This document shows, piece by piece, positions 1-64,000 of a stretch of DNA of 64,000 bases (position 1 is its first letter; each line of letters begins with the position of its first letter). The position numbers and the translations under genes are program-made. The stretch is from Reichenbachiella sp. (GTDB taxonomy: Bacteria > Bacteroidota > Bacteroidia > Cytophagales > Cyclobacteriaceae). The notes under the pieces are model-generated. The model saw only the letters and a program-made list of their open reading frames with translations, was not told the DNA's origin and did not search any database. The stretch is taken from contig NZ_JAWPMM010000001.1 in NCBI RefSeq assembly GCF_033344935.1, positions 4,243,501-4,307,500 on the forward strand, written 5' to 3'.

Positions 1-434
1 TTTCTTATTCAAGTTTCGCCCAATCAGTTATATCAAACGGCGGAGAAATCTTTCAAAATAATCAAATTCATTTGGCTTGGACAATTGGCGAGCCTCTCAA
101 TGAAACATATAGCGAAAGTAATTTAATATTAAGTCAAGGTTTTCATCAATCTGCCCAAGAAGCTCTTACTACATCGGTTGATGCACTTCAATCTTTCAGC
201 ATTTACCCAAACCCAACCCAGAGATCGCTTCAAATTCAAAGTCAGATAAGAATTGAAGAATTAATAGTAGAGATGTACAATGTAGATGGGAAATTAGTAC
301 TTCAATCAAGTCATTTCAATTTTATAAAAACTCAAATAAATGTCACACATTTAAGTTCAGGCATTTACACCCTTTTTCTGAAATATGATCCTTCCTCTCC
401 TGCTAAAATTTCAAAAATTATAAAATCTGAGTAA
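1..434 (+). CDS. C-terminal part of a secreted protein with T9SS type A sorting domain (5' end outside window)
   Basis: The reading frame is open from base 3, upstream of the first possible internal start (TTG at 72), so this is the tail of a longer gene. The visible part begins with a stretch ending in SSFAQ, which resembles the end of a signal peptide, so little more than the leader may be missing. The last ~80 residues start at FSIYPNPT and end in a short basic tail. The YPNP motif followed by beta-strands and GIYTLFL is the usual type IX secretion C-terminal domain, which directs export and surface attachment in Bacteroidota. The central part is too short to assign a function. The stop is one base before the next start, so the two genes are very probably co-transcribed. 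Confidence 0.8.
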   Translation, partial: SYSSFAQSVISNGGEIFQNNQIHLAWTIGEPLNETYSESNLILSQGFHQSAQEALTTSVDALQSFSIYPNPTQRSLQIQSQIRIEELIVEMYNVDGKLVLQSSHFNFIKTQINVTHLSSGIYTLFLKYDPSSPAKISKIIKSE

Positions 435-435
435 A

Positions 436-1923
436 ATGAAATTATTCCTTCATCTAATACTGCTGGGACTACTTGTAAGTCCAAAATTGTTGGCGCAATC
501 TCCCCAAGCATTCAAATACCAAGCAGTTGCAAGAGATAATGCAGGTAATGCTTTAAACAATCGAACTGTCAATTTCAAAATTAGCATTCGAGAATCAAGT
601 GTTTCGGGAAATATTTCTTACAGCGAAACCCATCTAGTTACGACAAGCGGAAATGGCTTGGTTCAGTTCGAAATAGGAAATGGAAAAATTCTATCTGGTT
701 CCTTCGATGAAATATCCTGGGGTGATTTCAATCATTTTGTAGAAATAGGAATTGATTTAGATGGCGGAGTAAATTTTATTTCTTTAGGCACATCGCAATT
801 GCTTAGTACCCCATACGCACTCTACGCAGAAAATTCAGGCAGCTCAATACCAGGTCCAGTTGGTCCCGCAGGGCCAAAAGGCGAGGCTGGCCCGATCGGA
901 CCCCAAGGTTTCGCTGGATCTGATGGTGAAGATGGAGCACAAGGACCAGCAGGACCTGCAGGCGAACAAGGTATTCCAGGAATTATTGGCCCACAGGGAG
1001 AACAGGGTATTCAAGGTGAGATAGGCCCACAGGGAGAGCAGGGAATTCAAGGAGAAGTCGGACCACAAGGAGAACAAGGCATTCAGGGAGAGCAAGGAGA
1101 AAAAGGTGATTCAGGAGAAGCAGGAATAGCTGGAATAGACGGTAAAACTATACACCACGGGTCTGTCGATCCAACGTCAGAAGGTTCAAATGGAGATTTT
1201 TATATCAACACGACAACAAATTCAATATTTGGCCCTAAAGCTGATGACTCATGGGGAGCCGGGACTTCCTTAATTGGAGCTCAGGGCCCTGCAGGCCCAC
1301 AAGGGGCAGATGGCTCAGGAAGTTCAAATGCAACCTATCGATGGGCAAGCTTTAACACCTATTCAAATGCGCTTTCTCAATGGGCATTTGACAACAATGC
1401 CAGCTTTTTTGGAGGCGTACAACCTAGCATTTGGTCTGATGCGAATGGTACGGCAGCAATGATGTCTTCTGATAAAGAAGTCTTAAGAACATTATTTCAA
1501 AGAAAAGGTCATGCAACCAAAAATGCTATGATCGTAAATGATGAATTTGCTAGCTATTCCTCCACCAATGGTCGTATCACAGCTGCAATATTTAGGATTA
1601 AGAACAATACATCAGAACCTATTATTTGGTCTCCACATGTATATTACTCTTGCTATGGGCCCTGGGGAGAAAAAGCAAGTGCCGCACTCAATGGAGAGTC
1701 AGTGATGGATGAAACAACTTCTGGAAGTAGAATAATATCAGGTTTAAGCATTCCAGGTGGAAGAACAAGTACTTTCATCATTGTTTCCAGCTCAAGTCAA
1801 CCTGCTGGAACGCCGGGAATACGAAACACAAGGTTAGGTTTTATAAACGACACATTAGATCTACCTGCTGGATTAGAGTTTGTTGATGACCTTGAAACGG
1901 CTACCGGCGGGTGGGAGCAATAA
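436..1923 (+). CDS. Secreted collagen-like (Gly-X-Y) repeat protein
   Basis: A 495-residue protein with a signal peptide (hydrophobic core about residues 4-18, ending at LLAQ). Residues ~22-135 form a beta-rich N-terminal domain of the kind that precedes collagen-like or tail-fibre-like surface proteins (motif FKYQAVARD; ends STPYALYAE). About residues 138-235 are Gly-X-Y triplets (GPVGPAGPKGEAG, then GPQGEQGIQGE units). A second short run, GAQGPAGPQGADG, lies near residue 282. The C-terminal ~200 residues look like a globular beta-sandwich and carry no T9SS tail. The family probably trimerises through the collagen region; adhesion or matrix roles are inferred. It lies one base after the T9SS protein gene and converges with the next gene at a 2-base gap. 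Confidence 0.85.
   Translation: MKLFLHLILLGLLVSPKLLAQSPQAFKYQAVARDNAGNALNNRTVNFKISIRESSVSGNISYSETHLVTTSGNGLVQFEIGNGKILSGSFDEISWGDFNHFVEIGIDLDGGVNFISLGTSQLLSTPYALYAENSGSSIPGPVGPAGPKGEAGPIGPQGFAGSDGEDGAQGPAGPAGEQGIPGIIGPQGEQGIQGEIGPQGEQGIQGEVGPQGEQGIQGEQGEKGDSGEAGIAGIDGKTIHHGSVDPTSEGSNGDFYINTTTNSIFGPKADDSWGAGTSLIGAQGPAGPQGADGSGSSNATYRWASFNTYSNALSQWAFDNNASFFGGVQPSIWSDANGTAAMMSSDKEVLRTLFQRKGHATKNAMIVNDEFASYSSTNGRITAAIFRIKNNTSEPIIWSPHVYYSCYGPWGEKASAALNGESVMDETTSGSRIISGLSIPGGRTSTFIIVSSSSQPAGTPGIRNTRLGFINDTLDLPAGLEFVDDLETATGGWEQ
988..1095 (+). repeat. Three 36-bp tandem repeats inside the collagen-like gene
   Basis: Three consecutive 36-bp units encode the 12-residue unit GPQGEQGIQGE plus one variable residue (I, V, Q). 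Third-position differences separate the units, so this is an in-frame coding repeat and a likely site of length variation. Confidence 0.85.
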
Positions 1924-1925
1924 AA

Positions 1926-2597
1926 TCACAGTCCCCCCTCATCCATCTTAATTTTCATCAATACAGAAAAGGCGTCATTAATGTTCTTTTGCTCCACTAC
2001 TATGGAAAACTCGTTGGAGGTAGAAATCACCTCTATTACCGTAATACCGTACCAGGCAATCATTTTAAATATGTAGTAATAAAGACCGTATGCTCTAATA
2101 TTTGAAGCCTTGAGCATCACTGTAGCTGAACTGAGCTGGCTATTACCGGTGACATAAGTCTCCTTTTCAAATATCCTTTTCACCCGATCTACAATATTCT
2201 CACTCACGATTAACGTTCGTTCGTACATCCCCTGAGTAAAGGAGCAATAAGTATCCGGTAGGTTTTGAACTTCATGAAGTAGACGGGTCTGGTTTTCTGT
2301 CAACGTTGGCGAATTCGCATAGGTAAATGTAGACAGACCAGATCTCACGAAAATATCCCCAATATGCTCACGGAAGTTCTTTGGATTTAAATTGAGTGCA
2401 TTGGCTCCCATAGTAGAGCGACGTTTGAGTGCCATTAGAATCGAAGCTTCCGTAGCATCTTTCATCAATACCTTAGACACATAGGGCTGCAGCAGCCTCG
2501 CAAGCGACGAATAATTAATCAAATTGGCCATCATGGCCTCCTCAATAAATGGCATCTTTCTGATTCCCTCTTCTACAATATCCGATATCTTCTTCAT
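1926..2597 (-). CDS. Hypothetical protein with ACT-like C-terminus
   Basis: A 223-residue soluble protein without signal peptide or membrane segment. The N-terminal half is helical, with a basic segment near residue 60 (ALKRRS). The last ~60 residues (around YYYIFKMIAWYGITVIEVIS, then FSIVVEQKNINDAFSVL) have the beta-alpha-beta-beta spacing of ACT domains, as in aspartate kinase regulatory regions. It is transcribed away from lysA with about 110 bases between the starts. ACT domains often bind amino acids, so a role sensing lysine or another amino acid next to lysA is plausible but inferred. I do not recognise a characterised family. Confidence 0.65.
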   Translation of the reverse strand: MKKISDIVEEGIRKMPFIEEAMMANLINYSSLARLLQPYVSKVLMKDATEASILMALKRRSTMGANALNLNPKNFREHIGDIFVRSGLSTFTYANSPTLTENQTRLLHEVQNLPDTYCSFTQGMYERTLIVSENIVDRVKRIFEKETYVTGNSQLSSATVMLKASNIRAYGLYYYIFKMIAWYGITVIEVISTSNEFSIVVEQKNINDAFSVLMKIKMDEGGL

Positions 2598-2672
2598 GTC
2601 GTTAAATATTTAACAAAGTGCAAATATTATGAATAATTCTAACATTTATTTCACATGACCTCACTTAAAAAA

Positions 2673-2680
2673 TACTTTTG
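2673..2680 (+). promoter_or_regulatory. Bacteroidota -7 box (TACTTTTG) before lysA
   Basis: Exact match to TAnnTTTG. Transcription would begin about 2684-2687, leaving a short leader before ATG 2709 and making the TTG at 2697 an unlikely start. Confidence 0.6.
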
Positions 2681-2708
2681 AATTCTGAATTTAAAATTGA
2701 AACCAAAG

Positions 2709-3884
2709 ATGTCGGTAAGAACACCATTTTATTACTACGATTTGACGCTGCTGGAAAACACGTTAGCTGCTATGCAAGCAGCAATCAACAATCCCAATTT
2801 TAAAGTACACTATGCGATTAAAGCTAATGCCGAAGATCGTATCCTTCAAACCATTAAAAAACATGGACTTGGAGCGGATTGTGTCAGTGGCAATGAAATT
2901 AAAAAAGCGATCGAAATTGGTTTCGAACCAAATGATATTGTCTTAGCAGGAATCGGTAAATCCGACGAAGAGCTAGATTTAGCCATTTCACAAGGTATTC
3001 ATAGTATCAACTGTGAATCGATAGAAGAACTCGAAGTGATCAATGAAATAGCAGAAAGACATGGAGCGGTGGCAAGTATTGCATTTAGAATCAACCCTAA
3101 TGTTGATGCACAGACCCATCATAAAATTACTACGGGACTGAATGAAAACAAATTCGGCATTCCTATTACGGAGTTGGACGCGGCGGTAGATGAAATATTG
3201 AAACACAAAAACCTCGCGTTAAAGGGCATACATTTTCATATTGGCTCACAGATTTTGAATCTAAACCCCTTTGCCAACCTATGTCAGCAGGCCAATAACG
3301 TGATTGCTAGCCTCAAGGCGCGAGGTATTGTTCTAGAACATATCAACGTTGGTGGAGGATTAGGTATTAACTATACCGATCCAGAATCTCAACTGATTCC
3401 AAATTTTATTGAATACTTTAGAGTATTTGAAAAATTCTTGAATCTCGAAGAAGGTCAAACCGTTCATTTTGAATTAGGCAGATCAATCGTAGGCCAGTGT
3501 GGTTCTCTGATATCCAAAGTATTGTATGTGAAAAAAGGAGTGAGTTCAAACTTTGCAATTCTGGATGCAGGCATGACCGATTTGATGAGACCAGCTTTAT
3601 ACAATGCTTTTCACAAAGTAGAGAATATTTCTAAAGAAGGTGAATTGGAGCCTTATCATGTAGTAGGGCCGATCTGTGAAAGCTCTGACACTTTTGGCAA
3701 AACAGAATTACCTAAAACTCATCGCGGAGATTTTCTAAAGATCCGGTCTGCAGGCGCCTACGGGCAGGTTTTAAGCTCGAATTACAACTTAAGAGATCGA
3801 GCAGCTGCCGTTTACTCAGATGAGATCTTACTTGAAGAATACATTTCTAATAACGAAAAAATAGAAGAGCTACAGGTCGTTTAA
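2709..3884 (+). CDS. lysA: Diaminopimelate decarboxylase
   Basis: A PLP enzyme (391 residues from this start) that decarboxylates meso-diaminopimelate to L-lysine, the last step of lysine synthesis, in the cytoplasm. Fold type III alanine-racemase-like features are visible: the PLP lysine in VHYAIKAN near the N-terminus, GIHFHIGSQI, the phosphate-binding VGGGLGI, the ELGRSIVG strand, and the C-terminal GPICESSDTFG with active-site Cys and the following AGAYG. ATG 2709 was chosen over TTG 2697 because a -7 box lies only 17 bases before the TTG and homologues begin near the TPFYYYD motif. A strong terminator follows, so it is probably monocistronic. Confidence 0.95.
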   Translation: MSVRTPFYYYDLTLLENTLAAMQAAINNPNFKVHYAIKANAEDRILQTIKKHGLGADCVSGNEIKKAIEIGFEPNDIVLAGIGKSDEELDLAISQGIHSINCESIEELEVINEIAERHGAVASIAFRINPNVDAQTHHKITTGLNENKFGIPITELDAAVDEILKHKNLALKGIHFHIGSQILNLNPFANLCQQANNVIASLKARGIVLEHINVGGGLGINYTDPESQLIPNFIEYFRVFEKFLNLEEGQTVHFELGRSIVGQCGSLISKVLYVKKGVSSNFAILDAGMTDLMRPALYNAFHKVENISKEGELEPYHVVGPICESSDTFGKTELPKTHRGDFLKIRSAGAYGQVLSSNYNLRDRAAAVYSDEILLEEYISNNEKIEELQVV

Positions 3885-3923
3885 CTTGTTCTTTAAAATA
3901 ATAATTAGTTAATAATAAGGTTT

Positions 3924-3950
3924 AAGGTGGGTATTTACCCACCTTTTTCT
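3924..3950 (+). terminator. Rho-independent terminator after lysA
   Basis: Stem AAGGTGGGTA paired with TACCCACCTT (tip nucleotides form the loop), followed by a T-rich run. Confidence 0.85.
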
Positions 3951-4109
3951 TTGTCATTTTCTCAGAAAGCAATTTATAATTTAGTGATTTTCACATCTTT
4001 AAGTCATTAAAAAATTGTACATTTAAAATTCACACCTGACGATACTAAACTGTGCGACTGATTCGGTCGTTCTTTTTAAAAATTATAATAAACTAAAGTT
4101 GATTGACAA

Positions 4110-5615
4110 GTGAGAAAAACATTAGCTAAGCATATATCAGGAGCTAGTCTATTTCTTATCGTTTTGTTAATTGCCATCGGTATATTCAGCATGATGCGGA
4201 TATACAATAGCCACAACTCCATTGATGAAGTGGCGCGGATAGATGTACCTCTCATCGAGGCTATGACCAACATCGAAACTCATCAGCTAGAACAATCCAT
4301 CAATTTTGAACGTGCCGTTCGCTTCGCAGAAGAAATCGGTAAATACGAAAACGCTCAGGAAAATTTTAACAGAGCCGACAGCATATTTAGATATCTGGCA
4401 GTGTTGGTTGATGAGGAGCTGAAAGAAGCTGAGGAACAAGTGAAAGTAGGTATAGCGGAAGCCATATCTGACAATCAGCGTATCATTATGAAGGATCTCC
4501 TCAATTCACTTAAGCGCATGGAAAAAGAACATTTGAGCTATGAAAGAGATGCCTTGGCAGTTATTGAACTGTTCAAAGCCGGCAATGTGGCTGAAGCCAT
4601 AGATCGGGTAGCTGATGTAGAAGCCGAGGAAGAAAAGTTTAACAAGCAGGTAGCCGTGATCCTATTGCAGATTGAGGGTTATACCGCGACAGTGGTAAAT
4701 GGTATTGAATCGGATGAAAGGAATACACTTAGACTCATTGTGCTTTTCACCTGTTTTTTCGTCATGATCGCCATTATTATTTCTTTCATTTCCAGTAATA
4801 AAACCACCATTCCAATTGATCAGCTCACTGAGGGAGTGAAGCGCTTAGGAAAAGGAGAAACGTCAGTTCAAGTAGCTGCCCCACCAACCGGACTTACCGC
4901 CGAGTTGACCACAACATTTAATGAAATGGTAGTCAAACTACACGATGCACAAGAAGAAATAGAACGACACATTCATTTTTCTTATAGCACCGCCCATGAC
5001 CTAAAAGCTCCAATTATCAACCTAATAGGGCTGCTCGAACGGCTGGATAAATCCGCAGATGATCATGACAAAATACTTGAGCACGCACAGACTTCTGCCA
5101 AACAAATTCAGACTGTAGTCAACGCACTTAACGAGGTGCATAAGCTGAGGGAAAATCTAGACTCTAAGTCTGAACTGCTAAACTTTGAAGACATTTTATC
5201 CGAAGTTGAAAAAAGTATTTCGGTTCAATTGGAGACTTCTAAAGTAATAGTAACCAGGTGGTTTGCGAAGTGTCCCACCGTCAGGTATCCAGCAAGCCAA
5301 TTGAAAAGCATCTTCTTGAATTTGATCACCAATGCTATAAAATACAGCAGCCCCAACCGACTCTTAGAAATCGAAATTGAATCCTACAAAGACAATGATC
5401 ATATCGTATTAGAAGTACGAGACAATGGTATGGGGTTCGATTCTAACGTAAGTGGGACTGAGATATTGGAGCCATTCAAACAACTAGACACCTCCAAAGA
5501 AGGAAGTGGTTTAGGCCTTTATCTAATCAAAACCATCATAGACCATCATCATGGTCATATAGAAGTAAAAAGCAAACCCGAAAAAGGCACGATTTTTACG
5601 ATTTATCTAAACTAA
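4110..5615 (+). CDS. Membrane sensor histidine kinase
   Basis: A 501-residue kinase starting at GTG. Transmembrane helix 1 is about residues 12-29, followed by a ~175-residue periplasmic helical sensor rich in Glu/Lys (four-helix-bundle type) and helix 2 about residues 207-229. A HAMP-like linker follows (IPIDQLTEGVKRLGKG). The phosphoacceptor is His296 in AHDLKAP, and the ATPase domain shows NLITNAIKYSS (N box), DNGMGFD (G1) and GSGLGLYL (G2). It phosphorylates a response regulator in answer to an unknown periplasmic signal. No regulator gene is adjacent; the nearest, at 10091, is 4.5 kb away and not obviously linked. Confidence 0.92.
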   Translation: MRKTLAKHISGASLFLIVLLIAIGIFSMMRIYNSHNSIDEVARIDVPLIEAMTNIETHQLEQSINFERAVRFAEEIGKYENAQENFNRADSIFRYLAVLVDEELKEAEEQVKVGIAEAISDNQRIIMKDLLNSLKRMEKEHLSYERDALAVIELFKAGNVAEAIDRVADVEAEEEKFNKQVAVILLQIEGYTATVVNGIESDERNTLRLIVLFTCFFVMIAIIISFISSNKTTIPIDQLTEGVKRLGKGETSVQVAAPPTGLTAELTTTFNEMVVKLHDAQEEIERHIHFSYSTAHDLKAPIINLIGLLERLDKSADDHDKILEHAQTSAKQIQTVVNALNEVHKLRENLDSKSELLNFEDILSEVEKSISVQLETSKVIVTRWFAKCPTVRYPASQLKSIFLNLITNAIKYSSPNRLLEIEIESYKDNDHIVLEVRDNGMGFDSNVSGTEILEPFKQLDTSKEGSGLGLYLIKTIIDHHHGHIEVKSKPEKGTIFTIYLN

Positions 5616-5723
5616 ACTCACCTTTTCTGTCTGATTGAGAAAATCACGGTCATTTCCTCATTTTCTAGCTGGCATGTCATGTATTTATATTCTTTTTGCG
5701 ATTCATAAAACTCTATCACATCT

Positions 5724-6656
5724 GTGATCAAGCTTAATCAAGTTTACAAATCCTACGATAATCAAGTCGATGCACTTACCAATATTTCTACAATAATAGA
5801 AACTGGGAAGGTTACCTATATACTAGGAGAAAGCGGATCTGGAAAAAGCACCCTACTTAAAATTATAGCAGGATTAGAAGATTTAGATAGTGGGCAAATT
5901 TTAGTTGATGAGGAAGAAATCACAGGTCCTTCGCAAAATTTGGTGCCGGGCTACGATCATTTGGCTTACGTTCCCCAAGACTTCAAACTTCAACAGTTTT
6001 GGACGGTTAGAGATAACATAGGCAAAAAAATATCACACTACCCGGCGGAAGAAAAAGAAGCACGCATTGAAGAATTATTAGAAGTATGTAAGCTTGAATC
6101 TTACGCTGATCGATTTCCAAGAGAGCTCTCAGGAGGACAACAACAGCGCATAGCAATGGCTGCAGCAGTAGCCGACGAACCAGAAATAGTGCTGCTCGAC
6201 GAACCTTTCAGCAATTTGGATTTGCCGATGAAAACTGAGGTAAGAAAAGAAATCATTGATATGCTTCGCAAGTTGGACATTACTGTCCTATTAGTGAGCC
6301 ATGACCCTGCCGAAGCGCTGGCTGTAGCAGATCACATTATCATACTTAATCAAGGCAATATAGAACAGGTAGGACATCCCGTAGAAGTCTATCAAAATCC
6401 AAAGTCACAATACGCCGCCAAATTTTTGGGGCCTATTAATGAAATACAAATCGGAAAGAGTAAACAGTTAGTCAGGCCCGAATCCATAATTATTCACTCA
6501 GAGGGTGAATATTCTGCTCTGGTTCAGGACTGTATTTTTATGGGTATGCACTATCATGTTTATCTGGTCATTGACCAACATACATCACCAATTCTCAGCT
6601 ACTTTAATGAACCCCTTAAGTCAGATACAATAATTAAATATGATATCCTCAACTAA
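5724..6656 (+). CDS. ABC transporter ATP-binding protein (PotA/FbpC-like), orphan
   Basis: A 310-residue ATPase starting at GTG. It shows Walker A GESGSGKST near residue 36, the Q loop in YVPQDFKLQ, signature LSGGQQQR, Walker B VLLDEPFS and the switch His in LLVSHDPAEAL. After ~residue 230 there is a short extension (QLVRPESIIIH and following beta-strands) resembling the TOBE-like regulatory domain of iron, spermidine or molybdate importers. It binds and hydrolyses ATP at the inner membrane for a permease that is not encoded nearby. It ends where the convergent caspase gene ends (next base). Substrate is unknown. Confidence 0.88.
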   Translation: MIKLNQVYKSYDNQVDALTNISTIIETGKVTYILGESGSGKSTLLKIIAGLEDLDSGQILVDEEEITGPSQNLVPGYDHLAYVPQDFKLQQFWTVRDNIGKKISHYPAEEKEARIEELLEVCKLESYADRFPRELSGGQQQRIAMAAAVADEPEIVLLDEPFSNLDLPMKTEVRKEIIDMLRKLDITVLLVSHDPAEALAVADHIIILNQGNIEQVGHPVEVYQNPKSQYAAKFLGPINEIQIGKSKQLVRPESIIIHSEGEYSALVQDCIFMGMHYHVYLVIDQHTSPILSYFNEPLKSDTIIKYDILN

Positions 6657-9600
6657 TTACTCGATCACCACAGGAAAATCCTGACCTCTGGAATAGGTCA
6701 CTGGATATTGAGGTTTGCCTTTATATTGTGTAGAGTACTCTGGAACTTGCGAGTCTATATAGGCTTTGAGTTCATAAATGGTGACTTTCCCATCCTTGGG
6801 TGCACCATCGGCTTTACCACTTAAGGCCTCTAGCAGTACATAGGTAAAAAGTCCGTGCCCTAGCTCAGCAAACTCTGTAGCAAACTGTTCGCTACCTGAT
6901 GCAGCCAATACATGCACGCCAGAACTACGTGACAACTGTGCCATCGCTTTTTCTTCACTGGCACCACGAACAGCTAGCAACTCCGTAGACCCACCAGACT
7001 GACAAGCATCCAAAACAACGAGCTGCTTTAGGGCGCTGATATTGGCAAACTTCTGCTGTAATGTAGCCGCATTCACAGCCTCATTAGTCAACAAATCAAA
7101 GTCGTACAATCTGATATTTTCTGTAGGAATAAAATAGAAATTGCCTTCGACCATACTGCCGTGTCCAGCATAATAGAAAAAGAAAACATCCTGAGGTCTT
7201 GCATTGACCGCTATCTCATCCAGCATAGCAAGCATGTTCGCTTTGGTTGCTTCTTCATTGAATAGCGAGTACACTTGAGTTTTATTGAACAGCTTCTTGC
7301 CCTTCGTTTTCACTAGTTTCAAAAAGGCCTCAGCATCCTCCAAAGCATAATTCAAATCTAATTGTGGGTTCTTGTATTTGTTGATGCCAATGGCCATCAC
7401 ATGACAGGTAATGTCTTCATGAATGCCATCCGCATAAATTTCGCGCTGCGTCAATTCCGATTCAATTCGCTCATCGCTAAAGGCCGAAATTGCAATGATG
7501 TTTTTTCCAGGTACCAACTGAACAGGATAATGATGAAAAACGGACTTCCCAGGCTTCGGCTTCACCCTCGCCATTCGATCATGACCAGGCAATCGTTTTC
7601 CATTGTGCAGAAGTTTTACTTCATCCATCCCTCCTCCTTCATCGGTGATTTTGACCATCACATCAATTTCATTTTTTGTTAAATGTTCACCCGAACTAGG
7701 AGAAATGATTTCAACCGTCGGAGGTGGGGAATTCTTAAGTTTAGATTTAATGTTGATCTTTTCATTAAGCAACCCTCCTGCCTTTAAAGACTCACCAAGG
7801 ATACCCGGTTGATAAAAATCTTCGAAGAATTGATCTAACGAGTAACTTTTCAATCCACGCACAAAAAAGATATTTTCTTTGGCCTTTTCCGTGGCATCAA
7901 AATATCCATTTCGATTGGTAACTAACCAATCACCATTGTTCAACAGAATATGTGAAATCATTTCCTCCCCAGTTTTAACGTCCCAGATTCTAGTGGTACC
8001 ATCCAAACTATGAGTGATTAAATGCTTATTCGCATGAATAAAATATACTGAAGTAATGGCGTCAGTATGTCCCTGAAATGTTCGAACCATTTCACCGGTC
8101 TTCACATCCCAAAGTCTGGCGATACGATCAGAGCCAGCGGTTATGATTTGCTGACCATTTTCATGAAATGCAACGGAAAAAATTTGTCCCTCATGACCTA
8201 CAAACTTTTGTATACTAAGTCCAGAGGCGATATCCCAAAGTTTGGCTTTACCGTCCCAGCTGGTGGTGAGCATCTGACTGTTTTTAACCTGAATGTCAGA
8301 TACTATCTCTGTATGGCCAATAAAGGTCCTGGCCGGCTCGCCACTGTCTATCTCGATCAGCCTTAATTCTTTCCCTAAACTGCCAACGGCCAGGTAAAGA
8401 TCGTTGAGGGCAAATGACAAGGCATACGGGGAGTTTTGCTCCATTCGATAGGTCTGAATTTCATCACCAGAGGCTATATCCCAAAGTCGGGCCGTGCCAT
8501 CCCAACTTCCACTTACCAAATATTTTCCATTCTGGCTCAAAGCCAATTCGAAAATCAACTCACGATGTCCTTTAAAAGTTCTTACCAATTGGCCAGTAGC
8601 TACTTCCCACATTTTGATTGTTTTATCTCCACTTCCTGTGAATAGATATTCACCATCCTGAGAAAACTCAAAGCATATCACTCCATTTTCATGTCCATCA
8701 AAAGAGCGAACCACCCTGCCCTTACTCAAATCCCAGAGCTGCGCGGATTTACCAACCGCTTTCACTACAAATTGTTCATCTGGTGAAACTCTTATTCCTT
8801 CTTTGAAATTGACATATCTGCTGATATTGTATTGCCAATAAGACTCAGGGTCCAATCCCAATCCATTATCCGCCGCGTCATTTAGAAAACCTTTCAACTG
8901 CTTCACAAGCTTCCCACTTTGTACATTCCAAATTCTTGTCACCCGATCATTAGTGGCAGCTGCGATATATCTACCATCCGGACTTAGTGTTGCCGAATTG
9001 ATCTCTGTGCTATCAACAAGAATCTTTCTAATCAATTGGCCAGAGGTGTTCCAAAGCTTCAAAGTATCTTCATCCGACACGAATACCGTACTACCTTTCA
9101 TTCCGACAGCATTATATTCCTCGCCGTCTCCGCTAAATTCCTTAATGATTTTGCCTGACTTCCAATCCCACCATGTAACGGGGCCACGTCGGCTCGCTGA
9201 TAAAAGCTTGGAGCCTTTTTCATCCAATTGGATAAAACTTGGACACCCCCCACATGAGCTCGGACTGATATTTCTTAAAGTGTCCTGAGGAATGCCTGAA
9301 TCCAGATTGTAGATAATAATTTTTCCATCGTCATTTCCGGTGATGAGTTTTTTATCATCTTTTGAGAATAACACCTGCACTCCTACGCCGATACCAGTGG
9401 CAGGATTACCCTTATACTCTCCTAGTTTTTCGCCAGTACTTACACGCCAAACGTAAGCCAATCGATCCCAACCTCCGGAAGCCAATTGACTGCCGTCGGA
9501 ATTAAAGTTCAAAGACGAAACACGCCTGTCATGTCCTTCTATTTTTTGTTTGATTTTGCCTGTAGCTACCTCCCAAATGATGATGCTATTGTCGGAAGAG

Positions 9601-9878
9601 CCACTCGCCAACCACCGGCCACTTGGATCGAATGCCACAATATTAACCGGATTGATATGACCCAAAAACGTTCTAATTTCTCGACCAGTAGAAACCTCCC
9701 ATAGTTTGATGCTATTGTCTCGACTACCAGTGGCAATGAACTTGCCATCAGGACTGTAAACTACCGTGCGGACCGCTGCTCGATGCCCTCGTTGGATCAC
9801 CGTCTCGAGCGGGTATTCCTGAGCAAAGCCAGAGTTAACAGAAACAAGAAAAGCTAAAACGATAAGAAAATTTTTCAA
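6657..9878 (-). CDS. Exported WD40-repeat protein with C-terminal caspase (peptidase C14) domain
   Basis: About 1073 residues from TTG 9878 (1088 from TTG 9923). The 9878 start gives a classic signal peptide (Lys-Asn then a hydrophobic core, cleavage after GFA); no ATG is available. I count 14 WD40-type blades (GH...WD or similar), several degenerate in the middle, enough for two seven-bladed propellers. A beta-sandwich linker follows (PPPTVEIISPSSGEH) and then a caspase-like domain. The dyad is visible: His906 in YYAGHG and Cys959 in LDACQSGG. The family (orthocaspase/metacaspase-like) cleaves after basic residues in known members; the target here is unknown. WD40 blades usually act as protein-binding platforms. 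Its -7 box is at 9946-9953. Confidence 0.9.
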   Translation of the reverse strand: MKNFLIVLAFLVSVNSGFAQEYPLETVIQRGHRAAVRTVVYSPDGKFIATGSRDNSIKLWEVSTGREIRTFLGHINPVNIVAFDPSGRWLASGSSDNSIIIWEVATGKIKQKIEGHDRRVSSLNFNSDGSQLASGGWDRLAYVWRVSTGEKLGEYKGNPATGIGVGVQVLFSKDDKKLITGNDDGKIIIYNLDSGIPQDTLRNISPSSCGGCPSFIQLDEKGSKLLSASRRGPVTWWDWKSGKIIKEFSGDGEEYNAVGMKGSTVFVSDEDTLKLWNTSGQLIRKILVDSTEINSATLSPDGRYIAAATNDRVTRIWNVQSGKLVKQLKGFLNDAADNGLGLDPESYWQYNISRYVNFKEGIRVSPDEQFVVKAVGKSAQLWDLSKGRVVRSFDGHENGVICFEFSQDGEYLFTGSGDKTIKMWEVATGQLVRTFKGHRELIFELALSQNGKYLVSGSWDGTARLWDIASGDEIQTYRMEQNSPYALSFALNDLYLAVGSLGKELRLIEIDSGEPARTFIGHTEIVSDIQVKNSQMLTTSWDGKAKLWDIASGLSIQKFVGHEGQIFSVAFHENGQQIITAGSDRIARLWDVKTGEMVRTFQGHTDAITSVYFIHANKHLITHSLDGTTRIWDVKTGEEMISHILLNNGDWLVTNRNGYFDATEKAKENIFFVRGLKSYSLDQFFEDFYQPGILGESLKAGGLLNEKINIKSKLKNSPPPTVEIISPSSGEHLTKNEIDVMVKITDEGGGMDEVKLLHNGKRLPGHDRMARVKPKPGKSVFHHYPVQLVPGKNIIAISAFSDERIESELTQREIYADGIHEDITCHVMAIGINKYKNPQLDLNYALEDAEAFLKLVKTKGKKLFNKTQVYSLFNEEATKANMLAMLDEIAVNARPQDVFFFYYAGHGSMVEGNFYFIPTENIRLYDFDLLTNEAVNAATLQQKFANISALKQLVVLDACQSGGSTELLAVRGASEEKAMAQLSRSSGVHVLAASGSEQFATEFAELGHGLFTYVLLEALSGKADGAPKDGKVTIYELKAYIDSQVPEYSTQYKGKPQYPVTYSRGQDFPVVIE

Positions 9879-9945
9879 GGAAACTTTTGTTAAGGTCAAA
9901 ATTGCATGCGAAGGAATTCGCAATTGATAATAGTTTAAAATTGGT

Positions 9946-9953
9946 CAAAATTA
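9946..9953 (-). promoter_or_regulatory. -7 box (TAATTTTG on minus strand) for the WD40-caspase gene
   Basis: Reads CAAAATTA on the plus strand, an exact TAnnTTTG on the minus strand. It gives a leader of ~15 nt to TTG 9923 or ~60 nt to TTG 9878. No clear -33 element was seen. Confidence 0.5.
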
Positions 9954-10090
9954 GTTCTATCCCATTAGAAATTGGCTAAATGCAAATTGAAATAGACAAA
10001 AAAAGCGATAAATTAAAAAGTCATTTTTTTTCGAGCTCACTCATCGAAAAATTTGTCTAAAAAAAAATCTAATTTGTATTTTGCGGCGAA

Positions 10091-10828
10091 ATGAGTGAAG
10101 AGAAGAAGTATAAAGCAATATATATCGATGACGATAAAATATTGCTTACTGTGATGACGGCCTATGCACAGCACACCAAGTATGTAGACCTGATAGGATG
10201 TTACCTGAATCCAATAGAAGGTATACAGGCCATTGATGAGCTAAAACCAGAAATTCTATTTTTGGATGTGCAGATGAAGGAAGCGGATGCTTTTGCTACC
10301 ATAGCAGCCTTAGAGCACAATCCTATTATTATTATTGTATCCTCACATTGGGAATCCGAGGGTGACTTAATCGCTGCTGGTGCTTCTTGTTTTCTATCCA
10401 AACCGCTGAAGGGACCTGACCAAATAGATGCTGCAGTGGAAAAAGCACTCGCTTTTAATGCCTCAAACAATAGAAGTACAAAAAAGACTATAAAACTGGA
10501 TTCTAATCAAGAGGTGCTGCCAGAGCTTTACAGAGAAAAAGCAACGGAAGAGCATTTTGAACAAACAGAATCATGGGCAGACTTTATTGTAAAGTTCGAT
10601 AATAAGTTCCCTAGCTTTTTCGAAAACCTTAAGGGGGATTTCGATAATCTGACCCCTACTCAACTTCGTATCTGTGCCTATGCCAAAATTGGCATCAAGC
10701 TAAAGAATATGTCGATCAACATGGATCAATCTTTAGAGGCTGTTGAATCAAACATTGCCGACATCAAAATAAAACTACATATCGAACCTGAAGACGACCT
10801 CAGAGATTTTTTAAGTATTTATAACTAA
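10091..10828 (+). CDS. Response regulator, REC domain with divergent LuxR-like output domain
   Basis: A 245-residue protein. The receiver domain (about 8-125) has the acidic pocket DDD at 13-15, phosphoacceptor Asp59 in LFLDVQM, and the conserved Lys in LSKPL. After a ~35-residue linker the C-terminal part carries FFENLKGDF and LTPTQLRICAYAKIG, the conserved opening of the Bacteroidota LuxR-like helix-turn-helix. The recognition helix is degenerate (SLEAVESNIADIKIKL): the usual basic VE..R.R.RKKL residues are mostly missing, so DNA binding is doubtful. A TTTG at 10052-10055 and a near -7 sequence (TATTTTGC) lie just upstream. A strong terminator follows, so it is a single-gene unit. Confidence 0.85.
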   Translation: MSEEKKYKAIYIDDDKILLTVMTAYAQHTKYVDLIGCYLNPIEGIQAIDELKPEILFLDVQMKEADAFATIAALEHNPIIIIVSSHWESEGDLIAAGASCFLSKPLKGPDQIDAAVEKALAFNASNNRSTKKTIKLDSNQEVLPELYREKATEEHFEQTESWADFIVKFDNKFPSFFENLKGDFDNLTPTQLRICAYAKIGIKLKNMSINMDQSLEAVESNIADIKIKLHIEPEDDLRDFLSIYN

Positions 10829-10829
10829 A

Positions 10830-10858
10830 AAAAAGACCCGGCGTCTCCGGGTCTTTTT
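10830..10858 (+). terminator. Rho-independent terminator after response regulator
   Basis: AAAAGACCCGG stem, short loop, CCGGGTCTTTTT; immediately after the stop codon. Confidence 0.9.
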
Positions 10859-10901
10859 AGTCTACTTGAAACGGTTGGAAGAACAAATCCTATGTATTAA
10901 T

Positions 10902-11516
10902 CTATGACTTATTTACCGAACTACGAATAAAAAACATCTCAGCCACAGCCAAATTTGGCACCCAACACAACCAAGAAACTAATAAATAGGCAGAAATAAA
11001 TTCCATCCCTCCAAAAGCCTGCAAACCAGGTAGCCATAACCTCAAAGTAACTGCAGCCCAGCAAAGCGCATAGCTTCGAATCATCCAGTTTTGATGCGCA
11101 CTCACCTGACCTTGCTTGATGGTCAAAAAAGCCATTACGGTAGTGCCCAACCATAAAACGGCCATAGTCCCGAACCCAAAACCAGCAATAATTCCTCCTG
11201 TTGCGAAAAATGATAAATAAAGACCTGCTGATCCACTGAGTAAAACAGAGAAAACATAGATTTTACCCAAAGTCCTATGAAGGTTAATATTTTTCGCTCT
11301 CAGTTTTTTACTGAATTGGGTCCATCCTGTAAGCATACTAATGGCTCCCATACTGATGTGCTGATAGAAAAGCCAGTTCCAAACTGAACTATTCAATAAC
11401 TCATCGGTTTTTCCTCCTAAAAAGCCCTGACTCATATCCACCAATCCATACAACACAGGATAAACACCTATGAGCACGGAAAAAACACCAAATATTACCC
11501 AACCAATTTTCTTCAT
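10902..11516 (-). CDS. DUF2306-family multipass membrane protein
   Basis: A 204-residue integral membrane protein with about six hydrophobic segments. The family hallmarks are visible: QHISMGAISMLTGWTQF, then LHRTLGKIYVFSVLLSG, and HQNWMIRSYAL, which place conserved His residues (QH, LHR, HQNWM) near the membrane faces. Such conserved His residues suggest metal or haem coordination, but the family is uncharacterised and no function is claimed. It is transcribed alone, convergent with the response regulator. About 365 bases without a gene lie upstream. Confidence 0.75.
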   Translation of the reverse strand: MKKIGWVIFGVFSVLIGVYPVLYGLVDMSQGFLGGKTDELLNSSVWNWLFYQHISMGAISMLTGWTQFSKKLRAKNINLHRTLGKIYVFSVLLSGSAGLYLSFFATGGIIAGFGFGTMAVLWLGTTVMAFLTIKQGQVSAHQNWMIRSYALCWAAVTLRLWLPGLQAFGGMEFISAYLLVSWLCWVPNLAVAEMFFIRSSVNKS

Positions 11517-11881
11517 TTTAGTTTTATGTTTTTTTGAACTGAGGTTACGTTGTATATGATATCAGTACACTAGAAAATTTATTTATAAAAAAATGCAAAA
11601 AAAATCGTACGGTGCTTGGGTGACCTATCACTTTTGCTTGTCGTAATATAAATGTAGGTGGCTGTTATTGAATCTACTCTCTTAATATTTCAATTAAAAA
11701 TAAAAAGAGTACAATTAAACCAACAGAAGCTTAAAAATATTGCTCTCTTTAGAAGTAAGTATTTTATGCTTTTCGCCTCCAAAATCGGCTACAATATTTG
11801 AAATTAAATATGAATACATAGCCAATAAATATATCTTTGCGCATTATTTTTTAATGGTGTGCAGCAACCATAATTGATTGA
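11517..11881. other. Gene-free intergenic region between divergent genes
   Basis: AT-rich, 365 bases between the DUF2306 gene (leftwards) and the acyltransferase gene (rightwards). The only recognisable signal is the -7 box at 11832-11839. I see no RNA gene, repeat or decayed ORF. Confidence 0.6.
11832..11839 (+). promoter_or_regulatory. -7 box (TATCTTTG) before the ceramide synthase-like gene
   Basis: Exact TAnnTTTG; predicted transcript start ~11844, giving a leader near 38 nt to ATG 11882. Confidence 0.6.
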
Positions 11882-13003
11882 ATGATCGAAGTAATACAAG
11901 TTCAGGAAAAAAAGGATCTTAAAAAGTTTATTGATTTCCCGCATGAGCTATATGCTCATGACGGAAACTACGTGCCTGAACTTTACCTTGCTCAAAAAGA
12001 TCTGCTGGACAAAAAAAATCATCCTTTCTTCCAACATTCAGAGGCTGATTTTTTCTTAGCCTACAAAGACAATACCATTGTCGGACGTATCGCAGCCATA
12101 AAAAACAATAATTACCTAGAATTCACCGGCGATCAGTCGGGCAAATTTGGATTTTTCGATACCATCGAAGATTACGAGGTAGCTGAGGCACTATTGAATA
12201 AGGTGGCGGCCTGGCAAAAAGAAAGAGGCCTCTCAAAACTATCTGGTCCCGAAAACTATTCTACCAACGAAACTTGCGGCACACTGATTGAAGGGTTTGA
12301 CACACCTCCTACAGTGATGATGCCATACAACAAGCCTTACTACAAAGAATTTCTAGAAAGGTATGGGTTTGAAAAGGACATGGATTTGTTGTCCTACAAG
12401 ATTAAAACTGAAGATGTTCCAGACAAGTTAATACGCATGTCTGACAAAATTTTAGAACGTCTGAATAGTAAAGGAATCACTATTAGAAAGATCAATCTCA
12501 AAAAGTTTACTGAAGAGATAGATAAGATTATAGAAATATACAATTCGGCCTGGGAGAAAAACTGGGGATTTGTACCCATGACAGATGCGGAATTTAAGCA
12601 TGCCGCCAAAGACATGAAACAAATCGTAGATCCGGATTTTGTATTGATTGCAGAACATGAAGGAAAACCAATTGGTTTTACCTTGAGTATTCCAGATATG
12701 AATATTCCACTTAAGAAATTAAAAAGAGGGAGATTGCTTCCTTTCGGGATATTCAAATTGCTTTATCATAAAAAAAATATTGATAGAGTACGTATTGTAA
12801 CCTTAGGATTAGTCGAAGGTTATAGAAAGATGGGGATAGATGCCTACTTCTATATGAAGGCATTCGAAGAAGCCAAGAAAAAAGGAATGTCTTTTGGAGA
12901 GGCTTCATGGATATTAGAAAATAATGACATGATGAACAAAGCCATTGAAAATATTAATGGTAAAGTTTATAAAAAGCACAGATTGTTTAAAAAAGCAATC
13001 TGA
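11882..13003 (+). CDS. BcerS/YghO-like GNAT acyltransferase, probable bacterial ceramide synthase
   Basis: A 373-residue soluble protein with no signal peptide. It opens with the FIDFPHELYAHDGNYVPEL segment and a conserved HPFFQHSEADFFLA, and has GNAT-like strands in the second half (FVLIAEHEGKPIGFTLSIPD, then IVTLGLVEGYRKMGIDAYFY). This layout matches the YghO/BcerS-like family, whose Caulobacter member acylates the long-chain base to make ceramide. The next gene downstream is serine palmitoyltransferase and the one after is a CerR-like reductase, which strongly supports that role. I infer acyl-CoA or acyl-ACP as donor; the exact donor cannot be told. A plain GNAT of other function is the alternative. 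Confidence 0.75.
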   Translation: MIEVIQVQEKKDLKKFIDFPHELYAHDGNYVPELYLAQKDLLDKKNHPFFQHSEADFFLAYKDNTIVGRIAAIKNNNYLEFTGDQSGKFGFFDTIEDYEVAEALLNKVAAWQKERGLSKLSGPENYSTNETCGTLIEGFDTPPTVMMPYNKPYYKEFLERYGFEKDMDLLSYKIKTEDVPDKLIRMSDKILERLNSKGITIRKINLKKFTEEIDKIIEIYNSAWEKNWGFVPMTDAEFKHAAKDMKQIVDPDFVLIAEHEGKPIGFTLSIPDMNIPLKKLKRGRLLPFGIFKLLYHKKNIDRVRIVTLGLVEGYRKMGIDAYFYMKAFEEAKKKGMSFGEASWILENNDMMNKAIENINGKVYKKHRLFKKAI

Positions 13004-13058
13004 CGAAATAAAAAAGGGACTAATTGAATTCTAAAGAATATAAATTGGTAATTTGCTA

Positions 13059-13083
13059 GTTTGAGGAATATTATTCCTCAAAC
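13059..13083 (+). promoter_or_regulatory. Perfect 10-bp inverted repeat upstream of spt
   Basis: GTTTGAGGAA, a 5-base spacer, then TTCCTCAAAC. It lies 57 bases before ATG 13140 and is not followed by a T run, so it is unlikely to be a terminator. It could be an operator or a 5' leader hairpin. Confidence 0.5.
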
Positions 13084-13136
13084 ATCAGCTAAAGGGACGG
13101 TATAAAGCACCAAAGTATTCTTTACAAAACCGATAA

Positions 13137-14372
<1,236 letters not shown>

Positions 14373-14378
14373 AATATA

Positions 14379-14406
14379 AAAGCCTGAGAATTCAGGCTTT
14401 ATTTTT
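14379..14406 (+). terminator. Terminator-like hairpin between spt and cerR
   Basis: AAAGCCTGA / TCAGGCTTT stem with a 4-base loop and a following ATTTTTA. It probably reduces read-through from spt into the next gene. Confidence 0.75.
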
Positions 14407-14445
14407 ACCTCAAACTGTACGCTAGACTCCCCCACTTTTCTCCAA

Positions 14446-15444
14446 ATGAATATACTAATCACAGGCGCGACTGGATTTATTGGTAAGTTCCTGGTAGACT
14501 ATGCCCTAGCGGAAAATTTGAATGTCTTTGCGGCTGTAAGAAAATCAAGTAACCGCTCCAGTTTGGCCAACAAAAAAGTAGGCTTTATTGAACTCGACTT
14601 AACCTCTGAAGAAAACTTACTATCATCGCTAAATAAATTTATAGAGTCCCATGGCTCTATAGACTATGTGATTCACAATGCAGGGATTACAAAGACAACA
14701 GATAATTCAGAATACGAATTAGTCAACTATACTTATACCATCAACTTAATCAAGGCACTAGAAGGTACAGGGCAGTCAATTAAGAAATTTACACTAATTA
14801 GCAGCTTGGCAGCCTCCTCTCCAGGAATGGATGATCAAATGATTAGAATTGATCAAGAAGGTGATCCTGTTTCTGCGTATGGATGGAGCAAGAAAAAAGC
14901 AGAAGAGTATATAGAGCAGAATTGTTCTTTACCTTATGTAATTTTGCGCCCACCTCCAGTATTCGGGCCTGGGGATAAAGATATGTTTCCGGTATTCGAT
15001 TTGGTGAATAAAAATTTGGAATTATATGTGGGGGGAAAACTACAATTGTTGTCCTTTATATATGTGAAGGATTTGGCACGAGGAATAATAGTTGCAACTA
15101 CTTCGGATATAAAAAACAAGAAGTATTTTCTGTCCGATAATGGGGAATATGACAATGAAAAGTTCAATTTGCTGATCAAAAAATATTTAGCAAAAAAGAC
15201 TTTAAAAATAAAACTACCACTTGCTGTGGTATACGTCGTGGCCTTTTTCTCTGAGATCTATACTCGGATCACAGGAAATTTGTCACAATTGAATATTGAA
15301 AAAATAAAGGAACTCAAATGTTCGAACTGGATGTGCGATTCCAGGGATTTCTATAAGGATTTGGCCATAGAGCCAAAGTATACTTTGTATGAGGGAATCC
15401 AGGAAACTATCGACTGGTACAGAAGCGAGCATTGGTTAAAATAG
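14446..15444 (+). CDS. NAD(P)-dependent epimerase/dehydratase family reductase, probable ceramide reductase (CerR-like)
   Basis: A 332-residue extended short-chain dehydrogenase. It has the Rossmann motif ITGATGFIG at the N-terminus, HNAGIT, and the catalytic YGWSKKKAEEY (Tyr-x-x-x-Lys), with a substrate domain after residue ~170. The C-terminal quarter contains a hydrophobic stretch (LPLAVVYVVAFFSEIY) consistent with membrane contact. In bacterial sphingolipid clusters the epimerase-like CerR reduces the 3-keto group of the acylated long-chain base; the position between spt and the inositol phosphate synthase gene supports that. The reaction is inferred from family and context. It is 18 bases from the next gene, so they are likely co-transcribed. 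Confidence 0.75.
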   Translation: MNILITGATGFIGKFLVDYALAENLNVFAAVRKSSNRSSLANKKVGFIELDLTSEENLLSSLNKFIESHGSIDYVIHNAGITKTTDNSEYELVNYTYTINLIKALEGTGQSIKKFTLISSLAASSPGMDDQMIRIDQEGDPVSAYGWSKKKAEEYIEQNCSLPYVILRPPPVFGPGDKDMFPVFDLVNKNLELYVGGKLQLLSFIYVKDLARGIIVATTSDIKNKKYFLSDNGEYDNEKFNLLIKKYLAKKTLKIKLPLAVVYVVAFFSEIYTRITGNLSQLNIEKIKELKCSNWMCDSRDFYKDLAIEPKYTLYEGIQETIDWYRSEHWLK

Positions 15445-15462
15445 CGTTAAAATAGAATATAG

Positions 15463-16782
15463 ATGTCAGACAAAATTACAATTCAGGAGCCTAAAGGAAA
15501 GCTAGGCATTCTAACTCCAGGTATGGGTGCAGTATCTACTACATTCATGGCTGGTGTATTGAGTATCAGAAAAGGATTATCTGACCCAATCGGTTCATTG
15601 ACTCAGATGGGGACGATCAGATTGGGTAAAAGAACAGAGAATAGAAATCCTTTAATCAAAGATTTCATTCCGTTGGCTCCATTAGAAAATGTAGTATTAG
15701 GCGGATGGGATGTTTTTGAAGACAATGCATACGAAGCAGCCATGCACGCTAAGGTGCTGGACAAAGACTTGCTCAATGAGTTGAAAGACGAGCTGGAGCA
15801 AATCAAGCCAATGAAAGCTGTGTTTGACAAGAACTACGTTAAGCGACTTGAAGGTACCTATATCAAAACCGGATATGCCAACAAAATGGAATTGGCTGAA
15901 GCTTTGATGGACGACATGAAGAAGTTCAAAGAAGAAAACGGCTGTGATAGATTGGTAATGGTATGGTGTGGTTCTACTGAAATTTACATCGAAGAGGGCG
16001 AAGTTCACTCTACTATTGAGAAGTTGGAAGAAGGGATGAGAAACAACCACCCGGACATTGCACCAAGTATGATCTATGCTTATGCTGCAGCAAAAATGGG
16101 CGTGCCTTACGCAAACGGTGCTCCGAACCTTTCTTGCGACGTGGATGCTATCGTTGAATTGGCTAAGCAAACTGGCGCTCCTATCGCTGGTAAAGATTTC
16201 AAAACTGGCCAGACTTTGATGAAAACCATCTTAGCGCCAGGTTTGAAGGCAAGATCTTTGGGTATCGATGGCTGGTTCTCTACCAACATCTTAGGAAACA
16301 GAGATGGAGAAGTACTAGACGACCCGGACAACTTCAAAACTAAAGAGGTTTCTAAACTAGGTGTATTAGAGCAAGTATTAGAGCCAGAATTACACCCAAA
16401 ACTTTATGGTAATCTTTACCACAAAGTAAGAATCAACTACTACCCTCCAAGAGGTGATGACAAAGAAGGATGGGACAACATCGACATCAAAGGATGGTTG
16501 GGTTACAAAATGCAGATCAAAGTGGATTTCTTATGTAAAGATTCGATCTTGGCTGCACCATTAGTACTTGACTTGGCCTTGTTCCTTGACCTAGCGTCTA
16601 GAGCAGGCATGAAAGGCGGTATCCAGGAGTGGTTGTCATTCTACTTGAAGTCACCACAAGCGGCTAAAGGTTTGAAGCCTCAGCATGACATCTTTGTACA
16701 GTTGATGAAGTTGAAAAACACTTTGAGATACTTGGCAGGTGAGGATTTGATTACTAACCTAGGATTAGATTATTACGATTGA
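15463..16782 (+). CDS. ino1: Myo-inositol-1-phosphate synthase
   Basis: A 439-residue enzyme converting glucose 6-phosphate to 1L-myo-inositol 1-phosphate with internal NAD+ redox. Visible motifs: N-terminal dinucleotide site GILTPGMGAVSTTFMAG, GGWDVFEDNAYEAA, MVWCGSTEIY, the conserved YANGAPNLSCDVDA, GKDFKTGQTLMKT with the active-site lysine, and DGWFSTNILGN. The length fits the bacterial family. In Bacteroides this enzyme supplies the headgroup of inositol phosphorylceramide; here it lies 18 bases behind the CerR-like gene, tying the two pathways together. The codon use looks more GC-rich and regular than its neighbours, suggesting high expression. A terminator follows. Confidence 0.93.
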   Translation: MSDKITIQEPKGKLGILTPGMGAVSTTFMAGVLSIRKGLSDPIGSLTQMGTIRLGKRTENRNPLIKDFIPLAPLENVVLGGWDVFEDNAYEAAMHAKVLDKDLLNELKDELEQIKPMKAVFDKNYVKRLEGTYIKTGYANKMELAEALMDDMKKFKEENGCDRLVMVWCGSTEIYIEEGEVHSTIEKLEEGMRNNHPDIAPSMIYAYAAAKMGVPYANGAPNLSCDVDAIVELAKQTGAPIAGKDFKTGQTLMKTILAPGLKARSLGIDGWFSTNILGNRDGEVLDDPDNFKTKEVSKLGVLEQVLEPELHPKLYGNLYHKVRINYYPPRGDDKEGWDNIDIKGWLGYKMQIKVDFLCKDSILAAPLVLDLALFLDLASRAGMKGGIQEWLSFYLKSPQAAKGLKPQHDIFVQLMKLKNTLRYLAGEDLITNLGLDYYD

Positions 16783-16809
16783 TAAAGCATCAATCTTAAG
16801 TATAGATAC

Positions 16810-16842
16810 AATCCCTACTGTAAAAATATAGTAGGGATTTTT
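16810..16842 (+). terminator. Terminator after myo-inositol phosphate synthase gene
   Basis: AATCCCTACT / AGTAGGGATT stem with an AT-rich loop and T6 run. It overlaps the end of the convergent K+ channel gene. Confidence 0.85.
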
Positions 16843-17864
16843 TATTTCAAGTACTCCGACTTGAAGTCCTTAACTTTTGGGTATGTACCCACAATTACCA
16901 ATACAACATCTGGCTCCATCAGCACTTTAGATGAGGGGTTGAATACAAACTTCCCATACTTGTCGTTGAGACCTACAACAGTCACATCCGTTCTATTTCT
17001 AATATCCATCGCTTCGATGGTCTGACCCTGAAAACCTGATTTCAAATCTTCATATCGAATTTCTTCTAGTGTCAATCCATCTTCTTGATGTCCGGATAAT
17101 TGATCCAAATATTCTATAACAAATGGTTTGGTGATGTGCTGTGCCATATGCAGACCACCGATAGCATCCGGCATGATTACATGTTGGGCACCAGCTTGCT
17201 TTAATTTCTTAATTGAATTTTCTTCAGAAGCACGTGAAATGATTTTCACTTCAGGGTTCAAATCCTTCACTGTCAATGTTAAAAACACATTTTCTGCATC
17301 GCTAGGCAGAGTTGTAATCAATGCTTTTGCTTTTTTAATACCAGCTTCTTCCAACACTTCTTCGTGCGTGGGGTCACCCAGAATAAATTTATACTTCTTC
17401 TGATTTTGGATTAAATCAATTAGCTGCTCATCTCGGTCTACTACTACAAAATCTACCTTCTGACTTCTTAGTTCTTCGCAGGCTCGGTTGCCATTCCTGC
17501 CAAATCCGCAAACAATGATATGATCCTTCATTTTTTTAACTTCTTTTCCAAAAACATACTTTCTGTACAGTCTATTTAATTCCCCTTCAAAAAGGTAAGT
17601 AGAAAAAACTGACACTACATAGGCAAAAATCATCAAGTTGAAAATGATGTAAATGCTCGTAAACAATCTCCCTTTCTCAGAAAGCGGATAAACTTCATTG
17701 AAGCCAACTGTAGAAAAGGTAATAACAGCCATATAAAAGGACTCAACCCAACTAAACCCTTCAATCAGGACAAAACCAAACATACCTGTGCACAGCGAGC
17801 CTATTAACAGAAATGCACTAATAATTAGTTTTTTGAAATCCCTATAGCGATCGAAAAGTTCCAT
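16842..17864 (-). CDS. Potassium channel with RCK (TrkA-N/TrkA-C) domains
   Basis: A 340-residue inner-membrane protein. It has a transmembrane helix (about 13-35), a pore loop and a second helix (about 67-90), then a cytoplasmic TrkA-N domain with the nucleotide-binding IIVCGFGRNGNRA and acidic end DFVVVDRDE, and a TrkA-C domain. The pore signature is TFSTVGFNEV, where the classic filter TVGYGD is altered to TVGFNE. Family members form tetrameric K+ channels gated by ligand binding to the RCK ring. It is the last gene of the lpxH-led run, 5 bases after the gene before it. Confidence 0.88.
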   Translation of the reverse strand: MELFDRYRDFKKLIISAFLLIGSLCTGMFGFVLIEGFSWVESFYMAVITFSTVGFNEVYPLSEKGRLFTSIYIIFNLMIFAYVVSVFSTYLFEGELNRLYRKYVFGKEVKKMKDHIIVCGFGRNGNRACEELRSQKVDFVVVDRDEQLIDLIQNQKKYKFILGDPTHEEVLEEAGIKKAKALITTLPSDAENVFLTLTVKDLNPEVKIISRASEENSIKKLKQAGAQHVIMPDAIGGLHMAQHITKPFVIEYLDQLSGHQEDGLTLEEIRYEDLKSGFQGQTIEAMDIRNRTDVTVVGLNDKYGKFVFNPSSKVLMEPDVVLVIVGTYPKVKDFKSEYLK

Positions 17865-17869
17865 TTTTA

Positions 17870-18583
17870 TTAACGCCCAGGTTTTGGCTCTTCTACTTTT
17901 TTCTCGGGAATCTTAATAGGCCGTTTTGGTATCGGCTTATCCCTAAATCTCAGCTTATAGATTACATAATAATTGAAACCGAATTGTCCCCCTTTATCCG
18001 CCTTACCATAGCCAGGTATTTCGAAAGGAAAAAGTTCTTCGTTTCCAGAAAGAGATTTTGAAAACTTAAACCTCAAGGTATATCCCAAGTAAATTGGACC
18101 AGCGATTTTGACATTAATACCCAGATTGGCCTCAAACCAGCGAGCAGTTAGATTATCATTAGCATAATTCAAGGTACTTGCTCCCCATCCCTGATCCACC
18201 TGATCGTAACTTATCTTATCTTTAAAATTACTTCTAGCATACATCAGCCCGAAGAAAATACTACTTCTGTGCTTATTGTAAGGCATCATATTGATGTGAG
18301 GACCCACCCGAAAAAAAGTGCCTTCTGAGCTATAATCGAATCCTTCTCCCGTTGGATTGATTTTGTCAACTCCAAATTCACCTGCTAGATAATATTGACC
18401 GAAATCCACTTTCGAATGAAACTCAAGTTTTATCTCGTCTGTAAAAAGAGTTTTACCCAATCCAACCACATCAGTGGCAAAAATTACTTCAGAAGGAACA
18501 AAGTCCTTTTTGGCCTCCTGAGCTATTAAATATTCACCGCTAAGTAGAATGATAAGGCTAGTTATATATTTTAATATTTTCAT
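17870..18583 (-). CDS. DUF6048-like outer-membrane protein
   Basis: A 237-residue protein with a signal peptide (ends LIAQ), alternating hydrophobic beta-strands rich in Tyr, Phe and Gly, and a basic, Pro-rich C-terminal tail (KPIPKRPIKIPEKK). This is what a small outer-membrane beta-barrel looks like. It follows the DUF6452-like lipoprotein gene with a 26-base overlap, the pairing seen for DUF6048/DUF6452 in Bacteroidota. No biochemical function is known to me. Confidence 0.65.
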   Translation of the reverse strand: MKILKYITSLIILLSGEYLIAQEAKKDFVPSEVIFATDVVGLGKTLFTDEIKLEFHSKVDFGQYYLAGEFGVDKINPTGEGFDYSSEGTFFRVGPHINMMPYNKHRSSIFFGLMYARSNFKDKISYDQVDQGWGASTLNYANDNLTARWFEANLGINVKIAGPIYLGYTLRFKFSKSLSGNEELFPFEIPGYGKADKGGQFGFNYYVIYKLRFRDKPIPKRPIKIPEKKVEEPKPGR

Positions 18584-19001
18584 CTATAGCATTATCAATA
18601 AAAGTTGAAACCAAATCGTAAGTATATGATGAACCAACCACATCCAATTGATCATAAAAAAATGATGGCCCACATTCCTCGGATAGCCACTCCAGCTCAG
18701 TCGTATAACTCAAACTCAAGGTATCAACAGAAGTACTAGATACAAATACATAAGTAAGACGATCAGCTGTAGGATCAAGATTCAGTCTAAAACTTGACAA
18801 TGAATCTGAGGAATTATAAAACACACTATCCGAATTTCTTTCAGTAACTCTTACAAACTTCTTAAAAAGCGCTGTAGAGTCTTCACTATTATAAAAATTC
18901 ACTGTAATACTACTTTGAGGTGTGCCTAAATCACAATCTGGCTCCTTACCACAAGCCCATAACATCAAAATTACCAGACTAAGAATAACAATCTCTCGCA
19001 T
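18558..19001 (-). CDS. DUF6452-like lipoprotein
   Basis: A 147-residue protein beginning at ATG 19001. An in-frame TTG 15 bases upstream exists but the ATG gives the better lipoprotein signal (MREIVILSLV, lipobox LMLWAC). After the Cys comes a short acidic linker and a beta-rich domain with a conserved CGPSFFYDQL motif. Expected to be a lipid-anchored periplasmic or surface protein. The coding region overlaps the DUF6048-like gene, implying translational coupling. Function is not known. Confidence 0.65.
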   Translation of the reverse strand: MREIVILSLVILMLWACGKEPDCDLGTPQSSITVNFYNSEDSTALFKKFVRVTERNSDSVFYNSSDSLSSFRLNLDPTADRLTYVFVSSTSVDTLSLSYTTELEWLSEECGPSFFYDQLDVVGSSYTYDLVSTFIDNAIDENIKIYN

Positions 19002-19037
19002 ATATATTACTCGCAACTGAATTAAATTATTGCTGAA

Positions 19038-19844
19038 TTACTGGCCGCTAAGATACTTATATATATTGAATCCTTTTGAAGTAATAGCTACCAAACGATC
19101 ATTTCCATAGGCCAATCTGGTAAAGTCCAATTCTTGAATACTTAGCTTAAGATCTTCACCTTCATAGAGATGAATAAGATTCAAATATCCATCTTTCCGA
19201 TAGTATAAATAGTCTTTATTGAAGCCTGTACTTGATGGTGCATTCTCCATCAATTTGAACATATAATTGCCAATATTATCAAATACATGGATGCCGGAAG
19301 ATTTATCAATAACATACATCCTGTTTTGATGCGAATGAAAGGATACAATATCCGCAAGATTTCGGTCAAGCACTTGAGCCAATGACTTTTGTTCTAGCAA
19401 TCGGTTCTCTCGAAAATCCACCAATTTCAATGCAAAATCAGAAATATCTAAGGCCCAAAGGGCTTGTTGAAAGTTTGGCGCTACCTCTTCTACATACCCC
19501 AATCTAAAGTCAGGTAACCGATATCTTATGGGGCTGGATAAATATCTATTGAGAACCACAATCTCCTGCAAGTCCTTATAAAATAGTGACACTTTGAATT
19601 GAGTCGATGCCGTGATCTCGTGGATACCAGCAACCTGAGTTGGTGCGTATTCGACCATAAGCTTTCCCTCTGAAGAATATTTAGCCACCTCGCCTTGTAA
19701 ATTGGTAACATAAATATTTCCTACCTGATCTAAGGCGAACTTATCCACCTCACCAGACTCTACTTGCTTGACCAACTGCCAATGCTGACCAAAGGAGTTG
19801 TATGGCAAAAGGATCAATAACCATATGGTTAACCTTCTAGTCAT
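19038..19844 (-). CDS. Secreted beta-propeller-like hypothetical protein
   Basis: A 268-residue protein with signal peptide (RRLTIWLLILLPYNSFG then Q). The mature part has repeated short beta motifs such as DQVGNIYVTN, NRMYVIDKSSGIHVFDN and KDYLYYRKDGYLNL, suggesting a small six- or seven-bladed propeller. No catalytic motif is visible. Its start overlaps the end of lpxH by 8 bases, so it is translated in the same operon. Link to lipid A is only by position. Confidence 0.6.
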   Translation of the reverse strand: MTRRLTIWLLILLPYNSFGQHWQLVKQVESGEVDKFALDQVGNIYVTNLQGEVAKYSSEGKLMVEYAPTQVAGIHEITASTQFKVSLFYKDLQEIVVLNRYLSSPIRYRLPDFRLGYVEEVAPNFQQALWALDISDFALKLVDFRENRLLEQKSLAQVLDRNLADIVSFHSHQNRMYVIDKSSGIHVFDNIGNYMFKLMENAPSSTGFNKDYLYYRKDGYLNLIHLYEGEDLKLSIQELDFTRLAYGNDRLVAITSKGFNIYKYLSGQ

Positions 19845-20610
19845 TCATGAATGTCTTTAATAGGAATTCGCTTCCATCATAAACGCCATAAGTGCTTCCT
19901 GTTACCCATTCTCCCAAATTGACATAAACCGCATGACCTTCCATATCATGAACACCGGCTATATGTCTATGACCATATACATAGTAATCGTGGTGAGAGG
20001 ATGATTCGACTTGTTTACTATGAACCACTAACCATTCGCTTTCTCCATGAAAGGTTAATGGTTCATCTAGTTGAGCCAAGCGACTGCCATTTGACCAGCG
20101 CTTAGCCATAGCCACGCCGATATCCGGGTGCAGCCATCGAAACAACCATTGGCATACTGGGTTCTTGAAAATTTTCTTGAAAAACTTGAACTTTCTGTCG
20201 CCTGGGCCTAGGCCATCACCATGTGCGATGTAGAAGGAATGTGAACCAATTTGATAGGATTGAGATTCATGATAGATCTGGACACCAATTTCATCAACAA
20301 GGTAATTTTTCAACCATAAATCATGATTACCTGAAAAAACTATTATTTCTATACCCTGATCTGCGATTTCGGCAAGCTTACCCAGAAGTCTTACAAATCC
20401 CTTTGGAATGACTTGTTTATATTCAAACCAAAAGTCAAAGACATCTCCTACGAGAAAGATGGCTTGAGCATCTTTGGAGATTTCATCCAACCATCGCACA
20501 ATTAGTTTTTCTCTTTTCAGAGACTCCCGATGATTGGGAATACCAAGATGAAAGTCACTAGCAAAATAGACCTTCTTGTTTTTTCCTAATTCAGATAGAG
20601 ATATGTTCAT
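19837..20610 (-). CDS. lpxH: UDP-2,3-diacylglucosamine diphosphatase
   Basis: A 257-residue calcineurin-like phosphoesterase that hydrolyses UDP-2,3-diacylglucosamine to lipid X in lipid A synthesis, at the cytoplasmic face of the inner membrane. The two-metal motifs appear in order: ASDFHLG, VGDVFDFWF, FSGNHDLWL, an IAHGDGLG segment, and YGHRHIAG. It heads a tight minus-strand run of five genes ending with a K+ channel, with overlapping or few-base spacings. The upstream ftsH terminator is only ~10 bases before its start, so its own promoter is probably inside that hairpin region or it relies on read-through. Confidence 0.9.
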   Translation of the reverse strand: MNISLSELGKNKKVYFASDFHLGIPNHRESLKREKLIVRWLDEISKDAQAIFLVGDVFDFWFEYKQVIPKGFVRLLGKLAEIADQGIEIIVFSGNHDLWLKNYLVDEIGVQIYHESQSYQIGSHSFYIAHGDGLGPGDRKFKFFKKIFKNPVCQWLFRWLHPDIGVAMAKRWSNGSRLAQLDEPLTFHGESEWLVVHSKQVESSSHHDYYVYGHRHIAGVHDMEGHAVYVNLGEWVTGSTYGVYDGSEFLLKTFMND

Positions 20611-20618
20611 CTGAAAAA

Positions 20619-20649
20619 AAATTGGGGCTATGAATCATAGCCCCAATTT
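20619..20649 (-). terminator. Terminator after ftsH
   Basis: AAATTGGGGCTATG / CATAGCCCCAATTT hairpin; on the minus strand it is followed by a T8 run. Confidence 0.85.
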
Positions 20650-20655
20650 ATTGTA

Positions 20656-22752
20656 TTATTTAGAATCTTCCGTTGTTTCTTCGAGATTCTCAGGAGCGGA
20701 TGAAGGATCTTCCTCTTCGCTCTCCACTTCTGATTTTATCTCAGATTTGAGTTCTTCGATCGCCTTTTCATTCTTCGCCTCTTCTTCACCTTTTGGACCT
20801 AAAGCACCATTAGTAAAGGCGGCATAATTGGTGTCTTTTTCAAAAGGTCGTTTCCCAATTAACTCTTCCAAATCTGCCTGAAATATTATTTCTTTCTCTA
20901 GAAGTTCAGAAGCAATTTTCTCAAGCTGCTCACGCTTATCGCTCAATAGCTTCTTGGTTCTAGCATACGCCTCATCTACGATTTTCTTCACTTCCTTATC
21001 TATCAACTCTGCGGTTGCATCAGAATAAGGCTTATTGAAGTTGTACTCAGATTGTTTGCTATCATAGAATGAAATATTCCCAATAGCTTCGTTCATACCA
21101 TAGACAGTCACAATGCTGTAAGCCATTTTGGTAATCCTTTCCAAATCACTCAAAGCGCCAGTAGATATTTTACCAAAAACAATCTCCTCTGCAGCTCTAC
21201 CACCTAGCGCCATGCACATTTCGTCCATCAATTGTTCAGTCTGGTGTAGGTGCTGTTCTCTTGGCAGGTATTGAGCATATCCAAGCGCGGCATAGCCTCT
21301 TGGTACAATACTCACTTTCACCAATGGATCTGCATGTTCTAAAAACCAACCAGCGACTGCATGACCAGCCTCATGGTAGGCAACAATTTTCTTTTCTTCA
21401 GGAGATATGATTTTACTCTTTTTCTCCAGTCCCCCAATCACTCTGTCTATAGCGTCTTGGAAATCTTTAAGATCCACTGCTTTTTTATCTTTTCTTGCAG
21501 CAATCAGTGCAGCCTCATTACAAACATTGGCAATTTCTGCGCCGGCAAAGCCTGGTGTCTGAGCTGCCAATTTCCTTGAATCCACATCTTTATCCGATTT
21601 GATAGGTCCCAAATGCACTTTGAAAATAGCATCTCGTCCTACTATATCTGGCTTGTCGATGCTAATTTGTCTATCAAATCGTCCAGGTCTCAAAAGCGCC
21701 GAATCTAGCACATCAGGACGGTTGGTAGCAGCTAATATGATTACACCTGAATCAGTAGAGAATCCATCCATCTCTACAAGCAGAGAGTTCAAAGTATTTT
21801 CTCTTTCGTCATTAGAACCCGGCATCTGGCCTTTACCTCTAGATCGCCCGATAGCATCTATCTCATCAATAAACACAATACAAGGAGCCTTTTCTTTTGC
21901 TTGTTTAAATAAGTCTCTTACTCTCGCAGCTCCTACACCTACAAACATCTCCACAAAATCAGAACCTGATAAAGTAAAAAATGGCACCGCAGCCTCACCG
22001 GCTACAGCTTTCGCTAATAAGGTTTTACCTGTACCTGGAGGGCCTACCAATAATGCTCCTTTAGGAATCTTACCACCTAGCTTGGTGAATTTTGAAGGAT
22101 TCTTCAAGAAATCAACAATTTCTTTTACCTCCTCTTTAGCTTCGTCCAGACCAGCCACATTATCAAATGTGATTTTGACTTTGTTTTCCGCATCAAACAA
22201 CGCCGCTCTAGATTTACCAATATTAAATATCTGCCCACCAGGACCTCCGCCTCCGGTCATTCTTCTCATCAGCAGCCAAAAGCCTAAAATGATGATAATA
22301 AAGAATCCTGAGTTTAAAAATATATGAGTGTAATCCGAACGATCATCAACTAAATACTCATAGTCGTTGCCTGACTTCAACTGTGCATCCAACTCTTTTT
22401 TCTTACTCGCGAAAATGTCAATGCTTTCTATTTTGAAAAAGTATTGAGGCCCGGTGTTTTGAACACCAAATCTGTTTTGTTGTTCTAACTGAATTTTGTA
22501 TTTGCTATTCTGCAAAGCCTCAGGCTTCAGCGTAACTTCTACAATTTTTTGATTTCCTATCAATGTTACTTTTTCCACATCATTGCTAAGCACCATTTGC
22601 TCAAACCTCTTGAAGGAAATTTCAACTGCAGAATTATTATTTGAAAAGTACGAGATGCCAAATATGAAGGCCATAAGACCTAAAATGACCCAAATTTGAT
22701 AGTTGGGTTTGTTGGGCTGATTGGTACTATTCTTTCTCGGTTTATCCGCCAT
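20656..22752 (-). CDS. ftsH: ATP-dependent zinc metalloprotease FtsH
   Basis: A 698-residue membrane-anchored AAA+ protease that degrades misfolded membrane proteins and short-lived regulators such as LpxC in other bacteria. Two transmembrane segments are seen (about 19-37 and 146-164), a periplasmic domain between them, a Gly-rich hinge, Walker A GPPGTGKT near 236-243, Walker [13 protein letters not shown], second-region-of-homology [17 protein letters not shown], and zinc site HEAGH near 458-462. The last ~60 residues are an acidic Glu/Ser-rich tail typical of Bacteroidota members. It lies 49 bases after rsfS on the same strand. Confidence 0.96.
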
Positions 22753-22801
22753 TATTAATTATTTATAAAATTGTTCTTAACGCCTTACTGCTGATTTAGT
22801 T

Positions 22802-23173
22802 TTAATCTTCGATAGAAGTGATGATTGCATCCCCCCAAAGTTTCTCCAGGGAGTAAAATTCTCTTCGGTCTTTTCTAAAGATATGCACCACTACATTGGC
22901 ATAATCCATCAAAATCCATTCTCTATTTTCCTTCCCTTCCTTTCTCCAAGGATTATCCGAAATGGTTTTGTAGACTTCTTTTTCTACAGAGTCAGAAATG
23001 GCATCGATTTGTGTATCCGAATTACCCGAGCAAATTACAAAAAAATCAGCGACAGCGTTACCAATATCTCTCAAATCTATCAACACAATATCAGAAGCTT
23101 TCAATTCCTTCATTCCTTGTATCACTGCATTACTCAAGATTTTAGAATTTTGAGCTTCCTTTATTTCTGTCAT
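22802..23173 (-). CDS. rsfS: Ribosomal silencing factor
   Basis: A 123-residue protein of the RsfS/Iojap family, which binds ribosomal protein uL14 and blocks subunit joining in starvation. Motifs: ASDIVLIDLRDIGNAVADFF, ICSGNSDTQ, WILMDYANVVVHIF, and REFYSLEKLWGDA. Size and order are normal for the family. It precedes ftsH and is divergent from birA; its -7 box (23195-23202) sits ~22 bases upstream of the ATG. Confidence 0.93.
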   Translation of the reverse strand: MTEIKEAQNSKILSNAVIQGMKELKASDIVLIDLRDIGNAVADFFVICSGNSDTQIDAISDSVEKEVYKTISDNPWRKEGKENREWILMDYANVVVHIFRKDRREFYSLEKLWGDAIITSIED

Positions 23174-23194
23174 GCTTTGTCTCTAACTTTACCA

Positions 23195-23202
23195 CAAAAT
23201 TA
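23195..23202 (-). promoter_or_regulatory. -7 box (TAATTTTG on minus strand) for rsfS-ftsH
   Basis: Plus strand reads CAAAATTA. A one-mismatch plus-strand box (TAACTTTA, 23184-23191) beside it could serve birA, making a compact divergent promoter. Confidence 0.55.
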
Positions 23203-23213
23203 ACCAATATATA

Positions 23214-23969
23214 TTGCATAAATTCTTTGCCAAAACTCAATTCCTTGGAAAAAAGGTTCTTTTTCTGTCACAATGTCACTCGACTAATGACAAGGCCGCC
23301 GAGCTATTGAAAGAGAAACCACAAATAGAGGGCACAACCATCATCACCCAAAATCAAACTCAGGGTCGTGGTCAAAGAGGCAACACTTGGGAAAGTGAAC
23401 CCGGCAAGAATGCAACCTTTACTGTGATCCTAAAACCGACCACTATCCTAACACAAAGCCAATTTCAACTTCATTTGATTACAACATTAGCCATACACCA
23501 AACTCTTTTCCCAATTCTCGGCAAGGAACTAAAAATCAAATGGCCCAATGACATATACTATAGAGACAGGAAACTCGGAGGTATTCTTATAGAGAACACC
23601 TTAAAAGGTTCTCAGATTGAATCTTCAATTGTGGGTATTGGCATAAATATCAACCAGTCACTTTTCCGTGATTTACGAGCCACCTCTTTATTAGATATTA
23701 CCGAAAATGAATATGAAATAAATGACATTATTGAACAGATTCTAATTGAATTGGAAAAAAAATACCTCGAACTCAAAAGCGGAAAACTCAAGATACTGCA
23801 AGCCCAATACCTAAGGCGATTATATCTTTTCAATGAAGAGAAAAGGTTCGAGGCAGCCGGAAGAATATTCAACGGCAAAATAATCGGCGTCAACACTCAT
23901 GGATTATTGCAAATTCAAGAAAATGAGATGGTACATGAGTTTGCTTTTAAAGAAGTCGTTTACAAGTGA
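23214..23969 (+). CDS. birA: Biotin--[acetyl-CoA-carboxylase] ligase
   Basis: A 251-residue ligase that activates biotin as biotinyl-AMP and attaches it to biotin carboxyl carrier lysines. Motifs: SQCHSTNDKAAELL, the biotin-binding QTQGRGQRGNTWES (GRGRxG-type), KWPNDIYYRDRKLGGIL, and VGIGININ. It lacks the N-terminal DNA-binding domain of the E. coli repressor form, so it is probably only an enzyme. The start appears to be TTG, because the following residues (HKFFAKTQFLGKK) match the usual beginning of the Bacteroidota family and no ATG is close. A biotinyl domain protein is encoded at 43787 in this window. Confidence 0.9.
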   Translation: MHKFFAKTQFLGKKVLFLSQCHSTNDKAAELLKEKPQIEGTTIITQNQTQGRGQRGNTWESEPGKNATFTVILKPTTILTQSQFQLHLITTLAIHQTLFPILGKELKIKWPNDIYYRDRKLGGILIENTLKGSQIESSIVGIGININQSLFRDLRATSLLDITENEYEINDIIEQILIELEKKYLELKSGKLKILQAQYLRRLYLFNEEKRFEAAGRIFNGKIIGVNTHGLLQIQENEMVHEFAFKEVVYK

Positions 23970-23984
23970 ACTAAAAGTAAGTTT

Positions 23985-24013
23985 TTGCGTCATCAAATAA
24001 ACACTTAACTTTG
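23985..24013 (+). promoter_or_regulatory. Promoter of ahcY (-33 TTTG, -7 TAACTTTG)
   Basis: TTTG at 23985-23988, 17-base spacer, exact TAnnTTTG at 24006-24013, 28 bases before the ATG. This is the best two-part match in the window. Confidence 0.75.
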
Positions 24014-24041
24014 CAGTCGCAAAATTGAAAAATATAAAGAA

Positions 24042-25343
24042 ATGATAGATACAGCATCAAAATTCAAGGTAAAGGACATTAGCCTGGCTGATTGGGGCCG
24101 AAAAGAAATCAAACTGGCGGAGGCGGAAATGCCCGGCTTGATGTCACTACGAGAAGAGTACGGAAAAAGCAAGCCGCTGGCAGGCGCAAGAATCGCAGGA
24201 TGTCTTCACATGACTATCCAGACTGCAGTTTTGATCGAAACTTTGGTTGAACTTGGCGCAGAAGTAACCTGGTCTTCATGTAATATTTTCTCTACACAAG
24301 ATCATGCAGCAGCGGCTATCGCAGCAGCTGGTATTCCAGTTTATGCTTGGAAAGGTTTGACCGACGAAGAATTCGATTGGTGTATCGAGCAAACATTGAC
24401 AGCTTTCGAAGGAGATAAGCCTTTGAACATGATTTTGGATGATGGAGGTGACTTGACCAACATGGTTTTCGACAAATTCCCAGAATTGGTAAAAGACATC
24501 AAAGGATTGTCTGAAGAGACGACTACTGGTGTACACAGATTGCAAGAAAGAGAAGCTAATGGCACCCTAGTTATGCCAGCTATTAATGTAAATGACTCTG
24601 TAACTAAGTCAAAGTTTGACAACAAATACGGATGTAAAGAATCATTAGTAGATGCAATCAGACGAGCAACTGACGTGATGATGGCTGGCAAAGTAGCCGT
24701 AGTTGCTGGATATGGCGACGTTGGAAAAGGATCTGCAGCTTCACTAAGAGGTGCAGGTGCGAGAGTAATTGTAACTGAAATTGATCCAATATGTGCGCTA
24801 CAAGCTGCCATGGACGGTTTTGCTGTAAAGAAAATGGATGATGTAGTAGGTGAAGGAGACATTATCGTAACCACAACTGGAAACAAAGACATTATCGTTG
24901 GTCGTCATTTCGAAAAAATGAAAGACAAGGCTATCGTTTGTAACATTGGCCATTTCGATAATGAAATAGATGTAGCTTGGTTGAATGCTAACGCCAAGAA
25001 AAATGAAATCAAACCTCAGGTAGACCTTTATGATCTGAATGGGAAAGAGATCATTCTATTAGCTGAAGGTAGATTAGTAAACTTGGGATGTGCTACTGGC
25101 CACCCATCTTTCGTAATGTCGAATTCATTTACGAACCAAACATTGGCACAAATCGAATTATGGACAAATACTGACGCCTACGAAAATAAAGTTTATATGC
25201 TTCCTAAGCACTTAGACGAGAAAGTAGCTAGACTACATTTGGCGAAAATAGGTGTGGATCTAGATGTATTGAGCCAAGAACAAGCAGAATATATCGGAGT
25301 AACACCAGAAGGGCCATATAAGCCTGAATACTACAGATACTAA
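24042..25343 (+). CDS. ahcY: Adenosylhomocysteinase
   Basis: A 433-residue NAD-dependent hydrolase splitting S-adenosylhomocysteine into homocysteine and adenosine, which removes the product inhibitor of methyltransferases. Signature regions: [59 protein letters not shown]-type segment, NAD site [18 protein letters not shown], and the C-terminal KPEYYRY. Length and ends are canonical. It has its own strong promoter and terminator, so it is monocistronic. Confidence 0.97.
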
Positions 25344-25365
25344 GAAAGTTTGAATTACGAAAAGT

Positions 25366-25401
25366 AAAAGGTCATGATACATTGTATCATGACCTTTTTT
25401 T
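25366..25401 (+). terminator. Terminator after ahcY
   Basis: AAAAGGTCATGATA / TATCATGACCTTTT stem with a T7 tail. Confidence 0.9.
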
Positions 25402-25888
25402 ATAACTGAATTCCAAAACAGGGTTTGCTTACTATAGGATCAAGCGAAAAATTGGAGGATTGGGAATTTCAAGATACGATCATCATTTTCTGCTCTCCGA
25501 TTCTTTCGCCTCGCCGGCGGGCCAAACTTTTCCATTGATGAAAAGTTTTCGCAGCGGCGAACCGTCAAAAATCTAGGCGTGCATTCATTTCTTAACGCTT
25601 TTTTCAGCTCAAAATCAGGAAATAAAAGAAACTCGTCCGTCTTGATTTACAATAACCAAACACATTCCTATCAAGGACTCAAACAGCTTTTATTTCTTAT
25701 CTGATTTTGAACTAAAAAATGCTAAAATGAATGGATGCCGGAATCATAAAAATACCACTACTCCACAGATTGATTATTTGAAACATATTATACACCAAAC
25801 GACAAAGCAATAGCACCACATAAAGTCGCACTATTTGCTTTGCCTATTTAGCACAAGGCCACCCCCCAGTGGCCCTTTCGCGTGTTTA
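25402..25888. other. Gene-free region between ahcY and the GH5 gene
   Basis: No convincing ORF or RNA gene. It contains a small hairpin at 25524-25548 (AAACTTTTC / GAAAAGTTT) inside GC-richer flanks, the long inverted repeat at 25580-25738, and a GC-rich hairpin at 25855-25877 (AAGGCCAC / GTGGCCCTT) just behind the GH5 stop, which may end or protect that minus-strand mRNA. Base composition at 25500-25560 differs from the surroundings, hinting at an inserted repeat element. Confidence 0.55.
25580..25738. repeat. Long imperfect inverted repeat (~160 bp)
   Basis: The left arm (about 25582-25646) reappears as the reverse complement at about 25670-25738. Matching blocks include CATTCATTT, CAAAATCAG, GAAATAAAAG and CTTGAT/ATCAAG, with small gaps. 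Unpaired centre is ~23 bases. The arrangement suits a MITE-like remnant or a long RNA hairpin. Confidence 0.6.
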
Positions 25889-28800
25889 TTACTGCACTTT
25901 GAATTTTATTCTACTTTTGGCATTTCCATTTTGGGACAATACAGCAAAGTACAATCCTGGACTAAAGGCCGAAACATCTATTGTAGTTTCTAAAAGACCC
26001 TTCACTTGAATGGAGGCCTTCATTTCGCCCATCAGACCGTAAATCATTAGCTGGTCGTATTGACTCCCTAAGCCTGTAAGAGTAACCTCCGTGTTCGCGG
26101 GATTTGGAAACAAACTGAGTTTCACTTTATCAAAGTCTTGCTGGGTCGTTCGAATTCTCGCGCCAGAAGTGTTGTTGATTTCTATCCAGTTGAGATTCAA
26201 TCCACCAGATGGGAAAGCAAGTGCCAAATCTTGCACGCCAGCTTGTAAGTTCACAGTATGTGAAATCGTAGTCCAATTCTGCCAACCGCCAGTGGATGAG
26301 ACATTTACTGATCCGAAAACTGTTCCTCCACCAAATTGCTCCAGCTGAATCTGACCACCGCCATTTTGACTGGCCACACGATAACTGACTGTATAAGCAC
26401 CTGTAGCAGGAATGTCTACTTCATAGCCAGCCCAGTCGCCACCGTCGATCCAGCCGATGTTTTGACCACCGCCAGTATCTGAGGTATTCTCTGTTTGCAA
26501 TCCATACATTTCGAAATAGTCTTCTGCTTCAATTCTAAGTGCGGTACCAGACGAACCATTATTCACTGAGATGGTCACAGCAGAGGCACTACTATCATCT
26601 TCTCCATCATTCACTATCAACTGGAAAGTATAAGAATTGCCGTCCGACAATCCACTGACCGTTGGTGAAACAGCGGATGAGTTAGAGATCGAAACATTGT
26701 CTCCAGCCACTTGTGTCCAGCTATAGTTCAGCGATGAAGGACCAGCGTCCGGGTCACTACTTCCACTTCCATCTAAACTTGTAGAAGACGTTCCGCTAGC
26801 CAACGTTTGGTTACTACCTGCATCTGCCACGGGTGCTTGGTTTGGAATTACGACACCACCTGAGGCTATCTCCAACCAGTTGATATTGAACCCTCCGCCA
26901 GTGATCGAAATTCGATAGTCGTTGCTGCCTGCAGGCAAAGTGACCGTCTGAGTGATGGGCTTCCAATCCTGCCAACCATTAGAACCTGACTCGCTCACAT
27001 CTACGCTGCCATGATTCGTGCTCCCATTGTTGGTGGTGAGATCGAATGTACCTTGATTGTTTTGGCTAGCCACACGATAGGTGATCGTGTAGGTGCCTGA
27101 CACAGGAATATTGATATTATCAAACTGAATCCAATCTCCCCCATCGATCCAACCTACATTTTGTCCGCCTTCTTGGCAGTCTTCGGTTTGGATGCCATTT
27201 TGCGAAGAATAATTCTCCGCCTCCAATCTCAACGGGAATGAAACAGGTGCCTGATCTACTGATACCGACACCGAGGATGGCGCACTGCTTTTGGAACCAT
27301 CATTCACGACCAACTGAAATTCATAAGAATTGCCAGCACTTAGGCCAGATACGATTGGCGACTCAGCCGTAGCATCAGAAAGGCTCACCGTATTACCTGA
27401 AGTCTGTGTCCATGCATAAGTCAAAGCTGAAGGCCCGTTGTCCGAGTCGTAGCTGCCGCTTCCATCGAGCGTGGTCGATGTAGCACTGCTGGACAAGGAC
27501 TGATCAACTCCCGCATCAGCTACTGGAGCGGCATTAGGTGCACCCGAAGTCAAGGTGAACGAATTTAAATTGACACTACCTCCACTAAAGTAAATCTGCA
27601 TAACCTGCTCGCCCGCACTTAATTCAACGGCTTCCGCCTCCACGGTTTCCCACGCATTCCAATCGCCTGTAGCAGGAATATCGGTAGTCGCCAAGGTAGT
27701 GCCAGCTACCTTAAGTTGGATTTGACCTGTGTTTTCTGGGGTAGCTACTCGATAGGACAGATAGTAAGTTCCTGAACTGGACACATCCACGGTGTATTCC
27801 AGCCACTCGCCTTCATCCACCCATCCCACATTGTAATCCGAGTCTCCATCTACAGTTGCAGAAATATCTACATTACCCTCTCGGTAATCACCGCCATTGT
27901 TGCCATCTCCAGTATCAAAATAAGCTTGACCGGAACATCCTGCGTCAAAATTTTCGGCTTCGACCGTTCCAGGCAAATTGGCCGCTGTGCCCAAATAAGG
28001 ACTTTGTGTGCCACCACAAGGTGTACATACCTGGAGGTTGACCCCACGAGGGCAAGAACCTACAGCTGTAACGATGTAAGAATAGCACGTTTCGTCAGAG
28101 AGTCCGCTGTCAACGTAAGACGTGCTATTTGCCGGTAAGGTGGCGATGGTAGCGCCGTTTCTAGCTACGGTATAGTGATCTTCACCATTGGCAGTATCTC
28201 CCCAGGTCAGGGTGATTTGGTTTGGTGTGGGTGTACCTCCATCCAAATTAGCTGGTGCTCCAAGATCACAAGGGGGCTTGGTGGCGTCATAATACCCTTC
28301 GTGCCAGATGATATCTGCAGATCCATTGGCAATATTGTTTTGTGCAAAATCGATCATATCCTCATAGAGAGAGGCTGGTGCGGTGCCGCCGCTATTTATA
28401 AATGACTTTAGACTTTCATAGGCCGAATTGGGCGGAATAGTCCACAGCGTTCTGTCGTGGGACATCTTCTTGAATGACCATGGGAAATAATCGACATTGT
28501 TGGCAATACACCAATCGGTCATCGCTCTGATATTGTATTCGTCCGCTTCTCCGTATTCTCCCATGATCAAAGGCACATCGAGCTTCGTCGCAATGGCTGC
28601 TCTTTCGTCCAGGACTGGGCCGTCGCCGGCATAGTTTCCTGAATAGTGGTGCAGCTGATAGACCAGATTGTTGTCCCAGCGACTGTTGATACCGGTAGAG
28701 TCCTGTGTCACTGGATCCATCCAATCTATTTTGGTCAGGTCGGAAGACCACCAAGAGCCTTCTGCTACGATGATGTGATTGTTGTCCACTTCTCTGATGG

Positions 28801-29545
28801 CATTTCTCATCTCTATGAGCGAACCCAACAGTTCATACTCGCGGTTAGGCTGCGGCACAGGCTCATTGATCAGATCATAGCCCCAGACTACGGGTTCGTT
28901 TTTGTAGTAGTTGGCAATATGCTTCCAGACCGTACTTGCGATTTGCACATTGTTTCCGTCCCAAAATTTGACAGAACTACGCACTTGATTAGGTGCCGCT
29001 TGCGAATTTACATTGTCGCTATGATCGCCCGGATTTTGATAACCTGGAGCGGCGTGCATGTCCAATAGCACATACATACCTTCATTGCGACAAAACTCAA
29101 TCACTCGATCGAAGTACTGAAAACCATCATTTTTCAGCGCATCGTTCTCCCAAAACATATTGAAATGAAAAGGCACTCTAACCGAATTGTAGCCCAATGC
29201 CTTCAAATCTGAAATCCCTTGCTGAGTCAGGTAATTCATTCTCCACTGATGCTCAAACTCTTTGGCCTTGGCCATGTCGTTACCAAAAGCTTCACTCACG
29301 CTTTGCAGAAACTGCGAATGCGTTCTGTAGTTGAAGTCACCCATCATCAGGTAACCTTCCCATAGCAACCAATTCCCCAGATTCATGCCGCTGAAGTAAA
29401 TGTCATTGCCATTTTCGTCTAAAATTTGCGTTCCGTCCGTGTGCACGAATTGTGCGGATACGGGACTACGCATGCAAAGAAAAGATAAGAGCAGCAGTAG
29501 CAGCACTCCACCTTTTCGCGATAATAAATGATACATGTTCGTCAT
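25889..29545 (-). CDS. Modular GH5-family glycanase with CBM6-like modules and T9SS tail
   Basis: A 1218-residue secreted enzyme. Order: signal peptide (to VSAQ); GH5 catalytic domain about 34-385, opening with FSGMNLGNWLLWEG, with acid/base Glu228 in DLINEP and nucleophile Glu330 in MGEYGE; FN3-like module (~425-510); CBM6-like module 1 (~520-665); PKD/REJ-like module (~672-765, PVADAGVDQSL); CBM6-like 2 (~770-890); PKD-like 2; CBM6-like 3 (~995-1115); T9SS type A domain (LSLFPNPANTEV to end). It hydrolyses beta-glycosidic bonds with retention. The NLGNWL start resembles exo-beta-glucanase-type GH5, but the exact substrate is uncertain. It lies 127 bases after the GH30 pair on the same strand. 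Confidence 0.88.
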   Translation of the reverse strand: MTNMYHLLSRKGGVLLLLLLSFLCMRSPVSAQFVHTDGTQILDENGNDIYFSGMNLGNWLLWEGYLMMGDFNYRTHSQFLQSVSEAFGNDMAKAKEFEHQWRMNYLTQQGISDLKALGYNSVRVPFHFNMFWENDALKNDGFQYFDRVIEFCRNEGMYVLLDMHAAPGYQNPGDHSDNVNSQAAPNQVRSSVKFWDGNNVQIASTVWKHIANYYKNEPVVWGYDLINEPVPQPNREYELLGSLIEMRNAIREVDNNHIIVAEGSWWSSDLTKIDWMDPVTQDSTGINSRWDNNLVYQLHHYSGNYAGDGPVLDERAAIATKLDVPLIMGEYGEADEYNIRAMTDWCIANNVDYFPWSFKKMSHDRTLWTIPPNSAYESLKSFINSGGTAPASLYEDMIDFAQNNIANGSADIIWHEGYYDATKPPCDLGAPANLDGGTPTPNQITLTWGDTANGEDHYTVARNGATIATLPANSTSYVDSGLSDETCYSYIVTAVGSCPRGVNLQVCTPCGGTQSPYLGTAANLPGTVEAENFDAGCSGQAYFDTGDGNNGGDYREGNVDISATVDGDSDYNVGWVDEGEWLEYTVDVSSSGTYYLSYRVATPENTGQIQLKVAGTTLATTDIPATGDWNAWETVEAEAVELSAGEQVMQIYFSGGSVNLNSFTLTSGAPNAAPVADAGVDQSLSSSATSTTLDGSGSYDSDNGPSALTYAWTQTSGNTVSLSDATAESPIVSGLSAGNSYEFQLVVNDGSKSSAPSSVSVSVDQAPVSFPLRLEAENYSSQNGIQTEDCQEGGQNVGWIDGGDWIQFDNINIPVSGTYTITYRVASQNNQGTFDLTTNNGSTNHGSVDVSESGSNGWQDWKPITQTVTLPAGSNDYRISITGGGFNINWLEIASGGVVIPNQAPVADAGSNQTLASGTSSTSLDGSGSSDPDAGPSSLNYSWTQVAGDNVSISNSSAVSPTVSGLSDGNSYTFQLIVNDGEDDSSASAVTISVNNGSSGTALRIEAEDYFEMYGLQTENTSDTGGGQNIGWIDGGDWAGYEVDIPATGAYTVSYRVASQNGGGQIQLEQFGGGTVFGSVNVSSTGGWQNWTTISHTVNLQAGVQDLALAFPSGGLNLNWIEINNTSGARIRTTQQDFDKVKLSLFPNPANTEVTLTGLGSQYDQLMIYGLMGEMKASIQVKGLLETTIDVSAFSPGLYFAVLSQNGNAKSRIKFKVQ

Positions 29546-29672
29546 ATAATAGTAGTTTAGTTACAATTTGTATCGCCCCCAATGGAGCATTTGACTTTTC
29601 AAGTCAAAAAAATAAAAGGGGGGAGTATCGAACTTTGTGCTGCCTTATATAACTACCGCGAAGGCTAACTTT

Positions 29673-31133
29673 CTAATAGAGAACCGTCTGAATAGCCCTG
29701 GCCGGTATCTTCAGATTGGTCACTTGGTCGCCTACATAAAGTTTATATGTAATCTCTTCGTCACTTTCATTCATCACGATGGTCGCCATAGACTGGTCCT
29801 CGTTGCACCAGGTAGTCGCCATCAGCGTACTTCTGCTGGCCACAGTACTCACGCGCTGTGCTCCTGGTCTGATAAACTTCGAAAAATGCCCTATGTAGTA
29901 GTAGGACGGTGTGTATATCAACTCCCCTGTGCGCGTATCACCATGTATAGGCGCAAAACAAAAATTCTCCACATGATTAGGCCCGCCTGTCTGATCCAAT
30001 AGAATATTCCAATCGGTCCAGCCAGCCGTACCATTGTTAAAATCATTGATCATGGACTTACCATATCTCTCGGCATTTGGCCAATATTGGTATTTGGCAG
30101 CGTCAAAGTTTTCATTGCATCCTTCAGTAAACATCAACTGCTTGTCAGGAAAAGATTCTTTCACTTTGCCCACATTTTCAAACTTGGGGTCTGATCCAGT
30201 CCAGGTTTCGTACCAATGAAAGCCCGTTCCCCAGACATACTTGGCTGCTTCAGGGTCTTCCAATATCGTATTGGCCCTATTGGTAATCAGGTCCCGATTG
30301 TGATCCCATACGATGATATTTTTATCACCAAGCCCCTCTTTTTGAAGGGTAGGACCCAAATGATTTTTAACAAAATCTCTTTCCTGACTGGCCGTGTAAA
30401 TGCATGACTCCCAGCGCTGAGTAGCCATGGGTTCATTTTGTATCGTCAGCCCCCAAATCGGGATGTCCAAGGCTTCATATTCTTGAATAAATTTGGCGTA
30501 ATACAGCGCCCAAGAATCATAATAGTCTGGCAGCAAACTACCGCCTTTGAGCATGTCTCCATTGGACTTCATAAAGGCAGGTGGCGACCAGGGCGAAACA
30601 TAGGTCATCAACTCCCCACCGGCTTCTGCGATCGCACGCTTCATCATCGGTATTCGATACTCTAAGTCGTGGGAAATATTGAAAGTCTGCAACTCCTTGT
30701 CTCCGTCTGCTACATAGGTATAAGAATTCGGACTAAAATCGCAGCTGTGAATATGCGTCCTCAATAATGAATAATTAATGCCGTCTACGGAGTAATAGGC
30801 CTTGATCAGCTCATCTTGTTTGTCCTTTGGCAGTTTGGCAAAGGTTTCTGCGGAAGCATCTGTGATTGCGCCTCCTATGCCTACAAACTTTTGAAAACGT
30901 TTGTTAGGATTTATAAAAATAGAAAGCTCTGTTTCGAGTGGTTGTTTTCCTGGCTCAAATATTTGATTTCCCATATCGGCCAATCGTAAATCTGTATCCT
31001 TAGCAGTGAGAAAAACCTTAGCTTCTTTTAAAGTTATTGACAGATATTGATTTTCTTTTCTGGAATCTATGGACTTGGATGCGCAAGCATTAAAGAAAAT
31101 AAAGGCAAGTAGAAAGTAAATTGTATTTTTCAT
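29673..31133 (-). CDS. GH30-family beta-glycosidase, lipoprotein
   Basis: About 486 residues from ATG 31133; an upstream in-frame ATG (31148) would overlap the previous gene and adds nothing to the signal. Lipoprotein signal (FLLAFIFFNAC). GH30 features: FVGIGGAITDASAETF, YSLLRTHIHSCDFS, YVSPWSPPAFMKSNG, acid/base Glu234 in IQNEP and nucleophile Glu337 in MFTEGC, with the C-terminal beta-sandwich side domain (FSKFIRPGAQRV, VMNESDEEI). Known members are glucosylceramidases and endo-beta-1,6-glucanases; next to SusCD a glucan substrate is likelier. It starts 7 bases after the second GH30 gene ends. Confidence 0.88.
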   Translation of the reverse strand: MKNTIYFLLAFIFFNACASKSIDSRKENQYLSITLKEAKVFLTAKDTDLRLADMGNQIFEPGKQPLETELSIFINPNKRFQKFVGIGGAITDASAETFAKLPKDKQDELIKAYYSVDGINYSLLRTHIHSCDFSPNSYTYVADGDKELQTFNISHDLEYRIPMMKRAIAEAGGELMTYVSPWSPPAFMKSNGDMLKGGSLLPDYYDSWALYYAKFIQEYEALDIPIWGLTIQNEPMATQRWESCIYTASQERDFVKNHLGPTLQKEGLGDKNIIVWDHNRDLITNRANTILEDPEAAKYVWGTGFHWYETWTGSDPKFENVGKVKESFPDKQLMFTEGCNENFDAAKYQYWPNAERYGKSMINDFNNGTAGWTDWNILLDQTGGPNHVENFCFAPIHGDTRTGELIYTPSYYYIGHFSKFIRPGAQRVSTVASRSTLMATTWCNEDQSMATIVMNESDEEITYKLYVGDQVTNLKIPARAIQTVLY

Positions 31134-31140
31134 GTTTTTA

Positions 31141-32586
31141 TTATTCATTCCATACATAAGTAGCAACAGATCCGGCATCCAAGACGGTTGAGAATTGGAC
31201 ATCACCCTGGTCTACGTTGATTGTTTTGGTGGACTCACCATTGTTTAGCACGATGAGAACCACTTGACTATCTTCGGTTTTGAAAGCCACATTGGAGATA
31301 TCTCCGTCGCTATTCGAGAGAATTCGAATACTGCCAGGCCGCACGTATCTAGACGCATGCGCCACCACATAGTATCCTGCATTGTAAGTGACATTGTCGC
31401 CATCTATCGTGATGCCCCCCAGGCACTGATCACATCCTCCATCGGTGTAAGGTTCGAGGTTGGGGTCTGATGAGAGGTTCCATTCGATCACATTTTTACT
31501 CCAGTTTCTGGTAGCTCCGATGATCAATTCTCGAACGTGCCACTTCAAATCGCCCGAAAAATTGCCCGGCGCACCGAACCACTGCTCTGTGAAATAGATA
31601 TTCTTTTCCGGATAGGCGTTTCTCACTTGAGTTAGCGCACTGATATCACCACCATATAAGTGAAATCCAGATCCATCCACGTATTGATAGGCCTCCTCAT
31701 CGGCCAAGATCGTCATTGGGTAATCCGGTCTATCTGCATTGTGATCATATAGGATGATTTTGGTGTCGATATTTCTTTCTTCAAAAGTGGGCCCCAAGGC
31801 TGTTTTTATAAAAGCCAACTGTTCTTCAGCTGACATGCTCATGCTAGGGTTGTTGCCAGGATGCAACGGCTCATTTTGCACAGACATACTTTCAATAGTG
31901 ATATTTTCAGTTGCCATCGCTTCTATGTACTTGGCCAGGTAGAGCGCGTAAGAATCATAATATTTCTCCAGTAATTGGCCACCCTTGCTAGATCCATTGG
32001 TCTTCATCCAAGTGGGTGGTGACCAAGGCGTCGCCATGATTTTGAGGTCAGGATTGATCGCTAAAATTTCTTTCAATATGGGTATCAAGTGGGTTCGATC
32101 TGGTTCTATGGAAAATTGTTCTTGCATTTCGTCCGTCTCGCCATCAGGTAAATCATTGTATGAAAATACTGATTCGTCTAGGTCAGAAGCTCCGATGCTG
32201 ATTCGGATATATGAAATACCAATAGATTCGCCTGTAGTGGCAAAGAGCCTGTTGAGTAGCTGCGCCCGAGCGGCATCTGACATACTGTTGAGATGCAAGG
32301 CACTTCCTCCAGTAACGGCAAAACCAAATCCGTCAATTTCTTGATACACTTCAGAGTGATCAATGGTGATTGTATAATTGGCAGTCTCTAAAGGAAAATC
32401 TATGCCCGCTTCCTGCAGTGCAAATTTTTGTGTTGCGTTGGAAGTGGTGAGATACATCTGTACCTCTGGGATTTCGCCGACTGGTGGCTCAACCACAGGC
32501 GGTTCAAATTCCTCTTCAACTTTATCTTTACATTTCTGATTGGAAAACCCAATAAGCAGCAAGAAAACAAGCAATCTAATTTTCAT
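31141..32586 (-). CDS. Second GH30-family beta-glycosidase, secreted or lipid-anchored
   Basis: A 481-residue paralogue of the next gene. Signal: MKIRLLVFLLLIGFSNQKC, with a Cys suited to lipidation, then an acidic Pro-rich spacer. Catalytic parts: IDGFGFAVTGGSALHL, ISYIRISIGASDLDE, ATPWSPPTWMKTNGS, acid/base Glu239 in VQNEPLH, nucleophile Glu334 in YFTEQWFG, and the side beta-sandwich after ~residue 390 (ASRYVRPGSIRI, VLNNGE). Sequence similarity to the adjacent GH30 is low outside the motifs, so the two probably cut different linkages or ends of the same glycan. Confidence 0.87.
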   Translation of the reverse strand: MKIRLLVFLLLIGFSNQKCKDKVEEEFEPPVVEPPVGEIPEVQMYLTTSNATQKFALQEAGIDFPLETANYTITIDHSEVYQEIDGFGFAVTGGSALHLNSMSDAARAQLLNRLFATTGESIGISYIRISIGASDLDESVFSYNDLPDGETDEMQEQFSIEPDRTHLIPILKEILAINPDLKIMATPWSPPTWMKTNGSSKGGQLLEKYYDSYALYLAKYIEAMATENITIESMSVQNEPLHPGNNPSMSMSAEEQLAFIKTALGPTFEERNIDTKIILYDHNADRPDYPMTILADEEAYQYVDGSGFHLYGGDISALTQVRNAYPEKNIYFTEQWFGAPGNFSGDLKWHVRELIIGATRNWSKNVIEWNLSSDPNLEPYTDGGCDQCLGGITIDGDNVTYNAGYYVVAHASRYVRPGSIRILSNSDGDISNVAFKTEDSQVVLIVLNNGESTKTINVDQGDVQFSTVLDAGSVATYVWNE

Positions 32587-32599
32587 ATTTTTCTATTAA

Positions 32600-32624
32600 A
32601 CTGGCGGACAAGATGCCCGCCAGT
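32600..32624 (-). promoter_or_regulatory. Intercistronic hairpin between SGBP-like and GH30 genes
   Basis: ACTGGCGG / CCGCCAGT stem with a 9-base loop in the 68-base gap, without a T run. Likely an mRNA end-protecting or processing element. Confidence 0.5.
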
Positions 32625-32654
32625 ATTCAAACAATTTTACTATTTGAGGTTATA

Positions 32655-33617
32655 TTAAAGTGCTTCTTTGATCTCAACATTGTCAAGAAATAACCCATCA
32701 CCAAATCCTGCAGTTTCGCCTTCTGGTGCCCATCCTGATCCTACCTTAAATACCAAGAATATCGAATTATTTGTAGACAATGAGTCTGTAGGAGGAGTAA
32801 ACATACCCTCAGCATCTAGCATTTGATCATAGGCATTGGCGGAAGTGCATCCTCCTGCTATTTCCATGATGTCGCCTGCAAAAGGACTTGCAATACAATC
32901 CTCTCCTTCTCCATATCCCTTAAGTGCTACCTGAGTATATTTGATATCATCTTCTACAACTGGTTCTGCTTTGAGCATGTATACTTCAAACCAAGTGGCT
33001 GTAGTACCAGAAGTACTGCTGACATCTGCACTGAATTTGTAAGTTTTACCTCCTTCAAGAGCTACTTCCTGGTAAAGCATATAATTAGAGTACTCATTTG
33101 GCGTAGGGTCTTCTCCTTCTATCTCGGGCGGCGTAGAACTGCTCAAAAACACCATCGATGTATCGTTGAATGCATGGTTCATCACATTGTCATCACCACC
33201 CCAAAGGCTGGCCAACGTCCAAGCTGAGGCGTCACTCATATCTCCTGCTGTAACCAAATTGGGACCAAAACCAGACACTGTAATGTTTTGTTCCAAAGCA
33301 TCTGATCCTCCTTCATTAGAAACGGTAAGCGTGACGGTATAAGTACCACTAGCAGTATAGGTGTGTGTGGCATTTTCTGTAGTTACCAATTCTGAATCAT
33401 CACCAAAATCCCAGCTGAATGTTTCTCCGCCTACAGAAGTGCTGGTAAACGTAACAATGAGGTTGTTATCCTCATTTTTTTCCATAGAAAATCCTGCAAT
33501 TGGCTCGTCTACTATTGGTGTATTCTCGCCCTCATCGTCGCCACAAGAGATCAATAATGAGCACATCAAAAATGCCATTAAGTACACGCTGTTTTTTAGT
33601 AAATTTTTCATAATCAT
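32655..33617 (-). CDS. PKD-domain surface lipoprotein, probable surface glycan-binding protein
   Basis: A 320-residue lipoprotein (lipobox SLLISC, followed by an acidic GDDEGE stretch that fits the surface-export signal of Bacteroidota lipoproteins). Residues ~40-115 form a PKD domain (FSWDFGDDS, ASGTYTVTLTVSNEGG). The remainder is a beta-sandwich with aromatic residues (WTLASLWGGDD, TWFEVYML) of the carbohydrate-binding type. No catalytic motif is seen. Its place straight after SusD matches SusE/SGBP-B proteins that catch the glycan at the cell surface. Sequence does not reveal the ligand. Confidence 0.7.
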   Translation of the reverse strand: MIMKNLLKNSVYLMAFLMCSLLISCGDDEGENTPIVDEPIAGFSMEKNEDNNLIVTFTSTSVGGETFSWDFGDDSELVTTENATHTYTASGTYTVTLTVSNEGGSDALEQNITVSGFGPNLVTAGDMSDASAWTLASLWGGDDNVMNHAFNDTSMVFLSSSTPPEIEGEDPTPNEYSNYMLYQEVALEGGKTYKFSADVSSTSGTTATWFEVYMLKAEPVVEDDIKYTQVALKGYGEGEDCIASPFAGDIMEIAGGCTSANAYDQMLDAEGMFTPPTDSLSTNNSIFLVFKVGSGWAPEGETAGFGDGLFLDNVEIKEAL

Positions 33618-33649
33618 AAGTTTTAATATTTAGTTTTCGTATTGTAAGA

Positions 33650-33667
33650 ATCACCAAGACTGGTGAT
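33650..33667 (-). promoter_or_regulatory. Intercistronic hairpin after susD
   Basis: ATCACCA / TGGTGAT with a 4-base loop, in the 56-base gap between the susD stop and the SGBP-like start. Confidence 0.5.
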
Positions 33668-33673
33668 CGTTTC

Positions 33674-35140
33674 TTATTTCAGGTTAGGGTTTCTATCAAG
33701 TTCTTCTTGAGGGATGGGTAAGTAGATTTTGCTGTCATCCATAGCATAATCGAAAGGTTGGCCAGTCCTCAAATCGATTTCTACTAGTGAAGACATTGTA
33801 TTCACTACTTCACCAAACCGAACGAGATCATCCCAGCGCTGACCTTCCTGTGCCAATTCCAATCTTCTTTCTTTGAGAATAGCACTCATCATGACACTTT
33901 GACTAGCCTGGTCGGCCGCAGTTAGGTTTGCCAATCCCACTCGATTTCTTATTTTGTTTACTTCTTGTGCTGCTTCGCTCAGCCTGTCCAACCCAGCTAA
34001 GGCTTCCGCTTTGAGTAAAATAATATCACCGAGTCTAAATAAGTAGAATCTATCTGCACTGGCCCAGCCATCAGCATTTTTCCATTTGTAGGCGAATGGA
34101 ATAGAGCTGCCTGTGGCATTTCCCCAGAATTCGTCCACCCATGAAACTGTTTCGAAGATGACAGCCGCATTGAGTCGCGTGGCGTCGCCTTCTGCATTAT
34201 ATGCGTCGATCAAGTTGTGCGATGGGGTCGTAAATTTTCTCCAAGTATCTCCTGAAATAGAGGGTGGCAAATGCATCTGTGGACCCCAGGTGCCTTCTGC
34301 ACCTCCGAGGAATTGTACTTCCATGATCGACTCGTCATTGTTGTAATGATTGCCATCGAACAAGTGCTCATAGTTGATCAATCGATAGCCCGCTGCACTG
34401 GCCTCCACTGCTTCTGCATGGCTCAAAGCACTCGCATAGTCCTTGACCGGACGCTGTAGATAAGCCTTGGCAGCCAAGGCATGTGCTGCACCCGCTGTAG
34501 CTCTCGCTTTGTTGACGCTGGCATCACTGCCATACGTGTCAGGTAAGAGCGAAATGGCCAGATCCAAGTCAGTAATGATTTGGTCATAAACTTCTTCTTG
34601 TGTGTTCTTTACGGGTCTAATTTCACTCGGGTCTGTCGAAGAGGTGAACTTGTCCATAATCGGCACGTCGCCCCAGCTGGTCACCAAGGTATAGTGGTGG
34701 TAAGCACGCAGGAAATAAGCCTCTCCCATGATTTGATCTCTACGAGTCTCACTCAAAACAGGGTCTGATACCAATGGCGCCCGCTCCAATACCATATTCG
34801 CTTTGGCAATGGCGTTGTATATATTAGACCAATCTTCAAACAATCGAGAATTGGTAGGCGTAACAGTCAACCAATCAAATTGAAATATTTCAGGATTATC
34901 ACCACCTGCATAGTGATTGTCCGATCTGATATCTTGAAACATTACCTTGTCCCAAGCATAATACTGAGAAGATTGAAACGATTCATAGGCACCAGTGAGT
35001 GCTGCTTCAATTTGTCCAGCATTGTCATAACCTACTTCCGTGGTCTCTTCCGAAATGGGTTCAAGATCCAAGAAATCGTTACAACTTGTCATTGTCATTA
35101 GTCCACAGACTATGATTGTGTTTATATATTTTTTCATCAC
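33674..35140 (-). CDS. susD: SusD/RagB-family nutrient-binding outer-membrane lipoprotein
   Basis: A 488-residue lipoprotein (lipobox MTMTSC then NDFLDLEP, a hallmark of the family). The N-terminal helical TPR-like part contains YFLRAYHHYTLVTSWGDVP, and the C-terminal part has the RRLELAQEGQRWDDLVRFGE and YLPIPQEELDRNPNL motifs. It caps the SusC barrel and binds oligosaccharides. It starts 17 bases after the SusC stop, and the two are translated from one mRNA. Confidence 0.95.
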   Translation of the reverse strand: MMKKYINTIIVCGLMTMTSCNDFLDLEPISEETTEVGYDNAGQIEAALTGAYESFQSSQYYAWDKVMFQDIRSDNHYAGGDNPEIFQFDWLTVTPTNSRLFEDWSNIYNAIAKANMVLERAPLVSDPVLSETRRDQIMGEAYFLRAYHHYTLVTSWGDVPIMDKFTSSTDPSEIRPVKNTQEEVYDQIITDLDLAISLLPDTYGSDASVNKARATAGAAHALAAKAYLQRPVKDYASALSHAEAVEASAAGYRLINYEHLFDGNHYNNDESIMEVQFLGGAEGTWGPQMHLPPSISGDTWRKFTTPSHNLIDAYNAEGDATRLNAAVIFETVSWVDEFWGNATGSSIPFAYKWKNADGWASADRFYLFRLGDIILLKAEALAGLDRLSEAAQEVNKIRNRVGLANLTAADQASQSVMMSAILKERRLELAQEGQRWDDLVRFGEVVNTMSSLVEIDLRTGQPFDYAMDDSKIYLPIPQEELDRNPNLK

Positions 35141-35157
35141 TTTTTCGATTTGTATTA

Positions 35158-38115
35158 TTAAAAAGTAAGACTTAGACCGGCGATAATATTTCTCGTCTGA
35201 GGATAGGTACCGAAGTCAATTCCCTGAGCGGTATTGCTATAACCAAAGGCATTTACTTCAGGATCGAAGCCACTGTATTTAGTGAAGGTGAACAGGTTTT
35301 CGCCAGTCAAATACACTTTGAGTCCGGTGAGTTTGATTTTGGATAATAAGGTGCGTGGTAAGTCATAACCTATAGTCACCGTCTTGATCCGCAAATAGGA
35401 TGCATCCTCGATAAATCTTGTGGATATTCTGGAGTTGTCTGTATTGCCCCAGCTCGATCTTGGAATGTCAGTAATATCACCGGGCTGCTTCCATCTATCT
35501 AACACTGCGGCCGACTGATTTTTAGGATCGGTCATGCCCTCGATATCCATTCTCGAAGCATTCAAAATGTCATTGCCATATGAGCCTTGTAGGAAAACCA
35601 ATAATGAAATGCCTTTGTAGGAAAAAGTATTGGTCATACCATAAATAAAGTCAGGGTTGGCATTGCCAATGATCCGTCGATCGTCGGCAGTAGGCGCGAA
35701 TGTGCTGCCTTCGTCTTGTCCGATGTAAAAAGCATCTCCAGTCGCCGGATCTACTCCACCATAAACGTACCCATACAAAGTTCCCAACGGCTCGCCTTCT
35801 CTGACTAAACTAGCCTCACCTCTGCCTGCGACATTGCCATCAAAGATCTCTTGTCCAACGATATCCAATACTTCATTTCTGTTGAAAGACAAGTTGATAT
35901 CAGTATTCCACCTAAACTCAGTATCCACGTTGACAGCGCTCAAGACAAACTCTAAACCTCTGTTTTCTAGTGACCCAATATTTTGAATCGCATTATCGAA
36001 ACCTGTAGTACGTGGTAGTGGAGCATTGAGCAACAAGTCACTTGTCCGCTTGCGATAGGCATCGATGGTCAGCCCCACTCTATTGTTCCATACGGCTACG
36101 TCAACTCCAAAATTGATTTGGTTAGACTCTTCCCACTTCAAGGTAGAATTACTAATAGAAGCAGGGAAAGTACCGGGCTGCGGACTACCCCCAATAGGGT
36201 AATTAGCGCCACTGCCTACGAGTCCGAGATAGGAGTATCGATTGGCATCGTCTAGTTGGTCATTTCCCACGATCCCCCATCCAGCTCTTAACTTCAAATC
36301 GCTAATCAAACTAGAACTTTTCAAGAAAGTCTCTTCAGACAGTCTCCATCCGGCAGATACCGAAGGAAAAAAACCCCATCTATTCTCCGGGCCAAAAACA
36401 CTAGATCCATCTGCTCTAAAGTTGGCTGTCAGTAAATATTTGTCATCGAAATCATAAGTCAGTCTACTGATATAAGACTGATTTGCTTTTTCGGATTTAC
36501 TAGCCGTGGCTTCAATTAATTCAGACCCAGCGTTCGGTGTATGTATACCATTACTCGAGAAATTTTGCGTAACAACTCTATTGTCTTCCCAAAGAAACTT
36601 TTGCTGCACAGCTCCAACCAAGACTTCCAAATTACTCTTCCCTAGAGATTTTTTATAGCTCAGCGTATTATCTATGATATAGTATCTGGACTTGTTTGTA
36701 TTATTTTCTGCACGCCCGTTGAGCGCTTTTCCATAACTAGTCAGATAAGGATCCAGGAAGTAATCGTAAATCCCATCCCCATGGTCAATTCCTATATTTG
36801 ATTTAAAAGTGAAGCTCTCCAGAAATGAAATTTCTGCGTAGGCATTGGCTAAAAGTCTATTATTTTTATACTGCCTGTCCGATCCGTCGGTACTTGCCAG
36901 TGGGTTCTCCCAATTTTGAAAAGGGTTGCTAGTAAATGACCCATCTGAATTATAAATATCAATAATTGAGGGGGTAGACAATGCTCCAAGCAGCACTCCT
37001 CCTTGGTTTACACTAAGGTTGTCCGTAACGTCTACATCTGAATAGCTCGTATAGGCAGTACGTGTTCCCACTTTTAGCCAGTCATTGACTTGATGATCTA
37101 GGTTTACTTTAAAATTAGCCCTGTTCATTTCTGAACTTCTTACCGCACCTTTTTGATCTGTCCAGCCTCCTGATATGTAGTAATTGGTTTTATCGTCTTT
37201 GCCAGAAATAGACAGTTGATAATTTTGAGACACCCCTCTTTGGAATATTTCATCTTGCCAGTCAGTATTGGCAGTGTAGTTGGCCCAATCAGTATTCTGC
37301 CCCATCTCCTGCATCAGCTCGATATAGTCTCTACTGCCTAGTACATCTTGTTTTTTCCATACTTCAGAAAACCCTCCATAGGCATTGAAAGCGATTTGGG
37401 TTTGCTCCGATGTACCACTTTTGGTGGTAATAAGCACTACCCCATTGGCGCCTTGCGCTCCATAGATGGCTGCCGATGAGGCGTCTTTCAATATTGAAAT
37501 AGAGGCTACATCTGCCGGATTTATTGATCTTGTATCCGTAGTAGGCACACCGTCAACTACATAGAGCGGCTCACTACTGGCATTGATAGAATTGGTACCT
37601 CTAATCCTCAAATTCAATCCTTGTGATGGCTTTCCACTACTAGACATCACTTGCACACCTGCTGCCTTTCCCTGTATGAGTGAACCAATTTGTGTATTGG
37701 GTCTGAGGGTCAAATCCTCGTCACCAACTACGGCAATAGATCCAGTCACATCCTTTTGCTCCTGCGAGCCATAGCCCACCACAATGATTTCGTCTAGCGC
37801 TATTACGTCTTCTTCCAAACTAACTTTGAAGTAACTCTGCGTACCAACAGTCAGCGTTTGGCTCACGTAGCCTATAGCACTTATCACGATTTGATCCGTT
37901 TCTTCGAATTCGTAATTGAGTTCGAAGGTGCCATCGAATTGAGTAATAGTACCTGAAGTACCACCTAGAATTTGAATTGTCACCCCTGGGATTCCTTCTC
38001 CAGTAGGGTCTAGAATTTCTCCTTTGATGAGAGTCTGCGCCCATGCAGCAGACACTTGCAAAACCACGATCATCGTGGCTCCAATAATCGTCTTTAGTAA
38101 TCGTCTTTTATCCAT
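35158..38115 (-). CDS. susC: SusC/RagA-family TonB-dependent transporter
   Basis: About 985 residues from ATG 38115, which is followed at once by a signal peptide (MDKRRLLKTIIGATMIV, ending AWAQ); the 20 upstream in-frame residues have no signal character. Order: carboxypeptidase-regulatory-like domain (IKGEILDPTGEGIPGVTIQI), a TonB-box/plug start DEIIVVGYGSQEQKDVTGSI, plug with IRGTNSINASSEPLYVVDG, and a 22-stranded barrel to the terminal LSLTF. It lacks an STN domain, so it does not seem to signal to an anti-sigma factor. It imports oligosaccharides in partnership with SusD. Confidence 0.95.
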   Translation of the reverse strand: MDKRRLLKTIIGATMIVVLQVSAAWAQTLIKGEILDPTGEGIPGVTIQILGGTSGTITQFDGTFELNYEFEETDQIVISAIGYVSQTLTVGTQSYFKVSLEEDVIALDEIIVVGYGSQEQKDVTGSIAVVGDEDLTLRPNTQIGSLIQGKAAGVQVMSSSGKPSQGLNLRIRGTNSINASSEPLYVVDGVPTTDTRSINPADVASISILKDASSAAIYGAQGANGVVLITTKSGTSEQTQIAFNAYGGFSEVWKKQDVLGSRDYIELMQEMGQNTDWANYTANTDWQDEIFQRGVSQNYQLSISGKDDKTNYYISGGWTDQKGAVRSSEMNRANFKVNLDHQVNDWLKVGTRTAYTSYSDVDVTDNLSVNQGGVLLGALSTPSIIDIYNSDGSFTSNPFQNWENPLASTDGSDRQYKNNRLLANAYAEISFLESFTFKSNIGIDHGDGIYDYFLDPYLTSYGKALNGRAENNTNKSRYYIIDNTLSYKKSLGKSNLEVLVGAVQQKFLWEDNRVVTQNFSSNGIHTPNAGSELIEATASKSEKANQSYISRLTYDFDDKYLLTANFRADGSSVFGPENRWGFFPSVSAGWRLSEETFLKSSSLISDLKLRAGWGIVGNDQLDDANRYSYLGLVGSGANYPIGGSPQPGTFPASISNSTLKWEESNQINFGVDVAVWNNRVGLTIDAYRKRTSDLLLNAPLPRTTGFDNAIQNIGSLENRGLEFVLSAVNVDTEFRWNTDINLSFNRNEVLDIVGQEIFDGNVAGRGEASLVREGEPLGTLYGYVYGGVDPATGDAFYIGQDEGSTFAPTADDRRIIGNANPDFIYGMTNTFSYKGISLLVFLQGSYGNDILNASRMDIEGMTDPKNQSAAVLDRWKQPGDITDIPRSSWGNTDNSRISTRFIEDASYLRIKTVTIGYDLPRTLLSKIKLTGLKVYLTGENLFTFTKYSGFDPEVNAFGYSNTAQGIDFGTYPQTRNIIAGLSLTF

Positions 38116-38385
38116 GCTTTTAGTTTTGTATCTCAGTTCTGGCCAATTGATCAACGGCGATCCATTGACCTTCACAAATAAGGCTGAGTAAAAAGCTGAA
38201 TACCAGCGTCGGTGGCTAAAAAGTGGATGATAGTGGATCTAAAAAAATCCTTACCAACTGATTTTCAATAACATACATGAAATATGCTTTTCGGAAAAAG
38301 TGGACTAAATAATCAGGAAATATGTGAGATAAATCTAAAAAGGGAATAATATCAGCTAAACTGAAGGTACCGACTGTTAAGTATA

Positions 38386-40038
38386 TCAGCCTGTGAAGGC
38401 GTCGATTTTCATAATTCGATTTTCGAATTCTTCTCTCGGGCTGACAGCTTTATTTTTGACTTTGGCTCTATAATTATAGATGGTATTTACTGAGTAGCGA
38501 AGTAGCTTCGAAATTTGAGAACTGTCATCAATGCCCAGACGGATCAAGGCGAATATTCTCAATTCGGTATTGAGCTCTTCTCCTTTTTTCAATATGATTT
38601 TTTGATCTTCTTCTAACAGATCGTTCACCCGGTCGACGAAATCTGGATAGATATGGAGAAAAGTAGTATCGAAGGTCTTGTAAAATTCCTCAACCTCCGC
38701 GTCAATAAATTCTTGAGAACTGGCCCGAGCCATCAGTTTATCAAACTTTCTGGTAGACACCAACCTTTTCACCATGCGCTGGTAATTTTCCAGTTTATCA
38801 ATAAACTCAGAGCAGATATTAAGGAAATTGGCAATGTACTGTTCTTTGACCTTATCCGATTCTACCAATTTAGCATTAAGGCTTGTTAGGTTTTGATTAG
38901 AGTTGCTCAACTCCTCATTCAGCACTTTCAAAGAATCATTGGCCATATGCAAGGCATTTCGCGTAGAGCGAACCTTCTTCACCTGACGAAAAGTACTGTA
39001 CAATAAGAAAGCAAGTACAATGAATAAAATACTGATCACAAGCAAATAGCGCTTCAAATCATGGTTTTGCTCATTGATGATATTTTGATAGGCATTGGTG
39101 ATCAGAGGTAAAATATTAGAGATCTCAACAAATCGCAGGCGCGAATTGAAATACTCGGCATCTTGTGAAGAAAATTGAATGTACTTATAGGCTTTTTCAA
39201 TTTGACCGTTTTCATATAGGAGCAAAGAGAGCTTCGTGAGCGAGGCGTGATCTTTGATCGAGGCCTGTATGTCTGAACACGCCGAAAGAATGAGATATTT
39301 GATCTGATTTTCCACCTGGCCTTTCAGCTCATAAATCAACGACCGCTCGAACGCCACCATAGCATATTGTGAGGTGCCCATTTCAAGATTTTCAAACCTT
39401 CTACGATTGATGTCCTCACACAAACCCAATTGACGAGAGTCGCGAAACTCCTTCTCTTGAATCGCCAAAAACTCCGGAGAGTCTTTGCTTAGAATATCTG
39501 TCAACGAATCCGAATAGGCTCTATAAAGCGCATCGTATGTCGTTCGGTTCTTCTCCAGCGAAGTATAAAATGACAAATCCTCGTAGATTTTACGATACAC
39601 ATTGTAGTAGCGAATTTTGCCGGTTTTGTCCAGCGCCCTTTCGTTCACCTGGCTGATGATGTCTATACTCTCCTTGTACGCCCCAGACTTCACGAAGAGG
39701 GTGGCCTGGATCAATATAGTTTCGTTGAAGGCCTCGGGGTTATCTAATATACTCTGGTCGCTCAAGTTCACATCGATGTAGTGCAAAGTAGAGTCAAAAC
39801 TAAATATAGAATATTCGGAGATCAGCCGATTGATGACGTGATGCCTTTCGGAAATGCTGATTTCTTCGGAGGCCAAAATGGTTTTGAGATTATTAATTCT
39901 GGATAGCTTCGCAGCTTCGTATTCTGCTCGATTGGCCATTTTAGACTCGAGTAGCTGATACAACGAATCCAAATTATCCGATCCATATATTTGCGTAAAG
40001 CAAACAAAGCATAAAATGACAGTTACTACTTTTCTCAA
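38386..40038 (-). CDS. Membrane-spanning PUL regulator with TPR sensor and HTH output (DUF6377/SusR-like)
   Basis: A 550-residue protein. It has a signal peptide, a periplasmic helical TPR-like sensor (about 20-325), one transmembrane helix (YLLVISILFIVLAFLLYSTF, ~330-350), a cytoplasmic coiled coil (LHMANDSLKVLNEELSNSN), and a DUF6377-like region ending in a LuxR-like helix-turn-helix (LNTELRIFALIRLGIDDSSQ, then YSVNTIYNYRAKVKNKA). This lets a periplasmic oligosaccharide directly control transcription at the membrane, as SusR does. It lies just upstream of susC on the same strand, with ~270 bases between, so it very likely regulates this locus. Confidence 0.82.
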   Translation of the reverse strand: MRKVVTVILCFVCFTQIYGSDNLDSLYQLLESKMANRAEYEAAKLSRINNLKTILASEEISISERHHVINRLISEYSIFSFDSTLHYIDVNLSDQSILDNPEAFNETILIQATLFVKSGAYKESIDIISQVNERALDKTGKIRYYNVYRKIYEDLSFYTSLEKNRTTYDALYRAYSDSLTDILSKDSPEFLAIQEKEFRDSRQLGLCEDINRRRFENLEMGTSQYAMVAFERSLIYELKGQVENQIKYLILSACSDIQASIKDHASLTKLSLLLYENGQIEKAYKYIQFSSQDAEYFNSRLRFVEISNILPLITNAYQNIINEQNHDLKRYLLVISILFIVLAFLLYSTFRQVKKVRSTRNALHMANDSLKVLNEELSNSNQNLTSLNAKLVESDKVKEQYIANFLNICSEFIDKLENYQRMVKRLVSTRKFDKLMARASSQEFIDAEVEEFYKTFDTTFLHIYPDFVDRVNDLLEEDQKIILKKGEELNTELRIFALIRLGIDDSSQISKLLRYSVNTIYNYRAKVKNKAVSPREEFENRIMKIDAFTG

Positions 40039-40202
40039 TGAATGGCTGCTTAAATGTGATCCAAGAAGTACAAATGTGTCATTTTAATCTGAAAAATCTA
40101 AATTCATTTTTCTCATCAAATGATTGAAAGTCTGATCAAGAGCATGAGATTGAAAATATAAATCCAGCTTGAAAATAAATATTCATCACTTAATTCAAAT
40201 CC

Positions 40203-40249
40203 AAAAGGCCACTTGTCTCCGTATCTACTGAGACAATGTGGCCTTTTTT
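40203..40249 (+). terminator. Strong orphan terminator-like hairpin
   Basis: AAAAGGCCAC-TTGTCTC pairs with GAGACAA-GTGGCCTTTT (one bulged T); T7 tail on the plus strand. No annotated plus-strand gene ends before it. Confidence 0.75.
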
Positions 40250-40338
40250 AATAGTCAAAATGAGTTAAACCATTGATAGAATTTATTAACTCAGCAAAAC
40301 CGTTTAAATTTAAGAACGTAGGATTGTGTGTTCATACA

Positions 40339-40346
40339 TATATTTG
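40339..40346 (+). promoter_or_regulatory. -7 box (TATATTTG) before ECF sigma gene
   Basis: Exact TAnnTTTG, 17 bases before ATG 40364. It rules out the in-frame GTG at 40328 as the start. Confidence 0.6.
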
Positions 40347-40363
40347 AACGTCAATCAAAACTA

Positions 40364-40942
40364 ATGGAAGAGTCACCGACCAAAAACAACTATTCCACTC
40401 AAGCCAAGGATAAAATCTTCAATGAAGAATTTATGCCTAACATCCGTGCTATGTACAACTTTGCCCACCGCCTTACCTATGATGAAGACGATGCCAAAGA
40501 CCTCGTACAAGACACCTTCATGAAATCATACCGGTTTATTAATTCCTTTCATCAGGGAACTAATGCAAAAGCATGGCTGTTCAGAATCATGAAAAACAGT
40601 TTCATCAACGACTTTCGAAAGAAAAGCAAACAACCTACGAAGGTTGATTATCAGGAGGTGGAAGGTTATTACAATTCTGAAGGCACTCAAAAATCAGTTA
40701 CAACGGATTTGAGAGTAGATACAGTAAAAAACCTCATAGGGGATGAGATAACCAACGCTCTTGCTGCCTTGGATGTAGACTTTAGAACTGTTATTATTCT
40801 TTGTGACTTGGAAGGTTTTACCTATGAAGAAATGGCTAAAATATTGGACATTCCAATTGGCACTGTACGGTCCAGACTTCATAGGGCAAGGAATTTGTTG
40901 AAAGAAAAATTGCAGTCTTATGCGCAGAGCATGGGATATTAA
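40364..40942 (+). CDS. ECF-type RNA polymerase sigma factor
   Basis: A 192-residue sigma-70 family factor. Region 2 spans the FNEEFMPNIRAMYNFAHRLT part with DAKDLVQDTFMKSYRF and KAWLFRIMKNSFINDFRK; region 4 is VIILCDLEGFTYEEMAKILDIPIGTVRSRLHRARNLLKEKL. No region 3, no signal-receiving extension. The start is ATG 40364 because of the -7 box. A small Cys/His protein likely to be its anti-sigma factor is encoded next, then gmk and nadD, an arrangement suggesting one operon. The regulon is not identifiable from the sequence. Confidence 0.92.
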   Translation: MEESPTKNNYSTQAKDKIFNEEFMPNIRAMYNFAHRLTYDEDDAKDLVQDTFMKSYRFINSFHQGTNAKAWLFRIMKNSFINDFRKKSKQPTKVDYQEVEGYYNSEGTQKSVTTDLRVDTVKNLIGDEITNALAALDVDFRTVIILCDLEGFTYEEMAKILDIPIGTVRSRLHRARNLLKEKLQSYAQSMGY

Positions 40943-40989
40943 TAATTAGATTTGCCGCAATTGTGAGCTTAAAAAGATTAATACATGAG

Positions 40990-41238
40990 ATGAAATTCCG
41001 AACAGGAATGGCCAAATGCACTGAGTATGTTGACTTAGTTCAATTGGTTTTAGATGGTGAAGCCAGTCGTTCTCAGGAAGTATATCTCAAAAGGCATCTT
41101 AAAATGTGTTTGAAGTGTCTAGAGCATTACAAACTTGATCAAGAAATAAGGAAGCTTGTACAGTTGAAGTTAGCTAGCAAAGAAGTACCTGAAGGACTAG
41201 CTGATACCATTAGAACCAAAATCGCAAAATCTGCTTAA
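40990..41238 (+). CDS. Small zinc-finger-like anti-sigma factor
   Basis: About 82 residues from ATG 40990; GTG 40963 and ATG 41008 are alternatives. The core is CTEYVDLVQLVLDGEAS, then a HxxxCxxC element (RHLKMCLKCLEHY), typical of zf-HC2/ZAS anti-sigma factors that bind the sigma factor in the cytoplasm. No transmembrane segment follows, so it would be a soluble anti-sigma, possibly redox-responsive. It is ~50 bases behind the sigma gene and 3 bases before gmk. Confidence 0.75.
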   Translation: MKFRTGMAKCTEYVDLVQLVLDGEASRSQEVYLKRHLKMCLKCLEHYKLDQEIRKLVQLKLASKEVPEGLADTIRTKIAKSA

Positions 41239-41241
41239 TAC

Positions 41242-41811
41242 ATGCATAAAGGCAAAGCCATAATTTTTTCTGCTCCATCGGGGTCAGGGAAAACGACCAT
41301 AGTAAAACACATCCTTTCTCAATTTCCCAACATTGAATTTTCAATTTCTGCATCGACAAGAGACAGAAGAGGACGAACAGAAACCAATGGTAAAGACTAT
41401 CATTTTTTAACCCCAGACGAATTCAAGAATAAAATAGACAATAATGAATTTGTAGAATGGGAAGAAGTCTATGAAGGCAATTTTTACGGGACACTTAAAT
41501 CTGAAATTGATAGAATTTGGAAAAAGGGTCATCATGTCATTTTTGATGTAGATGTAAAAGGAGGAATTAGCCTGAAAGAATACTTTGGTGATGACGCCCT
41601 TTCCATTTTCGTAAAAGTCTTGGATGAATCCGTACTAGCCGAACGTCTTAAAGATAGAGGTACAGAAGACGAAGCCAGCTTATCCAGAAGACTTTACAAA
41701 GCTAAATTTGAGATGTCATTTGAGAATAAGTTCGACGTAACTCTAGTGAATGACAAACTGGAAGACTCATTTGAGAACGCTGAAAAAATGATCAGCGACT
41801 TTTTGAAGTAA
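41242..41811 (+). CDS. gmk: Guanylate kinase
   Basis: A 189-residue enzyme phosphorylating GMP to GDP with ATP. P-loop [14 protein letters not shown] at the N-terminus, then the GMP-binding [39 protein letters not shown], and [10 protein letters not shown], plus the lid region with [14 protein letters not shown]. Complete and of standard length. Its start lies 3 bases after the anti-sigma stop and its end is 10 bases before nadD, so it is part of one operon. Confidence 0.95.
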
Positions 41812-41821
41812 ATTTGGACTT

Positions 41822-42394
41822 ATGAGAGTCGGATTGTTTTTTGGTTCATTCAACCCCATTCACATGGGACATATGATCATTGCTCAAACCATGCTGGACA
41901 GTGGGCATATTGATGAACTTTGGTTCGTGATTAGCCCCCAAAACCCATTCAAAAAGAACAAAAACCTTCTTCATGAATTCGATAGGTTGGACATGGTGGA
42001 TGCTGCCATATCCGAAAACTCTAAATTTCGAACCTCTGATATAGAATTTAACCTACCCAAGCCTAGCTATACTGCACACACTCTAGCAGTCCTCTCTGAA
42101 AAGAATCCAGACAAAGAATTTTCACTAATCATCGGAGGAGACAATCTAGCTTCCTTTCACAAATGGAAGAACTATCAAACCATTTTAGAGCATCATGAAT
42201 TATTGGTATACCCTAGGCCAGCAGATCAGAAGCCTCAAATTGAGATCACTGATCGTATCCATTTTGTGGAAGCACCCTTATTGGATATATCAGCTACCTT
42301 CATTCGTTCGAACATAAAAAATGGGCACTCGATCAAATATCTAGTACCCACTGAAGTTGAAGACTTTATTGCTAGAAAAAAGTTCTATCAATAA
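41822..42394 (+). CDS. nadD: Nicotinate-nucleotide adenylyltransferase
   Basis: A 190-residue enzyme joining nicotinate mononucleotide and ATP to deamido-NAD in NAD synthesis. Motifs: GLFFGSFNPIHMGHMII (nucleotidyltransferase HxGH), LWFVISPQNPFKKNK, SLIIGGDNLASFHKWK and the C-terminal ISATFIRSNIKNG (ISxTxxR). It ends directly against the convergent frr gene with no intergenic base, so the two transcripts probably overlap at their 3' ends. Confidence 0.94.
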   Translation: MRVGLFFGSFNPIHMGHMIIAQTMLDSGHIDELWFVISPQNPFKKNKNLLHEFDRLDMVDAAISENSKFRTSDIEFNLPKPSYTAHTLAVLSEKNPDKEFSLIIGGDNLASFHKWKNYQTILEHHELLVYPRPADQKPQIEITDRIHFVEAPLLDISATFIRSNIKNGHSIKYLVPTEVEDFIARKKFYQ

Positions 42395-42955
42395 TTAAAT
42401 CGTCATAATATCTTTTTCCTTAGCTACTACGAGCTCATCAATTTTAGCTACATGACTGTCCGTCAATTTCTGAACGTCACCTTCGGCTCCTTTCACGGCA
42501 TCTTCTGATACACCTTCCTTTACCAAAGCCTTCAATGAATCGTTAGTATCTTTTCTCACATTTCGAATACTGATTTTCCCATTTTCGGCCTCAGCCCTCA
42601 CTTGTTTCATCAAATTCAACCTTCTTTCTTCCGTCAGAGGAGGGATATTTATTCTGATCTGTTCACCATCATTTTGAGGATTAAGACCAAGGTCACTGTT
42701 GATAATTGCCTTTTCTACGTCAGCAATAATGCTTTTCTCGAATGGCTTAACTGACAATGTCCTTGCATCTGGCGTACTCACTACTGCCACCTGGTTGATT
42801 GGAGTCATGGCACCATAGTACTCAACCATCAAACCATCCAACATATTGGGCATGGCTTTTCCAGCTCTTATTTTTCCAAGTTCATGATTACAGTGACTAA
42901 CAGATTTATCCATTAATTCTTTGGCTTCAGCCAAAAACATTTCTATTTCTTCCAT
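42395..42955 (-). CDS. frr: Ribosome recycling factor
   Basis: A 186-residue protein that with EF-G splits post-termination ribosomes. The family layout is intact: N-terminal helix, GKAMPNMLDGLMVEYYGAMTPINQVA, SVKPFEKSIIADVEKAIINSDLGLNP, IRINIPPLTEERR and the C-terminal helical hairpin (NVRKDTNDSLKALVKEG). It follows pyrH on the same strand with 58 bases between, the classical pyrH-frr order, and converges on nadD. Confidence 0.96.
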   Translation of the reverse strand: MEEIEMFLAEAKELMDKSVSHCNHELGKIRAGKAMPNMLDGLMVEYYGAMTPINQVAVVSTPDARTLSVKPFEKSIIADVEKAIINSDLGLNPQNDGEQIRINIPPLTEERRLNLMKQVRAEAENGKISIRNVRKDTNDSLKALVKEGVSEDAVKGAEGDVQKLTDSHVAKIDELVVAKEKDIMTI

Positions 42956-43013
42956 GACTATATTCGATTATTTCAGTGATTGCTCCAAAGATAATAATTT
43001 CAGCAACTTTGTT

Positions 43014-43718
43014 TTATGAGATCAAAGTTCCAACTTCTTCACCAGCTATGATAGCTTTCAAATTTCCTTTTTTATTCATGTCAAACACGATAATTGGCAA
43101 GTTGTTTTCTTGACAAAGTGTAAATGCAGTCATATCCATCACATTCAATCCCTTTTCATAAACATCCTGAAAGCTGATACTTGGAAATTTAGTTGCTGAA
43201 GCGTCTTTCTCTGGATCGGCAGTATAAACACCATCGACTCTGGTTCCCTTCAACACTACATCAGCTTCCATTTCAATGGCTCTTAAACTGGCTGTTGAGT
43301 CCGTTGTAAAATATGGATTGCCAATACCGGCACCAAAAATTACTATTCTACCTTTCTCCAGGTGACGAACAGCACGCCTTTTGATAAATGGCTCACATAC
43401 TTCTTCGATTTTAATCCCAGACATCAATCGGGTGTAAAGCCCAGTTTTTTCCAAAGCCGATTGTAAGGCCATGGCGTTGATCACGGTTGCCAACATACCC
43501 ATGTAGTCTCCCTGAACTCTATCAATTCCAGATTCTTCGGCTTGCACACCTCTAAAAATATTGCCTCCACCAATGACAATTGCGATCTCCACTCCCAGGT
43601 CCTTGACCTCCTTAATTTCGTTCACATATTGTTCTAGTCTAGTAGCATCTATACCATATTGCTTATCCCCCATTAGGGCTTCGCCACTTAACTTCAACAA
43701 TATTCTTTTATACTTCAT
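43014..43718 (-). CDS. pyrH: UMP kinase
   Basis: A 234-residue amino acid kinase family enzyme phosphorylating UMP to UDP. Motifs: [69 protein letters not shown] (substrate region) and [18 protein letters not shown]. Normal length. A -7 box for it lies at 43756-43763, and frr follows, so it heads the pyrH-frr unit. Confidence 0.96.
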
Positions 43719-43755
43719 CGGTGATTTGTGATTATCGTGTTAAACAAAAATTTCA

Positions 43756-43763
43756 CAAAGATA
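43756..43763 (-). promoter_or_regulatory. -7 box (TATCTTTG on minus strand) for pyrH-frr
   Basis: Plus strand reads CAAAGATA, ~38 bases upstream of the pyrH start. Confidence 0.6.
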
Positions 43764-43786
43764 GGAGGGAATTCGACACTTGGTAT

Positions 43787-44281
43787 TTATAAGGAAAGTA
43801 AAATTTTACCTTTTTCTACACTATCACCTTTTGTTGCATGCAATCCAGAAACCACACCATCTGCAGGGCATTTAATCACGTTTTCCATTTTCATTGCTTC
43901 CAAGATCAAAAGGTGATCTCCCTTTTTCACTTCTTGGCCTTCAGAAACTAATACGTCAATTATCAGTCCTGGCATAGGCGCTTTTACATCTTTAGCTCCA
44001 GCCTGACCAACTGATTCCATACCTAGTTTTGCCAATAACAAATCCAGGTTGTCCTTAACACTTACTGTATAGGGCGTATTGTTTACTTTAACCTGTACGG
44101 TTTTTTCTTCCTTATCAATTGATATGACCTTTGTTTGATAAGATTTATTGTTCACCAGAAAATGAAGGTCTCCGTTTCCTGACTCGGCTACATCAAACTT
44201 GAATGACTGGCCATTGAGTAAATATTCCTCTTTCTGCTGATCAATTTCAAATGTGTGTTCTCCTATTTGGGCTTTTTTCAT
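43787..44281 (-). CDS. Biotin/lipoyl attachment domain protein (biotin carboxyl carrier)
   Basis: A 164-residue protein. The N-terminal ~85 residues are a beta-rich stretch without known motif; the C-terminal ~75 residues are a biotinyl domain (KAPMPGLIIDVLVSEGQEV, ILEAMKMENVIKCPADG) with the modified Lys in EAMKMEN. It is the carrier part of a biotin-dependent carboxylase, perhaps for acetyl- or propionyl-CoA or an oxaloacetate decarboxylase-type complex; the partner subunits are not in the window. The BirA gene at 23214 would supply the biotin. Its -7 box is at 44299-44306. Confidence 0.88.
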   Translation of the reverse strand: MKKAQIGEHTFEIDQQKEEYLLNGQSFKFDVAESGNGDLHFLVNNKSYQTKVISIDKEEKTVQVKVNNTPYTVSVKDNLDLLLAKLGMESVGQAGAKDVKAPMPGLIIDVLVSEGQEVKKGDHLLILEAMKMENVIKCPADGVVSGLHATKGDSVEKGKILLSL

Positions 44282-44298
44282 TATTGTGCTGTTTGAGC

Positions 44299-44306
44299 CA
44301 AAAATA
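44299..44306 (-). promoter_or_regulatory. -7 box (TATTTTTG on minus strand) for the biotinyl protein gene
   Basis: Plus strand reads CAAAAATA; transcript start predicted ~13 bases before the ATG. Confidence 0.5.
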
Positions 44307-44343
44307 ACTGCCTTGACTCAAACCACAATAACTCAGGAGAAAT

Positions 44344-44808
44344 TTATCCAAGTTGAATCGGGCGACTCATACTCTCATCCAAAGAAATAAATGTCTCAGT
44401 TCGATCGATGCCATCCACCTTCTGAATCTTGTCATGCAACACTTCTCTCAAATGATTAGTGTCTCTACAATGAATTTTGATGAAAATGTTATAATTACCT
44501 GTGGTATAATGAATCTTCACTATTTCAGGTATCTCCCTTAATTTATCTACCACTGTATCATAGAGTGAACTCTTCTGCAAATAAATCCCTAAGAAGCAAG
44601 TTACATCAAAGCCTAGTTTAGAGTAATCCAACTGTAAGGTTGTTCCTTTTACTACACCGAGCTCTTCCATTTTTTTCATGCGTACATGGACTGTACCGCC
44701 AGATACGTAAACCTTCTTTGCAATTTCAGTATAAGGTGTCTTTGCATCCAACATGAGGTGGGAAAGAATCTTCAAATCCACATCATCAATTTCATAATTT
44801 TTCGGCAT
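44344..44808 (-). CDS. Lrp/AsnC-family transcriptional regulator
   Basis: A 154-residue regulator. The N-terminal winged helix spans IDDVDLKILSHLMLDAKTPY, EIAKKVYVSGGTVHVRMKKM, and the C-terminal RAM effector domain follows (FLGIYLQKSSLYDTVVDKL, TTGNYNIFIKIHCRDTN). Members bind amino acids as octamers. It lies directly upstream of the tRNA-like tandem, transcribed away from it. No target is evident from its position. Confidence 0.92.
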   Translation of the reverse strand: MPKNYEIDDVDLKILSHLMLDAKTPYTEIAKKVYVSGGTVHVRMKKMEELGVVKGTTLQLDYSKLGFDVTCFLGIYLQKSSLYDTVVDKLREIPEIVKIHYTTGNYNIFIKIHCRDTNHLREVLHDKIQKVDGIDRTETFISLDESMSRPIQLG

Positions 44809-44917
44809 GATTCAATACTGATTTTATTAATTATTCAACAATATTAATAATATATTAAATGATATGTAAATATTTTGCCATTTTTATATGATATTTTTAA
44901 TATATCAGGGCTTTTCT

Positions 44918-44925
44918 TAATTTTA
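44918..44925 (+). promoter_or_regulatory. Near -7 box (TAATTTTA) for tRNA-like copy 1
   Basis: Seven of eight to TAnnTTTG and located at exactly the same place relative to the repeat as the perfect box of copy 2 (2 bases before TTATCAAAAC). Confidence 0.45.
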
Positions 44926-44966
44926 CATTATCAAAACAAACGAAAAGACGTTCTTTTGTTTAATAC

Positions 44967-45078
44967 TGTAGGGTGATGAAACAGGCAGCCATGCCCTCCT
45001 ATCTCGGGGGTGGAGATTCGGGATAAATCGCTCCTTGCGACTAACTGCTCCGTGGAGGTTCGAATCCTTCTCCTACAG
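44967..45078 (+). ncRNA. tRNA-like RNA with oversized variable arm, copy 1
   Basis: About 112 nt with a tRNA outline. Acceptor stem TGTAGGG / TCCTACA (7 bp, one G-T) and discriminator G; U8-like TG; D stem ATG/CAT with an 11-base Leu-type loop containing GG; anticodon-like stem CCCTC/GGGGG with loop CTATCTC; variable region of 43 nt; T arm GGAGG TTCGAAT CCTTC. The variable region forms GGAG/CTCC and an inner hairpin TCGC/GCGA. No CCA is encoded. The loop gives triplet ATC at the anticodon position, with T37 instead of a purine. It is not a normal isotype; a specialised, non-decoding or regulatory tRNA-like RNA is possible. Confidence 0.7.
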
Positions 45079-45112
45079 CTATCATTTTTGGGTTAATGTT
45101 GTTTAATGAAAG

Positions 45113-45136
45113 AGTCTGGTTTTTCCAGACTTTTTT
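45113..45136 (+). terminator. Terminator of tRNA-like copy 1
   Basis: AGTCTGG / CCAGACT with T5 loop, followed by a T run; 34 bases after the discriminator base. Confidence 0.85.
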
Positions 45137-45327
45137 CATTTATGACCTTTTGGTCCTAAAAACCCTCATTACAACGCTCCTTATCGTTAACGATGTATAA
45201 TTCGCAATTTGAACACCCTAAACCAACACTCAATTACGATATTATCAATAAATGTAGCAACAAAATAAATGATATCTATTTATTCGCTCATTTTTATGAA
45301 ATATTTTCAACATTCAAGTGGTTTTAC

Positions 45328-45335
45328 TACCTTTG
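45328..45335 (+). promoter_or_regulatory. -7 box (TACCTTTG) for tRNA-like copy 2
   Basis: Exact TAnnTTTG, two bases before the conserved repeat begins. Confidence 0.6.
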
Positions 45336-45376
45336 AATTATCAAAACAAACGAAAAGACGTTCTTTTGTTTAATAC

Positions 45377-45488
45377 TGTAGGGTGATGAAACAGGCAGCC
45401 ATGCCCTCCTCTCTCGGGGGTGGGGATCTGGGACAAATCTCAACTTGAGACTAACCTCTCCGTGAAGGTTCGAATCCTTCTCCTACAG
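45377..45488 (+). ncRNA. tRNA-like RNA with oversized variable arm, copy 2
   Basis: Same fold as copy 1. The anticodon-like loop is CTCTCTC, giving CTC at the triplet position (ATC in copy 1). T stem GAAGG/CCTTC is fully Watson-Crick where copy 1 has a G-T pair. In the variable arm the inner stem is TCTC/GAGA instead of TCGC/GCGA, a compensatory G-C to T-A change, and the outer helix GGGGA/TCTCC keeps pairing. These changes mean the RNA structure, including the extra arm, is under selection. Confidence 0.7.
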
Positions 45489-45522
45489 CTATCATTTTTG
45501 GGTTAATGTTGTTTAATGAAAG

Positions 45523-45545
45523 AGTCTGGTTTACCAGACTTTTTT
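45523..45545 (+). terminator. Terminator of tRNA-like copy 2
   Basis: AGTCTGG / CCAGACT with TTTA loop and T5 tail. Confidence 0.85.
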
Positions 45546-45680
45546 CATTTCTACCTATTTGTAATTAAAAGTACCATTCACTTTTTTGATAATTCCACTG
45601 TCATTAAGCATCTTTAGAAGATTTTTATGTTTTCATCCAGATTAGAGATGAAAACTATCTTCACGCATTAACAAAACAAA

Positions 45681-47366
45681 ATGGCTACGCATAATTGGTT
45701 TCAACATTACCCTAAGGGAGTACCTCATACTATCAACCCTGATGAATACAAATCTCTCCCGGATCTATTCGAAACAGGTTTTAGTAAATATCAGGACTTA
45801 CCAGCCATGGAAAACATGGGCAAATGTTTTGCCTATAGTGAACTAAATGAAAAGGTAGATCAATTTGCTGCTTTTTTACAGAACCACACGAACCTAGAAA
45901 AAGGAGATCGAATTGCCTTGCAAATGCCAAACCTCTTGCAATATCCCATTGCCATGTTCGCTGCACTAAAATGCGGTCTGGTTGTGGTCAATACAAATCC
46001 TCTTTATACACCTGATGAAATGAAGCATCAGTTCAATGACTCTGGAGCCAAAGCCATTGTAATCCTTGAGAATTTTGCATGCAATCTTGAAGAGATTCTA
46101 TCTGATACTTCAATAGAAACAGTCATTACTACCGAAATCGGAGATTTACTTGGAGGGCTTAAAAAGACCATCACCAATTTTGTAGTAAAAAGAATCAAAA
46201 AAATGGTTCCTCCATTTTCATTGCCCAATGCAGTCAAATTCAACGATGCATTGAAACTTGGTCAATCTAGTTCGTTTCAACGTGTTGAAGTTACGGGTGA
46301 TGACCTCGCATTTCTTCAGTACACCGGAGGTACCACTGGTGTTTCTAAAGGCGCCATGTTGTCCCACAGAAATTTAGTAGCCAATCTCGAACAGGTCTGC
46401 GCATGGATGAGTATTATGCTTGAAGAAGGAAAAGAAACGGTCATCACAGCCCTACCTCTATATCATGTTTTTGCCTTGACCTGCAACTGTCTGGTCATGT
46501 TCAAATTAGGTGCTAAAAATGTGTTAATCACTAACCCTAGAGATATGCCTGGCTTTGTGAAGGAACTAGGTAAACATCAGTTCTCTGTTATTACAGGAGT
46601 AAATACATTGTTTAATGGGTTACTTAACCAACCAAAGTTCTCAGCATTGGATTTTTCAAAACTGAAAGTAGCATTTGGTGGAGGAATGGCTGTTCAAAAA
46701 GTAGTTGCTGAGAAATGGTTGAATACTACAGGAGCACCATTAGCTGAAGGTTACGGGCTAACAGAAACTTCTCCAGTATTGACTACAAATCCACTAGATG
46801 GAACAGATCGTGTGGGCACTATTGGTCTCCCCATCCCAAGCACTGAAATCATCATGCTTGATGACGATGGCAATGAAGTAAAACAAGGAGAGCCAGGAGA
46901 GCTTTGTGCCAAAGGTCCACAAGTGATGAAGGGATATTGGCAAAGACCTGAAGATACTGCCCAAGTGATGCATGGCGAATGGTTCAAAACGGGAGACATC
47001 GCAACCATAGACGGTGATGGTTTTATCCGAATAGTGGACAGAAAAAAGGAAATGATTTTGGTGTCAGGATTTAATGTTTATCCAAATGAAATTGAGGATG
47101 CAATTGCCAGACATGAAAAGGTATTGGAAGTGGGTGCCATTGGTGTTCCTGATAAAAAATCTACCGAAGCAGTTAAAGTATTTATTGTCAAAAAGGACTC
47201 ATCACTAACCGTGGAGGAGGTCAAAGCCCATGCTCATGAAATATTGACTGGCTACAAATGTCCTAAACACGTCGAGTTCACATCGGAGTTACCTAAATCC
47301 AACGTGGGTAAAATATTGCGAAGAATACTGAAAGAACAAGATGCAAAGATTAACAATTATGATTAA
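45681..47366 (+). CDS. fadD: Long-chain fatty acid--CoA ligase
   Basis: A 561-residue adenylate-forming enzyme activating fatty acids to acyl-CoA via acyl-AMP. Motifs: P-loop-like YTGGTTGVSKGAML, PLYHVFALTCN, AEGYGLTETSPVLTTNP, GEWFKTGDIATID, and the C-terminal GFNVYPNEIED and LPKSNVGKILRRIL with the catalytic Lys. Fits FadD in length and order. It could feed beta-oxidation or provide acyl-CoA for the sphingolipid enzymes at 12-14 kb; the latter is speculative. Confidence 0.92.
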   Translation: MATHNWFQHYPKGVPHTINPDEYKSLPDLFETGFSKYQDLPAMENMGKCFAYSELNEKVDQFAAFLQNHTNLEKGDRIALQMPNLLQYPIAMFAALKCGLVVVNTNPLYTPDEMKHQFNDSGAKAIVILENFACNLEEILSDTSIETVITTEIGDLLGGLKKTITNFVVKRIKKMVPPFSLPNAVKFNDALKLGQSSSFQRVEVTGDDLAFLQYTGGTTGVSKGAMLSHRNLVANLEQVCAWMSIMLEEGKETVITALPLYHVFALTCNCLVMFKLGAKNVLITNPRDMPGFVKELGKHQFSVITGVNTLFNGLLNQPKFSALDFSKLKVAFGGGMAVQKVVAEKWLNTTGAPLAEGYGLTETSPVLTTNPLDGTDRVGTIGLPIPSTEIIMLDDDGNEVKQGEPGELCAKGPQVMKGYWQRPEDTAQVMHGEWFKTGDIATIDGDGFIRIVDRKKEMILVSGFNVYPNEIEDAIARHEKVLEVGAIGVPDKKSTEAVKVFIVKKDSSLTVEEVKAHAHEILTGYKCPKHVEFTSELPKSNVGKILRRILKEQDAKINNYD

Positions 47367-47397
47367 CCCCAGATACAGCAGAATTAACACTTTCTTT

Positions 47398-47405
47398 TAG
47401 TTTTG
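47398..47405 (+). promoter_or_regulatory. -7 box (TAGTTTTG) before the DUF3078 gene
   Basis: Exact TAnnTTTG, 36 bases before ATG 47442, and incompatible with the in-frame upstream TTG at 47403. Confidence 0.55.
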
Positions 47406-47441
47406 CCTTTTGATATATCTAAAATAATTAATCTCAACTTT

Positions 47442-48356
47442 ATGAAGCCATATATTTTTATTATCCTACTATCCTTGCCCATAACTTTATTGGCACAAAC
47501 AGACACCACCTACTGGAACAAAGGTGGTAAGTTCGGAATCAATTTTTCTCAAGCTACACTCACCAACTGGGCAGCTGGCGGTGGAAATACTGTAGCGGGA
47601 TCTGTGTATTTCAACTATATAGTCGATTATCAAAAAGGTAGTATACTCTGGCAGAATACTATTGACATGGGTTTAGGGTGGATTAAAGAAGCCAGATCTG
47701 AGCAGCAAAAAGCTGACGATAGATTAGTACTTACATCAAGTTTTGGCAAAAGGTTAATCCCAAACAATAAGAAATGGTTTTATAATGCTACTGTAGATTT
47801 TAGAACTCAATTCCTTGAAGGATATGACCCAGAAAAGGATCCGAACCAAAATAAACCAATTTCCAAATTTATGGCCCCAGGTTATCTCATGACCTCTATT
47901 GGTATCGATTGGAGACCAAATGACAACTTCAATCTAACGCTAAGCCCAGTCACTGGAAAATTTACATTTGTACAAGACGATTCACTCTCTGCTGCGGGGG
48001 CTTTTGGTGTAGATCCAGGGGAAAAATTTCGTGCTGAGTTTGGTGCCAGTTTGAAGGCCAGTTACAATAAAGAGATTTTTGAAAATGTTCAATTTACTTC
48101 CAATCTTCTTCTGTTTTCAGACTACATGGACAATCCAGGCAAAATAGATGTGAACTGGGAAAACATACTCAACTTAAAAGTCAATAGCTGGCTATCGGCT
48201 AATATATATAATCAAATCATCTATGATTATGATATTAAGTTTTATGAGGTTGATTCCAATGGAAATGACATCCTATCGACCGCAACAGATAAATGGCAAT
48301 TCAAAAATATCATTAGTCTAGGCCTTGCAGTTCAATTTGGTGGAAAGAGGGGCTAG
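47442..48356 (+). CDS. DUF3078-family outer-membrane beta-barrel protein
   Basis: A 304-residue protein with signal peptide (MKPYIFIILLSLPITLLAQ). The mature start WNKGGKFGINFSQATLTNWA with AAGGGNTVAGS is the family signature, and the rest is a series of amphipathic beta-strands (KGSILWQNTIDMGLGW, KWFYNATVDFRTQF) to a terminal barrel strand ending in Phe-Gly-Gly. Predicted small outer-membrane barrel; function unknown. A bidirectional terminator separates it from pirin. Confidence 0.8.
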   Translation: MKPYIFIILLSLPITLLAQTDTTYWNKGGKFGINFSQATLTNWAAGGGNTVAGSVYFNYIVDYQKGSILWQNTIDMGLGWIKEARSEQQKADDRLVLTSSFGKRLIPNNKKWFYNATVDFRTQFLEGYDPEKDPNQNKPISKFMAPGYLMTSIGIDWRPNDNFNLTLSPVTGKFTFVQDDSLSAAGAFGVDPGEKFRAEFGASLKASYNKEIFENVQFTSNLLLFSDYMDNPGKIDVNWENILNLKVNSWLSANIYNQIIYDYDIKFYEVDSNGNDILSTATDKWQFKNIISLGLAVQFGGKRG

Positions 48357-48372
48357 TTAATTAGCTCTCATC

Positions 48373-48411
48373 AAAAAAAGGGATTTGACTAATAGTCAAA
48401 TCCCTTTTTTT
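48373..48411 (+). terminator. Bidirectional terminator between DUF3078 and pirin genes
   Basis: Long perfect stem, AAAAAGGGATTTGACT with AGTCAAATCCCTTTTT, a 3-base AAT loop, A run on one side and T run on the other. Confidence 0.9.
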
Positions 48412-48412
48412 A

Positions 48413-49165
48413 TTAAAATGTCTGTCCTTCAGCATACGTCCGATAAGAAACTTTAGCAGGCGATTGTATGACAAACAACTTAGCAGACGTCGAAAAATCT
48501 ATAGTCAGTTGTGACTCTTCTCTAAGTACCAAAAAGTCATTAGGAACAACAGAGCCATAACCAGTTTGTCCTTCACCTTCTAGCACATATACCGTATAAA
48601 TAGAGTCGCTATCCAAATCCATTTTCCAGCTTCCGGATATATTAGAAACTTCCCTAATCTCTACTCCTTCAGTATCAATTTTCATAGGAGAACCCTCTCC
48701 TATTATGGTTTTAATACTTCCGTTACCAGTTTCAGTCACTGGAAAATCTGAAGCCGTAATATCTGAGTAAGAAGCCTCTTTTTTAAGTGACTTCGTTAGA
48801 TCAGGATCAAACCAAATTTGAAAGAACTCTCCACCTGGAAGCACTTTTTCTGCATGAGAAATTCCATTTCCCGCTCTGATCACCTGCGCATCACCTGCGT
48901 TCAAATCTAGCCATCTGTCATATTTGGTGTCATAGTGTGAGATTTTCCCACTGATTACATATGACATTATTTCAAAGCCCTGGTGCGGATGAGTATCAAT
49001 TAATCCTCCAGCATCCGACCATGCATGAGCCCAATAAAACAAATTGGACATAGAATTGGCTCCACCTGGCTCATGAGGAAATCCTATGGGCTTGTTCTCT
49101 CTAATCCTACCAAAATCAAATGCTCCTTGAGCTTGATGATGTTTGCTTATTATCTCTACACTCAT
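48413..49165 (-). CDS. Pirin family protein
   Basis: A 250-residue bicupin. The N-terminal cupin has the metal ligands in DTHPHQGFEIMSYVISG and NGISHAEKVLPG (His, His, His, Glu), and the second cupin domain has lost them. Prokaryotic pirins include quercetin 2,3-dioxygenases and regulators of central metabolism; the substrate here is not known. Single-gene unit, divergent from the lipid kinase gene with ~136 bases between. Confidence 0.85.
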   Translation of the reverse strand: MSVEIISKHHQAQGAFDFGRIRENKPIGFPHEPGGANSMSNLFYWAHAWSDAGGLIDTHPHQGFEIMSYVISGKISHYDTKYDRWLDLNAGDAQVIRAGNGISHAEKVLPGGEFFQIWFDPDLTKSLKKEASYSDITASDFPVTETGNGSIKTIIGEGSPMKIDTEGVEIREVSNISGSWKMDLDSDSIYTVYVLEGEGQTGYGSVVPNDFLVLREESQLTIDFSTSAKLFVIQSPAKVSYRTYAEGQTF

Positions 49166-49301
49166 GATTCTATAAACGTAATAATTTATATGTTGTTACA
49201 TATATTGTAATTACAAATTATTTTTTTGTTAATATCAGGTTGTTTTAGCACCCATATCTATAATTGCATTAATCTCAACGCTGAGAAGGTTTTCTCATAC
49301 A

Positions 49302-50174
49302 ATGAACAAACAGCATATTCTTTTTATCATCAATCCAATTGCAGGTGGCGGGAAACCGTTGGACTGGGGCTCCTTAATTCATACATACCTGGATGGTTCA
49401 AAATTTAATTATCAAATCGAATACACGCAAAAGCAGGATGATGCCACCAAATATTCAAAATATGCTGTAGAGAATAATATTGAAATCGTATGTGCCGTTG
49501 GCGGGGATGGTACGATCAATGAAGTGGCTCAAGGAATAGTCAACTCCAACACCGCCTTGGCCATTATCCCTCGCGGCTCAGGCAATGGTCTGGCTCGCCA
49601 TCTTTCCATCCCCATGAACACTATTGATGCGATAAAGAACCTTAATCATTCATCCATTTATTCAATGGATACATGCTATCTCAATAGTAAGCTTTTTCTG
49701 TGTGTGGCCGGTATCGGTTTTGATGCGCATATTGCCAAAGTATTCGATGAGTATGGTAAACGCGGCCTCATCTCCTATGCTTGGCTTTCGTTCAAAGAAT
49801 TTTTCAATTACCAACCCAAGAGATACAAATTGATCACGAATGAAAAGGAAATAAACACTGAAGCCTTTTTAATAAGTTTTGCGAACGCTTCACAATTCGG
49901 CAACAACGCCTACATTGCCCCCAATGCCCAAACCAATGACGGCCTAATAGATCTGATCATCATAAAACCATTTCCTCTTTGGGCCACTCCGGAAATCTTA
50001 TTAAGATTATTTAACCGAAGTATACATAGGTCAAAATATTGTGAGGCTCACAGCATTAAGAAACTTCACATACATTCTACTACCGATATCGCGCATATTG
50101 ACGGCGAACCGGTCCAGTTAGCTGGTTCTACGAAAATTTCAATTCTACCAAATTCCATCAAAATCGTATATTAG
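49302..50174 (+). CDS. Diacylglycerol/sphingosine kinase family lipid kinase
   Basis: A 290-residue enzyme with the DAGK catalytic domain: INPIAGGGK, the nucleotide-binding AVGGDGTINEVAQG, IIPRGSGNGLARHL, and the family's FLCVAGIGFDAHIAK and C-terminal IDGEPV. It phosphorylates a lipid hydroxyl with ATP (diacylglycerol, or a sphingoid base or ceramide in some members). Since this organism encodes a sphingolipid pathway at 11.9-15.4 kb, a sphingoid substrate is worth considering, but sequence cannot decide. Confidence 0.87.
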   Translation: MNKQHILFIINPIAGGGKPLDWGSLIHTYLDGSKFNYQIEYTQKQDDATKYSKYAVENNIEIVCAVGGDGTINEVAQGIVNSNTALAIIPRGSGNGLARHLSIPMNTIDAIKNLNHSSIYSMDTCYLNSKLFLCVAGIGFDAHIAKVFDEYGKRGLISYAWLSFKEFFNYQPKRYKLITNEKEINTEAFLISFANASQFGNNAYIAPNAQTNDGLIDLIIIKPFPLWATPEILLRLFNRSIHRSKYCEAHSIKKLHIHSTTDIAHIDGEPVQLAGSTKISILPNSIKIVY

Positions 50175-50195
50175 GTTATTTAAACTCCTTTGGGA

Positions 50196-50203
50196 TATAT
50201 TTG
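50196..50203 (+). promoter_or_regulatory. -7 box (TATATTTG) before the 274-residue hypothetical gene
   Basis: Exact TAnnTTTG. It overlaps an in-frame TTG at 50201, so the gene must begin later, at ATG 50234. Confidence 0.6.
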
Positions 50204-50233
50204 TTTGAGCGCTTTATCATTGAAAGTAAGTGT

Positions 50234-51025
50234 ATGAAAATTGATCTGAACGAGATTTGGGAATTTATGGAATTGGCGCCAGAGCCAAAAACTGCCAAAG
50301 CCGGTGAACAATGGATCTATGAACTCGTCGCAGGCAACATCACAATTTCAAAGCTCAAGTCAAAAGATATCCTCAACCTGAAAAAAGAAGAAAACTACGA
50401 CACGGAATTGCTTCCTTCTATTTTCACTTTTCGTGAAATACTCTGGCAACCCAATGTTTATACCCAACCTGCCTTATGTATTCCTCAGTTAAATATCCTC
50501 AAGGTATTCTGTGAAGACTATGTAGCTGAAATGAAAAAGGAGCAAAATGGAGATATTTGGCCATACTTTGATCTTTTAAATGGTCTGGCACAATTCTGCA
50601 AAGAGGCTCTAGACCGCATGCAAACTGAAAATGATGCAGGTGAGATTCGAATATCCTCCATTTTAGGAGATCTTCGCAAGAAAGCTTTTCCTGTCATTAA
50701 ATTCTTCATCTTTCACCCGATGAATCGGAAGGATTATCAAATTGACGCACTAAACAGACTCAACTATGCAGTCAAGATCATGCTGACTCAGTACAACAAC
50801 AAATACTATGACCTACGAGATCCATTTTGGAATGTCAGCGTTGGGAACCCACAAAATTTTATAGCAAAAACAGCAACAGAAGAGCAAATAGAAAAAACCA
50901 TTGAACCCTCAAATTTAAGTCCCACAGAAGCACCTTCGGAAACGCTCGATACTCCATTTCCCAAAAACAAGGTAACTGCTCCTATTACTGCGGATTCCAT
51001 AGATAGCGAGCTGGAGGAACTTTAA
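50234..51025 (+). CDS. Conserved hypothetical protein
   Basis: 263 residues from ATG 50234. No signal peptide or transmembrane segment. Residues ~1-190 are mainly helical with several aromatic positions (LWQPNVYTQPALCIPQL, FFIFHPMNRKDYQ, YYDLRDPFWNV); the last ~55 are low-complexity, rich in Thr, Glu, Pro and Ser, and end acidic. I do not recognise a family. It stands alone between the lipid kinase and typA, with its own promoter box. Confidence 0.65.
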   Translation: MKIDLNEIWEFMELAPEPKTAKAGEQWIYELVAGNITISKLKSKDILNLKKEENYDTELLPSIFTFREILWQPNVYTQPALCIPQLNILKVFCEDYVAEMKKEQNGDIWPYFDLLNGLAQFCKEALDRMQTENDAGEIRISSILGDLRKKAFPVIKFFIFHPMNRKDYQIDALNRLNYAVKIMLTQYNNKYYDLRDPFWNVSVGNPQNFIAKTATEEQIEKTIEPSNLSPTEAPSETLDTPFPKNKVTAPITADSIDSELEEL

Positions 51026-51083
51026 CCTACTTAATTAATCGTGAATTAATCTTCTAAGCCCTGTTCTTCTCATTAATTAGACG

Positions 51084-51091
51084 TAATTTTG
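51084..51091 (+). promoter_or_regulatory. -7 box (TAATTTTG) before typA
   Basis: Exact TAnnTTTG, 20 bases before the ATG. The leader contains AGAAGG, one of the few Shine-Dalgarno-like sequences in the window. Confidence 0.65.
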
Positions 51092-51110
51092 CGCTTTAAT
51101 TTTTAGAAGG

Positions 51111-52889
51111 ATGACAGAAATCAGAAACGTTGCTATCATAGCACACGTTGACCACGGCAAAACTACCTTGGTCGACAAGATCATTTACGCTGCGCAAGCC
51201 AATGATGCAAAAAGAGCACAAGACAATAACGAATTGATCTTGGATTCAAATGATCTTGAAAGAGAACGTGGGATCACGATTCTTTCAAAAAATGTATCTG
51301 TAAACTACAAAGGCACAAAAATCAACATTATCGATACTCCTGGTCACGCCGATTTCGGCGGTGAGGTTGAGCGAGTATTAAGTATGGCTGATGGTGTAAT
51401 TCTTTTAGTCGATGCATTTGAAGGCGCTATGCCTCAAACAAGATTTGTATTGGGCAAAGCCCTATCCCTTGGCCTGACTCCTATCGTAGTGGTCAACAAG
51501 GTGGATAAAGAAAACTGTCGTCCTGACGAAGTACATGAAGAGGTTTTCGACTTGATGTTCAACCTTGAGGCCACAGAAGAGCAATTGGATTTTCAAACGC
51601 TCTATGGTTCTTCTAAAAATGGCTGGATGAGTCATGACTGGAAAAACGAGACTGGTACTATTGATCCACTATTGGACACTATTCTAGAAGCTATTCCTGC
51701 TCCTGAGAAAAAAGAAGGTGTACTAAGAATGAAAATTACTTCATTGGACTTCTCTTCATTTACAGGTAGAATCGCTATTGGTAGAATCCACCAAGGATCT
51801 ATTTCTGTAGGTGAAAGCCTTGGTCTAACTAAGAAAGATGGCACCGTCAAGCGTGTAAGAATAAAAGAACTTCACGTTTTCGAAGGGCTTGGCAAAAGAA
51901 GTGTTGAAAAAGTGGAATGCGGAGATATTTGTGCCGTAACCGGAATTGATGATTTCGAAATTGGTGACACGATTACTGACTTTGAAAATCCAGAGCCATT
52001 AGAAAGAGTAGGTGTAGATGAACCTACTATGAACATGCTTTTTACGATCAACAACTCTCCTTTCTTCGGTAAAGAAGGAAAATTTGTTACTTCTCGTCAC
52101 CTGAGAGATCGTTTGATGAAAGAAACAGAGAAAAACCTGGCACTCCGTGTAGAAGAAACTGATACTGAGGATAAATTCTTAGTCTATGGACGTGGAGTAC
52201 TTCACTTGTCAGTTTTGATCGAAACGATGAGAAGAGAAGGCTACGAATTGCAAGTAGGCCAGCCTCAGGTAATCTATAAAGAAATTGATGGTGTAAAATG
52301 TGAACCTGTAGAGCATTTAGTTATCGACGTACCAGAGGAAACCTCTGGAAAGGCGATCGAGTTAGTGACCAAAAGAAAAGGCGAACTAACCATCATGGAG
52401 CCTAAAGGTGATGTGCAGCACTTAGAATTCAACATCCCAGCAAGAGGTTTGATTGGCTTGAGAAACCAAGTATTGACGGCTACTGCTGGTGAAGCTGTAA
52501 TGACTCACCGTTTCAACGGATATGAGCCTTACAAAGGAGATATTCCAGGCAGGTTGAATGGTTCTTTAGTTTCCATGGAAACTGGACCGGGTACAGCTTA
52601 TTCAATTGATAAACTTCAAGACCGAGGAATATTCTTCGTAGATCCGGGAGAAGACCTTTACATTGGTCAAGTAATCGGAGAGCATTCAAGAGCAAATGAT
52701 TTGGCTATCAATATCCAAAAAGGTAAAAAGTTGACCAACATGAGAACTTCTGGAACGGACAACAATGCCAAAATTATTCCTGCTAAAAAATTCTCGCTGG
52801 AGGAAGCGTTGGAGTACATAGGAAAAGATGAATATGCTGAAATCACTCCTGTATCATTAAGAATGAGAAAGATAGATTTCAAGCCTTAA
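51111..52889 (+). CDS. typA: Translational GTPase TypA/BipA
   Basis: A 592-residue ribosome-binding GTPase needed for ribosome assembly and stress growth. G motifs: AHVDHGKTTLVDKI (G1), RERGITILSKN (G2), DTPGHADFGGEVE (G3), VVNKVDKE (G4), and a G5 at YGSSKNGW. Domains II, III and V follow, with the BipA-specific C-terminal region (MEPKGDVQHLEFNIPARGLIG, GRLNGSLVSMETG). Codon usage is regular, as expected for a well-expressed gene. Terminator follows. Confidence 0.96.
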   Translation: MTEIRNVAIIAHVDHGKTTLVDKIIYAAQANDAKRAQDNNELILDSNDLERERGITILSKNVSVNYKGTKINIIDTPGHADFGGEVERVLSMADGVILLVDAFEGAMPQTRFVLGKALSLGLTPIVVVNKVDKENCRPDEVHEEVFDLMFNLEATEEQLDFQTLYGSSKNGWMSHDWKNETGTIDPLLDTILEAIPAPEKKEGVLRMKITSLDFSSFTGRIAIGRIHQGSISVGESLGLTKKDGTVKRVRIKELHVFEGLGKRSVEKVECGDICAVTGIDDFEIGDTITDFENPEPLERVGVDEPTMNMLFTINNSPFFGKEGKFVTSRHLRDRLMKETEKNLALRVEETDTEDKFLVYGRGVLHLSVLIETMRREGYELQVGQPQVIYKEIDGVKCEPVEHLVIDVPEETSGKAIELVTKRKGELTIMEPKGDVQHLEFNIPARGLIGLRNQVLTATAGEAVMTHRFNGYEPYKGDIPGRLNGSLVSMETGPGTAYSIDKLQDRGIFFVDPGEDLYIGQVIGEHSRANDLAINIQKGKKLTNMRTSGTDNNAKIIPAKKFSLEEALEYIGKDEYAEITPVSLRMRKIDFKP

Positions 52890-52910
52890 GTTTAAAATAC
52901 TAAAACATTG

Positions 52911-52943
52911 AAAACGGCAACTCCTAAGAGTTGCCGTTTTTGT
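52911..52943 (+). terminator. Terminator after typA
   Basis: AAAACGGCAACTC / GAGTTGCCGTTTT stem, 4-base loop, T tail. Confidence 0.9.
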
Positions 52944-53029
52944 TTACAAATGCTTCACATTGTTTAGTAGCTAATTGTCAATCAAATGGTTATTTTAGTT
53001 GAATAATACATTAGATATAAAGTCACTAC

Positions 53030-53704
53030 ATGCCATCTAAACTAAGCTCACTTTCAAAAAGAGTATTACTCATCGTCATACCTTTCATTATTTCTGTCCA
53101 AGGCTGTGCTCCCAGCTTTACATCCTGGCAGAGCCCTAACTTTAAAGAACACGAATTCAAAAAGATCGTGGTTATTGGCATGTTTAAGCGACTGAATACG
53201 CGAACCAGCTTTGAAGAGGAAATCGTCAAGGCCTTTGAAGCAGAGGGTTATGTCGCTGTACATGGCATGTCAGTCCTTCCTCCTAGCTATCAACCTTCTT
53301 CTAGTGAAGATCTTGAAAGAATTCTGAAACAGGAAGATTTTGACCTGGTACTTATGGCAAGTGTAGCTGACAGGTCTAAAGAAACTCAATATCATCAAGG
53401 CAGCACCTACTATGGCGGATATAGAGGATATGGAATGTACAACTATTACAACTATGGCTATGGTTATAACATGTACTACGGTGGCTATGGATATGGCTGG
53501 TCAGATCCCGGGTATTATTCTACCAGCGTGGTAGATTTAGTAGAAACCAAAGCATTTGATATTTCAGGCAAAACCAAACCAGAAGAAGCCAATATTTGGG
53601 TTGGCCAATCAAAAATCACAGAAACTACCGATATGCGCAAAGCAGCTCGGATCTATGCCAAACAACTTATAATAGACTTTAAAAAAAGAAATATAATTAA
53701 CTAG
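53030..53704 (+). CDS. Lipoprotein with Gly/Tyr-rich loop
   Basis: A 224-residue lipoprotein (lipobox IISVQGC near residue 26). The mature N-terminal half (KKIVVIGMFKRLNTRTSFEEE, then DLERILKQEDFDLVLMASVAD) resembles the GNA1162/DUF4136-like lipoprotein fold. A ~45-residue Gly/Tyr/Asn-rich segment (about 127-170, GGYRGYGMYNYYNYGYG type) interrupts the domain. Function is not known. It is followed after 9 bases by a solute-binding protein gene, so they are co-transcribed. Confidence 0.7.
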   Translation: MPSKLSSLSKRVLLIVIPFIISVQGCAPSFTSWQSPNFKEHEFKKIVVIGMFKRLNTRTSFEEEIVKAFEAEGYVAVHGMSVLPPSYQPSSSEDLERILKQEDFDLVLMASVADRSKETQYHQGSTYYGGYRGYGMYNYYNYGYGYNMYYGGYGYGWSDPGYYSTSVVDLVETKAFDISGKTKPEEANIWVGQSKITETTDMRKAARIYAKQLIIDFKKRNIIN

Positions 53705-53713
53705 AACACACCT

Positions 53714-54505
53714 ATGAAGACCATCAAAATCTTACTTATAGCAATCGTAGTCCTCCTCTCGAGCGATCTAGTTGCTCAAAAAAGACTCACTAAAATTATA
53801 GAAAGTGGTACCCTACGCGTTGGACTAACGGGCAACCAGCCCCCTTTTTCCATGAAAGACAAAAATGATCAGTTGATCGGGTTTGACGTGGACCTGGCCA
53901 ACCTCATCGCCACTTCTATGGAGCTTGAATTGAAATTTGTTGAGATGTCTTTTGCCGAATTGCTCCCAAATCTAAAAGAGGGAAAAATTGACTTGGTAAT
54001 ATCAGGCATGACAATTACTCCAAGAAGAAATGTAGAGGTAGCCTTTGTAGGTCCATATATGATCTCTGGTAAGTCCATATTAACCAATGAAAAAACATTG
54101 GCTAATGCTACCAACCCACAAGACATTGATGCTGACTTACGTGTTGTGACATTGGATGGATCTACCAGTGAGAAATTTGTTGAAAACTATATGCAGCATG
54201 TAAAGGTGGAATTGGTTCAAAACTATGAAAATGCCATTCAAAAAATCATTAAAGACGAATCTGATGTCATGGTTGCCGATTATCCAACCTGCGCCTATGC
54301 CATGCTGAGATATCCAGACAAAGGCATGGTTATGCTAGACAGACCTTTAACGATCGAGCCTATTGGTATTGCGCTGCCTTACGACGATGCCCTGTTTGTC
54401 AATATGATGGACAACTTCATAGAATCTTTGGAAGCTACTGGTGTCTTGGTTCTGATGGAAGAAAAGTGGTTTGAAAATCCTTATTGGCTACTTGAATTAA
54501 AATAA
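53714..54505 (+). CDS. Periplasmic solute-binding protein (amino-acid ABC type), orphan
   Basis: A 263-residue SBP_bac_3 family protein with a signal peptide (ends VAQ). Typical elements: KIIESGTLRVGLTGNQPPFS, IGFDVDLANLIA, FAELLPNLKEGKIDLVISGMTITPRRN. The ligand is probably an amino acid or small carboxylate. No permease or ATPase is adjacent, so it may serve a distant transporter or act in sensing. It sits 9 bases behind a lipoprotein gene; shared terminator with bshC follows. Confidence 0.85.
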   Translation: MKTIKILLIAIVVLLSSDLVAQKRLTKIIESGTLRVGLTGNQPPFSMKDKNDQLIGFDVDLANLIATSMELELKFVEMSFAELLPNLKEGKIDLVISGMTITPRRNVEVAFVGPYMISGKSILTNEKTLANATNPQDIDADLRVVTLDGSTSEKFVENYMQHVKVELVQNYENAIQKIIKDESDVMVADYPTCAYAMLRYPDKGMVMLDRPLTIEPIGIALPYDDALFVNMMDNFIESLEATGVLVLMEEKWFENPYWLLELK

Positions 54506-54526
54506 GTCAGTTCGTCAAGCTAAAAT

Positions 54527-54556
54527 ATAAAGCAACTCCCTAACGAGTTGCTTTAT
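54527..54556 (+). terminator. Terminator overlapping the bshC end
   Basis: ATAAAGCAACTC / GAGTTGCTTTAT stem with 6-base loop. The bshC stop codon lies inside the loop, so the hairpin may serve both convergent genes. Confidence 0.7.
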
Positions 54557-56114
54557 ATTGCTGTTTCAGCACATGCATGCTCAAATCAAATGCATCGAGT
54601 GATTGTAAAATCTCTTTTATGAAATTGGGGTTGTTTAGGTAGAAATTGAGGACGTTGTCGTGTCGCTCTTGCAACCCTCCTCCAGGGAATAATTTCTCCT
54701 TCAATGCGCCGATCTGATTCAAGGCAGTTTCATGCTTTTGCTCCTCAGATTTTTTAAGTCTTTTGGCAATGTTATCTAGTCCCTTTGCTGCTTTGGCATG
54801 CTCAGCTGCTATAAACCCTTTCAAAGAAGCATCAACCGTTTCTGCTTTTGCAATGAGCATATCATACACTTCTTTCAAATCGTCCACTTCGCCGTTTAGA
54901 TTCATTTCATTTTCACCATGTTTAGCAAGGTAAGCTGCCCTCAGATCCTCAACATCTCTAAAAATATCAGTAGTAGACAGTTCAAACTTTTCCATTTTTT
55001 TAATGGAGGCAGCGTTTATGTACAGCGCAAAGTTTCTAGGTAGCAGTATAGGAAAGGCCGTTTCATAATGCTCAAACACTTTTGGCAATTGCAGCCAATA
55101 AATCATTTCCGCTGGACCTCCGACATAGGCTAGATTGGGCAGAATAAGCTCTTGATACAATGGCCGCATCACTACATTTGGGCTGAATCGTTCTGGGTGA
55201 TTATCCAATTCTGAAAGGATTTCAGCTTCAGTGAACTTTAGTGATGTATTATTTACTTGGTAGGCATTGTCCTCTTTAAGAATTCGTTCTCTGCTTCCCT
55301 CCTGCAAATAGAAAAAATTGATTTCGCGAGAATAAATCTGAGGTGAGTAACCAGCTTCCTCTATTTCACGATTAGTGGCTTCTACCAAATCATTGGAGCG
55401 ACTGCGAAGCAATTCATCCTTAATGACCGGCGCAAAAAGTCTTTTGAGTTTGGGGTGGTCGGCATCTACTACCACCACGCCCTCATCAGCGAACAGCTCA
55501 TTTATGTAAAATCGAACAGCATCAGCGAGGTTATCATTTTCCAAATATGCCTTCTCGAACAGCTCCGTTTTCTCTGGGAGTGATTCTAAAACTTCTTTTA
55601 ATCCATCATTCTTGAACCTACCCACAGCCCCTTTTTGCTCAGTTTGCCATTGATATTTCTTCCCAAACAAGTTGAAATGCGATATTTCATCAAAATCATG
55701 GTCCTCAGAAGCCATCCAATAGACCGGAACAAAATTGTAAGCAGGGTACTTTTCTTTGAGCGTTTTACAAGCATTGACTACTGTAGCAATCTTGTATATG
55801 AAATAGAGTGGGCCGGTAAAAATATTGAGCTGATGGCCGGTGGTGATGGTGTAGGTTTTTGATTCTTTTAAGCTGTCGAGGTTTGAACTTACGCTAGCTG
55901 ATTGGCTTATCTTGGCGTATTGCTCTTCCAGCACCTGACAAAGCACTTGTCTATTTTCATCAGCAAACTGTTTTCTACTGATTTGCTCCTCAAAACACTC
56001 CACTTTTGGTCGAAGGCCGTAAAATTTTTTCAGTACTGATTTGTCATCCAAATAGTCTAAAAAGAAGTTTGAGAAGGATTGGGTATCGCGTAGATCAATT
56101 TTTTCTACCTGCAT
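54540..56114 (-). CDS. bshC: Bacillithiol biosynthesis cysteine-adding enzyme
   Basis: A 524-residue protein of the BshC family, which joins cysteine to glucosaminyl-malate in the last step of bacillithiol synthesis. Motifs: ITTGHQLNIFTGPLYFIYK (nucleotide-binding-like HxGH element), VPVYWMASEDHDFDEI, PNLAYVGGPAEMIYW, and a C-terminal coiled coil region. Length and ends match. Other bsh genes are not in the window. It is transcribed behind rimO with 91 bases between. Confidence 0.92.
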   Translation of the reverse strand: MQVEKIDLRDTQSFSNFFLDYLDDKSVLKKFYGLRPKVECFEEQISRKQFADENRQVLCQVLEEQYAKISQSASVSSNLDSLKESKTYTITTGHQLNIFTGPLYFIYKIATVVNACKTLKEKYPAYNFVPVYWMASEDHDFDEISHFNLFGKKYQWQTEQKGAVGRFKNDGLKEVLESLPEKTELFEKAYLENDNLADAVRFYINELFADEGVVVVDADHPKLKRLFAPVIKDELLRSRSNDLVEATNREIEEAGYSPQIYSREINFFYLQEGSRERILKEDNAYQVNNTSLKFTEAEILSELDNHPERFSPNVVMRPLYQELILPNLAYVGGPAEMIYWLQLPKVFEHYETAFPILLPRNFALYINAASIKKMEKFELSTTDIFRDVEDLRAAYLAKHGENEMNLNGEVDDLKEVYDMLIAKAETVDASLKGFIAAEHAKAAKGLDNIAKRLKKSEEQKHETALNQIGALKEKLFPGGGLQERHDNVLNFYLNNPNFIKEILQSLDAFDLSMHVLKQQYKATR

Positions 56115-56205
56115 GCTTTGTCAAGGTTTTTCTAAATATAAAAAAGATGCATGGGTTTACGCACAGACTGTAAATAAGATGCTGAAATGGTTTAAAACCA
56201 TTCAA

Positions 56206-57522
56206 TTATTCAACAACCGGCTCGCCATATAGGTCGAACGGTTCTGCTGCAGTAATTTTGATATTGGCAAAGTCACCCACTCTAAGGTAATGATCCTTGG
56301 CACTGATCAATACTTCATTGTCCACCTCGGGTGAATCGAACTCTGTCCGACCTACGAAGTAATCGCCGTCTTTTCGGTCAATCAAAGTTTTGTATGTGTT
56401 GCCAACTTTTCCTTCGTTGATCTCTAAAGAGATGCCCTCCTGCAATTCCATCAAAGCATCCACTCGCTCGTTTTTCACCTCTTCTGGCACATCATCATTC
56501 ATGGTGCCTGCATGCGTATCTTCTTCGTGCGAATAGGCAAACACTCCCAAACGATCGAATCGACTCTCTTCCACAAAATCCATAAGTTCTTGGAAGTCTT
56601 CTTCTGTTTCTCCTGGATGCCCCACGATCATAGTAGTTCGAATGGCAATGCCTGGAATTTGTTCTCGGACCTTCTTAAGCAGTTTGGTTGTCTTTTCTCT
56701 GTCAGTTCCCCTTCTCATTAACTTCAATACTTTTGACGAACCATGCTGCAATGGAATATCCAAATAGCTACAGATATTCTCTTTCTCAGCCATCACTTGT
56801 AGTATATCCTCAGGGAATCCTGTCGGAAAAGCGTAATGCAACCTGATCCAGTCCAAACCTTCCACTTCAGACAGTTTTTCAAGAAGTTCTGCCAGATTCC
56901 TTTTCTTATATAAATCCAACCCATAGTAGGTAGAATCCTGCGCAATCAGTAAAATCTCTTTGACTCCATTTTTCACCAGGTTCTTTGCCTCTGTCACCAA
57001 TTCTTCAATCGGACGCGAAACATGCTTGCCGCGCATCAATGGGATAGCACAAAACGAACAAGGCCTGTCACAGCCTTCTGCTATTTTCAAATAAGCGTAA
57101 TGATTGTCTGTGGTGATTTGGCGTTCACCAATCAATTCGTGCTTGTAGTCAGCTTTGAACTTGGCCAGAATCGACTTTAAGTCAGTAGTACCAAAGTACT
57201 CATCTACATCTGGTATTTCTTTAGCCAAATCATCCTTGTATCTATGAGACAAACATCCCGTGACATACAGTTTTTCTATATGGCCTTCTTGCTTGGCATC
57301 TACAAACTTGAGAATGGTATCAATCGATTCTTGCTTGGCATTTTCGATAAATCCGCAGGTATTCACGATGACGGTAGTCACATCATTTTTTTGCGACTCA
57401 TGCACGGCATCGATATTATTCCCCTTCAGCTGCGTGAGGATTACTTCAGAGTCTACCAGATTTTTAGCACACCCTAATGTTACCACATTCACTTTCTCCT
57501 TTTTTCTGCCTTTAGTCTTCAA
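56206..57522 (-). CDS. rimO: Ribosomal protein S12 methylthiotransferase
   Basis: A 438-residue radical SAM enzyme that adds a methylthio group to an Asp of ribosomal protein uS12. The N-terminal UPF0004 domain has its three cluster Cys in GCAKN, NTCGF and GCLSH; the radical SAM motif is CDRPCSFC; followed by YLDIPLQHGSSKVL and a C-terminal TRAM domain (LIDRKDGDYFVGRTEFDSPEVD). RimO rather than MiaB is supported by RPCSFCAIPLMRGKHVSRP and the uS12-type TRAM segment. Confidence 0.95.
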   Translation of the reverse strand: MKTKGRKKEKVNVVTLGCAKNLVDSEVILTQLKGNNIDAVHESQKNDVTTVIVNTCGFIENAKQESIDTILKFVDAKQEGHIEKLYVTGCLSHRYKDDLAKEIPDVDEYFGTTDLKSILAKFKADYKHELIGERQITTDNHYAYLKIAEGCDRPCSFCAIPLMRGKHVSRPIEELVTEAKNLVKNGVKEILLIAQDSTYYGLDLYKKRNLAELLEKLSEVEGLDWIRLHYAFPTGFPEDILQVMAEKENICSYLDIPLQHGSSKVLKLMRRGTDREKTTKLLKKVREQIPGIAIRTTMIVGHPGETEEDFQELMDFVEESRFDRLGVFAYSHEEDTHAGTMNDDVPEEVKNERVDALMELQEGISLEINEGKVGNTYKTLIDRKDGDYFVGRTEFDSPEVDNEVLISAKDHYLRVGDFANIKITAAEPFDLYGEPVVE

Positions 57523-57591
57523 TGCCTTTGGATTTTATTGAAGTGCAAAATTACTCTATGTGCATTAGAAACCCTATTAGGAATAGACAAC

Positions 57592-57622
57592 AAAAAAACC
57601 GCCCCTTTGCAGAGACGGTTTC
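57592..57622 (-). terminator. Terminator after the TolC-like gene
   Basis: AAACCG / CGGTTT stem with a purine-pyrimidine-rich inner part; on the minus strand it ends in a T7 run. Confidence 0.75.
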
Positions 57623-57647
57623 GAGTTGGAGTTTTGAGTTTTAACCT

Positions 57648-59027
57648 TTATAATAAACCTCTATAAACATCGAGGATTTTCTTTCTGAATATGATGCTGT
57701 ATTTGGCATTCACGAGTTCTATTTCTGCCCTATTTTTATTATTTAAGCTTTCGAGATAAGTATAGAAATCAGTGTTTCCATGTTCATACCTAGTCTTCAC
57801 AAATTCAAATGACTGATTCAAAGCCACCATGTTGTCTTCAGCGGCTTTATAAGTTTCTTGGGCGTTGATCAAATCTAAATAAACTCTTTGGACAGTATTG
57901 GTCACATCCAATTCCGCTTGGTCCAGCTGTAACTCAGCGTTCTCTTTATTCAGTTTTGATACCTGCGTATTTGTTTTGTTTCTATAATTATTGAAAATTG
58001 GAACAGTTAGTCTCAATTCAAGTCCCTTATTTGTCAGGTTTTCATACTGCTCACCTATTGGAATAACCTGGTCTGCATTATCTCTTAGAAGTGAAGAATA
58101 CTGCGTTGAATAGTCACCAATCAAACTGACAGTTGGAACCATTGAAGTTTGCGTTCTTTTGAAGTTATAATGTGCAGCATTCGCATTAGCCATCGCACTT
58201 TTTAATGATGGAGAATAAGCACGACTCTCTTCTAAAACTTCCGCATACTTTTCTTTCTCCAGGACACTTTCTACTTCTTCATCAAATGGATATGGAGCGA
58301 CTTCATAATCCCTTGAAACTTCGATTTGCAATATCTGCAACAAAGTCAATTGATCTGTTAATAATTGATTTTGCAAATTCACCAACCTTAAATTTTCATT
58401 GGCCAACTGCGATTGAAAATTATAAACTTGCTCGAGGTTCCCTACACCGACAGAATGTCTTTTCTTTTCCCTTTCCAATTGCTGTGAAAGCAAATCAATT
58501 CGCGCCTCTGATATTTTGATATTCTCTTTATCCAAAACCACAGCGAGGTAAGAGCCCAAAACCGAAGCTTGTACCGTTTGCTCTTGTGCCTTAATCAAGT
58601 TTACATTTGATTCCAAAGCTAGAGAAGTGGCTTTCTTGTTATAAAAATTATTCATTCCATTAAAGAGAACCATGTTGGCTGAAACACTTAGGAAACTACT
58701 TTCATTAGAGCCCGTAGCAAATTGACCAATATTACTATTAAAGCTTGTTCCATTATTTAAGCTGAAATTACCAAAACCATTAACATTCGGTAAAAAATTC
58801 ATAATGGACTGAAAATTATTTGCCTTGGCTATATGTGCATTGTTTCTCGTTTGCTTAAGCTGAATATTATTTTTCATCGCTATGGCAATACAATCGTCCA
58901 ATGTCAATATCTTTTTCTCTGCTGGTTTATTAACCGTAGTAGAATCCTGATTTTGTCCAATAGACTCCAAACCAGTCGCCACCACTACCATCAATAGAAC
59001 CATCCTTTTCACTATTGCTATCTTCAT
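57648..59027 (-). CDS. TolC-family outer-membrane efflux protein
   Basis: About 459 residues from ATG 59027; the 26 in-frame codons before it have no signal character. Signal peptide (MKIAIVKRMVLLMVVV...), then paired helical OEP repeats (LDDCIAIAMKNNIQLKQTRNNA, YSPSLKSAMANANAAH) with coiled-coil helices and barrel strands, as in TolC. It forms the outer-membrane exit of the adaptor/ATPase system encoded upstream on the same strand, 146 bases away. Confidence 0.88.
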   Translation of the reverse strand: MKIAIVKRMVLLMVVVATGLESIGQNQDSTTVNKPAEKKILTLDDCIAIAMKNNIQLKQTRNNAHIAKANNFQSIMNFLPNVNGFGNFSLNNGTSFNSNIGQFATGSNESSFLSVSANMVLFNGMNNFYNKKATSLALESNVNLIKAQEQTVQASVLGSYLAVVLDKENIKISEARIDLLSQQLEREKKRHSVGVGNLEQVYNFQSQLANENLRLVNLQNQLLTDQLTLLQILQIEVSRDYEVAPYPFDEEVESVLEKEKYAEVLEESRAYSPSLKSAMANANAAHYNFKRTQTSMVPTVSLIGDYSTQYSSLLRDNADQVIPIGEQYENLTNKGLELRLTVPIFNNYRNKTNTQVSKLNKENAELQLDQAELDVTNTVQRVYLDLINAQETYKAAEDNMVALNQSFEFVKTRYEHGNTDFYTYLESLNNKNRAEIELVNAKYSIIFRKKILDVYRGLL

Positions 59028-59173
59028 TTCATTCAAGTTTTCAAGTCTTTGAGTAAACCTTGGGGTGAGTTGAGTTTGAGTCTTGTCCCTGGGGTTCGGC
59101 CGCAATAAGCCAGCCGATGTTCCATTTTACAGAACACCGACTACCTTATAGAGCAGTTGAATTGGTAATTATT

Positions 59174-59887
59174 TTAAACTAATGCCTTGTCCTTAGCATT
59201 CACATTCTCTGATACGATCTGTCCATCAAACAAGTGAATTACTCTATCCGCATATTCAGCATCTACCGGTGAGTGAGTTACCATCACTACAGTAGTACCT
59301 TGTTCGTTTAGGTCGCTCAGAAGTGTCATTACTTCTTGGCCGTTTGCCGAATCCAAGTTACCTGTAGGCTCATCGGCAAGGATCAATTTTGGCTTGGCTA
59401 CTACGGCTCTTGAGATTGCCACTCTTTGCTGCTGACCACCAGATAACTGCTGTGGGAAATGATTTCTTCTGTGCATGATTTTCATATGCTCCATCACTTC
59501 TTCTACTCTTTTCTTACGCTCAGAAGCAGAGTATTTCAAGTAGATCAATGGCAATTCGATGTTTTCGAATACTGTCAATTCATCAATCAAGTTAAAGCTC
59601 TGGAATACAAATCCGATATTCGCCTTTCTTAGATCAGCTCTTTGTCTTTCGCTGTAGTCAGAAATCTCTTCGTCTCTGAAATAAAATTCTCCTTCAGAAG
59701 GATTGTCGAGCAAGCCGACAATATTGAGTAAGGTAGATTTACCACAACCTGATGGGCCCATGATGGCAACAAATTCTCCTTCATTTACATTGAGGTTCAC
59801 TCCTGCCAATGCAGTTGTTTCAATTTCGTCAGTGTAATAGAATTTCTTTAATCCGTCGGTTCTGAGTAGCGTATTCGCGTTTTCCAT
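59174..59887 (-). CDS. ABC transporter ATP-binding protein (MacB/LolD-like)
   Basis: A 237-residue ATPase. Walker A IMGPSGCGKSTLLN, Q loop FVFQSFNLI, signature LSGGQQQRVA, Walker B LILADEPTGNLD and switch VVMVTHS. The LADEPTGNLD and NIELPLIY patterns are typical of the MacB/LolD/FtsE type that partners a FtsX-like permease. No permease gene is in the operon here. Encoded 39 bases after the HlyD-like gene. Confidence 0.93.
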   Translation of the reverse strand: MENANTLLRTDGLKKFYYTDEIETTALAGVNLNVNEGEFVAIMGPSGCGKSTLLNIVGLLDNPSEGEFYFRDEEISDYSERQRADLRKANIGFVFQSFNLIDELTVFENIELPLIYLKYSASERKKRVEEVMEHMKIMHRRNHFPQQLSGGQQQRVAISRAVVAKPKLILADEPTGNLDSANGQEVMTLLSDLNEQGTTVVMVTHSPVDAEYADRVIHLFDGQIVSENVNAKDKALV

Positions 59888-59926
59888 TTGAATATTGTTT
59901 AGTATGTTTTAGTTCTTTTTAATTGA

Positions 59927-61177
59927 TTATTTAAATACCAGTCGGTCTTTATCTTCATATCCGTCGTAAGAAGAGACAACCACTTTTTCTCCAGGTTGCA
60001 AACCTTCTATCACTTCGTAGAATCTCGGGTTTTGACGACCCAATCTGATGTTTCTTCTGGTTGCAAACGAACCTGACTCGTCCACTACGAAAATCCAGTT
60101 ACCTCCAGTAGTTTGATAGAAGCTTCCTCTTGGGATTTGTACCGCCTCGATGTTCTCACTCAGCTGGAGTTTAATTTGAAGCGTTTGTCCTCTTCTAATA
60201 TCCTCAGGCAATGCGTTTTCAAATTTCAAATCCACAGAAAACAAACCGTTAATGACCTCAGGGTATATTTTATAAATTTTGAGTTGATGGGTTTGTCCAG
60301 CGAAGTCGAAAGTTCCTTGTAACCCTTCGTATATTCTGGCGATGTAATGTTCGTCAATTGTGGCTCTTACTTTAAAAGCATCCAAGTCATCAATCTGACC
60401 AATATTTTGACCTGGCATGATAGATTCTCCGATCTCCACGTTTACAGAAGATAAACTCCCAGAGATTGGTGCCTTGATATATAGATTATCCAAATTGCCT
60501 TTGATCATCTCCAAGTTTCTTCTAGTCCGCTCTAAAGTTTGAGTGGTCTGTCTAATTTGAGCTTCAGTAGCTTTTTGATCAAATGCCTGTGACTCAATTT
60601 CAATCTTTCTATTCGTTACTAATCGGTCGTACGCTCTTTTGAGGTTTAAGAACTCTTGCTCTGAAATCACTTTTTCATCACGAAGTTTAGCTCCTCTTTC
60701 ATAAGCATCTTTAGCAGCATCAATATCATAATCGAGTGCAGTTAATCTTCTTTTGAGCTCAAATTTGTTTCGCTGAAGATTCAATTTCGTATTGGCCAAC
60801 TCATTTACTAGTCTATAGGTCTGAGTTTCTTCTCTCACAAAATTCTGAACCAGATTGTTATTAGCTAACTTAAGAATTGTATCTCCTTTAGTTACCATTT
60901 CTCCACCTTCGAGATATTTTCTCTCCACATTTCCACCTTCAATAGCATCCAGTCTAATGGTTTTGATAGGCATCACATTCCCATCTACAGGTATAAATTC
61001 TCTGAATTGACCCTTTACCACATCCGAAACATTGATTTTCTCCGCTGATACATTGAGTTTAGATCCTTTATCCGCAAAGATGAAGTTGTATAATACAAAA
61101 GAGACAAATAGTGCTCCGAAGGAAATGGATGATATCTTCCCTACTGTCCATTTTTTCTTTTTAATCTTCTTATCCAT
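59927..61177 (-). CDS. HlyD/MacA-like periplasmic adaptor protein
   Basis: A 416-residue membrane fusion protein. One N-terminal transmembrane helix (about 16-32), a lipoyl-like segment (VDGNVMPIKTIRLDAIEGG), a long coiled-coil hairpin (about 110-220), then a second lipoyl half (IKAPISGSLSSVNVEIGES) and beta-barrel/membrane-proximal domains to the end. It links an inner-membrane ABC transporter to TolC. First gene of the export operon; a leader ORF and terminator lie upstream at 61400-61512. Confidence 0.9.
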   Translation of the reverse strand: MDKKIKKKKWTVGKISSISFGALFVSFVLYNFIFADKGSKLNVSAEKINVSDVVKGQFREFIPVDGNVMPIKTIRLDAIEGGNVERKYLEGGEMVTKGDTILKLANNNLVQNFVREETQTYRLVNELANTKLNLQRNKFELKRRLTALDYDIDAAKDAYERGAKLRDEKVISEQEFLNLKRAYDRLVTNRKIEIESQAFDQKATEAQIRQTTQTLERTRRNLEMIKGNLDNLYIKAPISGSLSSVNVEIGESIMPGQNIGQIDDLDAFKVRATIDEHYIARIYEGLQGTFDFAGQTHQLKIYKIYPEVINGLFSVDLKFENALPEDIRRGQTLQIKLQLSENIEAVQIPRGSFYQTTGGNWIFVVDESGSFATRRNIRLGRQNPRFYEVIEGLQPGEKVVVSSYDGYEDKDRLVFK

Positions 61178-61399
61178 TAGTTCATTATAATTTCAAGTTC
61201 GATCAGGGTATGCCAAGAAGAGTGCCATAATATTATCTCTCTGCCTATCAGTGAGTTACGGATTTAACACTGTCGTGCAATTGACCAAACTTGTTCAGGT
61301 ATGAAACAATAGGTGTTCGTTTTTGACCACTTTTTGAATTAGATTGGAATTCTCCGTAGACAAGATGGGTGGGAGATGTCTTCTACAAAAAAGGACATA

Positions 61400-61430
61400 A
61401 AAAAAGGGTTCAAGACTCCTCCTGAACCCC
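61400..61430 (-). terminator. Minus-strand terminator upstream of the adaptor gene
   Basis: On the minus strand GGGTTCA, 10-base loop, TGAACCC, then a T7 run. No annotated gene precedes it on that strand. Confidence 0.7.
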
Positions 61431-61461
61431 AAGGTCAAAAACTCAAAATAAAAAGGACTAA

Positions 61462-61512
61462 TCAAATCTTAATCCACAACAACAACACGAATATAAATAC
61501 TCTATTGTTCAA
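61462..61512 (-). CDS. Possible leader peptide (16 residues)
   Basis: TTG start, reading MNNRVFIFVLLLWIKI, then TGA. It is basic then hydrophobic with a Leu-Leu-Leu-Trp block, and lies ~32 bases before the terminator hairpin, itself ~220 bases before the adaptor start. Leader peptides before attenuators look like this, but there is no promoter match and no codon evidence. Low confidence. Confidence 0.3.
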   Translation of the reverse strand: MNNRVFIFVLLLWIKI

Positions 61513-61701
61513 ATAAAAATACTCAGTTAAGTAATTCCCTATTTTACCGTTATACACCAATAAATAGTCTTCAATCTACCAAATCAATCATTTTTAGTTA
61601 AGATCTGTTCAGATTATACTAACCTTCTCAAGTGAAAAACGTGTATCCCACAGATTTAAAATTTGGCTCTTATTAATTCGAAAGACCAACAATTTTTAAT
61701 A

Positions 61702-61709
61702 TAGATTTG
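61702..61709 (+). promoter_or_regulatory. Possible -7 box (TAGATTTG) before the BatA-like gene
   Basis: Exact TAnnTTTG, only 6 bases before ATG 61716, which would make the mRNA nearly leaderless. No -33 element was seen, so this is tentative. Confidence 0.35.
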
Positions 61710-61715
61710 TCTCCA

Positions 61716-63695
61716 ATGAACTTTACTTACCCGATCTTTTTGTGGGGACTTTCCGCACTCGCCATTCCGATTATCGTTCACCTATTCAATTTTAGAAAAG
61801 CCAAAAAGGTAAGTTTTTCAAATGTTCGGTTTCTAGAAAGTATCAAGAAGCAAAGTTCTTCCAATCTACGATTGAGACATTTACTCATATTATTCTGCCG
61901 GCTGCTATTTGTCTTCTTTCTTGTTCTCACGTTTACACAGCCCTTTATCCATGGCTCTGAAAATGGACTTCAAAACCGATCTGTACAACTTTATCTCGAC
62001 AATTCTAATAGTTTGTCGAACCTCACAAAAAATGATATCAGTGGATTCAATGAGCTTATTGGCGTAGCACAGGAAGTGGTTAATTTATACCCTCAGGAAA
62101 CTCAGTTCAACTTATTTACCAATGATTTTTTACCTGGGAGTAGTATTAGCCAGTCCAAAACAAAAACACTGGAAAGGCTAACAGAAGTTGAATATTCAAA
62201 TTTGACGAGAAGTGGAAAAGAAATTTTCACCAAACTGCAATCAAGTGACCCTAATGAAAGCAAGGATGTATTTATCCTTTCGGACTTCCAGCAACCTACC
62301 ACAGGCACCTTTGACGCTATCGTGGATTCAATAAATCAATACCATATCGTCGCTGTTGCTACTCCTGAACAACGAAACATCTCTGTCGATACTGTTTTTT
62401 TGACCAATCCATTTTTAGTACCTAATCAAAAAAACAGTGTACAGGTAAGACTCAAAAACCAAGGACCTTTGGTCAATGACTTACAGGTAAAGTTTTTCAT
62501 CAACGATCAACAAAGTGCCACGACCAGTATTGACATAGAAGCAAATTCCAGTCATACTGTCATTTTTGAATTGTCAGGTCAATTGAACAAAACCAATAGG
62601 TGCCGAATTAGCTTTGAAGACTTTCCCATTACGTTTGATAATGACTACTATTTCTCTCTCAATCAAGCCGCTCAAATTAATATCGTCGAGGTGTCCAACC
62701 AGGCCGATAGCCCAGTAAGTAAGGTTTACAAAAACAATGATTTATTCAGTGTTGAATCCTATCAATCCGAAAGCATTTCTTATCCGGCGCTAGAGCGTGC
62801 AGATCTGATAGTAATCAATGGACTTAGCAAATTAGAAAATGGCCTAAAAGCTCAGATTGAAAAACATCTCACCAAAGGCAGCACGGTTATTTTTATTCCA
62901 AATGAAAACGCTGCGTCTTACCAATTTGCTTCATTCGCTTTAGAAAGAGACTCCTCAGTTTCTAAGTCACCTCTTTCGATTCCGGACATAAAAAATCCCT
63001 TCTTTGAAAATATTTTTGAATCCATAAGTAATGACACCCAAATGCCTAACGTATCAGCATCATTCAAATGGAGTGCAAACAATGTCCAATTACTAAAAAC
63101 TAAAACGGGGCAACCCTTCCTAAGTCATCTGTTCCAAAAAGGAAATCTTTATGTATTTGCTGGTCCACTAGCCGCTCCTTATACCAACTTCCATCAACAT
63201 GCCCTGTTTGTACCTGTCATGCACAGAATAGCAGAACAAAGCAGTACAAACCATCAGGCGCTGGCGTTCAATGTAGATCGCATTAACCTTACTCTACCCG
63301 TTGATAGTATTCCAAATGGCCAACTGTACAAACTTCAAAAAGAAGGCGCTGAGCTCATACCTTCTCAGCGAGTGAGTGCCAATGAATTGGTTTTGGATAT
63401 GCCTAAATATTTATTGACACCAGGGTTTTATGATCTGACTTTAGGCGATCAGCTGTTTACGACTATTGCGTTTAACCATTCTAAAAAAGAATCGAATCTC
63501 TCCACGCTTCCTATAGAAGAAATCGAAGCGAGGCTTTCTGGAATTAAGCATTTAAACCTCTATCAACCTCAAGACGCAGCCTCATTTTCCAAAATCTTGA
63601 AAGAAAAATATCACCAACGTGAATTATGGAAATATACCTTAATTTTGTCCTTGATATTTCTTTTTGCTGAAAGTGTGCTACTAAGATTTTTATAA
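61716..63695 (+). CDS. BatA-like N-terminal domain membrane protein
   Basis: A 659-residue protein from ATG 61716 (a TTG lies 9 bases before it). The start is the BatA/aerotolerance N-terminal domain: MNFTYPIFLWGLSALAIPII, then VHLFNFRKAKKVSFSNVRFL and a second helix (LLILFCRLLFVFFLVLTF). A von Willebrand-like region follows (SVQLYLDNSNSLS, DVFILSDFQQ) with a weakened metal site, then beta-sandwich repeats and a C-terminal transmembrane helix. Exact role unknown; probably envelope integrity. Its stop overlaps the next start (TAATG). Confidence 0.85.
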   Translation: MNFTYPIFLWGLSALAIPIIVHLFNFRKAKKVSFSNVRFLESIKKQSSSNLRLRHLLILFCRLLFVFFLVLTFTQPFIHGSENGLQNRSVQLYLDNSNSLSNLTKNDISGFNELIGVAQEVVNLYPQETQFNLFTNDFLPGSSISQSKTKTLERLTEVEYSNLTRSGKEIFTKLQSSDPNESKDVFILSDFQQPTTGTFDAIVDSINQYHIVAVATPEQRNISVDTVFLTNPFLVPNQKNSVQVRLKNQGPLVNDLQVKFFINDQQSATTSIDIEANSSHTVIFELSGQLNKTNRCRISFEDFPITFDNDYYFSLNQAAQINIVEVSNQADSPVSKVYKNNDLFSVESYQSESISYPALERADLIVINGLSKLENGLKAQIEKHLTKGSTVIFIPNENAASYQFASFALERDSSVSKSPLSIPDIKNPFFENIFESISNDTQMPNVSASFKWSANNVQLLKTKTGQPFLSHLFQKGNLYVFAGPLAAPYTNFHQHALFVPVMHRIAEQSSTNHQALAFNVDRINLTLPVDSIPNGQLYKLQKEGAELIPSQRVSANELVLDMPKYLLTPGFYDLTLGDQLFTTIAFNHSKKESNLSTLPIEEIEARLSGIKHLNLYQPQDAASFSKILKEKYHQRELWKYTLILSLIFLFAESVLLRFL

Positions 63696-64000
63696 TGAAT
63701 ATACTCCTCAGAGAAGCCAAAATCCTCGACCCCCACTCTCCTCATCACAATAAAGTAGTCAATATTCATATCAAGGATGGAAAGATTGTTTCCATTGACA
63801 ATAAAGAGCATCGTGCGGATACAGTCATAGAAGCCAAAGGCAAGCTACTGACACCTGGGTGGTTCGACATGAAAGTCAATTTCAATGACCCGGGCAATGA
63901 ACACAAAGAAGATTTGGCCAGCGGAGCCGCAGCCGCTGCTCAAGGTGGGTTCACCGGAGTTGCTACCCTGCCAAATACTGACCCTGTGGTACAAACAAAA
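63695..64000 (+). CDS. Dihydroorotase-like amidohydrolase, N-terminal part (cut by window end)
   Basis: 102 codons are visible, starting at an ATG that shares its A with the preceding TAA stop (TAATG), so translation is coupled. It opens as MNILLREAKILDPHSPHHNK and continues IKDGKIVSID, LTPGWFDMKVNFNDPGNEHK and AAAAAQGGFTGVATLPNTDP, the usual dihydroorotase/allantoinase start. The metal-binding HxH of catalytic members (DMHVHFR-like) reads DMKVNFN here, with Lys and Asn replacing both His. It may be a non-catalytic pseudo-dihydroorotase acting with the pyrimidine pathway, as in some bacteria. Confidence 0.8.
   Translation, partial: MNILLREAKILDPHSPHHNKVVNIHIKDGKIVSIDNKEHRADTVIEAKGKLLTPGWFDMKVNFNDPGNEHKEDLASGAAAAAQGGFTGVATLPNTDPVVQTK

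Follow-up and report, generated by a model that had tools for sequence, protein, structure and literature searches.

Non-proteogenic tRNAs, such as the staphylococcal tRNA-Gly used for peptidoglycan bridges, are known, and to our knowledge none of them serves the synthesis of its amino acid itself. A tRNA-like part is also present in YrlA (bacterial Y RNAs) and in tmRNA. Asparagine is made in a tRNA-dependent manner in Deinococcus, Thermus, Staphylococcus aureus and Bdellovibrio, where, according to the passages of PMC4206432 on these bacteria, a non-discriminating aspartyl-tRNA synthetase (AspRS) and GatCAB act on tRNA-Asn.

Here we describe a tRNA-like RNA encoded twice in 64,000 nucleotides of Reichenbachiella sp. 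DNA (contig NZ_JAWPMM010000001.1, positions 4,243,501 to 4,307,500), a stretch called the window below. Its likeness to the tRNA-dependent route, which the same passages propose for genomes short of AsnA and AsnB, would lie in charging by AspRS followed by U1-A72-dependent amidation by GatCAB (PMC4206432). The difference is that the amino acid would be carried by an RNA of its own, with an Asp-type loop and not expected to decode, and a discriminating AspRS would then be enough. With staphylococcal tRNA-Gly it would share the use of a tRNA out of translation as amino-acid carrier, whereas loop, acceptor pair and arm differ. tRNA-Leu resembles it in the D arm, with CAG after GG, and in the long variable region, but the RNA differs by G73 in place of A73, by its Asp-type loop and by a variable region of 39-131 nt with an inner hairpin. 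Unlike YrlA and tmRNA, the whole RNA is a tRNA fold with normal ends.

The tandem copies and their RNA family

Both copies are 113 nt long and lie in tandem on the plus strand, copy 1 at 44967..45079 and copy 2 at 45377..45489. They score 126.7 and 125.7 bits with the model R1, which was built from 37 sequences including these two, and are its only matches in the window at E <= 1; copy 1 is also a blastn match to the family. A preliminary description of this DNA had reported two tRNA-shaped copies, and these are real; its span of 44967-45488 holds for both copies except that the preferred acceptor register puts the end of copy 2 at 45489. The acceptor stem reads TGTAGGG/TCCTACA, with U1-A72, discriminator G73 and one encoded C74, and a single C74 after G73 is also encoded in the host tRNA-Asp and tRNA-Asn genes. 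Both copies have a Leu-like D arm and the T loop TTCGAAT. The anticodon-like loop is CTATCTC in copy 1 and CTCTCTC in copy 2, position 34 being A and C, respectively, and both have T at 33 and U at 37.

The variable region is 43 nt long and is composed of a GGRG/CYCC stem, a GGAYAAA/CTAAC internal loop and a hairpin, in agreement with the oversized, structured arm noted before. The arm of copy 1 (45012..45051, plus strand) has the stem GGAG/CTCC, the internal loop GGATAAA/CTAAC and the hairpin TCGC/GCGA, and that of copy 2 (45422..45461, plus strand) is supported in the same way, by the covariation of helices 4-6 in 98 distinct rows of homologues. The inner hairpin of copy 2 is TCTC/GAGA, so that the G-C to T-A double change between the copies that had been pointed out is indeed seen.

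Each copy is followed by a conserved 3' tail, TTTTTGGGTTAATGTTGTTTA (45085..45105 and again 45495-45515, plus strand), located between the RNA and its putative terminator, an inverted repeat with a T run (45113..45136 for copy 1 and 45523..45545 for copy 2, both assigned to the plus strand, the scan listing the repeats in the minus orientation only). Among the homologues, a TTTTTGGGTTAATGTTGTTTA-type tail follows 38 of 205 last copies and none of 50 copies with another copy next to them.

Judged by record names, the RNA is a conserved, covarying family present across several orders. By blastn, matches were found in 44 of 59 genomes, its own included, and homologues with covariation, as the preliminary description had hoped for, are at hand. 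Genomes were counted as carrying the RNA (RNA-positive) at an R1 score of at least 66 bits, a line set after the scores were seen, and 27 of 149 genomes of the class reached it. Among 395 genomes of the phylum, matches at this score fell into families f1, f11, f13, f22, f23 and f26 inside the class and f66 outside it. The carriers named among the matches listed include Chitinophaga, Dyadobacter, Spirosoma, Pedobacter, Algoriphagus, Cyclobacterium and Echinicola, together with Saprospiraceae MAGs and one Ignavibacteriales MAG. The R1 searches of genomes were run with stricter filters, which may miss weak long members. The R1 matches at or below 62 bits, among those listed, are 79-93 nt long and look like ordinary long-arm tRNAs, and the tRNA-Leu(GAG) of the Reichenbachiella genome itself (G000) scores 58.2 bits. 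The one exception, of 177 nt and 55.9 bits (G355:C1:197363-197539), is a real member in a genome that also has a better one, and absence of the RNA as judged by R1 can therefore be wrong.

In an alignment of 98 distinct homologous rows, 95.6% of the cells pair, compared to 84.9% in shuffles. Double changes occur at 20 of the 30 pairs (shuffled mean 13.0) and in 342 cells (92 in shuffles), and all seven helices are represented among them. The alignment was fitted to the model and leans toward the structure; with slid partners, 52-58% pair. Folding of single sequences revealed no special stability for the two window copies (z 0.05 and -0.56). Selection on structure, previously proposed from the two copies, is thus supported by covariation across the homologues and not by single-sequence folding.

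At its gathering thresholds, Rfam 15 gave no match in the window, to YrlA, tmRNA or any other family, and a scan of 20 homologous loci gave none either; ARAGORN called neither a tRNA nor a tmRNA in the window. At a lenient threshold ten weak Rfam matches appeared in the window (best E 0.14), tRNA-Sec being among them with 15.4 bits. The match to an ordinary tRNA family that had been named as a counter-argument was not obtained at the curated cut-off, as RF00005 gave 23.3 bits (E 0.041) with copy 1, below the curated 29, and did not list copy 2. The family is a distant relative of tRNA. A mobile-element origin was considered and found no match in plasmid and phage collections. A search of one open-access literature library did not find an earlier description of the RNA.

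Among the matches listed, 257 unique copies were collected with a finder that allows limited changes from the consensus and therefore misses very diverged copies. As 133 of them occur only in loci retrieved by a motif search that fixes GTCTC and GGCAG, loop positions were counted on the other 124 copies (123 with a readable loop), gathered without a loop motif. Copy lengths range from 109 to 211 nt, with a single copy of 77 nt, and the variable region measures 39-131 nt in 255 of 256 copies listed and 7 nt in one. It is built of a 4-bp covarying stem, then a conserved asymmetric internal loop GGAUAAA/CUAAC, whose CUAAC is found in 221 of the 257 copies listed, and then a hairpin of very varied length. 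Many members of the Chitinophaga, Spirosoma and Dyadobacter type have an extra domain inside the hairpin, with GGGTTGACCAC or a close variant, as seen in the long members at L107, L111, L114, L115, L117, L119, L122, L124 and L125. The 77-nt member (L136, 538-614, minus strand; genome G048) has lost the long arm and G34 (A34), and its genome has AsnA; two species of the same genus keep a 116-nt form with C34 (L101, L102). More than one copy is present in 72 of 221 fetched loci, which overlap in part.

Conserved nucleotides and genomic neighbourhood

The tertiary set of tRNA, U8-A14, A15-U48, G18G19 and T54T55C56-A58, is present in the family. Among the 257 copies listed, T8, A14 and A15 are each found in 252, GG[CT]A in 255, T48 in 239, and T54, T55, C56 and A58 in all, although the patterns of the finder are biased toward these letters and the GGCAG-fixing search contributed 133 of the copies.

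The anticodon-like arm consists of a 5-bp stem and a 7-nt loop. In the copies gathered without a loop motif, positions 34-36 are NUC in 123 of 123 and GUC in 112, position 34 being other than G in the remaining 11; U35, C36 and C38 are each found in 123 of 123 and G73 in 124 of 124. In the same copies the first acceptor pair is U1-A72 in 124 of 124 (also in 98 of 98 alignment rows and in 255 of 257 of the larger set of copies listed) and the second is G2-C71 in 123 of 124. In the identity sets given in a 2023 review of tRNA identity (PMC9976931), G73, G34, U35, C36 and C38 are the five strong determinants for aspartate. U1-A72 is the pair that lets GatCAB amidate Asp-tRNA-Asn, while G1-C72 and U20a block this on tRNA-Asp, as stated in parts of PMC9976931 and PMC4206432. 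All 37 aligned rows of the RNA have A at position 20a, U20a being absent, and neither the G1-C72 nor the G10 of bacterial tRNA-Asp is kept (G10 in 7 of 98 rows). In the host, tRNA-Asp has the loop CTGTCAC and G1-C72, whereas tRNA-Asn and tRNA-Gln have U1-A72. Read in this way, the RNA combines an anticodon loop of the Asp type with the acceptor end that GatCAB requires, and does so on a tRNA-shaped body unlikely to decode. Charging by AspRS should be weakened by the A34 and C34 of the two window copies.

Decoding by the RNA is unlikely on these sequences: U33 (98 of 123 copies) is not a family rule, the purine 37 of decoding tRNAs has given way to a pyrimidine in 119 of 123, and the variable region reaches 39-131 nt. 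A host decoding set was found that includes a separate tRNA-Asp(GUC), tRNA-Leu with four anticodons, tRNA-Ser with three and tRNA-Tyr, in a first look that scored 150 of 354 candidates. The own genome also contains a second tRNA-Ser(GCT)-like sequence (L097, 169-259, minus strand; tRNA score 19.4 bits), which ARAGORN reports and which is possibly a decayed or foreign tRNA. The earlier view that no standard isotype fits is upheld. Charging with Leu, Ser, Gln or Glu was set aside on the identity positions listed in the part of PMC9976931 that treats them. For tRNA-Leu, A73 is absent, G73 being found in 124 of 124 copies. The RNA has the U1-A72, G2-C71 and G73 of glutamine identity in common, but G36 is needed according to the same part (PMC9976931), and 14 of the 27 RNA-positive genomes have no GlnRS over the cut-off.

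Upstream of copy 1 and divergent from it lies a gene for a regulator of the Lrp/AsnC family (44344..44808, minus strand). Its protein scores 175.6 bits with the NCBIfam model AsnC NF008384, the best of ten, and 55.2 bits with Lrp NF008370, and contains Pfam domains of the AsnC_trans_reg and HTH_AsnC type; as the AsnC score is below the cut-off of 227, we name it AsnC-like only. Of the 143 loci for which 900 nt or more of upstream sequence was available, counted after dropping loci that share an identical copy, 106 have a divergent AsnC-like gene upstream of the RNA, 122 to 245 nt away from it (tblastn ends). By clustering without a flank filter, an asnC cluster was seen at 126 of 190 loci.

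A AAATATTT box precedes both copy 1 (44868..44875) and copy 2 (45299..45306), no strand being assigned to either, and its enrichment in relatives suggests a possible AsnC operator. Within 200 nt upstream it occurs in 54 of 106 asnC-linked and 16 of 37 unlinked loci, against 9.7 and 3.6 expected. The TAnnTTTG motif, the consensus of the Bacteroidota promoter -7 element, was found in 67 of the 106 linked and 30 of the 37 unlinked loci when the 90 nt upstream were considered, compared with 9.7 and 2.8 expected; for the motif enrichments, upstream regions identical in their last 60 nt were dropped. Copy 2 has a putative -7 element of this type, TACCTTTG (45328..45335, plus strand), and by its position and by analogy a weak -7 like element, TAATTTTA (44918..44925, plus strand), may serve copy 1. 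In Escherichia coli, AsnC responds to asparagine and controls asnA, with which asnC forms a divergent pair; by analogy, this role fits a regulation of the RNA by the AsnC-like gene. The idea that the RNA had taken the slot of asnA beside asnC was not supported, as no asnC was found in eight asnA stretches from seven genomes (G048, G060, G550, G293, G402 twice, G406 and G285).

The other large neighbour clusters at the 190 loci are a fadD-like gene (31), sufB (27) and trmB (14), each identified from one member. In its 14 loci trmB lies downstream in the same direction, for instance at L147 (3391-4095, plus strand; protein 230 bits). TrmB is the tRNA m7G46 methyltransferase, and position 46 falls in the variable region.

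Co-occurrence with GatB, GlnRS and asparagine synthetases

If the RNA is a substrate of GatCAB, the enzyme is expected to accompany it also in genomes that offer GatCAB no other known use. The same 149 class genomes were scored for the RNA, GatB, GlnRS, AsnRS, AsnB and AsnA, genomes not among the listed matches being counted as absent. GatB was over its cut-off in all 27 RNA-positive genomes. Among the 53 genomes with GlnRS it was found in 13 of 13 RNA-positive but in 4 of 40 RNA-negative genomes (Fisher p 3e-9, phylogeny ignored). Of the 96 genomes without GlnRS, 92 have GatB and only 14 the RNA, so that GatB often occurs without the RNA where GatCAB is expected for Gln-tRNA. AsnRS is over the cut-off in 144 of the 149 genomes and has a strong score in all 13 GlnRS- and RNA-positive ones, which leaves GatCAB without an evident decoding task there.

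The tie also holds within three GlnRS-positive families. In f74, G450 and G522 have both the RNA and GatB, whereas G550 has neither and has AsnA. In f22, both are present in G137 and G156 and absent from G060 and G179, which have an E. coli-type AsnB, G060 also having AsnA. In f23, both are present in G065 and G091 and absent from G075, which also lacks AsnA and the E. coli-type AsnB.

The four GlnRS-positive genomes with GatB but without the RNA all belong to family f84. One of them, G460, encodes a fusion of GatB and AspRS of 1106 aa (L325, 3804-7124, plus strand; GatB at residues 16-475, AspRS at 518-1105) next to a GatA-like gene (2407-3804; 433 bits with the GatA model, cut-off 481). The GatB of the other three lies in open frames of 1109-1114 aa, and these genomes probably have the same fusion. 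Family f84 seems to have another way of making asparagine on tRNA, and this is in line with a GatCAB that serves asparagine.

One AspRS per genome was over the cut-off in the 30 genomes looked at. At the discrimination site the Asp/Asn enzyme of Pseudomonas aeruginosa has His and the AspRS of E. coli has Leu, a residue that we take to mark non-discriminating and discriminating AspRS, respectively. His was found in 0 of 20 RNA-positive and 0 of 10 RNA-negative genomes, and is present in the fused AspRS of G460. Genomes without GatCAB should need a discriminating AspRS, and at this one residue the AspRS of RNA-positive genomes resemble theirs and are presumably of the discriminating type as well.

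E. coli-type AsnB was searched with a query that scores 848 bits to PDB 1ct9, matches being counted at E <= 1e-100. It was found in 0 of 27 RNA-positive and 21 of 122 RNA-negative genomes, and AsnA in 1 of 27 and 6 of 122, the one RNA-positive genome being G048, that of the 77-nt RNA. Among the GlnRS-positive genomes, AsnA or E. coli-type AsnB was found in 0 of 13 RNA-positive and 19 of 40 RNA-negative ones (p 0.002, Fisher, phylogeny ignored), whereas the difference is weak when all 149 genomes are taken together (1 of 27 versus 23 of 122, p 0.08). A total of 17 of the 40 RNA-negative GlnRS-positive genomes have neither GatB, AsnA nor E. coli-type AsnB, and the lack of these genes is therefore no proof of a need for the RNA.

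A TIGR01536 protein over the cut-off, judged from the best E, is present in 26 of 27 RNA-positive genomes, and those inspected have open frames of 571-722 aa. These proteins could be working asparagine synthetases, or not: AsnB of Bacillus subtilis is of this kind, and the best AsnB-like protein of G000 scores 200 bits with a hydroxyamidotransferase (PDB 7ylz) and 177 bits with AsnB. The remaining RNA-positive genome, G450, has neither AsnA nor a TIGR01536 match over the cut-off. In GapMind (PMC7311316), Echinicola vietnamensis and a Pedobacter strain are listed among the bacteria able to make all 20 amino acids; the RNA was found in other Echinicola and Pedobacter species than those two strains (L179, L172, L184 and L212).

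A possible route to asparagine and its alternatives

The conserved family and its structure, the identity nucleotides, the AsnC-like neighbour and the tie to GatB make it likely that the RNA is tRNA-like, does not decode and is linked in its function to GatCAB and to aspartate or asparagine. That its job is the synthesis of asparagine, by AspRS charging and GatCAB amidation, is, in our view, slightly more probable than not. For the complete scheme, in which the RNA would be a cofactor outside translation, working with a discriminating AspRS and GatCAB, with release of asparagine and AsnC-type feedback, and would replace asparagine synthetase in part of the Bacteroidota, the chances appear about even. 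Among the options of the preliminary description, a specialised tRNA, a mimic or an RNA handled by aminoacyl-tRNA enzymes, the handling by such enzymes is probably right, and the earlier interpretation as a whole is supported in part.

The regulation, charging, amidation, release and ribosome exclusion that we infer would take the following course. The RNA would be transcribed from its own promoter under the control of the AsnC-like regulator, which probably senses asparagine, and would be processed and receive its CCA in the manner of a tRNA. The single discriminating AspRS would then load aspartate, reading U35, C36, C38, G73 and usually G34, and GatCAB would recognise U1-A72 and amidate Asp-RNA to Asn-RNA. 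In the least supported step, asparagine would be released to become free asparagine for AsnRS. This Asn-charged RNA with an Asp anticodon would be barred from translation, because neither U33 nor the purine at 37 is retained and because the variable arm is large. Against the asparagine reading speak the atypical A34 and C34 of the window copies, the missing G10 and G1-C72 of tRNA-Asp, the TIGR01536 proteins of 26 of the 27 RNA-positive genomes and the absence of asnC beside asnA in the seven genomes inspected.

A different explanation, which we regard as unlikely, is that GatCAB makes Asn-tRNA(Asn) with the help of a non-discriminating AspRS, the RNA being something separate, for example a regulator, that shares these lineages by chance. 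Such a route is proposed, in a passage of PMC4206432, for bacteria with AsnRS, GlnRS and GatCAB but without AsnA or AsnB, Bacteroidetes included, and the host tRNA-Asn does have the U1-A72 pair. However, the AspRS of genomes with and without the RNA are alike at the discrimination site, His being found in 0 of 30, as far as one residue can tell. Moreover, the RNA and GatB are absent together within three families, and this explanation gives no account of why the RNA has the marks of AspRS and GatCAB recognition.

It is quite unlikely that the RNA is charged and amidated as proposed but that its Asn-RNA or Asp-RNA donates the amino acid to the modification of a lipid, peptide or protein. Non-proteogenic tRNAs that donate amino acids exist, no enzyme releasing asparagine from the RNA was identified, and the AsnB-like proteins of 26 of the 27 RNA-positive genomes would agree with such a donor; yet the largest neighbour clusters (asnC, fadD-like, sufB and trmB) include no recognisable aminoacyl-transferase, and the AsnC-like regulator and the pattern of AsnA and AsnB point to asparagine itself.

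A regulatory mimic, that is, a decoy or sensor whose charging state would report the supply of aspartate or asparagine to AspRS, GatCAB or the AsnC-like regulator, is distinctly improbable. It would suit a stand-alone gene next to a regulator, with a non-decoding loop, a long arm of variable size and often several copies, but it fails to explain why, among GlnRS-positive genomes, GatB is kept almost only together with the RNA.

Charging with serine, for which the long variable arm and G73 would be the marks read by SerRS, is very improbable. Of the bacterial serine determinants listed in PMC9976931, the RNA has G73, G2-C71 and the large variable region. Nevertheless, the C72 and C11-G24 of that set are replaced by U1-A72 (124 of 124 copies) and U11-A24 (84 of 98 rows). 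SerRS does not read the anticodon, and the fixed NUCNC loop would therefore be left unexplained by serine charging. An unusual tRNA decoding Asp codons or a tRNA pseudogene is highly improbable in spite of the GUC anticodon of most members and the tRNA tertiary signatures, given the inconstant U33, the pyrimidine 37 and the existence of an own tRNA-Asp on the one hand, and the enriched promoter elements and the covariation on the other.

The asparagine reading, if true, would account for the retention of GatCAB in Bacteroidota that already possess GlnRS and AsnRS, and would offer a source of asparagine in a genome like G450, in which no synthetase is recognised. A conserved and often multicopy RNA may be going unannotated in these genomes, as it has no Rfam match and ARAGORN is silent on the window copies. 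Judged by the conserved marks, an RNA set aside for amino acid synthesis may be maintained in these bacteria, and its gene would, if this is true, be dedicated to the production of an amino acid.
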